64,000 nucleotides of DNA, taken from positions 310,001-374,000 of the forward strand of contig CM016929.1 in assembly GCA_006247105.1 (NCBI GenBank), read 5' to 3'. Positions 1-64,000 of this stretch are shown piece after piece. The notes under the pieces were generated by a model. The model did no database searches, was not told where the DNA came from, and saw nothing but the letters and a program-made list of their open reading frames with translations. This DNA is from Giardia muris. Taxonomy: Eukaryota; Fornicata; Diplomonadida; Hexamitidae. The translations under genes and the position numbers were made by a program. Positions within the stretch are counted from its first letter, which is position 1. Each line of letters opens with the position of its first letter.

Positions 1-126
1 TCGACACTTCACCTCCTCTGTCAAAAAGAGGTCTAGGAGCATGAGGCAAGGACTGAGAACCCTCTCCTGTACCAGAGAACTGCGAAGGAGGTGGAGCCTT
101 CGTAAGCTCTCGTAGGTAAGAGGAAA

Positions 127-1236
127 ATGCTTCTCGCCCTTCTAATGGGGATTCTTGCATTAGGTAACATTTATCCTGGGTATGAAGAATATGCGGAGAT
201 AAGGAAGGGTCTCTACGTCTGGTCCCACCATACGGCCAACCGGCTTAATGGAGTCCCGTCTTGGATAGTTCTAACACAGAACAATCATGGGGAAATGCAG
301 CGCCTCGTAGACTTCTGTAAGATGCAAGGGGTTGACAAGGTCCTCCTATTTGCAGGCTCTGTGGAATGGGAATATGACGATTACTACAGTCGTGGGGTTT
401 TCCCATATCATGAAGATCTGCTCTTTAACGTTCGTTTCTTGCAGACACAAGGGCTCGACGTCGACCTCATGGTGTATCTGAATGATGAGCCGAACAACCT
501 CACGGCATATGAGCGGATGGAGGAGGTAGCGCAGATCGTCAAGAAGTTGAACAAAGAAGGGACGAATATCGGGTCTCTGCACATTGATCAAGAACCATCA
601 AAGCAGAACCAATACAAGAAGCTATTGGAGATGTTAAGCCTGTCACGACAACAATGCCCCATTGGAGTATCATTGAAACCGCAGTGGGTGCGTGAAAGGC
701 TTACCGATATCACCGCCTTCTTCACGATTGATGATGTGCGTCACTTACCCGAATTCAAGGACTTTCAGCCCACGAAGGAAACAACCTTTAGTGACCTAGT
801 CTTGATGGTCGCACCAAACTCCACTATGATGGCCTATAGTAACGAGCCCGATACCATCTTGAGTCTGGGGAGGCAGGCTCTTGATAGTGCCTCCCGTGTT
901 GGCCTGACCAGACTTGACATCGCAATGGAGACTGGCTTTGTTAACAATCTTCCAGAAGAAGAGACGACACACTATTGGATCCAAGCGAATAAGCCATTGT
1001 GGTTCAAACGCTTCCGATGCCTTGGTGGAAAGCTTGAGAGGTACGCACAGGAACTGGGGCTCAAGACCAAAATGATAGTCCACGATTATGCGCAATATCA
1101 CACGACCCTTTATTGCCAGTCTCCGGCCCTCGAGAAGATGGCGATCGAGGTCCCATACCTCAGCTGCGAAGGGGACCCCGATACCCTAATCAGCCGAATC
1201 GCATGCAACAGGAAGAGGGAGGTACTCGATAAGTGA
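127..1236 (+). CDS. Secreted TIM-barrel-like protein (possible glycosidase fold)
   Basis: The 369-residue product starts with a short hydrophobic signal peptide (about residues 1-15), so it should enter the secretory route. The body alternates predicted beta strands and helices as in a TIM barrel. A strand ends in HIDQEP (Asp and Glu two apart) and a later stretch reads MMAYSN followed by an LDIAMETG strand, an order that recalls GH18-like and bacterial barrel proteins of unknown function. No transmembrane segment or GPI-type tail is evident. The ATG directly follows a GGAAAA tract. SARAF-like gene follows 57 bp downstream on the same strand. The fold assignment is inference from pattern; substrate and activity are unknown. 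A bacterial origin is possible but not shown. Confidence 0.55.
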   Translation: MLLALLMGILALGNIYPGYEEYAEIRKGLYVWSHHTANRLNGVPSWIVLTQNNHGEMQRLVDFCKMQGVDKVLLFAGSVEWEYDDYYSRGVFPYHEDLLFNVRFLQTQGLDVDLMVYLNDEPNNLTAYERMEEVAQIVKKLNKEGTNIGSLHIDQEPSKQNQYKKLLEMLSLSRQQCPIGVSLKPQWVRERLTDITAFFTIDDVRHLPEFKDFQPTKETTFSDLVLMVAPNSTMMAYSNEPDTILSLGRQALDSASRVGLTRLDIAMETGFVNNLPEEETTHYWIQANKPLWFKRFRCLGGKLERYAQELGLKTKMIVHDYAQYHTTLYCQSPALEKMAIEVPYLSCEGDPDTLISRIACNRKREVLDK

Positions 1237-1293
1237 TCATTGATGATAACGTCAATTGATGTTTCAGAAGGAGATACGTGAGAGCGAAGAAAA

Positions 1294-1965
1294 ATGCTCC
1301 TCACCCTCCTTGCCCTTGCCTGGGCATATCCTCTTCGGCGTGTGAGGCTCTCCCATGTTCCGGAGCTGGTCTTTAGAGATAACAGTTATACGATAACTCG
1401 GCGCTCCGAGAGTTACCCCCAGCTGCAAAAGGAGCATGGGAGATGGTGGTATGATGCGGTCCACACGGTACGTTGTCGTAACCTCGGCTTCCGTGGGAAT
1501 GACCTTCTCTGGAGTTGCACAACAGACGATTTATCTCCCCAGTACCGCATATCGAGCCCTGTCGTGTCCTGCGAGGGCTGGGACGGGCCAGGCGACGCAT
1601 ACGTCGTCGAGGGCTCATGTTTCCTTGGCTTCTCGGTTGAGAAGATTCCGATGCGACGGTCCACCACCCCGTCTTGGGCCATACCACCAGCCCGAGACGA
1701 CTCCCTCCTTCAAGACATAATCAGCTGGGTACTGAGAGCACTCCTGATCACCTTCGTCCCAGGCTTGTTTCTCATGATTAGCCTCTCGTCCTGCTGTTGT
1801 CACCGTCGCTTCCCTCGGTATCGTGCTCGGAATTTGAGGCCACAGGTACCAACCGTTAGCATCAACATGGGGCTGCCTCCAGGATCAGTCGATTACGATG
1901 AAGACGAGAGGAGACGCCGAAGGGATGATCGGAGTGGTGCTGTAGCTACCACAGTCGTATACTAG
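1294..1965 (+). CDS. SARAF/TMEM66-like store-operated calcium entry regulator
   Basis: The 223-residue type I membrane protein has a signal peptide (residues 1-12), a luminal domain with four cysteines (61, 75, 93, 109), one membrane span (about 145-165) and a short basic cytoplasmic tail. The luminal domain carries the SARAF family signature in order: an ITRRSESYPQL stretch, VRCRNLGFRGNDLLWSC, a D-D-L-S-P-Q-Y-R-I strand, then VVSCEGWDGPGDAYVVEGSC. In animals SARAF sits in the ER membrane and damps store-operated calcium entry by acting on STIM. The protein is shorter than human SARAF (about 340 residues), mainly because the proline-rich tail is reduced. The ATG follows an A5 tract. Its 3' end overlaps the convergent Nudix gene by 20 bp. 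Confidence 0.85.
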   Translation: MLLTLLALAWAYPLRRVRLSHVPELVFRDNSYTITRRSESYPQLQKEHGRWWYDAVHTVRCRNLGFRGNDLLWSCTTDDLSPQYRISSPVVSCEGWDGPGDAYVVEGSCFLGFSVEKIPMRRSTTPSWAIPPARDDSLLQDIISWVLRALLITFVPGLFLMISLSSCCCHRRFPRYRARNLRPQVPTVSINMGLPPGSVDYDEDERRRRRDDRSGAVATTVVY

Positions 1966-2467
1966 CTCCGTCGAGTCTTTCAAGAGCCAGGTACACCATC
2001 TTTGTGAACGCATCACGGTTTTGACGTTGCGTCGTCTCAAACTCCGACAGAGTCAGCCAAATACCACCGGTTACCTCTACTCCGTCCACCACAGGCTCAT
2101 CCGCTTCCCCTGCTTCCCCAAGGTAGAAGTGGCAATAGCAGGGCCTATCGTCACAGATAATGATGCCAGTCCAAAGCTTCTGAGCTTCAAGACGATCCGG
2201 AGTGATCAAGATCCCAAGCTCCTCCTTAAGCTCTCGAGAGGCGGCCTCGGAGAAGCTCTCCTCCACCCGTGCCAATCCCCCTGCTGAGATGTCGAGTATC
2301 CCGGGCCAGAGCTCCTTGTTAGGAGAACGTCGTTGGAAGTACAGCTGGTCTCCACGCCGGAGAAAGACGTAGACCAGTGCACGGACGTCCCCGATGGATA
2401 GCTGGTCTCTAGTCTTCGTCCCGATGACCACAAGCGTATCTGGGTCGTAGACGTGTGTGTATTCCAT
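1946..2467 (-). CDS. Nudix hydrolase, IPP-isomerase-like subgroup
   Basis: The 173-residue protein has a complete Nudix box GX5EX7REUXEEXGU: Gly64, Glu70, Arg78-Glu79, Glu82-Glu83, Gly85-Ile86. Nudix enzymes hydrolyse a diphosphate linked to another moiety, with the box glutamates binding Mg2+ or Mn2+. An N-terminal stretch before the box (DVRALVYVFLRRGDQLYFQ, then RSPNKELWPGILDISAGG) resembles the bacterial YfcD / plant Nudix-3 group related to IPP isomerase, but the isomerase active-site cysteine cannot be assigned, so hydrolase is the safer call. It is probably cytosolic because no targeting signal is seen. The gene is divergent from UTP18 with 13 bp between the two ATGs. Confidence 0.85.
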   Translation of the reverse strand: MEYTHVYDPDTLVVIGTKTRDQLSIGDVRALVYVFLRRGDQLYFQRRSPNKELWPGILDISAGGLARVEESFSEAASRELKEELGILITPDRLEAQKLWTGIIICDDRPCYCHFYLGEAGEADEPVVDGVEVTGGIWLTLSEFETTQRQNRDAFTKMVYLALERLDGASIRLW

Positions 2468-2480
2468 AGGAGAAAATCAA

Positions 2481-3908
2481 ATGGAGGAGAGCGTGAGTGA
2501 TTCAGAGCTATACCGGCACGTATTCGGAAATACCTACCGCGAGAACATTATCGTGCCCAATGAGGAGCCGAAGGAGGCCGATCTTAAGGCCGAAGGCAAG
2601 GAGGAGGACTCCGAGATAACATCAACCGATTCCTTCTTTCGGGATAGTGATGAGGCGTCTGAAGACGAACAACTACTCCGAGCTGAGAAGGGCCAGGGAC
2701 ATACCTGGGCACGTAGTAAGGAGGGGGACGACTTGGGTTTCGTCGATGACTTTAATGAAGACGACATCAATCTGCAAGAGCCAAGAAGGAAGCGTGCGAT
2801 TGGGATGGATGACCTGCACCTAGAAAAGGGTATGGAACTAACCGCGGCAGATACCCCGATGGGTTTTACCCTCAATGTCGACCTTCATCCTATAGGAAAG
2901 TTAGCAGTCGTCACCTCTTCAGATCGAAGGGTCAGACTCTTCGAGATTGGGGAGCGTAGCAACTCCCTCATCCAATGTCTCTTCTTTCAACAATTGAGGC
3001 CGCAAAAGGCTTTCTTCTGTGGACGGGCCATAGTGGTAGTGGGGCACTCTCGTTTCTATCACATCTTTGACCTACATACCGCTGCAGACATTAAGAGGAC
3101 ATCACCGAACATTGAGAAGCCGGATAAGGATCGGGCCTTAGAGATCTCGAAGGTGGGCAAAAGCCTCGCGCCAAGGACATTAGCGAACGCTGTCGCGGGT
3201 TGGGATGGTAAGCTGATCTTCTTTACAGAGGATGTGAGGTGTAAGAATACACAGAATCTCAGATCAAAACTGGTTTATGGCTTAGAACTTGAGACGAACG
3301 CATACGCCTACAGAATTCCACATGGCTTGCAACGGGCAGACTTCCTATGCTATATCGATGCCGGACATGGTGGCATGAACTTACTAACAAACCCGCTGCT
3401 TGTGGTGGCTGGAACCACGCATGGAAGAATTTCCCTCATTGAGTTCGATTCTCATAACAATTACAGAAGCCTTCCTCCAATCCTCTTCGGTGATGATGCT
3501 GCCTCCATCACGGCATTGGCTACATCACCGACCTTAATCGCCGTGGGAGATGACGTCGGCTTCATTACCGTCTATCGTGTGGCAGATGTCATGAGCACAA
3601 AGCCAGTGGAAGGCTTCAGAAGGGTGAAGCCAGCCTTCATGATCAAGAACCTTGTCGATCAGATCGAGACTTTAACCTTCAATCCTACGGGCGAGATATT
3701 GGTGGCTGCTACCACCCATGGAGAGACACGCTTCATCAATACTCACTTCGGTCGTGTCTTTGACATCACTAAGCCACCAAGAAACCTTGTGGGCTGCACC
3801 TTCATCCCAGACTCAAGTCTGATGTACACAACGGTACGTGGTGGGCGTGTGGAGACGTACATGCTCCCCTTTTACGAGCGCAAGCGCGCTCTCCTTGCCT
3901 CGAAGTAA
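2481..3908 (+). CDS. UTP18: U3 snoRNP/SSU processome protein UTP18 (WD40)
   Basis: The 475-residue protein has an acidic N-terminus (to about residue 110) and then a beta-propeller. Matches to UTP18 include LHPIGKLAVVTSSDRRVRLF (first blade), a blade with QKAFFCGRAIVVVGHSRFYH leading into FDL, and the closing region starting FMIKNLVDQIETLTFNPTGE and ending RGGRVETYMLP. UTP18 belongs to the UTP-B group with PWP2 and UTP21 and works in 18S pre-rRNA processing in the nucleolus. I chose the ATG at 2481 because it follows AGAAAATCAA; an upstream in-frame start at 2457 would overlap the divergent Nudix gene. The stop codon is embedded in an AGTAAAC poly(A)-type motif. PWP2, its partner, lies at the right end of this window. 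Confidence 0.75.
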   Translation: MEESVSDSELYRHVFGNTYRENIIVPNEEPKEADLKAEGKEEDSEITSTDSFFRDSDEASEDEQLLRAEKGQGHTWARSKEGDDLGFVDDFNEDDINLQEPRRKRAIGMDDLHLEKGMELTAADTPMGFTLNVDLHPIGKLAVVTSSDRRVRLFEIGERSNSLIQCLFFQQLRPQKAFFCGRAIVVVGHSRFYHIFDLHTAADIKRTSPNIEKPDKDRALEISKVGKSLAPRTLANAVAGWDGKLIFFTEDVRCKNTQNLRSKLVYGLELETNAYAYRIPHGLQRADFLCYIDAGHGGMNLLTNPLLVVAGTTHGRISLIEFDSHNNYRSLPPILFGDDAASITALATSPTLIAVGDDVGFITVYRVADVMSTKPVEGFRRVKPAFMIKNLVDQIETLTFNPTGEILVAATTHGETRFINTHFGRVFDITKPPRNLVGCTFIPDSSLMYTTVRGGRVETYMLPFYERKRALLASK

Positions 3909-3910
3909 AC
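3904..3910 (+). promoter_or_regulatory. Poly(A)-type signal AGTAAAC overlapping UTP18 stop
   Basis: AGTAAAC contains the UTP18 TAA stop. It matches the Giardia AGTRAAY polyadenylation consensus, so the 3' UTR is expected to be only a few bases long. Confidence 0.55.
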
Positions 3911-3923
3911 CCTCAAAAAGAGC

Positions 3924-5090
3924 ATGAGATGTTCCTCATCGTCCACGCAAGCATTGGAGATGCCCTTTGGGCCGAGCGAGGAGAGCCAGCAGGCGCGGGA
4001 CCGCGACGAGGAGCATTTCCAGGATTATCTAGCAAGCGTTGGGGGACGCGTTTCAAACTCCTATGTGGAGATAATTGCATGTGGGACTCTGCTCCTGGCG
4101 GTCATCGTCCTCATCCTTCTAAGCGTCTTCACTCCGCCCATCGACGTGCGGAGCTTGGTGGGCCTGATGCTTCCGAACACGGACTATGCGTTTGATTTGG
4201 AGACGTACATGAAGATTCTCAACATCAAGGGGGAGCCGATCCAGGTCGTCCTGGGTAGCCGAGGCAACTCCGCGTACAAGTCCCACGATTATTTCCTCTG
4301 CCCTAATAAGCCTGAAGAGTACTTCTTCCAGAATCAATCCACGATGCAGAAGGACATGGTCTACACCCTTCCCTTCTCCTTCGATCACCTCAGTAATTAC
4401 TTCACGTTTGGGACGGCGACGAACGTGAACTTCATCTCCTTGGAGGTCAACACGGAAACGGCACAGCATGTCCAATTCACCGACTACATCTGCATTTACA
4501 GGAAGCAGTGGAAGCTCGTACACGACGCTACTCTCGATCGAGAGGAGTGCATAGTCCTCTATGACATCTTTACATCGAATTGGCCCTCGACTATCAACGA
4601 GATCATTAGTTGTCCTTATCAACAAGGGTGCGAATACGCAATCACGGTCATCCCGGGGATCATCTATAGAGACATGCAGATGGAATTACAGGTGAATCTC
4701 GGATACCCCGTCTACGACCTACAACGGTGTACCTACATGCATCCTGGGGATTGGATCCCACCGGAGCGTCAGGGGGGAGCATGGATCGTCATCAAGGTAG
4801 GCTATGGCTCGAACGATATCATAGACACGATCGGGATACGGCTTCGAAGGTCTAACGTCACCGGGTACGTCGTCTTGGGGATCATCTTCTTCCTTCTCCT
4901 GGCCCTCGTCGTAACCGGGATCACCCTCTTCTTCATATATCGTCACCGTTATTTTGGCGTCGTGATCAAGCGAGTATCGAGGGAGAATGAGGAGCAGCGC
5001 AGGATCCACTCCAGAATCGAGAGAATCAGCAAGGCCCTGCAACGGGAGGCTACAAATTTATCATCTCCCAGAGTTGGGCAGTCCCACTGA
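3924..5090 (+). CDS. Membrane protein with two spans and a large non-cytosolic loop
   Basis: The 388-residue protein has two hydrophobic spans, about residues 49-69 and 312-339, separated by roughly 240 residues that contain several cysteines (for example in YDYFLCPNK-like, DYICIYRKQ, EECIVLYD, SCPYQQGCEYA and LQRCTYMHPG contexts) and Asn-linked glycosylation sequons (NQS, NVT). That architecture places the loop in the ER lumen, a vesicle or outside, with both termini cytosolic. The C-terminal 49 residues are basic and helical. The ATG at 3924 follows CTCAAAAAGAGC; an internal ATG at 3960 is possible. The 3' end overlaps the convergent SPC24 gene by 41 bp. I do not recognise the family. Confidence 0.7.
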   Translation: MRCSSSSTQALEMPFGPSEESQQARDRDEEHFQDYLASVGGRVSNSYVEIIACGTLLLAVIVLILLSVFTPPIDVRSLVGLMLPNTDYAFDLETYMKILNIKGEPIQVVLGSRGNSAYKSHDYFLCPNKPEEYFFQNQSTMQKDMVYTLPFSFDHLSNYFTFGTATNVNFISLEVNTETAQHVQFTDYICIYRKQWKLVHDATLDREECIVLYDIFTSNWPSTINEIISCPYQQGCEYAITVIPGIIYRDMQMELQVNLGYPVYDLQRCTYMHPGDWIPPERQGGAWIVIKVGYGSNDIIDTIGIRLRRSNVTGYVVLGIIFFLLLALVVTGITLFFIYRHRYFGVVIKRVSRENEEQRRIHSRIERISKALQREATNLSSPRVGQSH

Positions 5091-5589
5091 CGCTATCGTC
5101 AAACCTAATCGGCTTTGCGATCTCCTCGCTAAGGACATATCCAAGGTCTGCTCGATCCCAATGCACCCCCGATATCGTGTGGTACAGCTGTATCAGTACT
5201 TTCCCCTCCTCAAGTTCCGCTTGCTTTCGTTCTAGCCCCTTCTGTACGTTATCTCGAAGCGAAACTTGATTTGCCAACAGAGTGTCAAGGTCCGCTTGTG
5301 CCTCAGCTAACTTCCCACTCATCTCCTTGCACTGCTTCTCCAATGCCGCATACTCGTCCTTCAGGTGCGTCAAGGCCCCGGTCCGCACGTGTGGGACTGA
5401 ACGCTTCGCCTGAGTGATCCCATTGAGACGGTGGATCGCGTCGACCAGAAGCCCCTGTTGGGCCGTCATCGCGGCGTTTATCTCGTTCCGCATCTCGATG
5501 ATCTGCTGGCATAGAGAAAGCTCGCCCCCACGCTCCATGTCCTGGACCAGCTCGTTCACCAGACACAGGGCGGCACTATATTGGTCCAT
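5050..5589 (-). CDS. Kinetochore protein SPC24-like (Ndc80 complex)
   Basis: The 179-residue protein has helical N-terminal and coiled-coil parts (to about residue 122) and a small globular C-terminus. The C-terminus has the layout of the SPC24 RWD domain: LIQLYHTISGVHWD, then DLGYVLSEEIAKPIRFD, then a final AQLWEMINL helix; plant and fungal SPC24 show the same order (short strand starting LYxxLxx, a GYV/GYM strand, an F strand, a closing W-x-x-I helix). SPC24 pairs with SPC25 at the inner end of the Ndc80 complex, linking microtubules to the centromere. The start is the ATG at 5589; in-frame sequence upstream has only a TTG. It is the last of three nearly touching minus-strand genes. The call rests on pattern only. 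Confidence 0.6.
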   Translation of the reverse strand: MDQYSAALCLVNELVQDMERGGELSLCQQIIEMRNEINAAMTAQQGLLVDAIHRLNGITQAKRSVPHVRTGALTHLKDEYAALEKQCKEMSGKLAEAQADLDTLLANQVSLRDNVQKGLERKQAELEEGKVLIQLYHTISGVHWDRADLGYVLSEEIAKPIRFDDSVSGTAQLWEMINL

Positions 5590-5598
5590 ACTCAATTT

Positions 5599-6231
5599 TT
5601 AAGCCCTCAAAGCCATCGACCTCGGGATTTGTGCCAGGACGAAACGGATCGGTGTAGGGAAGCACAGGGGCGGCGACTCGAGTAGGGCGGCCGTTGCCTC
5701 TCGCGTCTCATAACAAAGGAACCAAGTGTTGTGATGGAAGAGATGGCCGTCCTCATTCCCCCTCGATAAGGCTGAGGGGGCTGGGTATAGGATCGCGGCC
5801 AGTGGTCCAAACTCCCCGTAGATGGCCCAGACTTGCTCCACAGTAAGAAGGCCTTTGGCCAAGTCACGTGTGGACACGACATGGGAGGGCAATTGATCCC
5901 GCGATAAGGTCCTTGAAGCCCCGGCGTATGCCACGTAACTCGGTGGGTCATGGCTGTGGGATGGAGGTGGTACCGTTGGAACGCTACGCTCTGTCTGGAT
6001 ATATAAAGCTCTTTGCTTGACGTAACACCCACTCAACCGCCTCACCCTGTCTGCAGCCTCCTCGGTCGGAAGAGTAAGATGGTACTCGCCCTCGTTGTCT
6101 CCACTCTCGACCCTGACTCCTAGACGAAGGACGTCCTCGAGAAAGGCCTGGACCTCCAAGCCGCTCACGTCCTGGAGATTCGATACCGTCAGTTTTATCC
6201 CTGTGTCGCTCACAAGTGAAGGGGACGCCAT
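5599..6231 (-). CDS. RRM-fold-like protein, unrecognised
   Basis: The 210-residue protein shows two regions with a possible RRM-type beta-alpha-beta pattern. The first (about residues 11-80) has IKLTVSNLQDVSG, a helix AFLEDVLRLG, then EYHLTLPTEEAADRVRRLSG. The second (about 130-205) has VEQVWAIYGEFGPLAAILYP and later a TWFLCYETREATAALLE segment. RNP aromatic residues are weak, so RNA binding is a guess. The ATG immediately follows the TAA of the prefoldin-like gene (zero spacer), and its own stop is 9 bp before the SPC24 ATG. The zero spacing means the promoter must lie inside the upstream coding region or the genes share a transcript. Confidence 0.6.
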   Translation of the reverse strand: MASPSLVSDTGIKLTVSNLQDVSGLEVQAFLEDVLRLGVRVESGDNEGEYHLTLPTEEAADRVRRLSGCYVKQRALYIQTERSVPTVPPPSHSHDPPSYVAYAGASRTLSRDQLPSHVVSTRDLAKGLLTVEQVWAIYGEFGPLAAILYPAPSALSRGNEDGHLFHHNTWFLCYETREATAALLESPPLCFPTPIRFVLAQIPRSMALRA

Positions 6232-6582
6232 TTAATCCACAGCCGCGAGGCATTCGGCCGCAATGCGTTGGCACTCGTCAATCTCGGCGTCGATCTCCCG
6301 TTCTCGCCGTTGCAGATATGCCAAGGCCTCCTCATGCTCCATTTCCAGAACGATCCCACATCCGAGGTAGATCTGTGGCCGTTGGGGTGGGACAACGCAC
6401 TCCTCATAGACCCCATCTGCGATAGAGACCATGAGCTTCGGCAAGGTCTGGGAGTCCGATTCACGTGGGATCAAAGCTACTCCCCTGATGGCCTCGAGAG
6501 TCGCCCATCTTAGGACCTCCAGCCGGTCGAGCTCCTTGGACGTGTCATTGAAGACGTCTGCAGCGGTAATCATGGCTGCCAT
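6232..6582 (-). CDS. Prefoldin alpha-class-like subunit (PFD3/VBP1-like)
   Basis: The 116-residue product has an N-terminal helix (NDTSKELDRLEVLRWATLEA), a beta hairpin region with VSIADGVYEECVVPPQRPQI and YLGCGIVLEMEHEEALAYL, then a C-terminal helix REREIDAEIDECQRIAAE. This helix-hairpin-helix order and the ADGVYxxxxVPP...LGxxxxLE pattern fit prefoldin alpha-class subunits such as PFD3, which deliver nascent tubulin and actin to the CCT chaperonin. It is short for PFD3 (usually 150-190), with shortened helices. The start is uncertain: ATGs at 6582 and 6573 are candidates; in-frame open sequence continues upstream to 6774 without an ATG and collides with the divergent SSL1 start. UXT-like or another alpha prefoldin is an alternative. 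Confidence 0.6.
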   Translation of the reverse strand: MAAMITAADVFNDTSKELDRLEVLRWATLEAIRGVALIPRESDSQTLPKLMVSIADGVYEECVVPPQRPQIYLGCGIVLEMEHEEALAYLQRREREIDAEIDECQRIAAECLAAVD

Positions 6583-6734
6583 CCTCCCCAGTACTCGGAC
6601 GTTGATTTCAGTTCTTTCAGTTCTTGCAGTTCTCGAGCCACTTATCAGAAAGCTAGGAAGACAATCCCGAGCCTCCTGAGCGAGTCCAACGACCACCCAC
6701 TCCTCGGGGAGACTTAGCGCTTGTGGCCTTAAAA

Positions 6735-7904
6735 ATGTCCCGCCTCGCCAAGCTTTGGCAAGAGCGTGCGGCAAAGCAGCAAGCGATACCGTCAGCCATG
6801 AAGAAGGACGAGTCCACCACCCGACGGAGCGTCCCCTGCATGATCCGTCTCAAGCCTGGGCAACGGTCACGGACCGGGGTTGCGTACCACCTCGTCTTGA
6901 TAGTCGACTCATCGTCAGCCCTCCCGCTCAATTACATAGCAGAGCTTGTCAACAACCTCTTCCGGTACATCAAACACCTTCTGGCGAGCAACCCATTGCT
7001 CCAGATCGCCCTCATCATCCTGCAGAACCGTCTGGCCTTTCTTGAGGTGCAGTTCACGTCGAACTTGGACGCCTTCGAGGAGGTCCTTCAGGATGGCCTT
7101 CGTCCCTCTGGGCATTGCGCCCTCGCTACCGGATTGGACATCGCATTGCGCCTGTTGGAGGGCGCCGAGTCGTGTAGCCGTGAGATTGTTTATGTCAACT
7201 TCTCGCGGATCTCCGTTGATTGTCTCGACGGCGATAGCCTAGTGGAGGCTTTCAAGCGCCTCGGAATCGTCCTGAACATCGTCTCTGTTGATGGGAGCTT
7301 TTGGGCTTTGTCGAATTTAGCAAGACAGACGTCTGGAAAACACATTCTGATTCAAAGGCCGCCCCCGGGCCTCATCGAGCAAAGATCTCGCTTCACACTC
7401 TTCGAGACCCTGCGGAGACTTGGCCGAAGCCGTGTCACTCATAGAGATGGGTCACCGGGGTTCATACACGTCGGCTTCCCAAGCCACTCGAAGCTGCAAG
7501 CGATCTGCTTCTGTCATGGGCGCCCCTGCGCGAAGTATTACAGCTGCCCCCTTTGCTCCGCCATCCTCTGTGGGATCGGCAGGTGTTGCGTCTGTGGGCT
7601 TCAGCTTATGCTCCACCCGAACCTGCATCAGGGTGCCTCTTTGATTCGGAAGGCACCGGCGTACGACGCCTCTCGTGAGAAGTACGAGCGGTGTGGTATC
7701 TGCCAGTTTCCAGGGACGCGTGCCACGGCACAGTGTGCGACGTGTAAGGCAAAATTCTGTGCAAGTTGTAGCCACATGCTTCAGGACTCGCGGATCGTCT
7801 GTCCGCTCTGTATTATCAAGCCGCATCAAACAACTACCTCCGTGACCGGTAACAATGAGGCCATGGCTAAGTCCAATGTCAAGAAGGAGCTGCCCACGAA
7901 GTGA
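6735..7904 (+). CDS. SSL1: TFIIH core subunit SSL1/p44
   Basis: The 389-residue protein matches the p44/Ssl1 subunit of TFIIH, which pairs with p34 and stimulates the XPD helicase in nucleotide excision repair and transcription. A von Willebrand A-like domain spans about residues 55-240 (VAYHLVLIVDSSSALPL, NPLLQIALIILQNRLAFLEV, and the SREIVYVNFSRISVD strand). It is followed by FIHVGFPSHSK, a C4-type finger region (CFCHG, CPLC, CCVCG) and a terminal C1/RING-like finger CGIC...CATCKAKFCASC...CPLC (about 320-360). The start is the ATG after CTTAAAA at 6735; an upstream in-frame ATG at 6723 is preceded by a less A-rich context. The stop lies in AGTGAG, 6 bp from the end of the convergent gene. 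Confidence 0.9.
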   Translation: MSRLAKLWQERAAKQQAIPSAMKKDESTTRRSVPCMIRLKPGQRSRTGVAYHLVLIVDSSSALPLNYIAELVNNLFRYIKHLLASNPLLQIALIILQNRLAFLEVQFTSNLDAFEEVLQDGLRPSGHCALATGLDIALRLLEGAESCSREIVYVNFSRISVDCLDGDSLVEAFKRLGIVLNIVSVDGSFWALSNLARQTSGKHILIQRPPPGLIEQRSRFTLFETLRRLGRSRVTHRDGSPGFIHVGFPSHSKLQAICFCHGRPCAKYYSCPLCSAILCGIGRCCVCGLQLMLHPNLHQGASLIRKAPAYDASREKYERCGICQFPGTRATAQCATCKAKFCASCSHMLQDSRIVCPLCIIKPHQTTTSVTGNNEAMAKSNVKKELPTK

Positions 7905-7910
7905 GTTATC

Positions 7911-8318
7911 TTAGGTATCAGCGAGATGCTCGTAGAACTTCGTGCACTCTTCACGGAGCCTATCATGTTCCCGTAGGAGGTCCATCAAGCGGACCAGGTC
8001 GCTTTCCGGCTTTAGCTTCGGAAGGGTGACGGGTTTTGTGGAGACCTCCATAGAACTCTGCGTCATTCGCACTTGAGGCTTCGGGATGGATTTCGCATAA
8101 TCCCGACGCCTCTCGGCCAGCTTCTCCGCCTGTGACTTCTCTGGTATCTTCTCCGTACGAGTGGGGGCGTTCTTGATGGCCTCCTTGGCCTGCGTCGAGT
8201 AGTTGAGGCGCGCCTGAAGCCTCCGTTGCGCTTCCACGGTGCATTCGCGCTCCAGGTCCGGGCCAAGGCCCCCGCGCTGTTGTCCTATCCCGCGTTTCAT
8301 CCCCTTTTTGTCACTCAT
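7911..8318 (-). CDS. Small basic helical protein, unknown
   Basis: This 135-residue protein is rich in Lys, Arg and Gln. It has a basic N-terminus (MSDKKGMKRGIGQQRGG), a charged middle with a YAKSIPKPQVR stretch, and a C-terminal helix (LVRLMDLLREHDRLREECTKFYEHL). No signal, membrane span or known domain was recognised. The ATG at 8318 follows CACAAA; longer versions would need GTG starts. It converges on SSL1 with 6 bp between stops and faces a 268-bp divergent spacer. A cytoskeletal or flagellar role would be speculation. Confidence 0.6.
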   Translation of the reverse strand: MSDKKGMKRGIGQQRGGLGPDLERECTVEAQRRLQARLNYSTQAKEAIKNAPTRTEKIPEKSQAEKLAERRRDYAKSIPKPQVRMTQSSMEVSTKPVTLPKLKPESDLVRLMDLLREHDRLREECTKFYEHLADT

Positions 8319-8586
8319 TTTGTGTCTCCGTTTCACCATGAGAACCAAGCCGTCTCATCTAGAATGGACCAGGGAATCTGAGGATTGTGACGTCAAGCAT
8401 TGAAACATTGAGGCCTTGAAGAGCGTTCTTAGTCTTCCAGACGAAGCTTGATGAGTGAACCGTAATTAGCAGGCCCTTGTCGGGTGTTCCACTAGCCGTG
8501 TCAGGGTGAGGCCAGACGAGTGGATGGGTGGCTCATTGGCTTGACATGGGGAAGTGGTCTGGTGCATCCTTAGTTGGACCGAAAAT

Positions 8587-9657
8587 ATGCGAGCAGTTCG
8601 TAGTTCCCGCGGTTCCATTTCAGACCTGGGCGATAATCTGATGCCCTTGGCCCAACCAACGTCTCCACGAGAGTACGGACGGGAAAGACGGGTCAATGCA
8701 GAGGTGCCGGCCGAGAAGTCCCAGCCCTCACGGAAGGGACGGCAACGCCTTTGCGATAGCTGCCAGGAGACGACCTCGGCCTTCTACTGCTTACAGTGTA
8801 AGGGCTGGCTATGTAGCAGGTGTGAGTCATTGATTCACGTGAATCATCTCTTCGCGAAGCATAATCGCGTTCCGGCAACCGAGTACGTCCAGCCCGTACT
8901 GTGTCGCGTACACCCAGATGAGCCCGTGACGCACCTCTGTGCCACATGCCAGGAGATGTGCTGCGTTGACTGCCTCGTCGGGAACATCCACCCCCCAGGT
9001 CCGGATCACGTCTTGCAAAGCGTGGCCAACGGAGTCGGAATTGTGCGCACGGAGATCTCGAGCGCGCTCGATGCTCTGCGTCAGCGTAGCGCGGAGCTGG
9101 AGGAGGCGTTGGACACGCTGTCCGGAACGTCACAGGACTTGGAGGAGAGCGTTGACATCGTCCGGACCAGGACTCGCGAGTGTTTTGAGAAGCTACGCCA
9201 GATTATGAACGAGCGAGAGGCAGAACTGCTTGAGAACGTGGAGCGTTTCAAGCTGGAGCAAACACGAGACCTGCATGAGAAGACACAGATCATTCGGGCT
9301 GCGCATACGGGGATGCGGTCCTTAATCCAGGAGTGCACTCAAAAGCTTCAACAAAGCACGGGGCTTGGGATCCTCATGGACGCCGATACTGCTTCTGGAG
9401 CTGCAAGCTCTCCAGAATATAAGTTGGCTCTATATAAGGCGGCAAGTGTGATCGCCTTTTACCTCGACCGGCGTGATGAGCTGAATAGGGGAAAAGTTTA
9501 TGACACTAGCAGCGCTCGCTCCACTGCCGAGTTACTCTCTACCGAAGCCGCCGTCCCGCAAAGGTATCGGTTGGATCCGGAGGTGATCAAGCGTTACCTC
9601 GACGGAATCAAGACTCTGGACGCCGTCCTGACCGAGTTCGGCTTCCAGGCCGAATGA
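8587..9657 (+). CDS. Double B-box zinc-finger coiled-coil protein (TRIM-like, no RING)
   Basis: The 356-residue protein has a charged N-terminus, a first B-box-like finger (about 56-92: CDSCQ...FYCLQCKGWLCSRC...H...H) and a second (about 103-140: CRVHPDEPVTHLCATCQEMCCVDC...H...H). A coiled coil follows (about 155-265; heptads in ISSALDALRQRSAELEEAL), then a less regular C-terminus. This is the B-box/B-box/coiled-coil part of TRIM proteins; no RING precedes it, so it is not a self-contained E3 ligase. It may be a dimeric scaffold. The start is the ATG at 8587 behind CGAAAAT. The upstream in-frame extension begins only with GTG. Confidence 0.75.
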   Translation: MRAVRSSRGSISDLGDNLMPLAQPTSPREYGRERRVNAEVPAEKSQPSRKGRQRLCDSCQETTSAFYCLQCKGWLCSRCESLIHVNHLFAKHNRVPATEYVQPVLCRVHPDEPVTHLCATCQEMCCVDCLVGNIHPPGPDHVLQSVANGVGIVRTEISSALDALRQRSAELEEALDTLSGTSQDLEESVDIVRTRTRECFEKLRQIMNEREAELLENVERFKLEQTRDLHEKTQIIRAAHTGMRSLIQECTQKLQQSTGLGILMDADTASGAASSPEYKLALYKAASVIAFYLDRRDELNRGKVYDTSSARSTAELLSTEAAVPQRYRLDPEVIKRYLDGIKTLDAVLTEFGFQAE

Positions 9658-9800
9658 ATTCTTATCACTTCTGTTGCAATTTAGCAGTTGGGCCTTTGGG
9701 ATGCTTCCAAAGGTGCTGGTATGCTAGGGAGGTACCGCATCCATCGTCTAGGCCCATGCCAGGCATAGACGACTAGAAACAGAACTTCCCCTCAAGCCGG

Positions 9801-9810
9801 CAAAAAAATG
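9801..9810 (+). promoter_or_regulatory. A-tract initiator at ankyrin gene start
   Basis: A run of A residues leads directly into the ATG at 9808. AT-rich initiator elements at or beside the start codon are the known core promoter element in Giardia; transcripts would begin within a few bases of the ATG. The same arrangement is seen at 46781-46788 and 49971-49980. Confidence 0.45.
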
Positions 9811-11610
9811 CCTTCTGAATCGAGACAGGGTCACCATCACAATAGGGGTAGGCACGGATATAGAAGGCATTATGCGCCATCCTACAAGGAGCTTCTCCCC
9901 CTCGTCGCCGCCATGGACCTCGACGCCGTCAAGGAGCATCTGGCGGACTTCGGCTCTCCGGATCACACCCCGTTCGATGAGCTCTTGAAGACGGCCAACC
10001 AAGCCTTCGTCCTCGAGGTCGTCCAGGCCATGGGGGAGAACGGGATCTGCATTGCCAGCGACAATTTCCAGGCTGTAGAGGAGAAGACTGCCTTGATGAA
10101 GGCCGCGCAGGAAGGAAACCTTGAGGAGGTCAGGAATAACATCCTTGAGATTGGGAAGTACTGCACCTCAAACATGAGCAACACTGCGCTCCATATGGCG
10201 GCGAAAAATGGGCATGCAGACTGTGTGAGAGTGTTACGCGCGGAGGCTGGACGTTTCAATGCCAATAAGTTCACGGCGTTGATGTTGGCCCTCGCCGAGG
10301 AGAATAATGAGTGCGTGGACCTGCTCATCGACCTTGAGGCTGGGCTTCGTCATACGAGTACGGACGCTCCCACAGCCCTCAAGATAGCCCTCGAGAAGGG
10401 GCAGAGTGAGGCTGTTGGTAGTCTCGTCATGACCGAAGGAAAGTTCCTCAACTTCGGCGCTGGGAGAACCCTCTTCACCATCATTACAGAGGGTGGTTAC
10501 ACCGACGGGTGCAAGATGAAATTTCGGGCGATGTTCAATGCCTCCTGCGAGAAGTTCCACGACGCCATCGAGCGTGATGATGGGGAGACGGCCCATAGCT
10601 GCGCGGTTTGCCTTGATGGCGCCAGTCTTACAGCACTCTTCAACAAGTACATCCGCGAGAGGAATGTCGAGGCCCTTCTCATCCTAGCTGAAGCGCTCGA
10701 GGAGACCTGTAGTGAGGTCTCTCTAGAGCGCTACAGCATGGATGACCTTGCTGAGCGTGAGGGCGACGACTTCAAGAAGTTGGAGTATGAAGGCGAGCAG
10801 ATCACGTCATTGATGCAAGCGGCCATCGAGGGAGACGTTGACGGTGTCAAGAGGCACCTTGATCAGATGGGGGTCTTCACCGCCACCAAGAAGACGGCGT
10901 TCCAGTTCGCGTTCGATAAGGGGCATGAGAAATGCTGGATGTTGCTCCTTGCAGAGTTCCCGATCGCTTTGCTTCGAAACGACTTCAGGCCCCGTGCGGA
11001 CGCCATTCGTGAACAATTACGGAGGAATGCCAGTACCACGAACACCGCACAGGACCTATTGGGGGCCTCAGCGCATGTCGAGAACCTCATCGTGGATGGG
11101 AACCGGGAGTGCCTACAGCAACTGCAAGAACAACAGAAACATGCTGGAGACATCCAGCTCCATATGCGCTTCCCCGTTGGATGCCGGAAGCTCCTTCGCG
11201 AGGTGGCTCCGAAGATTGTACGTCACATACCCATGGAGAACGTCACCACCGTGGTGATCTCAAGCAAGAGTGGGACGTGGATCTGTGATATTCGCGACGT
11301 TATCATGAACATGAACGTGGACTTCTCCGATAAGATCACCCTCAAAGTCGATGAGAAGCTGGACATGGACCTTAACGTTACCGTCATATGCTCGCCCAGC
11401 GTGGCCGTTGAGCTCCTCAGTAAGTTTAATACCGTCGAGCTCCTCAACCTCGTCCCGACCATCTCGTATTCGTGTCAAAAGGGATCTTCTTCGTTATCCA
11501 AAGGAAATAGACACCGGGAGCCAAAGCCTAAGAACAGGAGGAAGGCAACGAAGAGCGACTCCGATATCCACGTCGAGTTCTCTGAGAACGAGGCCCCTAA
11601 TGACGAGTGA
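9808..11610 (+). CDS. Ankyrin-repeat protein, Protein 21.1-like
   Basis: The 600-residue protein has a His/Arg-rich N-terminus and ankyrin repeats of the Giardia type, for example KTALMKAAQEGNLEEVRNNI, NTALHMAAKNGHADCVRVL and a following FTALMLALAEENNECVDLL; repeats continue to about residue 400 in degenerate form (SLMQAAIEGDVDGVKRHL). The C-terminal ~200 residues are not ankyrin-like. It has no kinase domain, unlike the NEK-ankyrin proteins of Giardia. Such proteins are a large expanded family; partners are mostly unknown. The stop codon sits inside AGTGAAT, a poly(A)-type signal. Confidence 0.8.
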   Translation: MPSESRQGHHHNRGRHGYRRHYAPSYKELLPLVAAMDLDAVKEHLADFGSPDHTPFDELLKTANQAFVLEVVQAMGENGICIASDNFQAVEEKTALMKAAQEGNLEEVRNNILEIGKYCTSNMSNTALHMAAKNGHADCVRVLRAEAGRFNANKFTALMLALAEENNECVDLLIDLEAGLRHTSTDAPTALKIALEKGQSEAVGSLVMTEGKFLNFGAGRTLFTIITEGGYTDGCKMKFRAMFNASCEKFHDAIERDDGETAHSCAVCLDGASLTALFNKYIRERNVEALLILAEALEETCSEVSLERYSMDDLAEREGDDFKKLEYEGEQITSLMQAAIEGDVDGVKRHLDQMGVFTATKKTAFQFAFDKGHEKCWMLLLAEFPIALLRNDFRPRADAIREQLRRNASTTNTAQDLLGASAHVENLIVDGNRECLQQLQEQQKHAGDIQLHMRFPVGCRKLLREVAPKIVRHIPMENVTTVVISSKSGTWICDIRDVIMNMNVDFSDKITLKVDEKLDMDLNVTVICSPSVAVELLSKFNTVELLNLVPTISYSCQKGSSSLSKGNRHREPKPKNRRKATKSDSDIHVEFSENEAPNDE

Positions 11611-11612
11611 AT
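11606..11612 (+). promoter_or_regulatory. Poly(A)-type signal AGTGAAT overlapping stop
   Basis: AGTGAAT includes the TGA stop of the ankyrin gene and fits AGTRAAY. Confidence 0.5.
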
Positions 11613-11662
11613 ACCGAGGTTGCTGGAAACCAAAGGCCACGGCCGTTTCCAGTGCCGAAAGA

Positions 11663-13897
11663 ATGTTCTCCCTTCTACCTCTTGCCCTGGTCGCTTGCGA
11701 GATAGTCTCGACGGTGAGGCAAGTGGGAGGGAGACCTTATGTTGTTGTCACTGGAATACTTGACTCAGATGCCTATGACAATGCTATCAAATACACCCTC
11801 CCACGACAACAAGGAGAGTTCTCGACAACGGGAGAGGTTGTAGGCAGTTGGGAACTTGGGTCAGAAGTTACGCTCGTCTTAGAAGCAGTATCAACCATCG
11901 TCGTTTCCTTCGATGCACATGGAGTCGTGAATAACTCAGCTGAAACCCTGGAAGAGACACAGCTCCAATGCCCACCTATCACCAATACGGATTACGGTCA
12001 CTGCCGTGCAACACCGACCGGTAACAAGGTTCGAACACTTGAGAAGGGAGATGAGCATGGAGTATGGATTCCACGCGCTCCCTCGGAGATGTACACCGTG
12101 CGCTTGGGAGTGACGCTCAAGGACTCTAATGGCGCACGTACCACGGTGGTGGAGGCTGATACTGAACACCCACGAGTCAATATCATTGGTACTCAGTCCT
12201 ACATCGAGACCATTGTCCAGCGGCCAAACCCAGCCCTATCTCTCTTTCGACACGTCGGTTATGTGGTTAACAGGCTTTCCGACGACGTATTCAAAGGGAT
12301 GAAGCTTGGGTATAATCTCGTCGGTCCACATGCCACCAATAGGCTTGGGATGAGCCCTCAAGTCTGGAAGAGAGCTGTTGAACGCACTGGCTCGGAGACT
12401 TTGATTAATGAGTTGACCTTTATCGGTTCTCCAACCGATGCCGCTGGACGCATCTACCCAGCAGATCAACTGTACCACTACCGCCAACATGCCCTCTACG
12501 TCCCACCTACCTGCAGGTGCGCTGCCGGAGGCTGTAGGCTCGAGGGTACTCAAGCCGTCGCGGTCTTCTCTTGCGAGGGCCAGCATACAACGGTGCGCTT
12601 CGCCTTACACATCTTTGGGGAGGATGTGGGACTGGTCAAGCTGATTGGAAAGCCGAAGGCGGTGTCTGCCAGCGTTCAGGTGGAACAAGGTAAGCCCATT
12701 CTCGAGATCTTGATTGGGAATGATGCGACCATGCCGGCCGTTGTACTAGCAACACTACTTCGCTGCCTTTCAAACTCCACTCGGATCGGCCCCTTCGTCC
12801 CACCTCAAGAACAACGGCTGAAGAAGCTGGTACAGAGCGGTCAGACCACATCGTTCCGCTTCCTCCTATCCAATAGCTCGGATTCCTCGTTCAATGATGC
12901 CCTAGCGCTGAACACAGGGGAGTGCGTGCTTTCCCTTGTACAGGGGAGTGGAGATGGGGCTATTTCTGACGAGGCGACCGTTCGCTGGCTTGGGGTCATC
13001 ACTGGAAAGGCGCCTGGGGTATATACTCCAATACGGGTTCCAGAACAGTGCCAAAGCCCCGACGTCTATTTCGAGCGTGATGGGGTGCCCATCTGCATGA
13101 CCAGTTGTTCCTATGACCAATGCTTCAAGCAGGATGATTATCCCATGTGCATTCCTGTCGACTGTATGGGGAAGTACGGGCACTCGAGGCCCTACTTCTC
13201 TTCAAGGAGAGGCGTTTGCGTTTCCACAGGGGAAAAGGCCGAGGAGGATGGGGTGGACTATGGCGAGCTTTTCATCCCGCAATTCATACCCTTCCAAAAT
13301 GTATCTGTGGCCTGTGGAAAGGGAGTCCCGAATAACTCGACGAATGTCTTGGCAGTTCCATGCATTTGTCCTACAAATGCTACTCGCTATGAGACTGGTC
13401 CTGATGGACTGCTTCACATGTGCCTCGACGATCTGGTCTTCGAGGAGCCCGAGATACCCATCTGGGATGACGTGGTCTTTGGAGACTTCAAGAAGTTCCT
13501 CTCAGAGATCCGTGGGAAGAGTATCTTCGAGATCCTAGGGATGTTCTTCAAGACTTCCGTTGGAAAGATTGTCGGAGGCATCCTTGGGGTCATATTGCTC
13601 CTCATCCTCATTCCAATCATCCTGAAGTGTATCCCTTGCATCTGCGGCTGCTGTACGTCCATGGGGAAGTGCTTCCGTGCTTGCCGCCCAGAAAAACAGG
13701 AGAAGCCTACGGTGATCATTAGTAGCTCTAGTGGACTACAGGTGGCATCGAGTCAGTTAACGTCGGAGATACCGTCGGAGAACCTGGTCCAGACGCCTCC
13801 ACGGAGGCCACACCGAGGTCTGCGGCCTAAGGACCTCGTCACCAACTACTTCGAGGCGGAGGCCTTACTCCAGCAGCTTCGTGGTCATGCAGCATGA
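11663..13897 (+). CDS. HAP2/GCS1-like gamete-fusion protein candidate
   Basis: The 744-residue type I membrane protein has a signal peptide (about 1-15), a roughly 620-residue ectodomain, one span (about 640-662), then a cysteine cluster (CIPCICGCC) and a basic tail. Several segments follow HAP2 order: GHC (about 112) followed by APSEMYTVRLGVTLKDSNG; a FRHVGYVV strand; NRLGMSPQVWKRAVE (about 225-240), which parallels the family's CNKIGVxYxAF block; ADQLYHYRQ (about 267), paralleling NQLWNFYEAD; then domain-III-like strands around FSCEGQHTTVRF and PPQEQRLKK...TTSFRFLL. A cysteine-rich stalk and post-TM cysteines also fit. HAP2 is a class II fusogen that merges gamete membranes. The identity is by eye; an unrelated cysteine-containing surface protein is the alternative. 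The start ATG follows CCGAAAGA. Confidence 0.55.
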   Translation: MFSLLPLALVACEIVSTVRQVGGRPYVVVTGILDSDAYDNAIKYTLPRQQGEFSTTGEVVGSWELGSEVTLVLEAVSTIVVSFDAHGVVNNSAETLEETQLQCPPITNTDYGHCRATPTGNKVRTLEKGDEHGVWIPRAPSEMYTVRLGVTLKDSNGARTTVVEADTEHPRVNIIGTQSYIETIVQRPNPALSLFRHVGYVVNRLSDDVFKGMKLGYNLVGPHATNRLGMSPQVWKRAVERTGSETLINELTFIGSPTDAAGRIYPADQLYHYRQHALYVPPTCRCAAGGCRLEGTQAVAVFSCEGQHTTVRFALHIFGEDVGLVKLIGKPKAVSASVQVEQGKPILEILIGNDATMPAVVLATLLRCLSNSTRIGPFVPPQEQRLKKLVQSGQTTSFRFLLSNSSDSSFNDALALNTGECVLSLVQGSGDGAISDEATVRWLGVITGKAPGVYTPIRVPEQCQSPDVYFERDGVPICMTSCSYDQCFKQDDYPMCIPVDCMGKYGHSRPYFSSRRGVCVSTGEKAEEDGVDYGELFIPQFIPFQNVSVACGKGVPNNSTNVLAVPCICPTNATRYETGPDGLLHMCLDDLVFEEPEIPIWDDVVFGDFKKFLSEIRGKSIFEILGMFFKTSVGKIVGGILGVILLLILIPIILKCIPCICGCCTSMGKCFRACRPEKQEKPTVIISSSSGLQVASSQLTSEIPSENLVQTPPRRPHRGLRPKDLVTNYFEAEALLQQLRGHAA

Positions 13898-13904
13898 AGT
13901 AAAA
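13898..13904 (+). promoter_or_regulatory. Poly(A)-type signal abutting next gene's ATG
   Basis: AGTAAAA begins right after the TGA at 13895-13897 and ends one base into the run that leads to the ATG at 13905. The same short A-rich stretch can serve as 3' signal for one gene and initiator for the next. Confidence 0.5.
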
Positions 13905-15542
13905 ATGAGTTGGGAAGATCTTGGGTTAGATTCACGTATTGGAGACGGACTACGGTTCCTGGGACTCTACGACCCCCTCGCGATCCAGCGGGAGGCGATC
14001 CCCAAGGCGCTGACGATGGCGGACATCCTTTGCCAGAGCTTGACCGGGAGTGGGAAAACCTTAGTGTACGTCTCCGTCATCCTTCACAAGATCATGCAAC
14101 ACCGGACTAAGAGCGTCAATGGGGTACAACAGACGTCAGCGTTAGTCACAGTTCCGACACGGGAACTCTGCGATCAAATCAATGCCGTCTTTGAGGAGCT
14201 TCAAGGGTGTTTTGAGACGGCCAATTTCTCCATCACAAGCTTGAGTTTGACAGAGAAGAAGCTATCCAACAGCTCCCTGGTCGCCCTACGTTCAAAGCCG
14301 GACGTTGTGATCTCAACCCCAGCTCTACTCGCACAGGTCATTACAAGTGGCCAGCTCGAGGTACGAGGACTTCAGACCTTTGTTTGTGATGAAGCAGACG
14401 TGATCTTTGACCTGGAACATGCCGATGACCTCTTCACCTTATTGAACGTTATCCCTGCTCGAGTGCAGAAGTTGTTCTTCTCGGCGACGCTTGGGGAGAA
14501 GATCGATAGCATCAAAAGCACGTACTTGCGCGACCCGATCTTCGTCCAGCTTACAGATGCCGAGAACCGGCTACTTTCGCAGCCTGTTCAGCACCTCATC
14601 CTTCTGCCGCACAACAGCGACAAGTTCCTGGTCACCTATAGCCTCCTGAAGCTGCAGATGTTGGAGGGCTTCATCCTCATCTTTGTGAGCACGGTCAAGA
14701 CGGCTTACAAGCTCAAGATCTTCCTCTTGCGTTTTGGCTTGCGCTCTCTCCTATATAACCCTGAGTTGCCATATGCCACGAGGCAATTGGCTGTCGAACG
14801 CTTCAACCTGGGGGCGGAGCAGATCCTTATCGCCGTGGATGATAGCAATACGGCCCAGGCCACGGAAAAGGGGGATGTAGAACCAAAAGATGCAGGGATC
14901 TTCCGTGGCCTCGACTTCTCTCGACTCGACGTCGTCATTAACTTCGACTGTCCCACGTCTCGGGTCAACTATGTCCATCGGATTGGAAGGACGGCGAGAG
15001 GAGCGGGGGGCCAGGGCCATGCGATCACATACGCAGTCAGTAACGACAAGCATGAAGAAAAGGTCATCTCGGATGTAATGGAGGCTCAAATCGAGGAGTT
15101 TGAGCGCCCTCTTCTTGGGACCTTGGACCTGAACTTGGATGCGATTCGAGTATTCGAGTATCGGGTCAACGATGTCTTGCAGAGTATCACTTCTCTCATC
15201 ATTCGGAACTATCGTCTCGCCGAGATCAAAGAGGACATCATGAGCGTCGAAGCACTTCGGGAGCACTTTGAACAACAGAGTAAGGACGTCATCTTGCTTC
15301 GACAGGTCCCAACGAACGCTCTTCTTCAACGTCAACGGAGACTTACCATGCACCTCAGGTTCGTCCCCTCTTACCTTCTACCGGGTTCCAGTCCCCTTGG
15401 AGCAGGCCCTATCACGGTATCTCCGTCGCGTGGAAACGAGCATATGGCCCGTCTTCATAACCTTAAGCGGCGCGCCGAAAGGGCGATGACTAAGAGGCGT
15501 CGGGGCCCCTCCAAGGAGAGCAAGTGGCGCAAGACGCGCTAG
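13905..15542 (+). CDS. DBP9: DEAD-box RNA helicase DDX56/Dbp9
   Basis: The 545-residue helicase has all core motifs: motif I LTGSGKT (about 47-53), Ia PTRELC, DEAD (about 163), SAT (about 191), a FVSTVKTAYKLKIFLLRFG block and HRIGRTAR (about 357). The sequence follows DDX56/Dbp9 specifically: the opening LGLDSRI, the FRGLDFSRLDVVINFDCP segment, YRVNDVLQSITSLIIRNYRL, and the closing RFVPSYLLPGSSPLG, all family-specific. Dbp9 acts in 60S ribosomal subunit assembly in the nucleolus; the basic tail (KRRAERAMTKRRRGPSK) would suit nucleolar targeting. The ATG lies 7 bp after the upstream stop. An in-frame GTG at 13881 would overlap the HAP2-like gene and is rejected. Confidence 0.9.
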   Translation: MSWEDLGLDSRIGDGLRFLGLYDPLAIQREAIPKALTMADILCQSLTGSGKTLVYVSVILHKIMQHRTKSVNGVQQTSALVTVPTRELCDQINAVFEELQGCFETANFSITSLSLTEKKLSNSSLVALRSKPDVVISTPALLAQVITSGQLEVRGLQTFVCDEADVIFDLEHADDLFTLLNVIPARVQKLFFSATLGEKIDSIKSTYLRDPIFVQLTDAENRLLSQPVQHLILLPHNSDKFLVTYSLLKLQMLEGFILIFVSTVKTAYKLKIFLLRFGLRSLLYNPELPYATRQLAVERFNLGAEQILIAVDDSNTAQATEKGDVEPKDAGIFRGLDFSRLDVVINFDCPTSRVNYVHRIGRTARGAGGQGHAITYAVSNDKHEEKVISDVMEAQIEEFERPLLGTLDLNLDAIRVFEYRVNDVLQSITSLIIRNYRLAEIKEDIMSVEALREHFEQQSKDVILLRQVPTNALLQRQRRLTMHLRFVPSYLLPGSSPLGAGPITVSPSRGNEHMARLHNLKRRAERAMTKRRRGPSKESKWRKTR

Positions 15543-15550
15543 GGCCAGGG

Positions 15551-15557
15551 AGTGAAC
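15551..15557 (+). promoter_or_regulatory. Poly(A)-type signal AGTGAAC downstream of DBP9
   Basis: AGTGAAC starts 8 bp after the TAG stop and 20 bp before the next ATG; it fits AGTRAAY. Confidence 0.5.
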
Positions 15558-15577
15558 AGAGCCCGTGCACAAAATAG

Positions 15578-18148
15578 ATGGTGCTCTTGAACCCTTTGAG
15601 CTTCCTCGATTCTCTCGACCCATACCTTGAGGAGCACACCGCCGAGCTACTGGACCTCGCTCCGGACTTTGCGAGGGGACGGCAGCTGAATATCGTCCTT
15701 CTGAAACAGCTGATTCAGCTTCTCGAGACGTTCTTCGGACGTGCGGAGCAGTGCTTCGGCTTGAAGAGCCCACAACAGACCCAGGCCAAGATCCCCCACT
15801 ATCTTTATGCCAACCCCGCGACCCGACTTCCTTTGATTCAGACGATCATCGGTTCTCTTCTTGGCAACCCCATAATCAGCCGGTCCCTTCCCGAGGCAAT
15901 CGACCTTCTGGCTCAGATGCCCGCGGAGGAATTTACCCCGTTATACGCCCAGTGCTATGACGCCGTCATGCGGAGTTCGTTCTGCAAGCCAATACTCGTC
16001 TTTCTTGCAACCCATATGCCCCAAGAGCTTCAGGACATGATCGTCCAAGGTGCACGACGCTTTCACAACGTCCATATCATACCCCTTCAGTCCATCGAGT
16101 TGGCTGAGTCACGACAATATACTCTTCCACCAGAACGTCTTTATTTCCGAGAAGAGGACTGTTCATCTATGGCAGACGACGTCAAGGACGCCTCAGAGCG
16201 CGCATATATCCCAGTCGTCCTTGCGGCCCCTTGGTTCCCGAGTGGGACCAACACTTTATTCAAGGTTATCACCCTTCCTCGACGAGGTCGTCTTCAGGAC
16301 AATTTGGCGATCTCAAAGATCAACTTCCGGATCATCGACTTCGCCAATGATACCTACTTCGTCCATCTCTTCCGCTCTCCTCAATGTTATGACGCCAGCG
16401 AGCAGAGACAGATGATCGCCGATACTCGTGGGGCACGGCCTAAGCAGAGGGAGCTTGTCGAACTCCCCGTCATCAGTACTCGCCTAGCCATCGCGAACGA
16501 GCATATGGAGGAGGTCTATCGACTTCTAGGAGTGGATCCCGGGAATGTCCGATCGCGCCAGGTTTCTCGGACGATGGGAGTCCCGGGTGAAACGGCTGAA
16601 ACCCTTACCCTCGATTGCTTCTACGTTTCATTCCAATGGCTCTTGGATTCTATAAGCTTCAATGAGCTGACAGAGGTGACCGATTATGTCCCTCAGACGA
16701 TCATTCCAGTCCCCCTCTCAGGCGTCGACGAAAACACCGCACCCGCGACGGAGAACGCGTGCACGGCGGCAACGTGTTATTGCGGCCGTTGTCACTTCTT
16801 GTTCCGAGATGCGGACTGCACTGGGCATAACCTTGAGACATACTTCCCGGCGATGCGGGCGGATCCGTACCGGTACAGCGGGATCCTTGGGATATGGCGC
16901 GAGCGTCTCGGGATGCCAGAGGGCTGGACGGTGGGCCAACCGATCCAGACGCCATTGCAAGCCGTTACGGTCGAGCTCCTCTTTAAGAACACCCCAAATC
17001 GGACCAGTACGATGGAACTTAGAGACTACTCGTTCGAGACGACCGTCCCCCTCAAGGAGTTTGCGGAGCTCTTAGCAACGCCGGAAGCGGAGCCTGCACT
17101 TGTCCCAAGCGTGAGCATGAAGCTTGAGCCGATAACTCCGGCGTTCCAGCAGAACATCTTCAACTTCATCTTCAACGATTATGTCGATGCTGACACCGTC
17201 CGGATGTTGGAGCAGATCATTCGGCAAAGTGGTGACCAGCTGACACTCCGACAATACCTGAACCTTGAGGCGAGTGATGGCCGCCAGGTCAAGGTCCGCG
17301 ACCTTCTAGCAGACATTCGGTCGATGAAGTACCGATACTCAGCAGCCGTCGATACTCTCCTCTTCGATTCCATCAATTCCCCACCCCATGGACGCTGCTA
17401 CGCTGGGAGTGGGATTCCTTTGATGGCTCAGGCCCTGATAAAGGGGAAAAGCATCATGGAGGTTGGCCAGGAACAAGAACGAGCGCAGATGCAAGGAAAG
17501 GCACGACCCCACTCGTATCGAAGCCTTCCTCAGTACACACGGAATACGTGGTTCGATGATGTGTCCAGAACCTATCCTCTAGAGGAGCGGGAGTTCGAAC
17601 GGGAGTTCCAGGAAGGGATCATGACGCCCGAAGACTATGTCTTGTATCGGAACGCAATCATCACGCACTACCTGGAGTCGGGACGACGCTCTTTCAAGTG
17701 CTTCGTCCTCTATGACGTGCTACCCATCCCCGTCGACGTCATCGCAAAAATATATGAGTTCCTTGGGCGTGAGAGCCTCATCAACACAACCGTCGAACGC
17801 TCACGCTCCTTCAACCCGGTAATTTGCGCCCCTGAGAGCGATGGGTTCCTAGCCGAGGACGTCCAGAATGGAGTGGTCATCTCAGAGCCACAGGAATCCC
17901 CGGGACAACAGGTCCCGGCGGGAATCGTTCGGGACTTGCTTGATGCGCGGTATTCTCCGCCCTTTCTTCAGGCACATGCACTTCTTGGGGCGACCATCCA
18001 AACGCCGCCTGAAGGACTGGAGGAGCTAGTTTCGACCTGTGTCCAGCTGATGCGGCAGAAGCGGACGCCTCTTGGACTGGCACAAAGCGGTGCTGAGGCC
18101 ATCATTGAGACGGTCCGACTCCGGCTCGAAAGCGAGGATCAGGAGTAG
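15578..18148 (+). CDS. 856-residue protein with CxC finger-like patch, unknown
   Basis: I do not recognise this protein. It starts at the ATG behind CAAAATAG, has no signal peptide or clear span and looks globular along most of its length. A cysteine patch at about residues 390-410 reads CTAATCYCGRCHFLF and could bind a metal. The C-terminal part (about 640-740) is well ordered and charged, with EEREFEREFQEGIMTPEDYV and a following RNAIITHYLESGRRSFKCFV. The last 47 bp overlap the convergent gene at 18102-18815. Even composition and length argue for a conserved protein. Chromatin or RNA-complex scaffolds are possible but not supported. Confidence 0.75.
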   Translation: MVLLNPLSFLDSLDPYLEEHTAELLDLAPDFARGRQLNIVLLKQLIQLLETFFGRAEQCFGLKSPQQTQAKIPHYLYANPATRLPLIQTIIGSLLGNPIISRSLPEAIDLLAQMPAEEFTPLYAQCYDAVMRSSFCKPILVFLATHMPQELQDMIVQGARRFHNVHIIPLQSIELAESRQYTLPPERLYFREEDCSSMADDVKDASERAYIPVVLAAPWFPSGTNTLFKVITLPRRGRLQDNLAISKINFRIIDFANDTYFVHLFRSPQCYDASEQRQMIADTRGARPKQRELVELPVISTRLAIANEHMEEVYRLLGVDPGNVRSRQVSRTMGVPGETAETLTLDCFYVSFQWLLDSISFNELTEVTDYVPQTIIPVPLSGVDENTAPATENACTAATCYCGRCHFLFRDADCTGHNLETYFPAMRADPYRYSGILGIWRERLGMPEGWTVGQPIQTPLQAVTVELLFKNTPNRTSTMELRDYSFETTVPLKEFAELLATPEAEPALVPSVSMKLEPITPAFQQNIFNFIFNDYVDADTVRMLEQIIRQSGDQLTLRQYLNLEASDGRQVKVRDLLADIRSMKYRYSAAVDTLLFDSINSPPHGRCYAGSGIPLMAQALIKGKSIMEVGQEQERAQMQGKARPHSYRSLPQYTRNTWFDDVSRTYPLEEREFEREFQEGIMTPEDYVLYRNAIITHYLESGRRSFKCFVLYDVLPIPVDVIAKIYEFLGRESLINTTVERSRSFNPVICAPESDGFLAEDVQNGVVISEPQESPGQQVPAGIVRDLLDARYSPPFLQAHALLGATIQTPPEGLEELVSTCVQLMRQKRTPLGLAQSGAEAIIETVRLRLESEDQE

Positions 18149-18815
18149 CCTCTAGGATTCCACGACTCGTCCGGGTCAAGGAGCGATAGATCTCCGTGTA
18201 TGTCCGAAGGACCGAGGCGCCATTGGAGGGCTCGATCAAGTTCTTAATGGCTCCAGGCTGATAGTCAGAAATCCGACGACGTCTTGGCTCACCCCGCGAG
18301 GATGGTCTGAGTGCACGTGTCTGTGTGGTCTGAGATATTGGAGGATCCCGTACAGGCCTATTGAAGACCACAGGTAAGTCTCGGGTGGTAACCTGGATAC
18401 CCACGTCGCAAGCAAAAGAGGAGACTGGAGATGTCCCTCTATCTAGACTATCGGGTGTGGCCTGGACGGCCAAGGTGGAAGCCTCGGGGATTGGATCTGT
18501 ACTAGTAAAGATCGTGCGCGTATCGTTTGGGGTAGGGACGAAGTCTGTAAAGCAAGCTTTGTGGAAGGTCTGAAGAGGATCTGTTCCAAGGGATCGGGAT
18601 TGAGCATTTGATCGTTGCGCATGGACGGAGTCGACGCGAGGAGAAGTACTATTGGCCAAGCTGAACCGAGGAGACTCAGAAGGTGCTTGTGAGAGGCCAG
18701 AAAACGTGTGTGTGGAAGATGGTCTGGAGAGGGAGGGGACCAGACGCCGGGCGCGCGCCTGTTCAAGGGCGTGTTCGAATGGGATCCGGGCGTCAACGAA
18801 GCTCTCAAAATTCAT
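18102..18815 (-). CDS. Ser/Thr/Pro/Arg-rich protein, unknown
   Basis: The 237-residue protein is rich in Ser, Thr, Pro and Arg and looks largely disordered; only the N-terminal ~30 residues (FVDARIPFEHALEQARARRL) look helical. No domain was recognised. The start is the ATG at 18815, which is 2 bp from the divergent ATG at 18818. The 3' end overlaps the convergent 856-residue gene by 47 bp. Disordered cytoskeleton-associated or regulatory protein is the broadest fair guess. Reality of the gene rests on its clean ATG context (ATAAATG) and on the gap it fills. Confidence 0.6.
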   Translation of the reverse strand: MNFESFVDARIPFEHALEQARARRLVPSLSRPSSTHTFSGLSQAPSESPRFSLANSTSPRVDSVHAQRSNAQSRSLGTDPLQTFHKACFTDFVPTPNDTRTIFTSTDPIPEASTLAVQATPDSLDRGTSPVSSFACDVGIQVTTRDLPVVFNRPVRDPPISQTTQTRALRPSSRGEPRRRRISDYQPGAIKNLIEPSNGASVLRTYTEIYRSLTRTSRGILEATPDPRFRAGVGPSQ

Positions 18816-18820
18816 TTATG
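18811..18820. promoter_or_regulatory. Shared divergent initiator (ATGs 2 bp apart)
   Basis: TTCATTTATG holds both start codons: ATG on the minus strand at 18815-18813 and ATG on the plus strand at 18818-18820. The surrounding AT-rich patch (AAAATTCATTTATGA) is the only plausible initiator for either gene, so it should work in both directions. Confidence 0.5.
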
Positions 18821-19153
18821 ACAGACCAGTTTCTCGATCAGGAGGCGCGTATGGATCAGGCGCTGACAGATGTGTACAGGCAAGGGGCGGGGCTAATGGA
18901 GGTGCTCGCCGAAAATCGGGAGCTGCGGAGCCACCTGACGATGGCCCTATATACGGTCCGACGCCTGACGAGCGAGTGCCAAGGAGATGTTGATCGGCTT
19001 GAGGAGTACATCGACGAGACGTCTGGGCGGCAGCAGGACCGGAGGCGGGACTGGCGAGTCGTGGGACTTCTTGCTCTCTTCTGCTGCCTCATCCTCTTCA
19101 TGGGGAGAATCGTCTCCCTCGCCAATGCGGCGTTCAGGTATGCGTACTTGTGA
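18818..19153 (+). CDS. Small tail-anchored coiled-coil protein (SNARE-like architecture)
   Basis: The 111-residue protein has a helical N-terminal part (DQEARMDQALTDVYRQGAGL through ECQGDVDRLEEYIDETSG), a basic hinge (RQQDRRRDW) and a hydrophobic segment VVGLLALFCCLILFMGRIV close to the C-terminus. That is the layout of Bet1/Qc-type SNAREs and other tail-anchored proteins facing the cytosol. The heptad region is short, and the zero-layer Gln is not assigned with certainty, so SNARE identity is only a suggestion. The start at 18818 is 2 bp from the divergent minus-strand ATG. The stop lies in TGTGAAC, and the next gene's ATG is 17 bp beyond. Confidence 0.6.
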   Translation: MTDQFLDQEARMDQALTDVYRQGAGLMEVLAENRELRSHLTMALYTVRRLTSECQGDVDRLEEYIDETSGRQQDRRRDWRVVGLLALFCCLILFMGRIVSLANAAFRYAYL

Positions 19154-19170
19154 ACCCGAGGAGGAGAAAA

Positions 19171-19554
19171 ATGGCTGGAGTGACGGTAACAGACCCATTC
19201 GCCCACACCGAGGAGCTGCCTCTCTTCCCAAAGCTGGTGCGACATCCCATGATGGTACTACGGTTACCCCTTGCTGGGGTGAGTCTTCTCTTCTGTTTCG
19301 CAACCCTTCTGACTCTCGGAGTGAGTCTCTGGTTCATGCGGGGGTATAGGGAGGCCGATGGAGAACGTTCTAGTCCATCTGTGCGTCTTTCGGCGAGGAT
19401 GCTCTTACGGCTTCTGGGTCTTCTTCTGGTTATCATAAGTATAGGGCTTCATGTGTCAGCTTTTGTCGCTCTAGGCCGTGTCCCTTACGACGTCGTTCGG
19501 ACGCTTATCCGTACGGCACTGGGCGCGGGAGGAGTTCTCCTCGTTCTCGCCTAG
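19171..19554 (+). CDS. Small polytopic membrane protein, unknown
   Basis: The 127-residue protein has three hydrophobic segments: about 33-55 (LAGVSLLFCFATLLTLGVSL), 80-103 (LRLLGLLLVIISIGLHVSAF) and 112-127 at the very C-terminus. No family was recognised. The ATG at 19171 follows GGAGAAAA; a GTG extension upstream overlaps the preceding stop and is not needed. It ends 50 bp before glycogen phosphorylase. Confidence 0.6.
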   Translation: MAGVTVTDPFAHTEELPLFPKLVRHPMMVLRLPLAGVSLLFCFATLLTLGVSLWFMRGYREADGERSSPSVRLSARMLLRLLGLLLVIISIGLHVSAFVALGRVPYDVVRTLIRTALGAGGVLLVLA

Positions 19555-19604
19555 CTCTTGTAAACGCCATCCTGGCCTTTACGGGAGCCAAAAATTCACC
19601 AGCG

Positions 19605-22328
19605 ATGGCATCTCAAAACTTGCCTCCGGTAGCCCCCGGGACCCAGCATCCCGCGCGCCACGCGGCCCCTAGCGACGGGCCCGTCTCCAATACGCTCATG
19701 CAGGGGGCGAGCCAGCCCATGGGGACGTACATCGGATCTCTTCAGTTCCACACGATGTTTGAGAAGCCCTCAACCCACCGCGAGGACGCCGTCCAGGCAA
19801 ACATCGTCAACTTCATCAAGTACCACCTCGGGCGCGAGTCGTCCACGATCGACACGTTCGGGATGTTCCAGGCGACGTCAATGTCGATTCGCAACCTTCT
19901 GATTGACAACTGGCGGAAGACGGTTGCCGCGCAGCAGCGCAAGAAGGCCCGCACCATCAACTACCTCAGCCTTGAGTTCCTGATGGGGCGCGCCCTGACC
20001 AACACCCTGTACAACCTGGAGGTCGGGCACGTCTACAAGAAGGCCCTGAAGGAGCTCGGGTTTACCCTCGAGGCCCTCCAGCAGGAGGAGTCCGACGCCG
20101 CCCTCGGCAATGGCGGCCTTGGGCGTCTCGCAGCCTGCTTCATTGACTCGATGGCCTCTCTCAACATCCCCTCCTTCGGGTATGGGATCCGCTACAGCTA
20201 CGGGATGTTCAAGCAGGGCGTCCGCAACGGCCACCAGGAGGAGATGCCTGATTACTGGCTCACCCATGGCAGTGAGCCCTTCCCGATCCTCGCGCGCCTC
20301 GACCGCGAGTACACGGTCCGCTTCTACGGATACTCGACGAGCGAGCCGGATGTCAAGAATCCGAAGCGCAAGATCTTCAAGTGGGAGGGTGGAGAGCTTG
20401 TCAAGGCTGTCGCGCACGATTGCCTTTGCGCGGGCCACCACACGTCGAACGTCTCGGACATTCGCCTTTGGGTAGCCCAGGCGAACTGCGACTTCGACCT
20501 GTCCGCCCACTCTCACGGTGACTTCTATTCTGCAATTCGCGAGCGTATGGAGAGTGAGAATATCTCCTTTGTCCTCTACCCCTCGGATAGCACGGACAGC
20601 GGGAAGCTTCTTCGCCTCAAGCAGGAGTACTTCTTTGTCTCCGCGTCTCTCCAGGATATGATCAGGCGCTGCAAAGCGATGGACGTCCCGATCACCGACT
20701 TCCACAAGTATTTCGTCGTCCAGCTCAACGACACGCACCCCGCCCTCGGGATTCCCGAACTAATGCGCCTTCTTCTCGATGAGGAGCGTCTCGAATGGAA
20801 CGACGCCTGGGCGATCGTCACTCAGACCTTCTGCTACACGAACCATACAGTCCTCCCCGAGGCCCTTGAGACCTGGAACCTCGGGATCGTCTCCAAGCTT
20901 CTTCCTCGCCACACGGAGATCATCTTTGAGATCAACAGGCGCTTCATCGACGAGCTCCGTACGAAGCACAAGTGCACCGACGACGTGATCTCCCAGCTCT
21001 CCATTTTCGAGGAGCACGACGGGCTGAAGAAGATCCGCATGGCCAACCTCAGCATCGTCGGCTCGTACCGCGTCAACGGCGTTGCCGCCCTCCACACGGA
21101 CATTATTAAGACACGCCTCTTCCGTGAATTCAACAATATCTACCCGAACCGCTTCGTTAACGTGACCAACGGCGTCACCCCGCGCCGTTGGATCGCCCAG
21201 GCGAACCCTCTGCTCTCGCACTTCTTCACGAAGTACCTCCAGCAGCATAAGCTTGGGGAGTCGGAGCTGGATTGGCTGCGCAATATGAAGGTCCTCCAGT
21301 CTCTGATCGCTCCCCTCTCGAAGGACGAGCACGCGATCAACGAGCTTCTCGAGATCAAGCGGCTCAACAAGCAGCGCTTCGCGAACTACCTCCTCCGCCA
21401 CATCTCCGAGGAGTACACCCATGGAGAGGTCCCTCCGGTTGACATGGTCTTTGACACGCAGGTCAAGCGGATCCACGAGTACAAGCGGCAGCTCCTCAAC
21501 ATCCTGCAGGCGATCAGCTTCTACCTGAAGCTGAAGGCCTGCAAGACCAGGGAGGAGAAGCAGGCACTCCTGGGCAGTGGTGTTTGCAAGATCTTCGCTG
21601 GAAAGGCCGCCTCTGCGTACGTTACCGCGAAGCGCATCATCAAACTGATCAACAACGTCTCGAGGGTCGTTAATGCTGACCCCGACACCCGCGACTTCCT
21701 TCGCGTCTACTTCCTCCCGAACTACAACGTCAGCTCCGCGGAGATCATCTTCCCTGGGACGGAGGTCTCAGAGCAGATCTCGACGGCGGGAGCCGAGGCC
21801 TCCGGGACCGGGAACATGAAGGCTTGCATGAACGGTGCCGTCATCTGTGGGACGATGGATGGTGCCAACGTCGAGATCTACGAGCACGTTGGGAGCGATA
21901 ACATCTTCATCTTCGGTGCGGATACGGAGGCCGTTGAGCAGATCCGTGGCGAGTTCTGCAATGGGCGCCGCCTTCAGCTTTGTGGAGACCTTGTCGACGT
22001 CCTCAATTGCATCGAATCGGGATTGTTCGGCGGGATGGATGATTACAACCAGCACTTCAAGGCGCTAGTCGACATGATCCGAGCTGGGAATGACTGGTAC
22101 CTGGTCGGAGCCGACTTCGAGCAGTATTGCGATTGCTACCTCAACCAGCTTATCCCTCTGTATAAGAGGAGGCTGGATTGGGGTCGCATGATGCTCCACA
22201 ACTGCCTTGGGATGTGGTACTTCAGTAGCGACCGCTCAATTATGGATTACTGCGAGAAGATCTGGAAGGTCGAGCCCTGTGACCCGGATGCTCAGCAATC
22301 CTGCCTCGCCGGCGTCCCGCAGATCTGA
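19605..22328 (+). CDS. Glycogen phosphorylase
   Basis: The 907-residue enzyme is a full alpha-glucan phosphorylase (EC 2.4.1.1), releasing glucose-1-phosphate from glycogen with PLP as cofactor. Family blocks are intact: LSLEFLMGRALTNTLYNL, DAALGNGGLGRLAACFIDS, FGYGIRYSYGMFKQ, QLNDTHPALGIPELMRLL, VTNGVTPRRWI, DTQVKRIHEYKRQLLN and EASGTGNMKACMNGA. Lys739 in GTGNMK is the PLP lysine. It is somewhat longer than animal enzymes (about 840) because of an N-terminal extension (about 1-45). The PLP motif has ACMNGA where most have FxxNGA. Codon choice is strongly biased toward C-ending codons (CGC, CTC, ATC, AAG), as expected of a highly expressed gene. Glycogen is the known carbohydrate store of Giardia. 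Confidence 0.97.
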   Translation: MASQNLPPVAPGTQHPARHAAPSDGPVSNTLMQGASQPMGTYIGSLQFHTMFEKPSTHREDAVQANIVNFIKYHLGRESSTIDTFGMFQATSMSIRNLLIDNWRKTVAAQQRKKARTINYLSLEFLMGRALTNTLYNLEVGHVYKKALKELGFTLEALQQEESDAALGNGGLGRLAACFIDSMASLNIPSFGYGIRYSYGMFKQGVRNGHQEEMPDYWLTHGSEPFPILARLDREYTVRFYGYSTSEPDVKNPKRKIFKWEGGELVKAVAHDCLCAGHHTSNVSDIRLWVAQANCDFDLSAHSHGDFYSAIRERMESENISFVLYPSDSTDSGKLLRLKQEYFFVSASLQDMIRRCKAMDVPITDFHKYFVVQLNDTHPALGIPELMRLLLDEERLEWNDAWAIVTQTFCYTNHTVLPEALETWNLGIVSKLLPRHTEIIFEINRRFIDELRTKHKCTDDVISQLSIFEEHDGLKKIRMANLSIVGSYRVNGVAALHTDIIKTRLFREFNNIYPNRFVNVTNGVTPRRWIAQANPLLSHFFTKYLQQHKLGESELDWLRNMKVLQSLIAPLSKDEHAINELLEIKRLNKQRFANYLLRHISEEYTHGEVPPVDMVFDTQVKRIHEYKRQLLNILQAISFYLKLKACKTREEKQALLGSGVCKIFAGKAASAYVTAKRIIKLINNVSRVVNADPDTRDFLRVYFLPNYNVSSAEIIFPGTEVSEQISTAGAEASGTGNMKACMNGAVICGTMDGANVEIYEHVGSDNIFIFGADTEAVEQIRGEFCNGRRLQLCGDLVDVLNCIESGLFGGMDDYNQHFKALVDMIRAGNDWYLVGADFEQYCDCYLNQLIPLYKRRLDWGRMMLHNCLGMWYFSSDRSIMDYCEKIWKVEPCDPDAQQSCLAGVPQI

Positions 22329-22372
22329 TGTGAATGCGATCGTCATCGCGAGGGCTCGTACGTCTCGAGTAA

Positions 22373-23194
22373 ATGGTTGAGCCCAACAGTAACGCTCTAG
22401 CCGAAGGGCCGCGCTTTCCCCCCGACCCTGTCGAGCTCGATGATTTGGCATGGTTCAGAAGGCGAATCTTCTTAATCTCCTGCATTCACACATGCAACCT
22501 TCTTCTAGTGGTCATTGGGCTTGCATTATCGATCATCTCGCCAATCCTAACGAAACAGTTTGTTGCCGTAGTTCCAATTCTTGCCTTTCTTGGGGCCCTG
22601 ATCTGTAACGTCCTAGTGACCTATGCGACAGTTTTTCTTTCAATCTCCCTCTACATCGTGATCTGCGTCTATGGACTCTATGGAATTGCCGTTTTCATGA
22701 TGCTGGCCTTTCTACCAGACGAGCCTCCCATGCCAGGTGGGGAAATGGCTGGATACATCATCGACATCGTGTTCCTTCCATTAGGCTTAGTTCTTCTGAC
22801 AAGTCATCTCATCGTTCGGAGCTTATTAAGTCGGACGGCCGAACATGTCATTCCTCACGCCCCCTTGCCCGGGACGGCCCTACGGTTCATGTATACCGTC
22901 CAGTACAGTCGACAAAAGATGCAATTGGTGAAGGATCAGTACATAACGGTCGATCATCTCTTCTTTGGCGAACGGTGCCATCCCATCATCATGAGCGCCT
23001 CAGACGAGCCTCAGCCCGTCCTCAAACGCTTTGAACGTGATAGACGCAAAGGAATCATTCGGTCGGACGGTATCGGAGTCCATCGTGGGTCTCACAAGCA
23101 ACCAAACCCTGAGGCGGTCTCATACCAATATGTCGCAAAGGCGAACCTCCCCCTGGGCTCGGACTTCGTCCCCTCCGGGTGCGCCTTCGCCTAG
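22373..23194 (+). CDS. Polytopic membrane protein, about four spans
   Basis: The 273-residue protein has hydrophobic segments at about 32-57, 61-80, 83-115 and 127-150, and a cytosolic-looking basic C-terminal half. No signature motif of a transporter or enzyme was found. The N-terminus is acidic with a WFRRR stretch before the first span. The ATG at 22373 follows GAGTAA, 44 bp after the phosphorylase stop. Unknown function; Giardia-lineage multipass protein is the best description. Confidence 0.65.
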   Translation: MVEPNSNALAEGPRFPPDPVELDDLAWFRRRIFLISCIHTCNLLLVVIGLALSIISPILTKQFVAVVPILAFLGALICNVLVTYATVFLSISLYIVICVYGLYGIAVFMMLAFLPDEPPMPGGEMAGYIIDIVFLPLGLVLLTSHLIVRSLLSRTAEHVIPHAPLPGTALRFMYTVQYSRQKMQLVKDQYITVDHLFFGERCHPIIMSASDEPQPVLKRFERDRRKGIIRSDGIGVHRGSHKQPNPEAVSYQYVAKANLPLGSDFVPSGCAFA

Positions 23195-23244
23195 ACGAGT
23201 CTGGATCATGATTAGGGTGTGGAGGAAAAATTCGAGCAGTAAAG

Positions 23245-26200
23245 ATGGACTTCGGCCTCCCGACGGCTGCGGCGATCCGCCAGCTCGCAGACGGGGGCAT
23301 CGTCGAGACGATGCTCCAGCTCCGGCGAAAGGGTAGTTCCCGCCCCCCATCTCCAACCAAGAGAGTCCAGCCTGCCATCCTTCCCAAAGCTCTGAAACCC
23401 ATCCAGCAGACACATCAGGTTCGAACCGACCGGGAGACTGAAAGTCTTGCCGCCGGACATGTCTTTCGGGATTGTGCGATGAGTTCCTTCGCAGACAGTA
23501 CCTTCGATCCAGTCTTTGGAGTGGATGGCCTTCTTACGCTTCAGCCCAAGGCTAGGGGTGGGGATGAGATCCTGGCACGAGACCCTCTTGAGCTGTATCT
23601 CGAGGCTGCGTACTCGGCTCTTGACACCGTCAACACTTTTGATACCTCTGCAGCGGATGTTATTTATCGCGTCATTAAGTGGTTGGTCACCGACGCACGG
23701 GTCAAGCCCGAGGAGATCGTCCGTTACAAGGAGATGGCCGATCATGCCCTTTTGGCCGCGGCAGAGCAAGAAAAGACGGCGACGGCCTTACGAGCAGAAA
23801 AGGACGCCCTCTCCTTAGAGATCCAGACGATGAAGGAAAGCCTCGACGTCGCACAGCAGGACCTGTTTAGTGCACGGCTTGAACTTGAAGCAGCGCATGC
23901 CGACAACAAGCGTCTTGAGACTGAGCTTCAGAACCTACGTGCCGAGCTCAACGATCAGATGCGTGCGTTCCAAGAGCTCCAAACCGCTCGAGATAAGATC
24001 GCCAAAAGGAATACGGAGCTTGTCGGTACCGGAGTTGCCCTTCGGACTCAAATCGAGGACTTCCTTCTTATGCAGCAGGAATATCAGCGGTGTCAACAGG
24101 TCCACGATGACGAGGTTCAGCAATTACGCTGCGAGCTTGATCGGGCTAAACGTCAGTATGATGAAGATATCGCATCATATCAACACATTGTCGGCTCAAA
24201 AACCGATGTCATTGCTGACCTGACAAACCAGTGTAGCGTAACAAAGAATGAATTGACTAACCTCCGTGAAAAGGTCGCCTATCTTCAAGATAAGCTCATC
24301 AGTAAGAACCCGGTTTCCGCCTCTTCGTTCCCAGTAGAGATTCCCGGTAATGGAAGCTTTCAGGACACGTTTGACCATATGATTTACGGAGATTCGCCTA
24401 GTCAGACCCACCATGGCTTATTAGCATCCATGACTGGGAATAAGGAAGTTCCTAATGTTCCACGGTCAACGCTTCCTCGGCACTCCTCTAATACCTCCGA
24501 GGACCACCCCGGTGATGGGACTAACGTCGAGAAAGATGACTCCACCCCAAAGGAGCCCCTGGTCCCTCAAGTCTATGACTCCACCGCACTGGAACGATTC
24601 CTCGTAGAGATGTATGCCTTGGACTTGGAAAAGACTCGTACCCTCGACGGAGCGGAGAACCAAAGAAGCGTCCAGACTGCTTCCCTTGCAATTCGGAAAA
24701 AGTTACGACTATTGGAGGCAAACGTTACGAAATATAAGGGCTTGGTGAAGGCTGACGCCGCCGCCTCCCAGGCCCAAGAAGCTGGGAGTATAGATGCTAA
24801 GCCCCATGTCGAAGTCGATGGTGACCCTGTGGATCTCACTGCCAGTACCATCCGTAGCCCTGGGAAATCAAGAGATAAGTCACGGAAGAAGTCTCCACGC
24901 AAAGGAAAACCTGAGACTCCTGCTACGACACGTCCGTCCCTTTCAGACTTTCTTTCAGATCTCACCTTGCTTGACACGCTTTCTGATGCTCAGAAGGCAC
25001 AGCTTCTTGAGTACCTCAAGAATGATTTACCGCATCCTCCATCAGCTACTTCTGTTGTCAAATCCTCAGAGCGTTCCATTTCACCCGAGCAGAAGTCGCG
25101 TCCCAAAGCTACTAATCAAGTTTCACTCGTCCAACAAAAAGACGATCCTACTCCCTCCTCAAAGAACATCCCAACAAGCCGTCCGGCACGTAAGAGTCCA
25201 GCTCACAAGACACAACAGAATAAGCGTGATATGGATACAGGGTCAGGCGCTGTCCTCATGACTCCCACCCGAAAGCCGAAACGTGATGCCTCACAGTTGC
25301 ATAGCGATGCATCAACGGCTGAAACTCGGGGTGATACCATTGGAGACCTTTCACAGATTGAAAGGCGACCTCTCGTTTCCGATACCACGAACAAGACGAC
25401 CGAGGCTGAGAAAGGTCGGCTTACCATGATTGCTGAGAAGAGAGATTCTGTTGCAGCCTCTTCAGAGATCCAGGATGGCCAGAAGAAGTCTCCTCGGCGG
25501 CGCAGCTCTGACGCCATTACATCACTCGATAGCCTTGGGAATCGCGCTCTTGAAAATCGTGAAGAGTGCGACCATCGAGGTGATACCGCACACACTCCTC
25601 ACTCACGTGCGCATTCCCGCGGAAGAGCGGATTCTCGGAAGGAAGGAGGCGATGCCAGTCCACCAGACCTTGTCGCCACCCTCCGTTCCTCATCTGCTGG
25701 TTTGCATAAGATCGCCTTAGATCAAAGTACTCTTTCCAGTTCTCCCTCTCCAGATGAGCCTGGCCGTGGGTCATGGAGACGGTCGGGGGCCAAAATGCGT
25801 GGGATGGACTGCATGGTTATCATTTCATCGCAGACCAATCTCGAACCGCAGCTTACACGTTCTCAGGTCACCGTTCGTGCCGAGCAGAAGGAGAGGCGGA
25901 AGTACACGAGCGCCGCCGATGGGACGCCGACGGTTGCCCCATTGAAGAAAGAGCGTTCCAAGCTCGCGTTTAAGGACACGAGCAAGGAACTTACAAGCAC
26001 CATGGAGTATGATACCCTCAGCAGCAGAAGCGACGAAAGTGGCGTCAATGAGGACGATGAGACTGTCACCACAGTTACTCAGGGCACTTCGCGGCACGTC
26101 AAGCGTGCTAGTGCGGCCACAAGCGCACATGGTTGCCCCTTGGTTAATAGAGGAATACAATGCGCGATTCTCACGGCACTTTCTCAAACCGTGGATCGCA

Positions 26201-29200
26201 TATCTCAACCATCTCTTTCTCCGCAGGAACTCGAAGAGGAACCTCTGAGAATCCGGAGTTTCGACATACCTTTGAAGGACCTACACACGACAGAGGAGAT
26301 GCTCCAGTCTCTCGATCGGAACATCACGGAGGGAGCAGCCTTGTTCCCGAACCGAAAGAGCGCAGATCCTGGCGGTCCAATGATCGTTAAGTACAAGAAT
26401 CCGCGGTCGCGTCCGGCATTGTCGGTCCAGGGAAAGAGCGTTTCTGGACCGCTACGTGAGGATGGAACATCTCAAGGAAGCTCGGGTGGATCCTCTCTTA
26501 GTCGTCGGGCACCAAGTGTCGCTATCAAGGAACCAGGAACTGGGAAGACCCTGAGTGCGGCCGAGCTCGTTGTCCGGGCAAATCGGCTGTTGCAAAAGAC
26601 GGCACCCCTTCTGACAGAGGATCCGGATCCACTCGATAATGCAGTGGCCTCCATTCTCTTCCAAAGCATGGGTATAACATCACGTGAAGGGTCAAGTGCG
26701 CATGCCAATAGAAGTGCTCTGACTGATATGGCAATTCTTCCGGCCCCAGATGGAGACAATGCCGAAGAGCTTGTTCGTTATATTCAGACTCTTCACCAGG
26801 AGATTAACAAGCTTGTGCGGCCTCCGACGGAGCCAAAGAGTGTCCAGACCCTCTACTCAATCCCGCTCGCCCCGCCTATGCCTCCGAAGATGGTCACCCG
26901 CTACTCACAAACGTCTCGGGATAACGTTTTCTTTGAAGGGGAGTTCGTCTTCGCAAACCCACCAGAGCAGCGGCCATCTTCCACTTTCTTACAAGGCGCA
27001 GAAGATGAGCCTATGCTAGCGAAGGTGGAGGAGCAAGTACAGTCTCAGCAGCCTCCTCGACGAAGCAATGCGAGTTCTATTTTGCAGACAGATCGGCATC
27101 GAGATGACTTGGGAGACGGTCGGGGTACCGTTACTGTACCGCTGGGCTCTCTCGAGTCACATAGCACTCCGCGCCATACGGTTGTCGAGTTCACAGCGCA
27201 CGTCCCCGAGACTTCATACTGCGTGCATGCCAAGTCCAGTCAGGACACGGTCTATCAATCTGAGCTTTACACGACGTCTCTCGTTGACCTGAACCAGGAG
27301 CCGACACACACCGTTTCAAGCTCGCAGGAGCTACACCTGGACTACGAGCAGGCCCTGGCCATCGCGAAGAACAGTGTCGCGAATACGATCATCCGTCGGA
27401 AGGCGCCCGGCCAATCCTCTCCTCGACGGCCAGCGGCCATGGATACGCTTTCCCTTTCTACGGGAGATGCCCCGCTCGAAGGGTCTCTAGATGTCACCGT
27501 GAGTGGACCGACAAACGATTACCATATCATCGGATCCCGAGCCCCACTCATGAACTCCATCAATATAGCATCGTTTGACTCCAGTTCGGCTCATACCGGG
27601 CCGAAAACAACGAATACCCCGTTGTTACCGACGATTGCTGCATACAAGCCCATCTCTAACACCGTGGAACCCCTCACCGTCACAGCGGTCCCTCCACCGA
27701 CAGGCGAGTCCATGACCAAACCCCCGATCCTCATCACTAATACGCAGCGGCAGATGTTGGCGCGGATCTCCGGAGATGGCCGAGGAGTCCCACAACGCAT
27801 GCAGAAGAAGTTGCTCGACTACCCGACTGACGAGATGCAGCTTCTCTCCTCGGACGACCAGCTCCTTGGTCCCGAGTATCAGGAGCGGGTCAATTCGCGT
27901 TCGGCCGTGATCTATAACCCTGACAACGTCCCCATGAGGCCACATTCCGCAGGGGCGCTCCCCAATACCCGGGACGCCATAGGTGAGCACCGTGGAGAGA
28001 ACAACTTGATAGTTGAGTCATTCTTCGAAGGTCCACGTGATGTCGGAAGGCCCATCCTTTCTCCCCCCTCCCCGGGGGCTTCACGTCCCTTTGGTCAGGG
28101 TGAGGTTAGTCATATCCTTAGCCGTTCGACCGTTTCTCCACGAGCGGGGCTCTCGCAAGCCCGCTTTACGACTCAAGAGCTACTGGATGGGACCCACGCC
28201 CTGGCACCTGGAATGGTCAATCTCTTCGTGAACAGTACGCGGCAGATGACGGAAATCAACTATGCCATCCAGCGCGACATTGCACCACGGCTCACTCAAG
28301 GGAAACTGTCTCCTAAGCGGGTCGTTGCCGTTAGCGGGGGTGAGACTCCTCGGACGCGACGAGGAAGGAACTATTGGACGCCTCGTCGCGCAATTGGGGG
28401 GTCGCTCCGAAAGTCAACCGTACGCCCCGTCTATGGAACACCTCTCAACATCAAAACCTTCACTTTCGTTGATAATAAGCCAGCGTGGCGCTCCCCAAGC
28501 TCGGTCAACGTCGCCCTCCGGAACGAGCTACTTCGACAGCGTAACGAGCTGGCCAAGCACATCCAGCAGCTTGAAGCGGAACTCGAGCTCGAGAAGAACC
28601 GGGCAAATAACGCACGCCTGAATCCGTTCATCTTGACGACGAGCTACTGTGCGGGAGAGACCTTGCCTGATGACGCCTCTGTTGGCTCTCCGGCATCTTT
28701 ATTAGGACCAGGACCAGGCCCAGGCCCGATACGACCTGCTGATACAACCCATGATATGCCCGAGACACTTGATATCAACGAGTGTATCTCCTTCGATCGG
28801 TCTTACGACTACCAGCGTGCGCTCGAACGTCTTTTCGAGGTTTCTGAGCCGTTACCAGATGGCATCTGTGTTAGCCAGCTCACCACGCCTCAGACTGTAC
28901 AGGGGTATCGTGCCAAATTCAAGGAACTTGTCCCTCGGGTGCGTACAGAGGCCCCACTGCTCATCCCAGACACTTACTCTGCGGAAAGCATCCCTGGACT
29001 TCTGGCGAACGTTGGCTCGGCGAAGGTGTCAATTCAGCTCAGCAAGGACGCCCGAATTGTCCTTGCCCTTTATCAGGATACCCTCCTTCCTGGTGCGTCT
29101 GGGCAACCGAACCTGTTTGTTGACAAGCTGCTTCGGCTTCAGGAAAAGGGGGTAGGCTTGGGACCACAGACCTCCCAGTCTTCGCACCAAACGCCACTGT

Positions 29201-30240
29201 TACGCTATGGCGACAGGCTCATATATGTGGCCGTTCCAGGCACCATTCGTATAAAATCTCTCCCATGGCTTTTACGCCTTATTAGAACATTCTATGCGGA
29301 GCTGGCGGGGCAGCTGCAGAGCTACATCTTACCCAAGCGTGCGGACGTCGCCCAGTGCATCATTGCGTGGGCTCACAAGAAATACACCCTGGGGAACTTG
29401 GTCCAGAACCTTCTTTGGCACTTCTATTGCTCGGCTACCTACTATGCCGAGATGAATGCCGAGGTGGCTACATTCCTGAGGGTTCTCTCGGGTGAGTATG
29501 AAGCTCCCCAACTGGCCTTCTTGATTAACGTCCGTCGTCTGTTGCGTATCGATACTCTTACTGGCGATGAGCAATCAATGGAGAACTTCGAGGAGATCCA
29601 GCTCGTGACGCCTGGACGGGCGTTGAGCATGATCGATATCCTATTCCTCAGCATACCCTCTGAGGAGAAGCAACGGCTTGAAGAGGCAATTCGGGCGAAT
29701 GTTCAGTACGATATGGCCCCCGCAAGTGTCGTTGTCCACCTCCTTCTTCAGATGTCGATCATGCGCCAGAGCATCTTCAATGTATGCATCTGCTCTTTGT
29801 TTGACGCCAGTGCAAGGGGAGACGGGCCAATAGCAGAGCGCACCGTCGGGAACTCAACGGCCGTGGATATCCTGTTCCGAGCCTGGCCCTACTTGGACAA
29901 GCGGACAATCCAGAGAATTGTATGCGAGGTTGGGTCGACGTACGGTGGACTCAAGTTCGAGGCGTTCGTCACTATCCTTGCCGGGATGACCGTCATTCCA
30001 CCCGCGATTCAGGACCCGCTCTATGCCCAGGCTCAAGTGATCTTCTCGTCCGCTGAGGCGCAGGCCGTCAAGCTGGCCTCAGTCCCGGAGACTGCGCAGA
30101 CGGTCGACACCCTCGAAACTGTCCGCCGCCAGGTTATGGTCGCGCTCGATAAGCAGGCGTCCCTCCAGGCGTACGTCGCCGCTTCGGACTACCTTCGGGA
30201 GGTCACAACGCGTCTCGCGGCTTGCCCCGATGTGAATTGA
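23245..30240 (+). CDS. Giant coiled-coil and low-complexity protein (2331 residues)
   Basis: An uninterrupted 2331-residue frame starts at the ATG behind CAGTAAAG. Residues about 158-360 form a long coiled coil (for example LRAEKDALSLEIQTMKESLD). Roughly 390-1750 is Ser/Thr/Pro/Lys-rich and probably disordered, with many SP/TP/SxR sites suited to phosphorylation. A second coiled coil lies near 1755-1790 (LLRQRNELAKHIQQLEAELE), followed by a GPGPGPGP run and an ordered C-terminal domain of about 450 residues (ending in EF-hand-like helical pairs around RTIQRIVCEVG). The layout suits a cytoskeletal or flagellar scaffold, but there is no recognised domain. The stop lies in GTGAATTGA. Confidence 0.8.
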   Translation: MDFGLPTAAAIRQLADGGIVETMLQLRRKGSSRPPSPTKRVQPAILPKALKPIQQTHQVRTDRETESLAAGHVFRDCAMSSFADSTFDPVFGVDGLLTLQPKARGGDEILARDPLELYLEAAYSALDTVNTFDTSAADVIYRVIKWLVTDARVKPEEIVRYKEMADHALLAAAEQEKTATALRAEKDALSLEIQTMKESLDVAQQDLFSARLELEAAHADNKRLETELQNLRAELNDQMRAFQELQTARDKIAKRNTELVGTGVALRTQIEDFLLMQQEYQRCQQVHDDEVQQLRCELDRAKRQYDEDIASYQHIVGSKTDVIADLTNQCSVTKNELTNLREKVAYLQDKLISKNPVSASSFPVEIPGNGSFQDTFDHMIYGDSPSQTHHGLLASMTGNKEVPNVPRSTLPRHSSNTSEDHPGDGTNVEKDDSTPKEPLVPQVYDSTALERFLVEMYALDLEKTRTLDGAENQRSVQTASLAIRKKLRLLEANVTKYKGLVKADAAASQAQEAGSIDAKPHVEVDGDPVDLTASTIRSPGKSRDKSRKKSPRKGKPETPATTRPSLSDFLSDLTLLDTLSDAQKAQLLEYLKNDLPHPPSATSVVKSSERSISPEQKSRPKATNQVSLVQQKDDPTPSSKNIPTSRPARKSPAHKTQQNKRDMDTGSGAVLMTPTRKPKRDASQLHSDASTAETRGDTIGDLSQIERRPLVSDTTNKTTEAEKGRLTMIAEKRDSVAASSEIQDGQKKSPRRRSSDAITSLDSLGNRALENREECDHRGDTAHTPHSRAHSRGRADSRKEGGDASPPDLVATLRSSSAGLHKIALDQSTLSSSPSPDEPGRGSWRRSGAKMRGMDCMVIISSQTNLEPQLTRSQVTVRAEQKERRKYTSAADGTPTVAPLKKERSKLAFKDTSKELTSTMEYDTLSSRSDESGVNEDDETVTTVTQGTSRHVKRASAATSAHGCPLVNRGIQCAILTALSQTVDRISQPSLSPQELEEEPLRIRSFDIPLKDLHTTEEMLQSLDRNITEGAALFPNRKSADPGGPMIVKYKNPRSRPALSVQGKSVSGPLREDGTSQGSSGGSSLSRRAPSVAIKEPGTGKTLSAAELVVRANRLLQKTAPLLTEDPDPLDNAVASILFQSMGITSREGSSAHANRSALTDMAILPAPDGDNAEELVRYIQTLHQEINKLVRPPTEPKSVQTLYSIPLAPPMPPKMVTRYSQTSRDNVFFEGEFVFANPPEQRPSSTFLQGAEDEPMLAKVEEQVQSQQPPRRSNASSILQTDRHRDDLGDGRGTVTVPLGSLESHSTPRHTVVEFTAHVPETSYCVHAKSSQDTVYQSELYTTSLVDLNQEPTHTVSSSQELHLDYEQALAIAKNSVANTIIRRKAPGQSSPRRPAAMDTLSLSTGDAPLEGSLDVTVSGPTNDYHIIGSRAPLMNSINIASFDSSSAHTGPKTTNTPLLPTIAAYKPISNTVEPLTVTAVPPPTGESMTKPPILITNTQRQMLARISGDGRGVPQRMQKKLLDYPTDEMQLLSSDDQLLGPEYQERVNSRSAVIYNPDNVPMRPHSAGALPNTRDAIGEHRGENNLIVESFFEGPRDVGRPILSPPSPGASRPFGQGEVSHILSRSTVSPRAGLSQARFTTQELLDGTHALAPGMVNLFVNSTRQMTEINYAIQRDIAPRLTQGKLSPKRVVAVSGGETPRTRRGRNYWTPRRAIGGSLRKSTVRPVYGTPLNIKTFTFVDNKPAWRSPSSVNVALRNELLRQRNELAKHIQQLEAELELEKNRANNARLNPFILTTSYCAGETLPDDASVGSPASLLGPGPGPGPIRPADTTHDMPETLDINECISFDRSYDYQRALERLFEVSEPLPDGICVSQLTTPQTVQGYRAKFKELVPRVRTEAPLLIPDTYSAESIPGLLANVGSAKVSIQLSKDARIVLALYQDTLLPGASGQPNLFVDKLLRLQEKGVGLGPQTSQSSHQTPLLRYGDRLIYVAVPGTIRIKSLPWLLRLIRTFYAELAGQLQSYILPKRADVAQCIIAWAHKKYTLGNLVQNLLWHFYCSATYYAEMNAEVATFLRVLSGEYEAPQLAFLINVRRLLRIDTLTGDEQSMENFEEIQLVTPGRALSMIDILFLSIPSEEKQRLEEAIRANVQYDMAPASVVVHLLLQMSIMRQSIFNVCICSLFDASARGDGPIAERTVGNSTAVDILFRAWPYLDKRTIQRIVCEVGSTYGGLKFEAFVTILAGMTVIPPAIQDPLYAQAQVIFSSAEAQAVKLASVPETAQTVDTLETVRRQVMVALDKQASLQAYVAASDYLREVTTRLAACPDVN
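28708..28732 (+). repeat. GGACCA/GGCCCA micro-repeat coding for Gly-Pro run
   Basis: Four imperfect six-base units encode GPGPGPGP between the second coiled coil and the ordered C-terminal domain of the giant protein. It probably acts as a flexible linker. Confidence 0.5.
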
Positions 30241-30274
30241 ATTCAATTGCTACCCTTGCAATATTGGAAAGGTG

Positions 30275-31006
30275 ATGTCAGGCCAAGGCCCTCGTGGTGA
30301 GCGTGGTCCCCGCCAGATGGAGGAGGAGGCGTGGATTCCCTCGACGAAGCTCGGGCGCCTCGTAGAGAACGGGCGGATCCGCGACCTGTGCGAGATATTC
30401 AGGTACTCGGTCCCGATCAAGGAGCCCGAGATTATCGAGCGCCTGATCCCCGCTGCCTCCGAGGAGGACGGCATCGGGCTCGTCGAGGAAGTTTGCAACG
30501 TCGTCTCCGTCCAGAAACAGACGACGGCCGGGCAGCGCACTCGTTTCCGTGCTCATGCCATCGTCGGGAACCGTGACGGGTTCGTTGGATATGGAGCGGG
30601 CGTCTCGAAGGAGGTCGCGAACGCCATCAAGAAGGCGATCCGGAGCGCGAAGCTTAACATCGTCCCTGTCAGGCTTGGATTCTGGGGCGGGAAGCTCGGT
30701 GACCCACATACTGTCTCGTCAAAGCTCTCGGGGAAGTGCGGGTCCGTCCGCATCCGTTTGATCCCTGCTCCTCGTGGTGCGGGGATTGTCGCGTCTCCGA
30801 CCGTCGCGAAGGTTCTCGAGTTCGCTGGCGTCGCCGACGTTTTCACATCTCAGAGCGGCCACACCCGTACTCTCATGAACTCCGTCGGCGCCGTTTACAA
30901 TGCCCTGAAGAGCTCGTATTCGATCATGACTCCGGACCTATGGCACGCAGATGACCTGGATCCTCTGAACGACGTCCGCGCGATGCAGGTCGACCCCTAC
31001 AGCTAA
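30275..31006 (+). CDS. RPS2: 40S ribosomal protein S2 (uS5)
   Basis: The 243-residue protein is uS5/RPS2. It opens with a short Gly/Arg-rich tail (MSGQGPRGERGPRQ), then EEEAWIPSTKLGRLVENGRI, the KEPEIIERL block, GQRTRFRAHAIVGN with GFVGYGAGVSKEVANAIKKA, and VRLIPAPRGAGIVASP-type and GVADVFTSQSGHT segments, all in family order. It binds near the mRNA entry site of the small subunit and affects decoding accuracy. The N-terminal RGG tail is shorter than in animals. The start is the ATG at 30275, right after a GTG that is not needed. Codons are biased like the phosphorylase. AGTGAAC lies 7 bp after the stop. Confidence 0.97.
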   Translation: MSGQGPRGERGPRQMEEEAWIPSTKLGRLVENGRIRDLCEIFRYSVPIKEPEIIERLIPAASEEDGIGLVEEVCNVVSVQKQTTAGQRTRFRAHAIVGNRDGFVGYGAGVSKEVANAIKKAIRSAKLNIVPVRLGFWGGKLGDPHTVSSKLSGKCGSVRIRLIPAPRGAGIVASPTVAKVLEFAGVADVFTSQSGHTRTLMNSVGAVYNALKSSYSIMTPDLWHADDLDPLNDVRAMQVDPYS

Positions 31007-31012
31007 GCGCGA

Positions 31013-31019
31013 AGTGAAC
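31013..31019 (+). promoter_or_regulatory. Poly(A)-type signal AGTGAAC after RPS2
   Basis: AGTGAAC lies 6 bp downstream of the RPS2 TAA and fits AGTRAAY. The convergent gene ends at 31046, so both 3' UTRs must be very short. Confidence 0.55.
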
Positions 31020-31045
31020 TCCGCGCCGTCCATTTCTGGCTGCTT

Positions 31046-34000
31046 CTACTTCCTCCCGCTTCGTGGGCGCATGGAGAGACTGTTGAGACACATCTCGACG
31101 TTTGTATCCCAACCGAGCGCTGCGGCCAACGCCCCGGTCAGGTAGTGCGCACTATCGAGGAAGATCTCCACGGGTTGTCGCTTGGTCTTCCGTAAGGTGA
31201 CTCCACGGCCTTCACCAAGAGATCTCCTGACGGTACTCGACTCGATTCCGAAGTCGCGCCCGCAAGCCGAGATCACGGAGTACGCTAACTCGATGGAGTA
31301 AAGAAGCGTCGATCTGAGTGCGTTTAGGACGAGCCCAAGGGTATCGAACGTCAGGCTGGTCTTCTCGACGTTGGCGAGTTCCTGGACGACCGTGCGTGTT
31401 GCCACCGCAGATTCCACTCCCATGGCGTCCGAGAGGTGAAGAAGAACGACCTTCGCTCTCTCAATAAGGGTGCGCGTCCGAGCCATGAGATCGTCATAGG
31501 CGTTCGCATATGCCGCCACAGCCACCGGCCCTCCAGGAGTCGGCTGTACGCTTGGCGAGGTTGCTCCAGTATGATATCCTCCAATGACTGGCATCAGAAC
31601 CTCCATGGGTGGGAACTTGAGTGCGGTTGAGAAGACCCCACGTGTCCGACAAGCATCGACGACAATTGGCCAGTTTGCACTTGGACTTCTCCAAATTATG
31701 TCGAGGTATGCGGCATCGACCATCCCATCGTCACAGATCGGGTTGATAGTCCGAATGATCTCACGAACGATCCGAAACTTCATCGCGTCTGGAAACCCGG
31801 TCGTCTTCGCGTTCCGAAGGAGCGTCGACGTCTCCAGAAGGCTCCCCGCGTACATCAGCCTAGTTGCCTCAAGACGAGTCATGACCTCGGTACGATATGC
31901 CTTCAGCATTGAAACAAGGAAGAAATTGATGTTCGCAACGCTGATCCGAGTGTATTTCGCCTGGACCCCAGAAGATACCGTCGAAGAGGCCGTCACTCCC
32001 CCCTCCTTGTCAGAAACGTACTCCTTGCTCGCCGCGAAGATCTCACGCACTTCATCGTCGTACATGTCGTTCCCGTCAATGTTCTCGTAGACGTCGATCA
32101 GATATACTCTTTTTTCTGCGATATCCGCATAGGCGACGTCCCGAATGAGAGACGTCGCACGCCCCTGCTGGATGAAGGCGTCAATGAAGCCCTTCTGAAC
32201 CGTCTTCGAGACTGTCGCCAGGATTATGTTCAAGGCCCTGTGAAGCGAGATAAATGGAGTCTTCACGGTCACATTGCTTGGAAGCTGTGGCAAAAGCCCC
32301 GGGAACGCGTCTGGAAGCCCGCCGTACGCCAGAACTGCGATATATATGATGAACATGAGCTCATCCGGACTGACAGTGGCATTGAGCAGTAACGCCCCAA
32401 GCGAAAGAGTCATCGACTCATCCTCGACGACGCCTTCAGCTGACGAGTGTTGGAAGACTGTCAGGCAATAAACGACCTTATTGATGAGGAGTTCGGCCTC
32501 AAAGAGCCTTTTGTCCTCTGGAACCGTATGGAACTGCGCGTGGACCCAGCCAGTGAAAAGAGCTTGGATAGGATACGTGGTTGGGTACGGAGTCCCATCT
32601 GCACGGGGTAGTAGGCGCCCAGAAAGCTGGGAACTGAATGGGTTGTGCCCTGTAAATGCCGTCATACATAGATGGCGTAAGAAGAGGACAATTGTCGAAG
32701 CCACATACCCCGGGGTTGTTGTGAGTTCCGAGACCGCTTGTCCACGCACTTGGTGGTCCTGAAGCTTTATTTTGATGTTTTTCGTGATGAGGAGCTGCAG
32801 CGGCTGCTCGCGTAGCAAGGTGATCGTGTTCTCGTAAATCCCTTGATGCTGGGCCGACGCAAGGTGCGAGTCCTTGAGCTGTCCTACTCCGAATCCCATA
32901 CTTGCCGAAGCTGCCGCAGATTCCTGAGACCGGGAAAGAACATCTCGGTACGCCTTCTTCAACTCGAGAAGCTCTTGATCGACGTTCTTGAGACGAGCAT
33001 TTTCGTATTTCAGAGCGGTCAGTTCATCATCGAGCTGCTGAAGCTTTGGTGCCACCTCGAGCCGTGCCTCGACGAGGCAAATTGTCTTTGCTAGAGATGA
33101 GAGACTGATGAGGTGATAGTTCTCGTCTCGAGAGTCGACTGCCGAGACGCCTTCCTTCGCCTGCTCTTGCAGAGTCTCGAAATATTTGATCACAGTCCTC
33201 TCCTTTTCGAGGAGGTAGTCCGTCACGCCTGGGCTGTCGAGCGCCATTTGGAGCTTCTCTCTGTTCCCTTGGAGCCCACTTAGAGCACCACTCACACGTT
33301 CCATGCGCGCGACACGGTCTGCAATCTCGCTCCCGAGATACTTCGACTTTTCGACAATCCGATTCGAACAACCACGGCAGTACTCCTTCGAGGAATTGAG
33401 TGCCTTCACCTCGCCACGCAGCTGGGCGATCGTGTTGTTAAGCTCCCGTCCCTCCTCCTGGAGCCGCGTGTGCGTCTGTTGCAGAGCCTGCATCGCCTCG
33501 CCCATCTGAGCTATCTTCTTTTCGTAGTCGCGGTTGAGGGCCTTTGTCGCCTCCAGATCCGACTTCATCAGTTCGACTTCGCGGACCTGTTGATCGCTCT
33601 TGATCGCATCGACCATGGCTCGGAGGACACGAATCTGCTCTCCATATTCCCCAGCACGCTTGAGAGCCGCCCCGACCTCATCTGCTCGTTTTTCTTCGAC
33701 AGCGGCGATGCATTCCTGTGAACGCTGTTGGTCTAGTCGACGCCGTTCATCCATTGCCATAATGAGAAGGGCCGAGCGTTCCCGCTGCTTCTCCATGGCC
33801 TGTTTGGTCTCGAACAGTTCCTGCTTGAGTCGAATGATCTCCGCGGCTAACAAGAACTCCCCACTGCGGGCATCTGCCATTGAAGTCTGATATGTCTCCC
33901 GAACCAGCTCAAGGGCATGACGCATTTCGCGAGAGTCGGTAGCTAGGGCATCGATAACGTCTCCAAGCAGGAAATCTGCGCACAAGAAGGAGCGTTGCGC

Positions 34001-34666
34001 GACAGTGAAGATTGATTGCTTCTTCGTGACGGGTTCATCCAGAATCTGCTGGACGGTTGCCAGAGACGTTGCAAGTGTCCGATGACTCGTACGTTTTGGG
34101 CCGCGTGGGTATTTATGAGCTCCTGAACCTGAGGACATGGTCCCGGCGGTGGATGGAGCTGATATCCCTGCTGACGACCCGTTGGCACTTTTGGTCTTCT
34201 TAACCGTATTTTCCAGGCTCGAACCTTTCTTCGTATCTCCCTTGTTCGAGACGAGCTTGTCACGAACGGTGGAATAGTAAGCAGAGTTTTCGGAGAGGAC
34301 GGCGTTGACGTAGCGTTCAGGGTCCTGAGCCAGGCTTGTTTGGGGTAGGTCCTGATCGAGGAAGAAGCTCCGCGCCCCCTGTTCCGTGATTCTGCGCGCA
34401 TCATCTCGATCACGTTTGGCAACCTCGTATCGCTCGTCTCCGAACTCGTATCCTCGTCGCTTCACCAGCTGCTCCATCGCCGTGGTCAGGACATGCGCGT
34501 TCGTGTCCCGAGTCGGTATAGTTGGAAGGGGAGCTGGATGGGGGATGGGAACCGTCACTGCCGCTGGTCGCTCACGCTTTGGTCCGGCCTTCCCAGCACC
34601 CATCTGCGCCTCCGCCACCTTCGCCTGCTCTAGGAGCTTCGTAATCGCGGCTGGATCCTCTGCCAT
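31046..34666 (-). CDS. 1206-residue coiled-coil protein, unknown
   Basis: The protein begins with a helical and basic N-terminus, then a long coiled coil (about residues 260-440 and a further part to about 600; for example LKQELFETKQAMEKQRERSA). A YCRGCS pair of cysteines sits near 432. The C-terminal half (about 620-1206) is globular and helical, without known motifs. It has no signal or membrane span. Size and layout suit a structural protein of the axoneme, disc or basal body, but nothing specific supports that. The ATG at 34666 is 24 bp from the divergent DHHC start. Confidence 0.75.
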   Translation of the reverse strand: MAEDPAAITKLLEQAKVAEAQMGAGKAGPKRERPAAVTVPIPHPAPLPTIPTRDTNAHVLTTAMEQLVKRRGYEFGDERYEVAKRDRDDARRITEQGARSFFLDQDLPQTSLAQDPERYVNAVLSENSAYYSTVRDKLVSNKGDTKKGSSLENTVKKTKSANGSSAGISAPSTAGTMSSGSGAHKYPRGPKRTSHRTLATSLATVQQILDEPVTKKQSIFTVAQRSFLCADFLLGDVIDALATDSREMRHALELVRETYQTSMADARSGEFLLAAEIIRLKQELFETKQAMEKQRERSALLIMAMDERRRLDQQRSQECIAAVEEKRADEVGAALKRAGEYGEQIRVLRAMVDAIKSDQQVREVELMKSDLEATKALNRDYEKKIAQMGEAMQALQQTHTRLQEEGRELNNTIAQLRGEVKALNSSKEYCRGCSNRIVEKSKYLGSEIADRVARMERVSGALSGLQGNREKLQMALDSPGVTDYLLEKERTVIKYFETLQEQAKEGVSAVDSRDENYHLISLSSLAKTICLVEARLEVAPKLQQLDDELTALKYENARLKNVDQELLELKKAYRDVLSRSQESAAASASMGFGVGQLKDSHLASAQHQGIYENTITLLREQPLQLLITKNIKIKLQDHQVRGQAVSELTTTPGYVASTIVLFLRHLCMTAFTGHNPFSSQLSGRLLPRADGTPYPTTYPIQALFTGWVHAQFHTVPEDKRLFEAELLINKVVYCLTVFQHSSAEGVVEDESMTLSLGALLLNATVSPDELMFIIYIAVLAYGGLPDAFPGLLPQLPSNVTVKTPFISLHRALNIILATVSKTVQKGFIDAFIQQGRATSLIRDVAYADIAEKRVYLIDVYENIDGNDMYDDEVREIFAASKEYVSDKEGGVTASSTVSSGVQAKYTRISVANINFFLVSMLKAYRTEVMTRLEATRLMYAGSLLETSTLLRNAKTTGFPDAMKFRIVREIIRTINPICDDGMVDAAYLDIIWRSPSANWPIVVDACRTRGVFSTALKFPPMEVLMPVIGGYHTGATSPSVQPTPGGPVAVAAYANAYDDLMARTRTLIERAKVVLLHLSDAMGVESAVATRTVVQELANVEKTSLTFDTLGLVLNALRSTLLYSIELAYSVISACGRDFGIESSTVRRSLGEGRGVTLRKTKRQPVEIFLDSAHYLTGALAAALGWDTNVEMCLNSLSMRPRSGRK

Positions 34667-34690
34667 CGGCGATTCTCGCTGGAATTATTG

Positions 34691-35965
34691 ATGGCCTTAT
34701 TTGGGCCAGACTTCGGACTGGGTCTTCTGACCGCTACGATCCTCCTCCTGGCCCTTTTCCTGGCGTGCGGAAGCCTGGCCGGAGCGGCCCCGAAGGGTAG
34801 CTGGCTCGGAAGGTGCCACCATCATGCTCAGTTCCTCTGTCGGTTTGCTAATTGGCTCGACGAGCATCGAAACCCCGTCGTCGTCATCACGTACTGGGTG
34901 CTGTTCGTGAGCTCGATGGGGTCCTACGTTCGGTGCATCTTGGGTCCAGTCCATGCACTAGTATCCGTTACTTCTACATATGGGGGTTCTTCACGGTGGA
35001 TCCGAATACCTCTTTCGTTCCGTGCCTTTAGTCGCCATCAAGGGGTGGAGTCTCTTATTGGGTGGCTTCGAGCCTCAAGCATCTTGGCCTGTAACCTGCT
35101 TTCTGCGTTTACGTTCTTCGTTTGCTGCTGTAACGATCCTGGGACACTCACCCCAGCAACGGGGACGGTCGCAAAGGACCAGGAGGAACCAGAATATGAC
35201 AACTTCATCTATACTCGAAAAAGGTGTTCGACATGCAATGTGGTTCGCCCACCACGCACTCACCATTGCTCGGTGTGTAACAGGTGCGTGCAGGACCATG
35301 ACCATCACTGTGTCTGGGTCAACAGCTGCGTCGGAAAGCACAACGTCGTATGGTTTTTTGGATTCTTATTGACGACGAGCATTGCCACCCTGAACACCGC
35401 GACCGTTAACTTCGCGACAACGCTACAGCTCGTGAAGCGCTCGAGTACTATCAGGAAGCAGACGGATGGGCTGGGGCCGGGGCTTTCAGTTCTTCGCTGG
35501 ATCGTCATCTCGGAACCAGCTCTCTGGGCGTCCTTGATGGCACATGGGCTAATTGGCCTTTTCCTCTTCGTCTTCGCCGCTTATCACGTCCGGAACCTGT
35601 GCGAGAACATGGGGACGGCCGAACGTTTGAGACGAGATACCTTGGTCTCGTGTCTGCGAGCCGGCGACTTCTCAGCTATGGCGTTAGTGACGGAGGATGG
35701 CTCTCCGTTGCCTCCGGACTTCCAAAGACTACCTCGACGAGAGCTCAGTCAGTACCACTTTCGTTACGTCGAGCTGAAGAACAGAACCCCTGGGGAGTAC
35801 GTCACCATCGAGGGCCTACGTGGCCGCGTCCTTAGTCTGAAGGAGGCTATCGCAGTAACACGACGATATAACGTTTTCGACAAGGGAGTGGTGATGAACC
35901 TCCGAACGGCCTTCCGGAACGGTCTCAGACTCAAGCTGAACACCTTTCCTCATGCTGAGAAGTAG
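34691..35965 (+). CDS. DHHC-type protein S-palmitoyltransferase
   Basis: The 424-residue enzyme has the DHHC cysteine-rich domain (about 175-225): CSTCNVVRPPRTHHCSVCNR, then CVQDHDHHCVWVNSCVG. The DHHC cysteine takes the fatty acyl group from acyl-CoA and passes it to a cysteine of a membrane-associated target. Hydrophobic segments lie near 8-30, 57-77, 128-148, 218-240 and 278-302, giving the usual spans on both sides of the DHHC loop. One change from consensus is Val instead of Pro after DHHC (HCVWVN versus HCPWVN). The start is the ATG at 34691, after GAATTATTG. Acceptor proteins and compartment cannot be inferred. Confidence 0.93.
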   Translation: MALFGPDFGLGLLTATILLLALFLACGSLAGAAPKGSWLGRCHHHAQFLCRFANWLDEHRNPVVVITYWVLFVSSMGSYVRCILGPVHALVSVTSTYGGSSRWIRIPLSFRAFSRHQGVESLIGWLRASSILACNLLSAFTFFVCCCNDPGTLTPATGTVAKDQEEPEYDNFIYTRKRCSTCNVVRPPRTHHCSVCNRCVQDHDHHCVWVNSCVGKHNVVWFFGFLLTTSIATLNTATVNFATTLQLVKRSSTIRKQTDGLGPGLSVLRWIVISEPALWASLMAHGLIGLFLFVFAAYHVRNLCENMGTAERLRRDTLVSCLRAGDFSAMALVTEDGSPLPPDFQRLPRRELSQYHFRYVELKNRTPGEYVTIEGLRGRVLSLKEAIAVTRRYNVFDKGVVMNLRTAFRNGLRLKLNTFPHAEK

Positions 35966-36386
35966 AACGGAGACGAGATCTCCTCTTCCTCGTGGCAACA
36001 GGGAGTCAGTAAATCGAGAGTTGCGATTGTGCTCGAGACGTACGAGATGGAGATACGATGTAGAAGCCTTCTTTGGTAGGTCAGGGAGGTGGATATGAGC
36101 ATCAAACTGGTGCTTCTTGTTAATCTTCAGGGACGCTCGAGAGCTACTGTTCAGATGGAGAAATCACTCCCACGTGTCGTAGAATCATCCACAAGTATGC
36201 CTCCATCTTTGAAGGCGATGGTTCCCAGCCTTCAAGGTTGGGCTCGAATGGGTTGCGAACAGACGTCCGATAGCCACACATTACTGGTGTCAGTTGGCCT
36301 CTGAAAGCACGCGCCGAATGTTTTGATAGGCCAACGATTCTGACCACAAATGGGTTGACAAAATCGCCAACGCCCCGAAAAAGAAA
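35966..36386. other. 421-bp stretch between DHHC gene and ferredoxin
   Basis: This is one of the few gaps over 300 bp. The DHHC stop sits in AGTAGAAC, a weak poly(A)-type motif. Apart from the small frame at 36095-36304 there is no coding signal, tRNA-like B box or repeat. The last 15 bases (CCCCGAAAAAGAAA) form an A-rich initiator for ferredoxin. Confidence 0.5.
36095..36304 (+). pseudogene. Sigma-adaptin-like N-terminal fragment (doubtful)
   Basis: A 69-codon frame begins MSIKLVLLVNLQGRSRATVQ, which closely resembles the first strand and turn of clathrin-adaptor sigma subunits (the family starts M-I-x-F-I-L-x-x-N-x-Q-G-x-x-R). After about residue 20 the resemblance stops, and the frame ends far short of the 140-160 residues expected. 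In another frame a YASIF-containing stretch is found near 36190, but spacing is wrong. It could be a decayed copy, a 5' exon of a split gene, or chance. The real ferredoxin gene starts only 83 bp after its stop. Confidence 0.25.
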
Positions 36387-36566
36387 ATGCCAGTCAAGCT
36401 TATCGACGGGAAGTGCACCGGCTCTGGTGAGTGTGTTCCTGCTTGCCCTACCTCTGTTCTTGAGCTTCCTGAGGGCGCGAAGGTCGTCGTTCTTGCGAAT
36501 CTTGAGGCCTGCATCGAGTGCGGCTGCTGCGTCGCGGCCTGCCCAGAGTCTGCTCTCGAGCTCTAA
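36387..36566 (+). CDS. Small 2[4Fe-4S]-type ferredoxin
   Basis: The 59-residue protein has a bacterial-type layout with two cysteine clusters: C10, C16, C20-Pro and C42, C45, C48, C52-Pro (CIECGCCVAACP). The second half supplies a complete motif. The first motif has Ser at position 13 where CxxCxxC would have Cys, so the cluster fed by the first motif has only three cysteines from the standard positions and may be [3Fe-4S] or use another ligand. Such ferredoxins carry electrons from pyruvate:ferredoxin oxidoreductase to hydrogenase or other acceptors in anaerobes. No presequence is present, so it is likely cytosolic. The ATG follows AAAAAGAAA; TGTGAAT occurs 3' of the stop. Confidence 0.93.
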   Translation: MPVKLIDGKCTGSGECVPACPTSVLELPEGAKVVVLANLEACIECGCCVAACPESALEL

Positions 36567-36703
36567 GCGCAAGCATTTGCCGCCAGTGTGAATGAATGGA
36601 CTATTGGTTGGGGTGGCGTGCTGCTCTCCTTTCCTCTCCCACTTTCTCGGTGGGTGCGAGTGCCTGTTTACTCTGGCTATGTGCCATTATGCCATAAGGG
36701 GGC

Positions 36704-36985
36704 CTAGAGAGGACTACGGTAGAGCATGCGCTGACGGACCAAGAAGACAATGCTCCATGTGGCTACGAGGGCGAGTCCTATGATCCCGATGACTGTTGAA
36801 ACGATGATTGGGGCCAGTCCAAGTTGCTTGAAATTTGCATCCCCACGGAGGAAGGCGGACAAATCCATGCTCTCGCACACCGGCATCCCTCCAATCCCGG
36901 TCACGCAATACTCAGTCCTGCGTGGATAGGTGTAGATGAGTATCTTTTCGGTGGGTAGAGCCTCACGGCTGTGGATCCCTCGCAT
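36704..36985 (-). CDS. Small single-span membrane protein, possibly 5' incomplete
   Basis: The 93-residue frame has two cysteines in a short N-terminal part (YCVTGIGGMPVCESMD) and a strong span at about 57-83 (APIIVSTVIGIIGLALVATW). It lacks a signal peptide. A separate frame just upstream on the same strand (37147-36963) begins MLIHRVALLASTVFSLG, which looks like a signal peptide, but is in another frame and overlaps the start of the divergent gene at 37137. Joining them would need an unseen intron or a sequence error. The gene as called is therefore tentative. Confidence 0.45.
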   Translation of the reverse strand: MRGIHSREALPTEKILIYTYPRRTEYCVTGIGGMPVCESMDLSAFLRGDANFKQLGLAPIIVSTVIGIIGLALVATWSIVFLVRQRMLYRSPL

Positions 36986-37136
36986 CGTCAGTTCTGCTGA
37001 TTAAAGCTTGAGGTCTCCGAATGGAAACCGGTCGGTTTCCGCGATGGAAATGGCAGATCCTCCTCCTCCTCTTCACAGGACCGACACCACAATGCCTTCC
37101 CAGACTAAAAACAGTTGAGGCCAGAAGGGCTACTCG

Positions 37137-37943
37137 ATGGATGAGCATCAAGGAGTCCTCGGATTCTACCTTGGGGCGGGTCTCGACCCCATGAAGCCCA
37201 TCGCCTTCCCCCAGAAGCTGATCTGCACGGAGAAGACCGCGATGTCAGTCCTTCAGGAATGGCTATTTCGTTATCTCGTCCTCTATGGACTCCAATATCG
37301 AATCCGTACGACTCGAAGGACCTCCACAACCGTAATGGTCGAGCTGGAGTGCCACCGCTACGGTGAACGAGCGTCGGAATCACGAGGACAACGCCCACGA
37401 GGCCAGAAGCGCTGCAATTGTGCCCACAAGGCATATGCTACTCGCCTCGTGGGGACGGAGTGTACGGGCTGGACGGTGACGTCCGACACTCCAGCACATA
37501 CTAACCATTGCCCAGGTACTCTTGAGGACCTGGCCGCAATAACTTTGACTAGACCAGCAAAGGAGTATATGATCGCTAGATTACTGGGGGCTTCCGAGGC
37601 AGACGTGGTTGCACGGCCGAGGATCAAGCCCAAGGTCCTTCTACAACAATGTCATCAGTTTGCGATCATGAAATACTTGGAGTATTCGGGGAGTCGGCCA
37701 TGTGAGACGGTATGTGACATGCTCAAGTATCATCGTGGCCTTGTCCCGACCGCCAGGATCATCTATAACAAAATCTACGAGCTATATCGTGGGACACATA
37801 GGATCTCGAGCATACCCGCCTCGCCGCTTCAAGAGGATCACCACTATGAACCTTCCGACAATTCCGTCTCGGTCCTCCCATGTCGTCTGCTCGGTTTGGA
37901 CCACGATGACTGTCTTAGTGAGACTAGTGAGATCTTTAAGTGA
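37137..37943 (+). CDS. FAR1/WRKY-GCM1-like zinc-finger protein (MULE-related)
   Basis: The 268-residue protein has an N-terminal region that fits the WRKY-GCM1 zinc-finger superfamily as found in FAR1 factors and the N-termini of Mutator-like transposases: Cys72, a basic loop, Cys93/Cys95 (RCNCAHKAYATR), then GWTVTSDTPAHTNHCP with His121 and His124 or Cys125. In that family W-x-V followed by H-x-H completes the metal site and DNA is read by the beta sheet. No DDE transposase domain follows; the C-terminal ~140 residues are helical and then acidic. It could be a DNA-binding factor derived from a transposon. The stop is inside AGTGAAC. The upstream context of the ATG is not A-rich, so the start is less certain. 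Confidence 0.6.
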   Translation: MDEHQGVLGFYLGAGLDPMKPIAFPQKLICTEKTAMSVLQEWLFRYLVLYGLQYRIRTTRRTSTTVMVELECHRYGERASESRGQRPRGQKRCNCAHKAYATRLVGTECTGWTVTSDTPAHTNHCPGTLEDLAAITLTRPAKEYMIARLLGASEADVVARPRIKPKVLLQQCHQFAIMKYLEYSGSRPCETVCDMLKYHRGLVPTARIIYNKIYELYRGTHRISSIPASPLQEDHHYEPSDNSVSVLPCRLLGLDHDDCLSETSEIFK

Positions 37944-37945
37944 AC
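37939..37945 (+). promoter_or_regulatory. Poly(A)-type signal AGTGAAC overlapping stop
   Basis: AGTGAAC contains the TGA of the FAR1-like gene and fits AGTRAAY. Confidence 0.5.
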
Positions 37946-38007
37946 TACCGGCCGTTGGCGACGTTCCGTCAAGGTTCTATAGGCTATGAGTTGAAAAATC
38001 GGAGACG

Positions 38008-39114
38008 ATGGGCGAATCATCTGAAGCAGAAAGTGGTAATGGTAGTGGAGGTGGAGACGAGGACGATTCTTCGTTACCTCCGATCCCCGAGACACCCTTG
38101 GAATGCGCCTTCATGGATTGTGACTTTATTCGCGTACAGAGCCTTCTTCGGAAGACTCCCGAAGAGGCCGAGTCATTGGGGTTATCACGTTTAGCATTAG
38201 CGATTCTTGGTGGTTCTGTCACCGCCAAGGACATTCACACCTTCCAGGATGAAATTGGGAAGCGTCAGATCTTCAGGACAACCGCGTTGATGATCGCAAC
38301 GGGACTTAATCGAGTTGACCTAATTGAGCCATTGAGCCCTGAATATCGGGCCCAGAATGCTAATGGGGTCACTGCGCTCATGATAGCCGCCTTGAACGGT
38401 TATGACGAGGCGGTACGGCTTCTATTGGAGGTTGAGAAGGGACTTCGTGTCAAAGAGGAATGGGGTCTCCAGTCGGTTCATGGAAGACAGATAGATATTG
38501 GCCCAGGATCAACTGCACTAATGATAGCTGCTGAGCACGGGCATACGGAATGTGTCCGCATCCTTCTGGACTCGGAGGCAGGCTTACGAGGACACTATGA
38601 TTGGACCGCCCTGATGCATGCCTCTACCGAAGGGTACTTGGAATGCGTCAAGATGCTCGTCCCTTTTGAGGCCGGTATCGTCAATACCGGTGATGTAATG
38701 GCCATCAACTTTGCTGCTGCACGTGGCCATGCTGAATGTCTAAAGATACTGATGGAGTACGAAGGTGTCAAGGAAAAGGGCACCTGGTATGACGGACGTA
38801 CAACCGCCCTTATATCTGCGGCAGAACAAGGTCGTTGTGAGTGCGTCTCGCTTCTTGTAACACGTGAGGCCGGAGAACGTGATTGGACTGGATTCACAGC
38901 ACTCATGAAGGCCGTGACAAACAACAAGGTTGAGGTTATACCACTTCTGAAAGCAGAAGTGGACTTGCCTCTACTGATACCCTATCGTGCAATGGTCTTG
39001 GGGAAAACTACCATCGAGTTCGATGTAGGGGATACGGCTCTCACTATAGCGCGGTACTACAAGCATGAGGACTGTATTCGGGCACTGGAGGCACTGGAAG
39101 AGCCCAAAGAATGA
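38008..39114 (+). CDS. Ankyrin-repeat protein, Protein 21.1-like
   Basis: The 368-residue protein has an acidic Ser/Gly N-terminus (about 1-30) and then ankyrin repeats to the end. Clear repeats include GVTALMIAALNGYDEAVRLL, STALMIAAEHGHTECVRILL, WTALMHASTEGYLECVKML, NFAAARGHAECLKIL and TTALISAAEQGRCECVSLL, each followed by an E-A-G-like loop. This is the Giardia Protein 21.1 repeat style. No other domain is present. It is shorter and more regular than the ankyrin protein at 9808-11610. Role is protein-protein binding with unknown partners. Confidence 0.85.
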   Translation: MGESSEAESGNGSGGGDEDDSSLPPIPETPLECAFMDCDFIRVQSLLRKTPEEAESLGLSRLALAILGGSVTAKDIHTFQDEIGKRQIFRTTALMIATGLNRVDLIEPLSPEYRAQNANGVTALMIAALNGYDEAVRLLLEVEKGLRVKEEWGLQSVHGRQIDIGPGSTALMIAAEHGHTECVRILLDSEAGLRGHYDWTALMHASTEGYLECVKMLVPFEAGIVNTGDVMAINFAAARGHAECLKILMEYEGVKEKGTWYDGRTTALISAAEQGRCECVSLLVTREAGERDWTGFTALMKAVTNNKVEVIPLLKAEVDLPLLIPYRAMVLGKTTIEFDVGDTALTIARYYKHEDCIRALEALEEPKE

Positions 39115-39318
39115 TCCTGGGAACCTACCTCCATATCCTTTGGAGGTGATCCACCACAGACACCCATCTTCATCTGGACTAAGAACCGTCGTCCTGATTC
39201 TTCAACTTCCCAGTCCCGATCTGGGATATAGCCCCCTGCGTGTCTCGATTGAAAGATCGGACTGGTAACTGAGAATAGGTTTCAGAACCAAGAGCTAACA
39301 GTGAAGGAAAATGTACTG

Positions 39319-40338
39319 ATGACTCTACGACAGCCGTGGAAAGACTTGCGTCTCACTGGTCCTTCTAGGAGATCTTCGCGGCCACGTGTCCAGTATTCCA
39401 TGGAAGGTCGCCCTTCCAGTGATTCATATCCTTCCATGGGGATTGGAGCCCATGACCATGTCCTCTTCATGGATGAACAGATTGAAGATACTGAACGTCA
39501 AATTGCACCACCCATTCCCCGTCCGGGCTGGGATCTAGGACTAATAACCATCTGGGACGATGCTCGTCGTCATCCTTTGCCGCACAACTTGGAGCTTATC
39601 TTAGAGCAATGTAGAGACCCAGATGTCACCATATATTCGTCCTTCCCACCCCCAGACCTCTTGCGTGTGCATTTCGATACTCTCGCCGTCGTTCTTCCCG
39701 TAGTCTACGAGTCCGTACCAGAGGTATCCCATATAGGCCAGAACCTGACACGTCTGGTAGAGCTTGCAGCTCAGCTCTTACGGAGTGAGGACTTCTTACT
39801 CCTTCTTTTACATTACTTCCCAAACCGCTTCCCTATCGATCTCTCTTCACTAGATGTGGCGTCTTTGGACGCTTGTCTCATCGCCACCTTCACCCAGCGT
39901 CTCCTGAGTGTTGCGGTGGACGTGTGGGACAACCATCTGACAGACCTGTTCGTCAGCTTTCTGTCCCGGGCGTACGTCGTGTATGCACGAAGGACACGAC
40001 TAAGGCCCGTACTCGTTCCACGTTGGACTGGGCATACGCGTCTTCTTTCCCATGTCCCCGCACGATACATCCGGGTTGATGATAATGGGGTGGACTTCTA
40101 TTTCATCTACCTGGTCCTATCGTCCTACGCGCTTCTAAAGGGTTACGGTCTCGTCCGGGTACGAAGACCAACATATCGTTTATCGGAGTTGACGGAGTTC
40201 GGGCCTGTCATCGGCGTTCAATCAAGACGCCGTCTTTCTTCTCCAAAGATAGAGAGAGTGACCGTGGTATGGCCTGGGTGGGTCGACGCCTCAAACGACG
40301 TGTTCCTTTCGGCACGGGTTCGAAGGCATCGGCGTTAA
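39319..40338 (+). CDS. 339-residue protein, unknown
   Basis: The protein has a Ser/Arg/Pro-rich N-terminus (about 1-60), then a helical and strand-rich body (for example LARLVELAAQLLR-like helices and LSSLDVASLDACLIATFTQR) and a basic C-terminus. No domain was recognised and there is no signal peptide. The start is the ATG at 39319; an in-frame GTG at 39301 could extend it by six codons. Its stop is 2 bp from the stop of the convergent OGT gene. A 204-bp spacer upstream holds nothing recognisable. Confidence 0.65.
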   Translation: MTLRQPWKDLRLTGPSRRSSRPRVQYSMEGRPSSDSYPSMGIGAHDHVLFMDEQIEDTERQIAPPIPRPGWDLGLITIWDDARRHPLPHNLELILEQCRDPDVTIYSSFPPPDLLRVHFDTLAVVLPVVYESVPEVSHIGQNLTRLVELAAQLLRSEDFLLLLLHYFPNRFPIDLSSLDVASLDACLIATFTQRLLSVAVDVWDNHLTDLFVSFLSRAYVVYARRTRLRPVLVPRWTGHTRLLSHVPARYIRVDDNGVDFYFIYLVLSSYALLKGYGLVRVRRPTYRLSELTEFGPVIGVQSRRRLSSPKIERVTVVWPGWVDASNDVFLSARVRRHRR

Positions 40339-40340
40339 CC

Positions 40341-43300
40341 TCAGACGCTACGTAGAACGGGGAGACAGCCTTGTGCTCGCGCATGTGCCAGGACCTTTTC
40401 GGTTGAGAAGGTGACGGGGCACTTCCCTAGTGCCCAGTGATAGTACGTTAGTGTGAGGGAGTGGACGAGTTCGCGACACCACCGAGACAGGTCGAAGAGC
40501 GCCATTCTATTGCGCAGGATCCGCTTTCGTACATCGAGTTGGTAGGCCCTGTCCTGGGCCAATCTGACACTGACGTTGACGACCTCACGCCAGGAGGAAC
40601 AGATCAGGTCATCACAACCAAGTGTAGAGAGGAAGCTGGCAGTCTTCCTGGTTAAGAGGTATTGACCTGCTTGAGTGACAACGGGGACTCCGGCCCATAG
40701 TGCATCAAGGACGATGGTGCTTCCGTTGCACTTTGCCGTGTCGACGAAGACGTCAACCGCTAGATAGCGACGAACATGTTCGATACTGATAGGGAGGACA
40801 TTAAGGAAAATAATTCGAGGTAAGACGTCAGGGGCGTTGTGGACGAAAAAGCTCTCAATGTTCTGCTGGGACGCCGCGGGGAATTTGAGGATGGCATAGT
40901 ACGCGTTCTGGACGCGGCGCAGGATGTCCGTCATGACGTGTAGGGTCTCTAGGCTAAATTTATATATCTGGTTGAAGGTGCAGAAGAGGAAACAGTCCTC
41001 CGGGATGTTATATAGGAGGCGGATATTCTTTCGATACAAGGGTAACTCAAGCTTCAAACTCCGATCCTTCCGCTCAGGAGGGTTGTCAATCTTCTCGTTC
41101 AATGCAAGGGTTGGGGTCGGGCTCATCCTCAACGAGGTTTGAGGCAGTATGATATCTTTCGTCTTCAAGGCGGCGTTCAACAGCGGCTGGAGGTTCTTGA
41201 TGATCGCCTTTGAGTCATCGCTTGGTAATGGACTTGTGCCACCACGGATAAGCTGGATCTTGTAAAAGAGAATGTCTCCCGTGATCAGGACACGGTCATT
41301 CATCGTGATCGGGTCGTTGGAGGGCAAGGAGATGCTCGTCTTCTTCGAAGTGCTAGGCATGCTTGAAGCAATCCCACTGCTCTCGCTCGATGACTCCTCG
41401 GACGAATCGTCAAGGAAGACGTTTGGCGTGGTTCCAGGACCACCTCGTTGGACACACCCTATCGCAACCATACGCCCAGAGATCGAGTGCGACATCCCGC
41501 TGGAGATGTGCGGGCCATCACTCCCAGCCTCACGTTGGAGTAGCGCATGGACCTCCTGGAGAGGAATATCGAGAATGTTCGCCTGCTCCTCATCAAAGAT
41601 GATGTCGGTGTAGTGCAGGCTATGACTAGGGCATACGAAGCACATCGGCATTTTGATAATGTGCTCTGCGTAGAGGTGAGTCGACGTGGAGGGGATGCAG
41701 TGCCGATCGGCAAGGATGTAGTCGATATAGCTACCGTTCGTCGTCCCCCCATGGGTCCAATAGTCAATCTGGATCGGGGCTGGATGAAGTGCCAAGATTT
41801 TCCCCTCGAACGAGAAGTTATGCTGGCACATCGACAGGAGGACGGCGATTCCATCCGCATTGATCCGTAGCGCACAAAGGAGAGGATTCCCCCTATACTC
41901 CGACCCAGTCAGGTCTACAAACCCATAGCAGTGGGTCTCTATTTCGTGGCGTATCTGAGAGTCATCCGAGGGCGCGGTTGAATAAATCGTGACTTGCGCC
42001 GCGGCTTTATCGAAGTGCAGGAGCCAGGCGTGCAGCATCTGGCCCGTAGGCGTCGCGTTGACGTCGTTACACAAGATACCGATGCTCAAAGGGGTTCCAA
42101 AGCTGAGGACGTCCAGCCCGGAGCCGGATGCCTCGGAGTGTCCGGCCCCCCGCGCCCGGCGATCGAGGAACCGTTGCATAGGTTCCAGAATGTGCTCGTA
42201 GGTGAAGGCCGACCTCCCCTCTTTGAGCTTAAGCAGAAGCTCTGCAGTGGGTGGAGAGCCTGCCAGCCTAATCGGAATGTTCGAGTAGGACGAGGCGGAC
42301 ATCGAGGCGCGAAGGTTGAAGCTATTAACGGGACTTTGCATCTTCTGAGACCTCTGCTTCAAGTTTCCAGCACTGCCGTGTTGACAGACGAGAGGGCTAC
42401 TACCGGTGATGGCACCTGGGCCGGGGAGGAGAAGGCTTGAAGCCGACTTCAACAAGGAGAGCGTGGAACCAGACCGTGTGATTCCTGGGGTGGCCAGAAC
42501 GGAAGTCTCGGCGATGGAACGCGTCCATTGGGTGTTCTGGTCCGAAAACCGCTTGCAGATGAAGAGGATCTGCGAGTTCGATAGGCCATAGAGGTAGCAA
42601 TGGTACGGCATGAGTGGGGGGAGCGCTTGTAACGAGGACGTGTACGGATTCTTGGGATGAGTGTTGGCCGCGTAGTTGTACTCCGTCATGCAGTCGCTGA
42701 TTATCTGCGACATTTTCCGCATGTCTGCCCCATAGTCGTAGAAGATCCCGAGGACCTGCTTGACGTGCATATAGTTGCAAAAGGCATGCCGATTGTCGGG
42801 GTCCAGACGGAGACACTCCTGAAAGTCTGCGAAGGCGGCCTCGAAGCGGTTGGTCTCGGCGTGAAGGATCCCACGCGCGAGGTACGCGTCCACGCTTCTT
42901 CGATTCAGCTCTATGGCCTTTGTGTAGTACTGAAGGGCCTTCCGATGGTCGCCCTCGGCCCGGAGGACATTACCGATGTGATAATATGGCTCGGCGTATG
43001 ACCGATACGCGCGGTTGCAATACAAGAAGTTACTGATGGCTTGGTTTTTCAAGCCATCGCGCAGCAGTATCTCGCTATAAAAGTTCAGAGCGGGAGCGCA
43101 CTCCGGGTTCAGCTTGAGGGCGAGCTTAAAGCACTTCTTCGCCAGGGGGGTGTACATTGGCATGTGAAGGCGCGAGTAGCTGATCCCGAGCTTACAAAAG
43201 AGGATCGCGGCGTACTTCCGCTCCGAACCCTTATAAATCGCCAACAATCTCGACTCGATCAGAGGCCTTTCGAAGTACCGAGCTGTTGATGCATTGAACC

Positions 43301-44741
43301 CGATCTCGGGAGGGGCCAATAAGTACATCGATGCCGTCGACGTTACCGGACGGCCCTCCTCGGCTTGCTCCATTTCTTGCACATCCGGGACGCTCACAAT
43401 GTTCACGTCCGAGACGTCGTATGCCTGTGCCAGCTCCTTCCGAACCGAGTCCAAAAGAGCCAGCAGATACTCCGTGGCGATGTCCACGGAGGTCAACGCG
43501 TTCGCTTTCGAGATCTTGGCGAGCATGCAGCCCTGATGGAACTCCGCAGACGTGAAGTGCTCAATAGACTCGTCGAAGAACTCCAAGGCCTTCTGCGGCT
43601 GCCCCATCTCGTCCGAGATGAGTGTCCCCAGGTTGAACGCCACCTCTCCAAGCCCCATTGCCGAGATCTCTCGCCGCTGGTTCAAGGCGGAGCAGAAGGC
43701 GTCCGTGGCATCGAGGAAGTTCCCCTGCCGCTGGAGGGCAATCCCATACGCCACATACCTGCTGAACGTCGGCTCGTAATCGATGGCCTCCTTGAAATTT
43801 CGGACCGCGCCGGAGAGTTTTCCCTGACCCAGCTGCATGATGGCAAGGTTGTAGTGCGTCATCGCGCACAGCTCGGGATCCAGGCCCTGGCCGGAGAAGG
43901 GCCCTTCGGTCCGAGACGAGAGTCGAGAAGTTTGCTCAGTATTTGTCGATCCGCCATCGTACTCTCCGGAAGACACGTCCTGGGTGCCATTACGCTTTCG
44001 GCAAGGCTCGAAGGTCGTAGCACTGACGGATCCCCCCCTTGACGCCTCCGGATTGGAAGTAGGTCTAGTTGATATCAATATTGGGGAGGGTAAACTACTG
44101 ACGCAGCTCTCTTCCGCCTCGTTCAAGAGGTGCAAGGCGGAGGTGAGGCTTTCCAGGGCCTCTGCATAACACCCACGCTGGTGCAAGCAGATTCCGAGGT
44201 CGTTATGGACAATCAACGAAAGATTCTGCCTATTCAGCCCATACTTTAGGAAGGGGAGCCATTCGGAGGGCAACTCGCCAGGCGAATAGAAGGAGTCCTT
44301 GGTCTGTGCGGCAAGCATGGAGACGACGCGCTTGAGAGCCTTTTCAGCCGCGGCAGCTCTTTTCTCTTGCAAATCGATCGCGGCTAGGAGCTGGTATGCA
44401 CGTGCCTTGGAGGTATCGTGCTGGGTATCATTGTCGCCGATGTATTTCCGAAGGACGGCCGCAGAATCCGATGGTAGGTGAAGTCTTAAGAGGGCAGTGG
44501 CGAAGGCAAGGCATATAGCCTCCCGAACCACAATGTGCTCATCAGAGGCGCCCGTGTTTGCCACCTCGAGATCCTGCGACGCTTGTAGCCAATGGTTCAG
44601 GTGGATATGCGCTTGTCCACGCACAAAGTGTAGGAGCGTCCGTTCTGACGCCGCCCGTGACTGGGAAAGGCAGTCCGACGCCTCTAAGACTGCCTCTGTA
44701 TAGCTCCGACGGTCAAATAGGAGAGCTAGCCTGGAGAACAT
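40341..44741 (-). CDS. OGT: SPY/OGT-type O-glycosyltransferase with TPR domain
   Basis: The 1466-residue protein has N-terminal TPR repeats (to about residue 660; for example KALQYYTKAIELNRRSVDAY and AFADFQECLRLDPDNRHAF) and a split GT41 catalytic domain. N-Cat starts near 885 (LSIGILCNDV) and includes LRINADGIAVLLSM, LHPAPIQIDYWTHGG and a DYILAD block. C-Cat includes YNIPEDCFLFCTFNQIYKFS (about 1245; Lys of FNQIYK aligns with the UDP-contacting lysine), DVFVDTAKCNGST and LWAGVPVVTQAG. About 200 Ser-rich residues separate the two, longer than usual. GT41 enzymes add O-GlcNAc or O-fucose to Ser/Thr of nuclear and cytosolic proteins. The H-P-T-S-H site of human OGT aligns with ATPTGQ, so the histidine looks replaced. 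Confidence 0.9.
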   Translation of the reverse strand: MFSRLALLFDRRSYTEAVLEASDCLSQSRAASERTLLHFVRGQAHIHLNHWLQASQDLEVANTGASDEHIVVREAICLAFATALLRLHLPSDSAAVLRKYIGDNDTQHDTSKARAYQLLAAIDLQEKRAAAAEKALKRVVSMLAAQTKDSFYSPGELPSEWLPFLKYGLNRQNLSLIVHNDLGICLHQRGCYAEALESLTSALHLLNEAEESCVSSLPSPILISTRPTSNPEASRGGSVSATTFEPCRKRNGTQDVSSGEYDGGSTNTEQTSRLSSRTEGPFSGQGLDPELCAMTHYNLAIMQLGQGKLSGAVRNFKEAIDYEPTFSRYVAYGIALQRQGNFLDATDAFCSALNQRREISAMGLGEVAFNLGTLISDEMGQPQKALEFFDESIEHFTSAEFHQGCMLAKISKANALTSVDIATEYLLALLDSVRKELAQAYDVSDVNIVSVPDVQEMEQAEEGRPVTSTASMYLLAPPEIGFNASTARYFERPLIESRLLAIYKGSERKYAAILFCKLGISYSRLHMPMYTPLAKKCFKLALKLNPECAPALNFYSEILLRDGLKNQAISNFLYCNRAYRSYAEPYYHIGNVLRAEGDHRKALQYYTKAIELNRRSVDAYLARGILHAETNRFEAAFADFQECLRLDPDNRHAFCNYMHVKQVLGIFYDYGADMRKMSQIISDCMTEYNYAANTHPKNPYTSSLQALPPLMPYHCYLYGLSNSQILFICKRFSDQNTQWTRSIAETSVLATPGITRSGSTLSLLKSASSLLLPGPGAITGSSPLVCQHGSAGNLKQRSQKMQSPVNSFNLRASMSASSYSNIPIRLAGSPPTAELLLKLKEGRSAFTYEHILEPMQRFLDRRARGAGHSEASGSGLDVLSFGTPLSIGILCNDVNATPTGQMLHAWLLHFDKAAAQVTIYSTAPSDDSQIRHEIETHCYGFVDLTGSEYRGNPLLCALRINADGIAVLLSMCQHNFSFEGKILALHPAPIQIDYWTHGGTTNGSYIDYILADRHCIPSTSTHLYAEHIIKMPMCFVCPSHSLHYTDIIFDEEQANILDIPLQEVHALLQREAGSDGPHISSGMSHSISGRMVAIGCVQRGGPGTTPNVFLDDSSEESSSESSGIASSMPSTSKKTSISLPSNDPITMNDRVLITGDILFYKIQLIRGGTSPLPSDDSKAIIKNLQPLLNAALKTKDIILPQTSLRMSPTPTLALNEKIDNPPERKDRSLKLELPLYRKNIRLLYNIPEDCFLFCTFNQIYKFSLETLHVMTDILRRVQNAYYAILKFPAASQQNIESFFVHNAPDVLPRIIFLNVLPISIEHVRRYLAVDVFVDTAKCNGSTIVLDALWAGVPVVTQAGQYLLTRKTASFLSTLGCDDLICSSWREVVNVSVRLAQDRAYQLDVRKRILRNRMALFDLSRWCRELVHSLTLTYYHWALGKCPVTFSTEKVLAHARAQGCLPVLRSV

Positions 44742-44842
44742 CTAATTTATCCTAGCGTGTCCTCGTTGAAGGATTTCCCAGCCCCACCCCACGCGCCCAT
44801 TGAGGCCTCACGCCCTCAAACCCTAGATGGTCGTGGACCTGG

Positions 44843-45574
44843 TCAATAGCCGGAGTCAAGAAAAGTCAGTTCCGCCGATGCTCGGATTGACCCGAGGACG
44901 ACTCTCTCACCTGACTCTAACTGCCCAATAAGGCAGCACTCCGGGGTAATCCCGGCGATGAGGAACGTCCCGTAGGTTGGAGTTGAGGCCCGACGATGAA
45001 GGTCGATCATGCTACTCGTGTATTGAGAGACCAGCACGTCGGTAGGCATGTTCCTGGTTTCAAGGATGAAGGAGGTCAGGGTGACAACCACGTCCTCAAG
45101 CGGTAGATTCGATATTTCCGAGACACAGCTCCCACCCGTAGGACTCCAAGCAATGTTAATCCCGATACCCAGTAAGGTGTGTTGTTGATCTTCAGCCATC
45201 TCGCATAGGATTCCGGCGCACTTCTGTGGTGGCCTTCCCACAATGACATCATTTGGCCACTTGATCGCGGCGGATACTCCATATCTCTCCTTCAACATTC
45301 TCCATACTGCTACTGTCGCGATAAGATACCCCAACTCGACCGGGAGGTCATTGATCGCCCAGGTGACGGAGAGGTTCCCAGCCGCTGAACGCCAAGGCCC
45401 AGTTCGTCCTTCCCCCATAATCTGGACGTTCGTCGCAAAAACAGCCAGATCTTCATCTGGCATATACTTGTGCGTGCGCGCATCGACCTGAGTCGACTCC
45501 GTCTGGTCCTTGAAATAGATCGAAGCTGCGATCCCCTTGGCCTTGAAGGCCTCGATAAGAGCGTTGAACTGCAT
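44843..45574 (-). CDS. Biotin-protein ligase (BirA/BPL catalytic domain)
   Basis: The 243-residue enzyme has the BPL catalytic signatures: STQ, GEGRTGPWRSAAGNLSVT (about 53-70, the biotinyl-AMP loop, family GRGRxGRxWxSPxGNL), KWPNDV (about 105-110, biotin lysine site) and LLGIGINI. It has no N-terminal DNA-binding domain, as in monofunctional ligases. It activates biotin to biotinyl-5'-AMP and attaches it to a lysine of biotin carboxylases; in Giardia the likely acceptor is the acetyl-CoA/pyruvate carboxylase. The usual GRGR is GEGR here. The ATG overlaps the upstream TGA by one base (TGATG). Confidence 0.92.
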   Translation of the reverse strand: MQFNALIEAFKAKGIAASIYFKDQTESTQVDARTHKYMPDEDLAVFATNVQIMGEGRTGPWRSAAGNLSVTWAINDLPVELGYLIATVAVWRMLKERYGVSAAIKWPNDVIVGRPPQKCAGILCEMAEDQQHTLLGIGINIAWSPTGGSCVSEISNLPLEDVVVTLTSFILETRNMPTDVLVSQYTSSMIDLHRRASTPTYGTFLIAGITPECCLIGQLESGERVVLGSIRASAELTFLDSGY

Positions 45575-46512
45575 CAGATAGTGAAGCTTAAATTCTGTAG
45601 GATTTTGTCTAGGCTGACAAGGACAAGCTTTGAGATCGCCGTAGATAGCAGGGGAATCTTGCTCAGCACCCTATGCCTCTTTGGATCCACCTGCAGCTGT
45701 ACATCGAGCTGTGGCTCTTCAGTAGTTGAGAGGGTGACACGACAACGAGGAAGAACAAAGTCGTCAGCCATGTTTCTAGACTCAAGGTTAGAAAGGGCAA
45801 GTTCCTCACGATATTCAGTAACGCTGGAGATGGCCAGGAGGGTTGCATCGACCACCTCGGCTAATTCCGTCTGAGAATCGTTAGTCTCTTCAGTCTCAGA
45901 TGGCATCTGCTGAAGGAGGTATTCATCACAGGACTGGTGGGTATCGAACTTGAGACTCACCTCAAGACTAATCGAAGTGATGCGGACTAAGCCCTGGATG
46001 ACCCCGGTGAATCTAGTGAAGAACTGTAGTACCATTGACGTCTCAAGCTCGAGAAGACCCTCCATCTTGATGGAAGCATGAATCTCTTGCTTCGCGGTGT
46101 TTGCCTCGACGCCAACGACACGCATCAGCAAACCCTCTGCTCGGTGGCCTTGGATTTCCAGCCCTTTGAGTCTGACACGTGTTGATCGTTCATCAACCCC
46201 TATAGATGCCGACAAGTCCTCCACACGTAATGTACTACTAGATAGCTGCGATTCCGGCTCTGATAGAGCTTGAGCGATCGCCGCGTTGATGGCCTTCATC
46301 CCAATCCCGATGTTATGCTGAGTCAGATAAGCACGTAGGATGATAGCTAGGATGTTATTCAAGGTCGTATCTCCCGGCATTGGCAAGGCTAACGCTTGCC
46401 TAGAAATCTGGGACGTCGTCACGGCCTCTCGTTGGATCCCGGAGTCCGCGGCTGCTGCGAAGAGTGGAACACCCAGGATAAAGGCTACTGCTATTCTCCC
46501 AAGAGACTCCAT
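45574..46512 (-). CDS. Secreted protein, possible BPI/TULIP lipid-binding fold
   Basis: The 312-residue protein has a clear signal peptide (about 1-22, AVAFILGVPLFAAAADS). The body shows long amphipathic strands and helices, e.g. LNNILAIILRAYLTQ, VRLKGLEIQGHRAEGLLMRV, IHASIKMEGLLELETSM, and a C-terminal LSKIPLLSTAISKLVLVSLD helix. This recalls BPI-like TULIP proteins, of which Giardia has several secreted members, but the match is general. No membrane span follows the signal. The gene ends on TGA that shares its A with the ATG of the biotin ligase, and starts 21 bp after the small gene upstream. Confidence 0.6.
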   Translation of the reverse strand: MESLGRIAVAFILGVPLFAAAADSGIQREAVTTSQISRQALALPMPGDTTLNNILAIILRAYLTQHNIGIGMKAINAAIAQALSEPESQLSSSTLRVEDLSASIGVDERSTRVRLKGLEIQGHRAEGLLMRVVGVEANTAKQEIHASIKMEGLLELETSMVLQFFTRFTGVIQGLVRITSISLEVSLKFDTHQSCDEYLLQQMPSETEETNDSQTELAEVVDATLLAISSVTEYREELALSNLESRNMADDFVLPRCRVTLSTTEEPQLDVQLQVDPKRHRVLSKIPLLSTAISKLVLVSLDKILQNLSFTI

Positions 46513-46533
46513 CCTCAGTTCACTTTTCCTGTC

Positions 46534-46767
46534 TCAGATCGAGAAGAGGCTCATAACTACGCTTGGGCCTTTCCCGTCCTCCTCTCCTTGCACGTCCCCA
46601 TCCACCAAGACCCGCGGTTCCTTCACGGGGTGGGAGCTGTGTATCGACGTGTGCAAAAAGGCCTCGATGCGGTCCTTCAAGTCCGTGCTAACTGGGAGCT
46701 CGAACAACGGCTTTGATACCACTGGGGGAGACCTGGGTGTGCTCCCTGGAAGGCGAAGCTCATTCAT
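46534..46767 (-). CDS. 77-residue small protein, unknown
   Basis: This frame starts with an ATG, fills the gap between the BPI-like gene (21 bp away) and the divergent coiled-coil gene (18 bp between ATGs), and ends with a TGA-type stop in frame. The product is acidic/proline-rich (MNELRLPGSTPRSPPVVSKP at the start) with a central helix DLKDRIEAFLHTSIHSS. No family was recognised. Gene reality rests on spacing consistent with its neighbours; an open frame on the opposite strand lacks a good ATG. Confidence 0.5.
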   Translation of the reverse strand: MNELRLPGSTPRSPPVVSKPLFELPVSTDLKDRIEAFLHTSIHSSHPVKEPRVLVDGDVQGEEDGKGPSVVMSLFSI

Positions 46768-46785
46768 CTGATCTTCGGAAGAAAA

Positions 46786-48348
46786 ATGTCATCGAAGCCG
46801 CCAGAGGCCGGCCCAGCCCCTCCCAAGGAATTCCCCATCCTGGTGTCCGCCAGTGAGATCGCCGAACAGGAGCTCTATGACCGCCATTTCCAGCCACTTC
46901 AGGTCTCTCCTGACGGCCTTACTGTTAAACGCACTTCGTCTGCGACACAGGAGGCGAGGACTTCTAGGGATTCCCCCCTCGCCTCCTGGACGGGTGTGAG
47001 TGGCTCCTCTGGCGGAAAATTGAAGGGTTCTAAGAGTGCACGCCCCGCAACATATTCCGAACTTGTTCAGCGGAACAACTCACTCTCCTCTGAGCTCGCC
47101 GCCGCCCAGGCCGAGCTCGATCGTGCGACGGAGTACCTGAACCTCCAGCGCGACGGCTTCAACCTGAAGGAGCGGGAGTTGCAGACGCAGATCGAGGCCT
47201 TACGCGCTCAAATCCCATCGAGTCCGCCGCCACCGGCGGCAAGCGCGCTCGACACGGCAGAGCTGAATCACCTGAATCGGTCGATCAAGGCCCAGTTGAG
47301 CACTATTCATATGCGGAAGCAACGAGAGCTCTCCGAGCAGGAGGCCAAGACGAGGGCAGAGTACACCTTGAAGATTTGCCAGCTGGAGGCGGCCCTGGCC
47401 GACCTACGCGAAGAAAACCGTCGGCTACGCAATGAGAAGGCAGACCGCGGCTTAAATAACGAACAGCTGGCAGAGCTTGAGTTCCTCCGCAAGGAGTGCA
47501 AGCGTTTGAGTATCCTTCTTGATGAGAAGGAAGATATCATCTTTCAGTTAAAGGCTGGTCATGAGCTGGACGAAGAGGAACTAGCAACCCTACGCGTACG
47601 TCTTGCTATGGCTCGTCGTGACCATGCAGGTGTCACACAGAAGCTGGAACTGCAACAGCAGCTCCGCGCCATCGGTGCTTCATTTGGAGAGGTCCCTCCA
47701 CTCGATAGTTCCTCACTCACTCGGAATATTGGGAGTGCTCGGCCCTTGTCAGGAGTTCGACATGGCTGTGCAGCTCCAACCCCGACCTTACGCTCCAGGT
47801 CGATGACTGGTAACTCTCGTGGTGCCTCGGGGACAAATCGACGCTCAGAATTACAAAACCCCACTCCGGTTCCGGACTGGTTGACGCCTCTTCTTGGCCA
47901 GCTCAGGCAAAGTGACGCTGATGCTCCTGAGACGGCCGACATGATTAACAGTCCTACAGAAAGAAGATCAGATCCTAAACCAGCCGCCTTACGGGCGGAG
48001 AACGAACGCCTGAGGCGTGCGTTGGAAACGGCAAATTCACAGGTACGTCGGGTACAAGCGGACTATCAGAGACTCCTTCACCATTCAACACCCATTCGGA
48101 ACCTACTCACCGAAGCTCTTCAGGAAATCGGGCGGGAGCTTGATATGCAAAAAGGAAAGGGTGCGGGACGACCAAAGCCCGCAAGTGCCCGACCATCTCA
48201 GACCATCAGCGCCGAGGAACGGGAAAGATTGGTTCGGAGACTCACAGAGCATAAGGATGTCATCCGCGAGGCAGTGCAGGCGCTAGTTGCCGAGGATAGC
48301 ATGCTCCTCGTCACGAGCCGGAATGCGAAAGCGCTCTTCGGACACTAG
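46786..48348 (+). CDS. 520-residue coiled-coil protein, unknown
   Basis: The protein has a Pro/Ser-rich N-terminus (1-80), a long coiled coil (about 85-290; SELVQRNNSLSSELAAAQAE, LEAALADLREENRRLRNEKA), a Ser/Arg-rich linker (about 300-390) and a second coiled coil (about 400-455, ALRAENERLRRALETANSQV). No signal or domain was seen. It could be a cytoskeletal scaffold. The ATG at 46786 directly follows GAAAA. The 3' end overlaps the convergent gene by 38 bp. Confidence 0.75.
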   Translation: MSSKPPEAGPAPPKEFPILVSASEIAEQELYDRHFQPLQVSPDGLTVKRTSSATQEARTSRDSPLASWTGVSGSSGGKLKGSKSARPATYSELVQRNNSLSSELAAAQAELDRATEYLNLQRDGFNLKERELQTQIEALRAQIPSSPPPPAASALDTAELNHLNRSIKAQLSTIHMRKQRELSEQEAKTRAEYTLKICQLEAALADLREENRRLRNEKADRGLNNEQLAELEFLRKECKRLSILLDEKEDIIFQLKAGHELDEEELATLRVRLAMARRDHAGVTQKLELQQQLRAIGASFGEVPPLDSSSLTRNIGSARPLSGVRHGCAAPTPTLRSRSMTGNSRGASGTNRRSELQNPTPVPDWLTPLLGQLRQSDADAPETADMINSPTERRSDPKPAALRAENERLRRALETANSQVRRVQADYQRLLHHSTPIRNLLTEALQEIGRELDMQKGKGAGRPKPASARPSQTISAEERERLVRRLTEHKDVIREAVQALVAEDSMLLVTSRNAKALFGH

Positions 48349-49909
48349 CTCCGAGGTTAGTGCTCAGGTGCTCGAGCATCCGCTCGACGGCCTCCTCGAG
48401 GGCATCAAGGACGCTCATCCCTGCAAGGTCGTCCCAATCCTGAATAGCAGGGATGCGGAGCTGCAAACAAGCATCTTTCACGCCGTGCTGAATCCGGTGG
48501 ATGGCCATCGATACGCTCGATAGGATTGCGGCGGCGCGGGCTGCCAGGGATGCATCAGCGGTTCCCGCAGGATCTGGCTCTCGTGGCCCATGGAAGGCGG
48601 ACGAGTCGGATTCGTACACTTCGCGTTCCAGATGGTATCGAGCCACAAGCTCGTTGAAGGCGGAGCACTCGCGGTCGATGAACTCAACGACGGCTGCAGA
48701 CCGTAACGCCGAAGTGGCTTCGGCCGATCGGTAGGCCTCGGAGACCTGTATGGCCTCCTGAAGGTTTTCCTTGAGGAGAGCCAGGCGCTCCGAGAGGCGG
48801 ATGTTTTCGCTCGCGATCTTGTTATATTCCTCCTCCGTCTTGAGCCTGCCAATCAGATCCGACATCGTGACGACTTGCTCGCGTAGGGTGTCTTCGTCTG
48901 CCTTGGAGCGCTCAAGCTGGGCTCGCAGCTCCCTGATGGTCGCCTGGGCCTCCTGTAGCTCGAGGTCTCTGGCCCGAAGGGTGGAGTGAAGGTCCTTTGC
49001 CCGATCTCTGTACTTCTCTACTTGCATCTCGGCGAAGTGCTCAAAGCCTTCACGAATTGTGGCCCCGAAGAGGAGCGGCTCCTTCTCTGCCGTGGAAGTC
49101 GTTGCCGTATTAGTCCCGCGCGCAGACGATCCAGCGCTGGCACTTCGTCGCAATCTTCGTGTCTGAGACACGCCCATACTGAAGTCCGGGCCTGCTGGAG
49201 GGGCATCTGCCACGAGGTCATGAAGACGAAGAGTTACTTCCTCATCAGATAACGAGGGAGTCCTGGGATGAGCTGAGGATGGTTTGAGTGCCGAGATGAG
49301 CTTGCGCATCAAACCCGTCACGCACTGCAGCTTAGGCTTCCCTGAGGGCTCCAATATGTCGGCCGTCGTCAGCTCTGGAAGCGCCACGCCCTCTCTTCGA
49401 AGGATTCGGTTGCAAACGCGGATGTCCATCACGTACGAGCATATAATCTCCTCCAAGGCCTTCTCATACGTGTAACTCTCCGTCCCACGGTACATCTTCC
49501 GGATCCCGTCAAGATAGAGGGCCGACATCGAGTGGAGCTCCTCGAGCCGAGCGGAGGCGGCGGTGGGGAACTCAAGAGGGATGCTACGGGCACCTCGAAT
49601 GACTTTCTCAACCTTATCTGAGAAGAAGGTTGTGGTCCCGGCCCTGATGGCCGAGTACATATCTGTCTGGTGCCAGCGCAATCGTGGAGTCGCCCGTAGG
49701 ACGGCACAGACACCGGCCAGGTCCTGGAGGTAAAGTTCCATGAGGTCCCCATACATCCGACGGCCGTTCTCACGCCCCTGCGCCCGATAGTAGGCCCGGA
49801 TTGCCTGCAACACGTTGTATTGGTCAACGATCGACCAGTTAATCGAGAGGACGGCCTCGGAGAGGGCCGAGGTCGCCCGCCGGCGCAGCCCCGTCGATCC
49901 CGGTCGCAT
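48311..49909 (-). CDS. 532-residue helical/coiled-coil protein, unknown
   Basis: The N-terminal half (about 1-190) is helical and globular (INWSIVDQYNVLQAIRAYYR, YEKALEEIICSYVMDIRVC). A Ser/Thr-rich linker (about 205-275) leads to a coiled coil (about 285-400, LRARDLELQEAQATIRELRA) and a helical C-terminus. The start is the ATG at 49909; a GTG extension to 49936 is not needed. The 3' end overlaps the coiled-coil gene at 46786-48348 by 38 bp. Family unknown; a flagellar or cytoskeletal role would fit but is unproven. Confidence 0.7.
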   Translation of the reverse strand: MRPGSTGLRRRATSALSEAVLSINWSIVDQYNVLQAIRAYYRAQGRENGRRMYGDLMELYLQDLAGVCAVLRATPRLRWHQTDMYSAIRAGTTTFFSDKVEKVIRGARSIPLEFPTAASARLEELHSMSALYLDGIRKMYRGTESYTYEKALEEIICSYVMDIRVCNRILRREGVALPELTTADILEPSGKPKLQCVTGLMRKLISALKPSSAHPRTPSLSDEEVTLRLHDLVADAPPAGPDFSMGVSQTRRLRRSASAGSSARGTNTATTSTAEKEPLLFGATIREGFEHFAEMQVEKYRDRAKDLHSTLRARDLELQEAQATIRELRAQLERSKADEDTLREQVVTMSDLIGRLKTEEEYNKIASENIRLSERLALLKENLQEAIQVSEAYRSAEATSALRSAAVVEFIDRECSAFNELVARYHLEREVYESDSSAFHGPREPDPAGTADASLAARAAAILSSVSMAIHRIQHGVKDACLQLRIPAIQDWDDLAGMSVLDALEEAVERMLEHLSTNLGASVRRALSHSGS

Positions 49910-49970
49910 CTGTCCCCCTCCCCTGAAATGTTTCACGTCAAAAACCTGCGCATTGGCCGAGCCGATGGCC

Positions 49971-49980
49971 CAAAAAAATG
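49971..49980 (+). promoter_or_regulatory. A-tract initiator at 861-residue gene start
   Basis: CAAAAAAATG places seven A residues directly at the ATG (49978), matching the A-rich initiator pattern of this window. Confidence 0.45.
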
Positions 49981-52563
49981 TTCCGAGTCAAGGACGACGC
50001 GTACCGCCTTGCAAGCTCGCTCGGGGAGACGGTGCTGGGGAGGTATGACGCCAAGGCCAATGCCTGGGTGTCTGTGTACTTGCCAGGTTCCGTGCGGACG
50101 CAGAGCCGTGCGGCGCTGCGCGTCGCGGCTGGCCCGATGGGAGTCTTCATCTTAAGCCAGAAGGAGGGCAAGGTCTATCAGCTGCTACCGGACATGACCT
50201 TCTCGCGCCACGCCGCGCTATTGCGCGTGCCCTCCCTCTCATCCAATCTGAGCGGGGTCATCCACTATCCAAAGGGGTTCTGCGTCGTTGGCTTCGGGAC
50301 GGACCGCAAGGGGTACTTCATCACAGGTGCGAGCGGGGGGAAGGGGGCGCGCTTCCTCCTCGACCGTCTGTTACCGAACGCCCAGAAGTATGGTTCGTCC
50401 TTCCCATACCAGGTTCTCGAGGTCCATGCTTGCACGGCCAAGGACGAGCATTACCTGGTCGCACGCCACGCGCCGAACACGGCCATGTTTCTGGGTCTCG
50501 ACGTCGAGAAGCACACGATGACCGCCTTGGGCAGCTTTGTCCTCTCGGACACAGACTCCATAGCCTATGTAGCCGCGTTTCGCTCGCTCGTGATCTGCGT
50601 GGTACAGGTCGACGGGCTCAACGACGGGTCTCGTCTCTCTCGCGCGTCCTGCTCTCTTGCACGGTACTACGCCGTCGTCCTATGTACCCATCGGGTCGGA
50701 GACACCACCGAGAACAACGCTGTCGTCGTCCTCCCAGACATCCCTCACATCTTCGGGGCCGAGTTCGTCGAGCATGAGGGTGGGCTCCTATCCTTCGATG
50801 GGACGCTCTTCTCGTACGACCCCTTGACTGCCCTGCTGCGTACGCTCCCGCCCTCGGCCTTTGTCCAGGCCAAGCCTCCCTCGGAGGAGTCGCTCGAACA
50901 AGCGATGCCCGCCAGTGAGAGCATCGGCCCTCAGCTCGCAGATGACGACCCCAGCCAGGCTGGTAACGATGTGCTGCTCCAGTCCATCAATGCGAGCGTG
51001 AACGTGAGCGTAAGCGAGAGCCAGTCCTTTGCAGCCTCTGGAAGGAGGTTCCGGACGCCTGTCGTACGCCCTGCCATAGACAGCGACGTTGCAGAGCAGT
51101 TGGATTACCTGGGCTTTGCTAACTACAGAGATTATCCACCTCAGGACCTACCTCTCCGCACGACGACCTTAGCCGTCAAGCGCCTTCGCCTCCTTGAGGA
51201 TTATGTCACTGACGCTCTGGGGAAGCTGACGGCGGATATTGAGGCCATCCGCAATGAGGTCTCCGGAAACACGCAGACCTGCGAGAAGGCGTTACAGCTC
51301 GGAGATTTCCTTTCCGAGGCGTCCCAGAAGATGGACGAGCGTGTTACGAGCCTCGAGGAGCGTTTTGCGGAGTTGGCACGTAGGCAGCTGGTATCCGGAG
51401 CTGCTTGTCCGGAGACAACCAAGACTGCACCATCTTACCCGACTGACACCTCAAATGTCGCTCGCTCCCGCTCGAATGCGTCTGTTGGTCGTGCTGCCTC
51501 CAGCTCGACCAGGCCTTACTCGCATCCCGCATATGAACGTGCCCAGGATCTGATTTCGCGTCTGTCCTCGCAGATCGACTCGTGTGACGTCTCTCCCCGT
51601 CGATCCAGATGCTCGATTGGCTCGCACGAGAACTCGGAGCTTTCGAGGCCTGTTTCGTCCGAAGCAATCACACGGGCCATGACTGGAGGGTTACAGCCGA
51701 CCTCGAGAGACCTGGCATTGATCTACACTGGTGGTAGCGTCACGACGGCTGCTTGTAAGGACTCCAAGGCGCTAGCTGGGAGTGGGGAGCCGAGCAAGGA
51801 GCCGTCATCTGGGCTTTCTACGATTCCGTTAGTCGACCCTAGCGCGCAGCCGATGCTTGCCTCTCAGGAGGTAAGAGGGAGGCCGGTGGCGTTATGTATG
51901 AAGGAGAATAGCGAAACGCACTTGACGCTTCCGGAGAACATGCCGGTCGTCCCCGTCGTTCTTCATGACGCGAAGTCGAAAACGGCGCCGGTAGATTCGT
52001 TGATCCTATCGCCTCCGGCGGACGTCCCAGTGGTTTCGGCTCGTGACCGGGTGGAGGCGAACATCTCTGGAATTTATGCCTCGCTAAGCACGATGAGGCA
52101 TCCTGACGGGTCCCCATACATGGCGGCCTCTAGGCGTCTCCCCTATGACCTTGTGGAAAGTGTCGTCCAGCGTTCTCTCAGCTCGGTCACACGTCCCTCG
52201 CCCTCAATAATCCCAAGGCCGCCGCCCAAGCCTGTGATGCGTTCCGAGACGAAGCCGCCGGCGCGCGCGCAGGCTTCACCCTCGCCTCGCAGGACAGGTG
52301 AGCAGGATATAGCGAGCGTCCTCGCCGCACGCCAGCTGAGTGCTCTTCAAAGCGAGATTCTTAGTCTACGAGAGGAGAACGACAGGATGAACAAGAGCGC
52401 TAGTGCGAGCGCTAGATTGTACTCTGTCATGGAAGATAACTACATCACGAGCCCGGGGCGCGTGGCGGATAGGCTCCATAGCCTCACGTCGAAGATTGAC
52501 GAGAACATTGAGCGTGCGAAGAGGATCGAGAGGGCGATTGATGACCTTGAGCAAGGCAAGTAG
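49978..52563 (+). CDS. 861-residue protein: beta-rich N-terminus, disordered middle, coiled-coil end
   Basis: Residues about 1-290 are rich in short strands (for example AALRVAAGPMGVFILSQKEG, KGFCVVGFGTDRKGYFITGA) and could form a propeller, though no WD or Kelch motif is clear. A middle of about 480 residues is Ser/Pro/Thr-rich with a short coiled coil near 395-470. The C-terminal ~70 residues have heptads (ALQSEILSLREENDRMNKSA). No signal or span. Unknown; scaffold or propeller adapter are both possible. The next gene converges with 40 bp between the stops. Confidence 0.75.
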   Translation: MFRVKDDAYRLASSLGETVLGRYDAKANAWVSVYLPGSVRTQSRAALRVAAGPMGVFILSQKEGKVYQLLPDMTFSRHAALLRVPSLSSNLSGVIHYPKGFCVVGFGTDRKGYFITGASGGKGARFLLDRLLPNAQKYGSSFPYQVLEVHACTAKDEHYLVARHAPNTAMFLGLDVEKHTMTALGSFVLSDTDSIAYVAAFRSLVICVVQVDGLNDGSRLSRASCSLARYYAVVLCTHRVGDTTENNAVVVLPDIPHIFGAEFVEHEGGLLSFDGTLFSYDPLTALLRTLPPSAFVQAKPPSEESLEQAMPASESIGPQLADDDPSQAGNDVLLQSINASVNVSVSESQSFAASGRRFRTPVVRPAIDSDVAEQLDYLGFANYRDYPPQDLPLRTTTLAVKRLRLLEDYVTDALGKLTADIEAIRNEVSGNTQTCEKALQLGDFLSEASQKMDERVTSLEERFAELARRQLVSGAACPETTKTAPSYPTDTSNVARSRSNASVGRAASSSTRPYSHPAYERAQDLISRLSSQIDSCDVSPRRSRCSIGSHENSELSRPVSSEAITRAMTGGLQPTSRDLALIYTGGSVTTAACKDSKALAGSGEPSKEPSSGLSTIPLVDPSAQPMLASQEVRGRPVALCMKENSETHLTLPENMPVVPVVLHDAKSKTAPVDSLILSPPADVPVVSARDRVEANISGIYASLSTMRHPDGSPYMAASRRLPYDLVESVVQRSLSSVTRPSPSIIPRPPPKPVMRSETKPPARAQASPSPRRTGEQDIASVLAARQLSALQSEILSLREENDRMNKSASASARLYSVMEDNYITSPGRVADRLHSLTSKIDENIERAKRIERAIDDLEQGK

Positions 52564-52603
52564 CTGCCCGAGGAAATAAAGCACGTTTAGACCCAAGTTT
52601 ATT

Positions 52604-55600
52604 TTACACGAAGGAGGGTAGGAACGAGAAGAGGTATTCCTCGAGGATCGAAGGCCAATCCTGCGTCAGAGAGATGTCAAGCACGTACCCTCTTCCTTGC
52701 CAAAGGAAGTGTAATTGATGAACACCGACATGTACGTTGAGAAAGCTGGGGTTTGGGCCATCTAAGTGAAGGGAGACGACTGGGAGCCCGAGGGTGAGAA
52801 GACTACTATAGAGGGTACGGGTTACGTTGAATACTGAGATGGAGGCGTCCCGATCGCGATACTTCCGTGGTGTCATGATATTGATCCATGTGTCAGAGTT
52901 CTGCTCAATTGGGGTGACCATGGGGAGCGAAAAGGCTAGACTGTCCTGTGGCAAGGCTGAGGCAAAAAAGGAGAAGCAAAAGACGTCGTACGGGTACTTC
53001 CAGGAGTAAGCGGTTTGAGGCTGTTTTTGTGGTCGAAGTTGATCCTGACTTCGGTTGATCGTACCGGGGATGGTAAACGCTGGGTCCTCTTCGGGGTATT
53101 CGAAGCTATGCGACATCATTTCCCCAGTAGAAGGATTGCTGACGACGAACTCTCCTTTCAGCAAGGTCATTCCCCCATCTATTCCATCGACCTGGACCTG
53201 GGACCCAATAGGCCACATCGCAAACGCACTGGGAATGTCAATATCAAGCTGTATGCTATCGGCACCGAAGGAATAGGTCTGGACTGGTTCGAGGGTCACG
53301 TACGTCTCGCACCATCGTAACCCTCGAAGACCCTCAGCGATGATCACGGCAGTGTGAAGAATCCCACAGGATTGATGACTTTCCAGTTTCTCTAGGATTG
53401 AGAGGTCCGGAACCGTACTTAAAAGAGTCCGAACGTTGAATTGTATTGGCAAGGTCTCTGGCAGGTACTTGAAGGGGTAGACAAACCTGACTACAAGGTG
53501 AGCTGTTAAGGGGGTACGCGAAATGGATAGCCCAGAGAGGTTGAACACGTACATCAGGATGGCCTCGGCCAAGCCTAACGCGATGCTGAGATAGTGCATG
53601 CGAAGGGGATACAGAGGAACCCCCTCTCCGATCACCTGGTACGAGGGGATCTCCCGATACACAACAAAGCTTGAGGCATTGTCCTTGGCCCGCGCGAAAT
53701 AGGCCCCCGCGTCTTGCAGATATTCCTCGACGTCAATCCCCGCGTTCGTTTCCTCAATGGTACTCGGAATATATTCGTGATCGAGAGAGGTCAAGAGGAG
53801 GATGAGTGGAGACGGGGGGTGTAGGACCACCTTCGTATCGCACTCCCTCCTCGAAGACTCATCCGCCACGGTCTCGGTATTGGAGGCGGAGGGGCGTATC
53901 TCCGGTGAGATGGGCGAAGAGCTTTGAGAACGCCTCTCAATGACATGAGGCTCGATCAATGACCTCTCCAGTGATCTCTCCAACAGCCTCTCTGATGGAT
54001 CCTTCGAAGAGCAGCTTGATAATCCAGAGTCGAGGTGCTGCGAATCATCTCCTGGGAGAAGGTATGGGTCGAGCTTAGTCATGATCCCGTAGGTGCAGTT
54101 CTGCGAGACTAGATGTGCCAGAACATCTGGGCGAAGGTCGCAGATATCCACGGAATCTGGCAAGGTGATCTGAGAAACGTCCGTCAACATGAGGAGGTGT
54201 TCGACGTGTGTGGAGACGAGTTCCTTCCCTCTCAACCCGGTGATCTTGGGGCGGAGCGGCTTCCGGGGGTGATCGCGTGTGATCACGTGCCGCGCGACGG
54301 CGTGCAAGAGGTCTGTCAGGTCGTGTAACGAGTCGCGTTCCAGGACATTGTTTCGAAGGTAATATGCAACGTGCTGGATCACGTCCCAATGCTTCGAACC
54401 AGGGATATTCAAGAGAACGCCCGAGATGGCCGGGATGGAGAAGCTACGAATGACCATAAGCAGGTGCTGGGCTGTATGGCGCTTAGCTGGGTCGGTAGAC
54501 ATCATGTGATGGAGGAGAATCGGTATGTATCCGTGGGGATCAAAAGGACACGGCTGTAAGTTGCCCACTTGGGCCTGGATGATCAGGGGTCGAAGGTCTT
54601 GAGGCAACGAGGGCCGATACCATAGCTCCAGAAGCGTCGCGCCTAACGAGTAGATGTCTCCTTTGCTGTGCTGCTCCAAACACTCATCATAGGAGACGTG
54701 GATATCCTTTCCGGTGAGGGCCCAATCAAGCATGTCAGGGGCTATGTAAAGAGGGGTCACACGTCTAGAAAACTCTGGTGGCAACCCTTCGTTGAAATTG
54801 TGCGAGCCCCCAAAGTCACCAAGTTTGGCGGTGAAGTCGTCGGTGAGAAGAATGTTAGCCGGCTTGATGTCATAGTGTACAATCTTGCGGTTATGCATAT
54901 AGGCGACAGCGACCAGGAGCTGGACGGTTATGCGCCAGCAGAAGTGCGCAGGGTTGTCCAAAAGCTCGGGGGTATTGTCCCAGGTATGAATGCAGTCGGA
55001 AAGGGCGCCTTTCTCGCAGAACTCCATCTGGATGTAGAGAATGGTGTCTTCATTATTATCTGAATCTGTTCCAAGTGAGTTCTGGGGCGCTTGGCTCTTA
55101 GCGTCTGTAGGATAGACCCGATGTCTGTGTCCGGAAGAGAAGTTCTGGGACGAGATATCAGGAAGATCACCCTTTGAATGAACCATGGTGCTCATATGGG
55201 ACTGACTGGAAGGCCGATCAATGCAATCCTCTGGGTACTCCCCCTCAGTCTCAAGCTCATGCAATTTCAGAGTCGTACTGCACTTCCTTAAGATCGCACC
55301 GCAAGAGACAGAGGAAGTCTCATCATTGTTCTGAGTCGTCATAGCTTGGTTCGAACTTGCGACCTCATCAGCGAAGTCGTACCCGGAAAGGGTCTCTCCC
55401 ATCATTTCGAAAATTGCAGAGTCATTCGTTTCAGAAGAGGAGACCTCGTTGAAGAAATAACGATAGCCCTTCTGTGTAACCCGCGAGGGCAATTGAGACG
55501 AATTCAAAGAGCATATTGTAGATCTAGCTTTCTTCCCTATCCAGCAATGGTAATAAGTGACGATGTATGGGCAAGATAAACTCGAGAGGGTCTTGACCTC

Positions 55601-57217
55601 GTTCAGCTGGATATCAAGATAGCGGTAGAATTGGGACGCGTCGTCATCTGACTTGTTTATCATCTGGAGATGTCTAAGAGTCACCTCCTTGATGGCATAA
55701 ATCTGGTCATCGCTGCGGCTCTTCACGCGAAAAACCTCACCATAACTGCCACCACCTAGACTTTCTCCTTGCTCAAAGAATTGGGAGTAATTCTCGTGAT
55801 CCTTCGAGATGTTAAAGTTCCATGCGAACAAGTCCAGAGGCTTCTGGAATAGTGTGTAGAGCGTCTTGAGGGCGTCTGAACGTGCGTCCCTGTAGTTCTT
55901 GTCCTCGCTGCAGAAGTCTGAAGACGAGTTCTTTTCGCAGGAATGTGAGATTAAGCTATTTTGGGAGCAGATTGGCGCGCCCTGTTGCTCTTGTAACCGC
56001 CTCCGCAGCTCTCTCAGCTTTTGATCCGCCTGAGAGACAAAGCTGTCCTCAGTATCAACATGCTCCATGATCTTTTGGAACGGGGAGAGGTACGTACGAT
56101 GGAACTCGACCAGGCTGATCTTCTCCTCGGCCTTATAGCCCAACCAGGCGGTGAACGGCTTAATGAAGGGGACAATCCGCGCCGTCAGAAGGGCCGACGC
56201 GTAGGGGCGAACATCGCGGTTATAGAGGTTGACGTTCAAGACGAAGGAGTTGACCCCGTCCATCCGGTCGGTCATGCCTTTATAATACGCCGTGGTAACA
56301 AACAGGTACGTCAGGAAGTAAGACATCAGGCGTATATCATCGCCCAGCGAGGCCTGGTTGCTCTCCTGAAGATGCATGCTTTGGCTCAACTTAGTCGGTT
56401 GATAGGGCACTATGGTGTTCGTGGTGCCAGGGGAGAGGCTGACCCTTGCTTGGCTTGGTACCAGGGATCCGGAAGACAAGCCCTCATCCTGAGGGATACC
56501 CTGAGGATCATGTCCTCGCAGGTCTGATAAAGTAGAGATGGATCTACCTCGACCTCGAGCCAGTCCTTGAGACATCACATCAAGGACCATTCGATAGCCC
56601 GGTAAATACAAGCTCCCGGTATCTAGTTGCTCATCTCTCCTCTTCAGTTCGCTCGGGGTAAGAAGCATTGTGCTTGATTGACCATCCAGCGGGTTGGAGT
56701 CGAACAGCTCTAATCGTCTCTCCAAACCCTTTTCTTGCACTTCATTAAGTATGGAAAGGCGTGTGGTCGAATGAAGAAGGACTTTCTCCTTCTCCAGGCC
56801 GGCCTGAGTCAAGAAAGATCTCGAAGTGTAGTCTTTCTCACCATTGTAACAGATGAACTTGTAGAGGTAATCAATCACCTCCGTAACGTTCGCGGAGCCC
56901 TGAACCACTCTAGAGAGCACCATGACGAAATCCTCGGTATCGTTCTTACTAAGGAATTTGGAGGCACTGATGTTTGTGTAAGGCTCACCGACGCGAAGGC
57001 CGGGTATCGCCTTAAGCTGAACCAAGACATAGGAGCCTGCACCGCTAGGCAGGCGCCCGTACCACTCAGGTTTCATAGGGAGGGGCCGTGGGTTGACGGC
57101 GATACTGTAGACGTAGTTAGAGGTATTATCCTCGAGTCTCGAGAGCGTAGGGACGAGAGAGGTCCCTAGTGGCATAGATTTGGCCCCTGCGCCCTCATGT
57201 ACATCATCACGAGGCAT
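52604..57217 (-). CDS. PEK/GCN2-like eIF2-alpha kinase
   Basis: The 1537-residue protein has a poorly conserved N-terminal ~475 residues, then a kinase domain (about 480-935). It has GESLGGGSYGEVFRV (P-loop), YAIKEV (Lys), a C-helix NEVKTL, then CPYIVTYYHCW followed by a ~170-residue Ser-rich insert before LYIQMEFCEKGALSD; such an insert is typical of the PEK family. The catalytic loop is VHYDIKPANI (about 777) and the Mg loop GDFGGS (about 799). After the kinase, ITLPDSVDICDLRPDVLAHL (about 1017) recalls the HisRS-like start of GCN2 (LPYDLRVPFARY). GCN2 phosphorylates eIF2-alpha during amino-acid starvation. No RWD domain is visible. HisRS similarity is weak; another PEK-type or Wee1-like kinase is possible. 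Confidence 0.7.
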   Translation of the reverse strand: MPRDDVHEGAGAKSMPLGTSLVPTLSRLEDNTSNYVYSIAVNPRPLPMKPEWYGRLPSGAGSYVLVQLKAIPGLRVGEPYTNISASKFLSKNDTEDFVMVLSRVVQGSANVTEVIDYLYKFICYNGEKDYTSRSFLTQAGLEKEKVLLHSTTRLSILNEVQEKGLERRLELFDSNPLDGQSSTMLLTPSELKRRDEQLDTGSLYLPGYRMVLDVMSQGLARGRGRSISTLSDLRGHDPQGIPQDEGLSSGSLVPSQARVSLSPGTTNTIVPYQPTKLSQSMHLQESNQASLGDDIRLMSYFLTYLFVTTAYYKGMTDRMDGVNSFVLNVNLYNRDVRPYASALLTARIVPFIKPFTAWLGYKAEEKISLVEFHRTYLSPFQKIMEHVDTEDSFVSQADQKLRELRRRLQEQQGAPICSQNSLISHSCEKNSSSDFCSEDKNYRDARSDALKTLYTLFQKPLDLFAWNFNISKDHENYSQFFEQGESLGGGSYGEVFRVKSRSDDQIYAIKEVTLRHLQMINKSDDDASQFYRYLDIQLNEVKTLSSLSCPYIVTYYHCWIGKKARSTICSLNSSQLPSRVTQKGYRYFFNEVSSSETNDSAIFEMMGETLSGYDFADEVASSNQAMTTQNNDETSSVSCGAILRKCSTTLKLHELETEGEYPEDCIDRPSSQSHMSTMVHSKGDLPDISSQNFSSGHRHRVYPTDAKSQAPQNSLGTDSDNNEDTILYIQMEFCEKGALSDCIHTWDNTPELLDNPAHFCWRITVQLLVAVAYMHNRKIVHYDIKPANILLTDDFTAKLGDFGGSHNFNEGLPPEFSRRVTPLYIAPDMLDWALTGKDIHVSYDECLEQHSKGDIYSLGATLLELWYRPSLPQDLRPLIIQAQVGNLQPCPFDPHGYIPILLHHMMSTDPAKRHTAQHLLMVIRSFSIPAISGVLLNIPGSKHWDVIQHVAYYLRNNVLERDSLHDLTDLLHAVARHVITRDHPRKPLRPKITGLRGKELVSTHVEHLLMLTDVSQITLPDSVDICDLRPDVLAHLVSQNCTYGIMTKLDPYLLPGDDSQHLDSGLSSCSSKDPSERLLERSLERSLIEPHVIERRSQSSSPISPEIRPSASNTETVADESSRRECDTKVVLHPPSPLILLLTSLDHEYIPSTIEETNAGIDVEEYLQDAGAYFARAKDNASSFVVYREIPSYQVIGEGVPLYPLRMHYLSIALGLAEAILMYVFNLSGLSISRTPLTAHLVVRFVYPFKYLPETLPIQFNVRTLLSTVPDLSILEKLESHQSCGILHTAVIIAEGLRGLRWCETYVTLEPVQTYSFGADSIQLDIDIPSAFAMWPIGSQVQVDGIDGGMTLLKGEFVVSNPSTGEMMSHSFEYPEEDPAFTIPGTINRSQDQLRPQKQPQTAYSWKYPYDVFCFSFFASALPQDSLAFSLPMVTPIEQNSDTWINIMTPRKYRDRDASISVFNVTRTLYSSLLTLGLPVVSLHLDGPNPSFLNVHVGVHQLHFLWQGRGYVLDISLTQDWPSILEEYLFSFLPSFV

Positions 57218-57223
57218 CTTCGT

Positions 57224-60200
57224 TTAAAAGGAAGCTCCCCCTGCGATGTTCAGAGCGGCCATCAGCGAGGCGCACTCAGCTTGCAGGGTAGCCAAGGCAT
57301 CTGCATCATGCCCCTGGCGGCCGAGATGCCGCGCGTGTAAAGATAGACCGAGGAGATAATCAAGACCTGGTGCCTTCTCCAATTCTCTCTGGACTAAGAC
57401 TTGTAGAACCTCGGAGAGATACGCATAGGCCGCAGAAGCACCCGACACGGCCAGACTTGAGGCCATCCCATACGAGCTCAAGTACATTGAGGAGGCGTAC
57501 GGGGCCTGTATAAGCTGAGAGGAGGCACAATCCTCTCTTTCCGGAATAAGCTGCGCAAAAGCCGAGTCCCGACCCGCCGCATCGCTAAGAACGATAGACC
57601 CGAGCGCAACGGTATCAATCAGACGAGTCAGAAACACGTCTTGGTCGTCCGGGACACAGGTAGAGGGGTCATTGGGTCTTCTGTCCTCTAACGCCATGCA
57701 GACCTTCACGGCAATCGCGATATAGTCAGAAATAACCGCATAGAGTTGTCCGTCCAGTCTTACCCGCTCTATCGCGACAGAGGCGCCCAAGAGCTCCTTA
57801 ATGCAAGCCAGGACACCACAGAGTACTCGTGGGACGAGCTGGAGGGTGGAAAGTGGAGGGGCTGAGACCGTTGCTTTTTCTACTAGGCCAGAAATACGAT
57901 TCTGATACATGACTACAGTGTCAAGCAATAGCTTCAATGTCTCCGGCTGTACTAGGCTTGCGACGACCGTATCCTGCTTTCCCCGTACAAGAATGGTCAG
58001 GATATCAAAGGCCATGACAAGAAGAGCCGGATCTTCATTTGGAAGCCTCATGTAATCGATCAAGACCATTGGGATTTGTGCGAAGGAGCCTACTAATGCG
58101 CAACTTTCGATAGGGTGGGCTCTTTCGGGCTCCAAAGAGTTCAGTGTGATCTGGGTTGATGTAGACGAAGCAGGTCGACAAGATGAAGAGGTGGAATGTG
58201 GCTGGCTCATCGAGGAAAACACAATGAGAAGTATTTGAAGGGCAACGCCCCGTACTTTCTCACAAGCGCTGGGATCAACCTGTTCGTCAAAGACTTGCAT
58301 TAGGCGTTTCCAAGCCGTGCCCTCAAAGATCTTCAGCTGACCCTCGACGAGTTCTGTGTTCCCCGTAGGTATGGCGATGATGTAGAGGATAAAGGCTGCT
58401 ACTCCAGACCATTGATCAATCAAAAACCCTCTCAGTGTCTGCACCACCTCCTGATGTCCCTTTTGCCGTAGAAGGATATCTAGGACGATGCTAAAGGTCT
58501 GGATGGTAAGCTTGCGACACAAACTCTTAGTGGGGAGGCTATGGGACTCCTCTGGGGCAAGTTCCTGTAAATATCGGAGCAAAGTATGTAGAAGCACGGT
58601 TGTGAAGTCCTCATCCTTAAGCATGAACGTCGACAAATTCTTCAGGATTGAGGAGATCTTGCGGATGCGGATGACATACTGCTGCTCAAGCTTGTCTGGC
58701 AAGCCTATTGGCTCCACCGGCTCCGAACTCATATCCATCAACAGGCACTTGCATATGACAATGGAGACGAGAGTGAGGTTACGACAAGTTGCACGAGTTG
58801 CACAGTCCTGGGTCGCCATGAAGGTCTCCTCTTGTAGAACAAGGCAGATGTAGGTGTATAACGTTTCTACCAACAAGAAGTCCTGAGTCAGTGCCATATC
58901 GTTGATGGTACCCTTGATGAGCAATTGGAAGAACGCGGAGATATCATCTCTCATTACCCCAAGCAACCCAATGCTGTTTGTAACCTGCATTAGTCTATCG
59001 GCAAAGCGTAGGCATGCGGCAATAAAGACTGGATTCCGGCCCTTATCTTCTCTCTCTTCCAATAGCGCTGAACAACGATTCAGGATATATGAGAACGTTT
59101 GACAAACCTGATGTAGTTCCAATAACGCCCCTCTCTTACGCGATGCACGTGCGATGCAGATCGGGAAGTAAAGGCAAAGCTCTGCTAGCTGTAAACCTAA
59201 AGCTCCAATCGCCGGGTCACAGTTAGGAGAAAGAAGATGTTCGTACACACGACGGTCCAGAAGGATTTCGGAGAGCCCTTTGACTGGATAATCATGCGCT
59301 ATGATGGTACAGACGATACAGTGTGATAGCAGTAGTGCTCGCTGCGCCAATGTAAAATCATTGAGTAAAACACTCTCTCGAAGAACCGAAAATGTTCCAA
59401 TGATATAGCTGCGGTCCTCGGCTAGAAACGCATCAGGAATGATGTAATCATCGTCTCCCACTTCCTCCTTGACCAGTTCGGCATCAACAAGGTCCCACAT
59501 CGCCGATACCGAGATTTGGTCCTGAGAAAGCAGAGGTCGAGGGACAAAACAGGAAAGAAGGTCAACACACAAGCGAAGACCGGTCAGGCGAAGAACAGGA
59601 TCGCTTCCACGGCCGTTGACAGTGTTGTAGACGTGCATGATCACTACGCCGAGCTGTGAGGCCGGTAGACTGGTGCGATTGTTCAGAACACTAAGGGATA
59701 AGATCTGCGTTCGAACCGTACGGATCTGCTGGTCAATCGGATGAAGCTCGTGCTCGCCATCCTGGCGTTGCAGGGATAGCAAGTCCTTTGCGCGGAGTGT
59801 CGCCAGAAGCTGAGAAACGGCCTCGTATGCCTCTGTCAGCTCACAGGCGGCTGTTGCACAGGCCATATCGGCCCGATAAAGAAGTCCTTGTAGGTCGGTG
59901 GCCAACATCAACCGTTGCAATAGCATAGGCTGTGGAGTGATGAGTCGTAAAAGACGTCGGACCAGAGAAAAGCAGCTAGGGGTTTTCTGATGCCGTGAAA
60001 CTCGTCGAGCCTCGGATAACTTCGTGAAGAGGGCATAGAAAAGACAATCGAGAGTCATTTCCAAGGCTTCCTGCATCAGATCTTCGGTTGTTCCAGCCAT
60101 GTCTGCTAATAGACTGCATCCTTTTTGCAAGACACCAAAACACATATCAGAGAGGTGTGCGCTTGTCGCAACGCGAAGAGCACGTATTTGTGTCACCTGC

Positions 60201-62227
60201 ATTGTCACTGGGACCACAAGGCTGGGACCGAAGACGTCCAGTCCCTTTCTATCGTAGAACAACGCTAGGAATGCCTCATGCACGGTCGACAGAACCTCAT
60301 GAGCCAATATAACGTCAGCGTCGGACGCGTCCCCAAGCATCTGTAGAGTCAATGAGCGGTCCACGTTCTGTACGTGAGGTAGGGCTTCGGTCTTTCTGGA
60401 TAGGAGATCAAAATATAGGCCACTCAGGTGCAACAATACGGTGGGGCGGTTGGAGGTGTCTCGTATAAATGTTGAGAAGGAGGTGGAGGCTAGGTTGCGA
60501 AGTGACGCCTGTACCCCATCAGAGGACCGTATACGATTGCTGATGTTCTTCGCGACACGGCTAAGACTTATTTCGTCTTGCTCAGATAGGGTGGAGTCCG
60601 GTATGGTGAAGAGCTTCAGAAGGCGTGGCAGCAATGCTATCGCAAGCGGCTCTGAGACTTCGCGAAGAGAAGCGTTCGAGATGATGGTGAGGAAAAGCTT
60701 CAATGGTGACTCTCCGTTCGACAAACCAAATTGTAGGACCTCACAGCCACAGACGAGAAGAAGCTCCGTGATATCTTCAGCGAGATCTCCACAAGCCATT
60801 CCGTTCTCGCACTCTACTAGCCCCTTGATAGCCCTCAGAACCGTTATATCGAGCGACTGGGTGAAGGAGCGTATGAGGCAGCTCATCACAGCCTTCATGG
60901 GATCCTTGATGCTCTCGGAAGCAAGAATCCTTGTACTCAACGCTTCTCGTTGAAACCCGAGGACTAAGATCACAATGGCCCGCATGAAGCGCCTCAAATG
61001 CTCCAGGTGAAACTCGCTGAGTCCTACCCAGTTCATCTGCAGGATGAGACCAAGAATTCGAACTGTATAAAGTGCTGGCCGCGTTACTGTGGAGAATGAT
61101 AGGACTATTGCGTTGGTATGCTCGTCAAGGTCCGAGGTCAATATCGATGTCGTGTTGTGCATAAAGAGAGCATCCATGGGACCCCCATTGAGGATCGTTG
61201 CAGTAGCCACGATGATCCGCGCAACGGCCTGTTCCAGGACCTCTACCAGGCCGCAGAAGAGCTTTTCCGAGTCTGCATCGCTGATACGAAGCGCCAGTTC
61301 CGGTATTGAGAGCGATAGGCCTGTCCGTATGCCAGCCATGACATCGATGGTATCAAAGATGAGAGTGAGGCTGATCTCTATGATATGTGTGTCTTTCCCC
61401 TCTCCAGCGGAGGCCTGATAGACAAGAGGGGCCCGTTGACTAAGGTATGTGATTGTAGTGTCGTCGACGTTGATGGCGGCTAGAACAACGGCAATAAGGC
61501 TTTCAATGAGTGCTATGAACTGGTTCTGCACCCGTGCTGTCGAGAGGGTATGTGACAGGTCAGACAAACCGGTACTCACAAAAGGAACAAGAGGGATAGG
61601 TGAAGGTGCACCAAGCTGAACGCTCAGAATGTTGTACATGCAGTCACAATAGATTTGCACAGCCTTCAGTATGGGGAAGGCAACCTCTTCGCTTGCAAGG
61701 AAGATGGTGTGCGTATCCGCGTCAAGCTCAACGGCTCGCCCAATTATCAACATATTCAAGACTTCCAGGTACAGAACCCCACCATCCTTCTCGTCGCCGT
61801 TCCCAGAGACGGTGAGAAGCTCATATGCAAGGGTCGGGTGTGCCAGAAGGAAGTGATTGATGATCTCAAGCAGACCCGAAACGTCACAACCGGGCTCCGC
61901 CACACGTTCTTCAAGCAGTGTGAGAGAGCGTTTGAAGATGTCCTGTCCGAAAGTACAGGAGACAAGTGCAGTGTTTGCGGAAAGCTCCATGAGGATGTTC
62001 TCTATCAATTCTGGGAGCCTCATATCGGTTTCCAATGTACTAAGAAATGCTCCCACAAGCCGTGGAAGGTCTTGAACTTGATCTTTAAGAGTCGCCTCAT
62101 GATGAGAGGCAATGCCCATGGATGAGTCGAGTCCCGACTTCAGAGTACCATTTCGCAGTTCTCCGACTGAGAGGATGGTCTCAGGACTGACAATGCTGCA
62201 GTGCTCGCTATCCGGCGCGTCAGTCAT
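57224..62227 (-). CDS. 1667-residue predicted alpha-solenoid protein, unknown
   Basis: A single 1667-residue frame is almost wholly helical and rich in Leu, with short helical pairs suggestive of HEAT/ARM repeats (LPELIENILMELSANTALVS, LLEIINHFLLAHPTLAYELL). No signal, membrane span or catalytic motif was recognised. The ATG lies 10 bp after the PWP2 stop, and its own stop is 6 bp before the GCN2-like ATG. Comparable large solenoids act as scaffolds in nucleocytoplasmic transport, checkpoint or ubiquitin complexes, but none can be assigned. The divergent length and Leu content are genuine coding features. Confidence 0.75.
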   Translation of the reverse strand: MTDAPDSEHCSIVSPETILSVGELRNGTLKSGLDSSMGIASHHEATLKDQVQDLPRLVGAFLSTLETDMRLPELIENILMELSANTALVSCTFGQDIFKRSLTLLEERVAEPGCDVSGLLEIINHFLLAHPTLAYELLTVSGNGDEKDGGVLYLEVLNMLIIGRAVELDADTHTIFLASEEVAFPILKAVQIYCDCMYNILSVQLGAPSPIPLVPFVSTGLSDLSHTLSTARVQNQFIALIESLIAVVLAAINVDDTTITYLSQRAPLVYQASAGEGKDTHIIEISLTLIFDTIDVMAGIRTGLSLSIPELALRISDADSEKLFCGLVEVLEQAVARIIVATATILNGGPMDALFMHNTTSILTSDLDEHTNAIVLSFSTVTRPALYTVRILGLILQMNWVGLSEFHLEHLRRFMRAIVILVLGFQREALSTRILASESIKDPMKAVMSCLIRSFTQSLDITVLRAIKGLVECENGMACGDLAEDITELLLVCGCEVLQFGLSNGESPLKLFLTIISNASLREVSEPLAIALLPRLLKLFTIPDSTLSEQDEISLSRVAKNISNRIRSSDGVQASLRNLASTSFSTFIRDTSNRPTVLLHLSGLYFDLLSRKTEALPHVQNVDRSLTLQMLGDASDADVILAHEVLSTVHEAFLALFYDRKGLDVFGPSLVVPVTMQVTQIRALRVATSAHLSDMCFGVLQKGCSLLADMAGTTEDLMQEALEMTLDCLFYALFTKLSEARRVSRHQKTPSCFSLVRRLLRLITPQPMLLQRLMLATDLQGLLYRADMACATAACELTEAYEAVSQLLATLRAKDLLSLQRQDGEHELHPIDQQIRTVRTQILSLSVLNNRTSLPASQLGVVIMHVYNTVNGRGSDPVLRLTGLRLCVDLLSCFVPRPLLSQDQISVSAMWDLVDAELVKEEVGDDDYIIPDAFLAEDRSYIIGTFSVLRESVLLNDFTLAQRALLLSHCIVCTIIAHDYPVKGLSEILLDRRVYEHLLSPNCDPAIGALGLQLAELCLYFPICIARASRKRGALLELHQVCQTFSYILNRCSALLEEREDKGRNPVFIAACLRFADRLMQVTNSIGLLGVMRDDISAFFQLLIKGTINDMALTQDFLLVETLYTYICLVLQEETFMATQDCATRATCRNLTLVSIVICKCLLMDMSSEPVEPIGLPDKLEQQYVIRIRKISSILKNLSTFMLKDEDFTTVLLHTLLRYLQELAPEESHSLPTKSLCRKLTIQTFSIVLDILLRQKGHQEVVQTLRGFLIDQWSGVAAFILYIIAIPTGNTELVEGQLKIFEGTAWKRLMQVFDEQVDPSACEKVRGVALQILLIVFSSMSQPHSTSSSCRPASSTSTQITLNSLEPERAHPIESCALVGSFAQIPMVLIDYMRLPNEDPALLVMAFDILTILVRGKQDTVVASLVQPETLKLLLDTVVMYQNRISGLVEKATVSAPPLSTLQLVPRVLCGVLACIKELLGASVAIERVRLDGQLYAVISDYIAIAVKVCMALEDRRPNDPSTCVPDDQDVFLTRLIDTVALGSIVLSDAAGRDSAFAQLIPEREDCASSQLIQAPYASSMYLSSYGMASSLAVSGASAAYAYLSEVLQVLVQRELEKAPGLDYLLGLSLHARHLGRQGHDADALATLQAECASLMAALNIAGGASF

Positions 62228-62228
62228 A

Positions 62229-62235
62229 ATTTACA
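62229..62235 (-). promoter_or_regulatory. Poly(A)-type motif TGTAAAT between PWP2 stop and next ATG
   Basis: On the minus strand TGTAAAT lies 2 bp after the PWP2 TGA and 1 bp before the next gene's ATG. It is a near match to AGTRAAY, and it is AT-rich enough to serve as an initiator as well. Confidence 0.4.
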
Positions 62236-62237
62236 CG

Positions 62238-64000
62238 TCAGAAATCGTACCGACGTCGACGTCGACGCCTCTCGGTCTCACGTGCCTCCTCTTTCCGTCT
62301 CTCGATCTCTGCTGCACGCTCAAGACGGAATACCTCGTTCCCCTGGACCTGAGCAACCTCCACCTGGCAGTCACGACGATGTGTCGCGGCATACTGCACG
62401 CCAGCAAACGCTGTCGCGGCCTCGTTCAGGCTATCAAGCAGGCTCTTCGTACGCTGGGTCAGACTCTGTGATAAAGCCCGAAGCTCTGCTCTCAAGGCAG
62501 CGTCGGTTAGGAGCTGCTCCTCCAACGTCGGAGCTAAACCTCGGACAAATAAGCGTCCCCAATAGACTCCAGTACTGAGTCCGCGGTCCGTTCTTATGTA
62601 TTCCGTCAGCATGGCTGCCATCTTCCGGTGATATCTCCGATTGAGCTGCCTTAAGACTTGTAGCACGACTCCAGGAGATATCTCCTCTGCTCGATGTAGG
62701 ATCTGGAGGAACAAGGAGAATAGCTCCGTGGCTGAGAGGGTGAGAATAACATGCAAACCACGGACAAGCAGGGCAATGTTTTGGCCCTCAAAGGCCTCGG
62801 TGTTTAGCTTGGCCGTCTGTAAGACGCTACTAATACGAGTCGGATCCTGGTTCCAATCAGAGGGAAGAACAAGACAGCTCGCAAGGATTGAGCCTGCTAT
62901 ATCAAGCGTGGCGTCAAGAGAGAGCTCGACGGTGTCGAGAAACGTGTTGAAACGCGACTCTTCGTTTGAATATTCAAGGGCTCCAACAGTGGTCAGAATG
63001 AGGAACCTTCGGCCATCGGGGGTGACCGCGATGTCCAGAACTCTGGCATCTGCACGCCTTTTAGTTACACTTTCGAGGGCGTCATGGACCCTATGCATCT
63101 TCTGATCCTTGGCATGCATTGCTCGGGAGATGTGACGCATCTCCAAATCCATCTCGTCATCTGAATCGGAGACGTATGCATCCATGACGTCTCCGGTCCT
63201 CCTGTTGACGAGATCATGCTTCCGAATGCCAGCAATACCCTTGTCGATGGTGATCTGATACTGCGCGACGAGAGAGTAAGGAGGATTCTTGTAGAGGTAG
63301 ACGAGGACATACTTCGAGTCCCCGACGCAGAACAGATAGTCTCCAGAAATGGAAATATGCCGTGCCGCCTTCCCATGAGCACTTGCAAGGTAATGACGGA
63401 ACTCACCTTCCTTGAATCCACCAGCCATATCACGCCCGACATTGAACATGCCCATTTGGGTCCCGCTTTCGACGTTCCAGATGGTTATGCGGCTATTGGC
63501 GTTGGAGGTGACCAGAAAGCGTCCATCCTGCGAAAAGGTCGCCCCTAGAACCTCAACCTCTTCTCTGAGCTGCTCACATGGGATGGACGGGGAAAAGGTC
63601 GACCAGACACGGATAGTGCTATCCCAGCTCGTACTGGCAAGCTCCCCAGTCCCAAGGGGGGAGAAGGCGAGCGATGTTATTGGGCCGGAGTGGCCATGTA
63701 GGACTTCAAGGAGGCGCGACGTACGAAGCTGAAAGATAAATATCTCAAAGGACCCGTCGTCGCACCCGGCCGCGATGATGTCTCCGGAAGGATCTGCCGC
63801 CATGGCCGAGAAGGAACGGACCGTTCCGTGAGTGATCTCACTGGCGAGCCCAGTAAGATCGTCCGACCTGACCGTCGTGTTTGGGGAAAGCCGACGAAAA
63901 GTCTTCTTATGAGTCAGGTCGAAGGCGAAGATGAAGCCATCAGCTCCTGCCGTCAGCAACACGCGGGACGTCTTGCTGAAGGTCACCGCCCTCACGGCCG
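62238..64000 (-). CDS. PWP2: PWP2/UTP1, SSU processome WD40 protein (5' part cut by window edge)
   Basis: The visible 586 residues are the middle and C-terminus of PWP2; the N-terminal propeller half lies beyond the right edge, so no start is called. WD blades include SFSAMAADPSGDIIAAGCDD, LLEVLHGHSGPITSLAFSPL and TSWDSTIRVWSTFS, with FSQDGRFLVTSNANSRITIW and VLDIAVTPDGRRFLILTTVG. After the propellers comes the PWP2 helical domain (LPSDWNQDPTRISSVLQTAK) and a basic RRRRRRRYDF end. In yeast PWP2, UTP18 and UTP21 form UTP-B in the small-subunit processome that trims pre-18S rRNA. The UTP18 partner gene lies 58 kb to the left. The alternative UTP21 is less fitting because of the tail. Confidence 0.82.
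   Translation of the reverse strand, partial: AVRAVTFSKTSRVLLTAGADGFIFAFDLTHKKTFRRLSPNTTVRSDDLTGLASEITHGTVRSFSAMAADPSGDIIAAGCDDGSFEIFIFQLRTSRLLEVLHGHSGPITSLAFSPLGTGELASTSWDSTIRVWSTFSPSIPCEQLREEVEVLGATFSQDGRFLVTSNANSRITIWNVESGTQMGMFNVGRDMAGGFKEGEFRHYLASAHGKAARHISISGDYLFCVGDSKYVLVYLYKNPPYSLVAQYQITIDKGIAGIRKHDLVNRRTGDVMDAYVSDSDDEMDLEMRHISRAMHAKDQKMHRVHDALESVTKRRADARVLDIAVTPDGRRFLILTTVGALEYSNEESRFNTFLDTVELSLDATLDIAGSILASCLVLPSDWNQDPTRISSVLQTAKLNTEAFEGQNIALLVRGLHVILTLSATELFSLFLQILHRAEEISPGVVLQVLRQLNRRYHRKMAAMLTEYIRTDRGLSTGVYWGRLFVRGLAPTLEEQLLTDAALRAELRALSQSLTQRTKSLLDSLNEAATAFAGVQYAATHRRDCQVEVAQVQGNEVFRLERAAEIERRKEEARETERRRRRRRYDF

What the first reader, a model, noticed from the sequence alone, without database searches (positions are those of the whole stretch)
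11663..13897. HAP2/GCS1-like gamete fusogen in a diplomonad-type genome
A 744-residue type I membrane protein shows the HAP2 segment order (HC and MYTVRLxV strand, NRLGMSPQVW block, ADQLYHY block, domain-III-like strands, cysteine stalk, post-TM cysteines). A working class II fusogen here would be direct evidence for cell or gamete fusion machinery in an organism long held to be asexual. The resemblance is by eye, and conserved family cysteines are only partly matched.
Basis: partly seen in the sequence, partly recalled or inferred. Interest (0 to 1): 0.75.

Follow-up and report, generated by a model that had tools for sequence, protein, structure and literature searches.

The report
Possible divergent HAP2-like fusogen, Giardia muris
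A single-copy membrane protein of the mouse parasite Giardia muris ends in a domain that is predicted to fold like the third domain of HAP2, the protein that fuses gametes in many organisms, but the part that would insert into the partner membrane cannot be recognised, so it is a testable candidate rather than a proven sex protein.

The parts
11663..13897 (+). Open reading frame, 744 aa type I membrane protein, one copy found
   Evidence: relatives P0002 (83%) and P0003 (41%)
11663..11698 (+). Putative signal peptide (about residues 1-12)
   Evidence: hydrophobic start seen in the sequences; cleavage not tested
11699..12580 (+). N-terminal part of the ectodomain (residues 13-306), where HAP2 domains I and II would lie; likeness to HAP2 not shown
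   Evidence: no profile signal above shuffles
11969..12004 (+). Cys103-x10-Cys114 (LQC...GHC); by eye the counterpart of the cysteine-bounded HAP2 loop before AHC; candidate fusion loop, inferred only
   Evidence: both cysteines and the spacing kept in the three relatives; in the HAP2 rows the pattern was found in 17 of 24, with spacing 10 in 2 (T. cruzi, P0016) and 7-33 in the others; no statistical support
12581..13018 (+). Domain III-like beta-sandwich (residues 307-452; the part modelled is 322-460 = 12626-13042)
12764..12766 (+). Cys368, near the end of predicted strand C, in R-C-L-S-N (HAP2 N-C-S-x-N)
12923..12925 (+). Cys421, start of predicted strand F (GECVLSL; Chlamydomonas HAP2 RTCTVSL)
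13019..13522 (+). Cysteine-rich membrane-proximal stalk (residues 453-620), holding the best conserved stretch (72% and 62% identity to P0003 in residues 501-550 and 551-600)
13562..13630 (+). Transmembrane segment (about residues 634-656)
   Evidence: hydropathy
13628..13684 (+). Juxtamembrane cysteines on the cytoplasmic side (seven, residues 656-674)
   Evidence: side inferred from the type I layout
13898..13904 (+). AGTAAAA directly after the stop, polyadenylation-like (signal recalled, not tested)

Best explanation
A strongly diverged fusexin (HAP2-type class II membrane fusogen): a leader-bearing type I protein whose ectodomain has an Ig-like domain III, then a cysteine-rich stalk, one transmembrane helix and a cytoplasmic cysteine cluster. 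By analogy it would trimerise, insert a domain II loop into the opposing membrane, and fold domain III and the stalk back along the trimer to pull the membranes together, in whichever stage Giardia cells or nuclei fuse. Shown here: the gene, the layout, a domain III-like model with cysteines on strands C and F. Inferred: domains I-II, the loop (candidate residues 104-113), the disulfide itself, trimerisation, fusion, stage of use.
Confidence: 0.55

Rival explanations
1. An unrelated Giardia-lineage surface receptor or adhesin that carries an Ig/Fn3-like domain next to a cysteine-rich stalk. The sandwich is a spacer or ligand-binding module; the protein does not fuse membranes.
For: The fold is generic: WxLIP, galactosidase, GH2, GH3, transglutaminase and ApaG domains match in the same range as HAP2. 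No signal in domains I-II. The stalk holds the best conserved stretch. Only two relatives found. An E. coli bglX Fn3-like domain also beats shuffles against the HAP2 profile.
Against: Seven HAP2/fusexin entries among 50 listed, and cysteines on strands C and F, are not what a random Ig/Fn3 domain would be expected to give; but no second model was run as a control. No family in Pfam or NCBIfam at E below 0.01.
Confidence: 0.35
2. A protein descended from HAP2 whose domain II has degenerated, so that it no longer fuses membranes but keeps domain III and the stalk for binding or signalling.
For: Domain III is recognisable, domains I-II are not; the stalk is better conserved than the N-terminal half.
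Against: The frame is open and the Cys103/Cys114 pair is kept at 41% identity; nothing run here separates loss of function from fast change.
Confidence: 0.1

Closest known systems
HAP2/GCS1 (PF10699; structures from Chlamydomonas 6e18, Arabidopsis 5ow3, Cyanidioschyzon 7s0k, Plasmodium domain 3 7lr4)
   Same: Type I layout; domain III-like sandwich before stalk and TM; cysteines on strands C and F
   Different: PF10699 not matched; PTCG, SQGFCC and CDK-G blocks missing or altered; domains I-II not recognisable; long cysteine-rich stalk that holds the best conserved stretch
Archaeal fusexin Fsx1 (7p4l)
   Different: No sequence match in the PDB searches; fold of the Giardia stalk and of its domains I-II not known
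Giardia VSP surface proteins
   Same: Cysteine-bearing type I membrane protein of Giardia
   Different: No CXXC in the ectodomain of P0001 or P0002 (one in P0003) and tails without GCRGK (VSP features from PMC7641422 passages)

Membership tests
HAP2/GCS1 | Match to Pfam PF10699 | tested here: not met
   0 of 3 relatives whole, 0 of 5 pieces, 0 of 3 domain crops; none in the genome at E<=10
HAP2/GCS1 | Conserved sequence blocks and cysteines of domains I-II (PTCG, SQGFCC, AHCL, CDK-G) | tested here: not met
   Only a C-x10-HC pair and a cysteine-less NRLGMS block resemble them by eye; profile alignment not above shuffles
HAP2/GCS1 and fusexins | Ig-like domain III with cysteines on strands C and F | tested here: met
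   Model of 322-460 at moderate confidence, structural matches, Cys368/Cys421; invariant disulfide described in PMC9259645. The bond itself was not tested, and the fold is shared with many unrelated domains
HAP2/GCS1 and fusexins | Three-domain class II ectodomain with fusion loop in domain II | tested here: inconclusive
   Full-length model pLDDT 33.9 with three sequences
HAP2/GCS1 and fusexins | Type I topology: leader, large ectodomain, stem, single TM near the C-terminus | tested here: met
   Hydropathy and alignment of three relatives; leader judged by eye
HAP2/GCS1 and fusexins | Trimerisation and membrane fusion in gametes or mating cells | not testable with these tools
   Needs expression and fusion assays
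Giardia VSP | Frequent CXXC in the ectodomain and conserved C-terminal pentapeptide | tested here: not met
   against features in PMC7641422 passages

The most novel reading that the evidence does not exclude
A functional fusexin whose domains I-II have been rebuilt beyond sequence recognition, kept in the Giardia muris lineage and lost or unrecognisable in Giardia intestinalis, used for cell fusion or for lumenal fusion of nuclear membranes during encystation or excystation.
Probability: 0.3. Interest if true: 0.85.

Novelty: new variant of a known kind. Interest (0 to 1): 0.55.

Why it matters
Whether Giardia has true sex is an old question: meiotic genes and genetic exchange are reported (PMC4413856, PMC8113336, passages), but my paper searches listed no paper titled on a Giardia fusogen. 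A single-copy candidate would make the cell-fusion step testable. It would also show how far a class II gamete fusogen can drift while keeping domain III, within one genus.

Tried and rejected
Full-length AlphaFold2 with three rows: pLDDT 33.9, not used. PDB sequence searches with the protein, its profile, the domain and the domain profile: no HAP2 hit; best hits scribble E 0.6, a NADH oxidoreductase chain E 3, a pseudouridine synthase E 1.8, and designed armadillo repeats E 0.0061, a sum of six stretches of 1.4-2.3 bits each, which I take as chance. A first hhalign with three HAP2 rows found nothing. In the first hhalign with 21 rows the TM helix ranked first (score 34.4) and domain III second (27.7); I then limited both sides to ectodomains. 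Block tests, local mode: the NRLGMSPQVW block is placed opposite the CDKVG block but 25 of 150 shuffles are as good; to the end of domain II 44 of 150; with domain III 1 of 150. Global mode: 121, 51 and 84 of 150, no signal. Decoys: 134 rows, made of 128 ORFs of the genome, one of which is this ORF itself, and three relatives whole and as ectodomain. P0003 sixth, its ectodomain seventh, P0001 18th (by its cytoplasmic tail, not domain III), P0001 ectodomain 116th, P0002 65th and 82nd. In hmmsearch without filters P0003's ectodomain was first but at E 1.6. Relatives in viral and prokaryotic contigs: none by two peptide patterns each. Folding the protein together with HAP2 rows was left out, because those rows would dictate the fold. 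T. cruzi HAP2 is not among the 50 VIA entries, which shows nothing either way. A Kar5/Tht1 search found nothing and rang in no control. BFVD: one match at E below 0.001, mostly unnamed or phage proteins, and a few bunyavirus-type glycoproteins at E 0.03-0.05, not pursued. Control domains: lacZ 90, planctomycete Ig repeats 29, apaG 7 and 11 of 100 shuffles as good; bglX 0, 1 and 0 of 100. The planctomycete domain III control crashed in hhalign and gave no score; its whole ectodomain also crashed. Of the 21 proteins, the fragments P0023 and P0024 were dropped before the profiles were built.

Absence from Giardia intestinalis rests only, which scored the roughly 8,000 candidates sharing most words; I did not verify that G. 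intestinalis proteins are in that database.

Full report
What is there. The ORF at 11663-13897 (+) encodes 744 residues. It lies between an ankyrin-repeat gene (9808-11610) and a DEAD-box helicase ORF. The helicase frame is open from before this gene's stop, with an in-frame ATG at 13905, seven bases after the stop; AGTAAAA fills those seven bases. The protein starts with a hydrophobic leader, has one strong hydrophobic segment around residues 634-656, and carries seven cysteines around its end. The genome is Giardia muris: 9.74 Mb in 52 contigs here, with contigs of 2,398,647, 1,296,710 and 1,289,658 bases, against a published N50 of 2398.6 kb and chromosomes of 1.297 and 1.290 Mb (PMC8516963 Table 1 and PMC7641422, passages seen). 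One copy was found.

Relatives. Two searches of 5.8 billion proteins each returned three proteins: the window's own, P0002 (83% identity) and P0003 (41%). Only about 8,000 candidates were scored in each. Identity to P0003 is highest in the stalk (72% in residues 501-550, 62% in 551-600), 30% in each of the first two blocks of 50, and 22-52% in the other blocks up to residue 450. Twenty-two cysteines are shared by all three.

HAP2 by family models. PF10699 is matched by 0 of 3 whole proteins, 0 of 5 pieces, 0 of 3 crops, and nothing in the genome in six frames. HAP2 proteins used here match it at 7.5e-82 or better in three of four cases, the fourth, fragment P0024, at 0.021, and two proteins on bacterial contigs at 5.1e-61 and 1.8e-35. 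NCBIfam gives nothing below 0.06.

HAP2 by profile comparison. I built a HAP2 set of 21 rows (P0004-P0022, mostly green algae, plus Cyanidioschyzon and T. cruzi rows) and one of 24 rows with a planctomycete, a gammaproteobacterial and an Arabidopsis row added. In the first comparison of whole proteins the TM helices matched best and domain III second. With both sides limited to ectodomains, the three-row Giardia profile (residues 13-620) aligns residues 315-442 to the end of domain II and domain III, 114 columns, score 26.7; 0 of 200 column shuffles reach it, and the reversed profile scores 14.4. With the 24-row set 5 of 200 shuffles reach the score; for the domain alone 0 of 200 and 1 of 200. 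The other parts do not exceed shuffles: N-terminal 106 and 123, middle 133 and 63, stalk 126 and 154 of 200. In global mode the middle and middle-plus-domain III blocks show nothing. With Giardia cysteines masked, the 21-row profile loses the domain III alignment; the 24-row profile keeps it for the ectodomain, but at 19.4 against an unmasked shuffle mean of 17.9, and keeps only the first half of the domain for the crop. As single sequences, P0003 beats 100 of 100 shuffles with both profiles, P0001 and P0002 do not (59-85 and 51-77 of 100 shuffles as good). Against 127 other ORFs of the genome P0003 ranks sixth and P0001 eighteenth, the latter by its tail. A bglX Fn3-like domain also beats its shuffles, over 19 columns. 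So sequence alone gives a hint, confined to domain III and partly carried by the two cysteines. A control is telling: domains I-II of a planctomycete HAP2, as one sequence, give P 1.5e-31 against the eukaryotic set. If the Giardia protein is a HAP2, its domains I-II have changed far more than that.

Mechanism. If it is a fusexin, the expected action (established for class II fusogens, recalled) is insertion of a domain II loop, trimerisation and fold-back of domain III and stalk. The candidate loop is residues 104-113 between Cys103 and Cys114. The ten-residue spacing is kept in the three relatives; in the HAP2 rows the pattern was found in 17 of 24, with spacing ten in 2, one of them T. cruzi. 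This is by eye and was chosen after seeing the sequences. The main rival is a surface protein with an Ig/Fn3-like domain; a third possibility is a HAP2 descendant that lost fusion.

What is known. PMC8516963 (section 10 read) states that key meiotic proteins including Hap2 and Gex1 are conserved in metamonads, without naming Giardia muris in that passage, and that sexual processes have not been observed directly in metamonads; its supplementary tables were not available to me, so this gene may already be listed there. Searches for HAP2 with Giardia muris (1 paper), HAP2, Giardia and fusogen, HAP2, Giardia, meiosis and karyogamy, GCS1, gamete fusion, Giardia and diplomonad, and HAP2 with Trichomonas and Spironucleus listed no paper titled on a Giardia fusogen; I saw passages of only some of them. 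G. muris has Mnd1 and Spo11-type genes. PMC4413856 (passages) describes meiotic genes up-regulated in encysting Giardia, but also says that this happens without meiosis.

Verdict.

Noticed in passing
L022:4854-7568 (Planctomycetota MAG DUZJ01000032.1): A 904-aa protein with a strong HAP2-GCS1 match (PF10699 5.1e-61) followed by three bacterial surface Ig-like repeats, on a contig with MreB, MreC, LysM and ETF-QO genes, so apparently truly bacterial; of 392 genomes drawn from its phylum only this one has a match. PMC9259645 (passages) mentions fusexins in bacterial MAGs with caution.
   Followed up: partly
L023:3321-4895 (Gammaproteobacteria MAG DAOWEP010000163.1): A 524-aa protein matching positions 33-355 of 515 of HAP2-GCS1 (PF10699 1.8e-35), with thrombospondin type 3 repeats where domain III would follow, beside a PP2C/kinase gene and an MFS transporter on a 6.2-kb contig.
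   Followed up: partly
window 13019-13522: The cysteine-rich stalk holds the best conserved stretch of the protein across the three relatives, not the N-terminal part in which a fusion loop would lie.
   Followed up: partly
window 15578-18148: 856-aa ORF with a SWIRM domain near its C-terminus (PF04433, 5.8e-07), two genes downstream of the finding.
   Followed up: no
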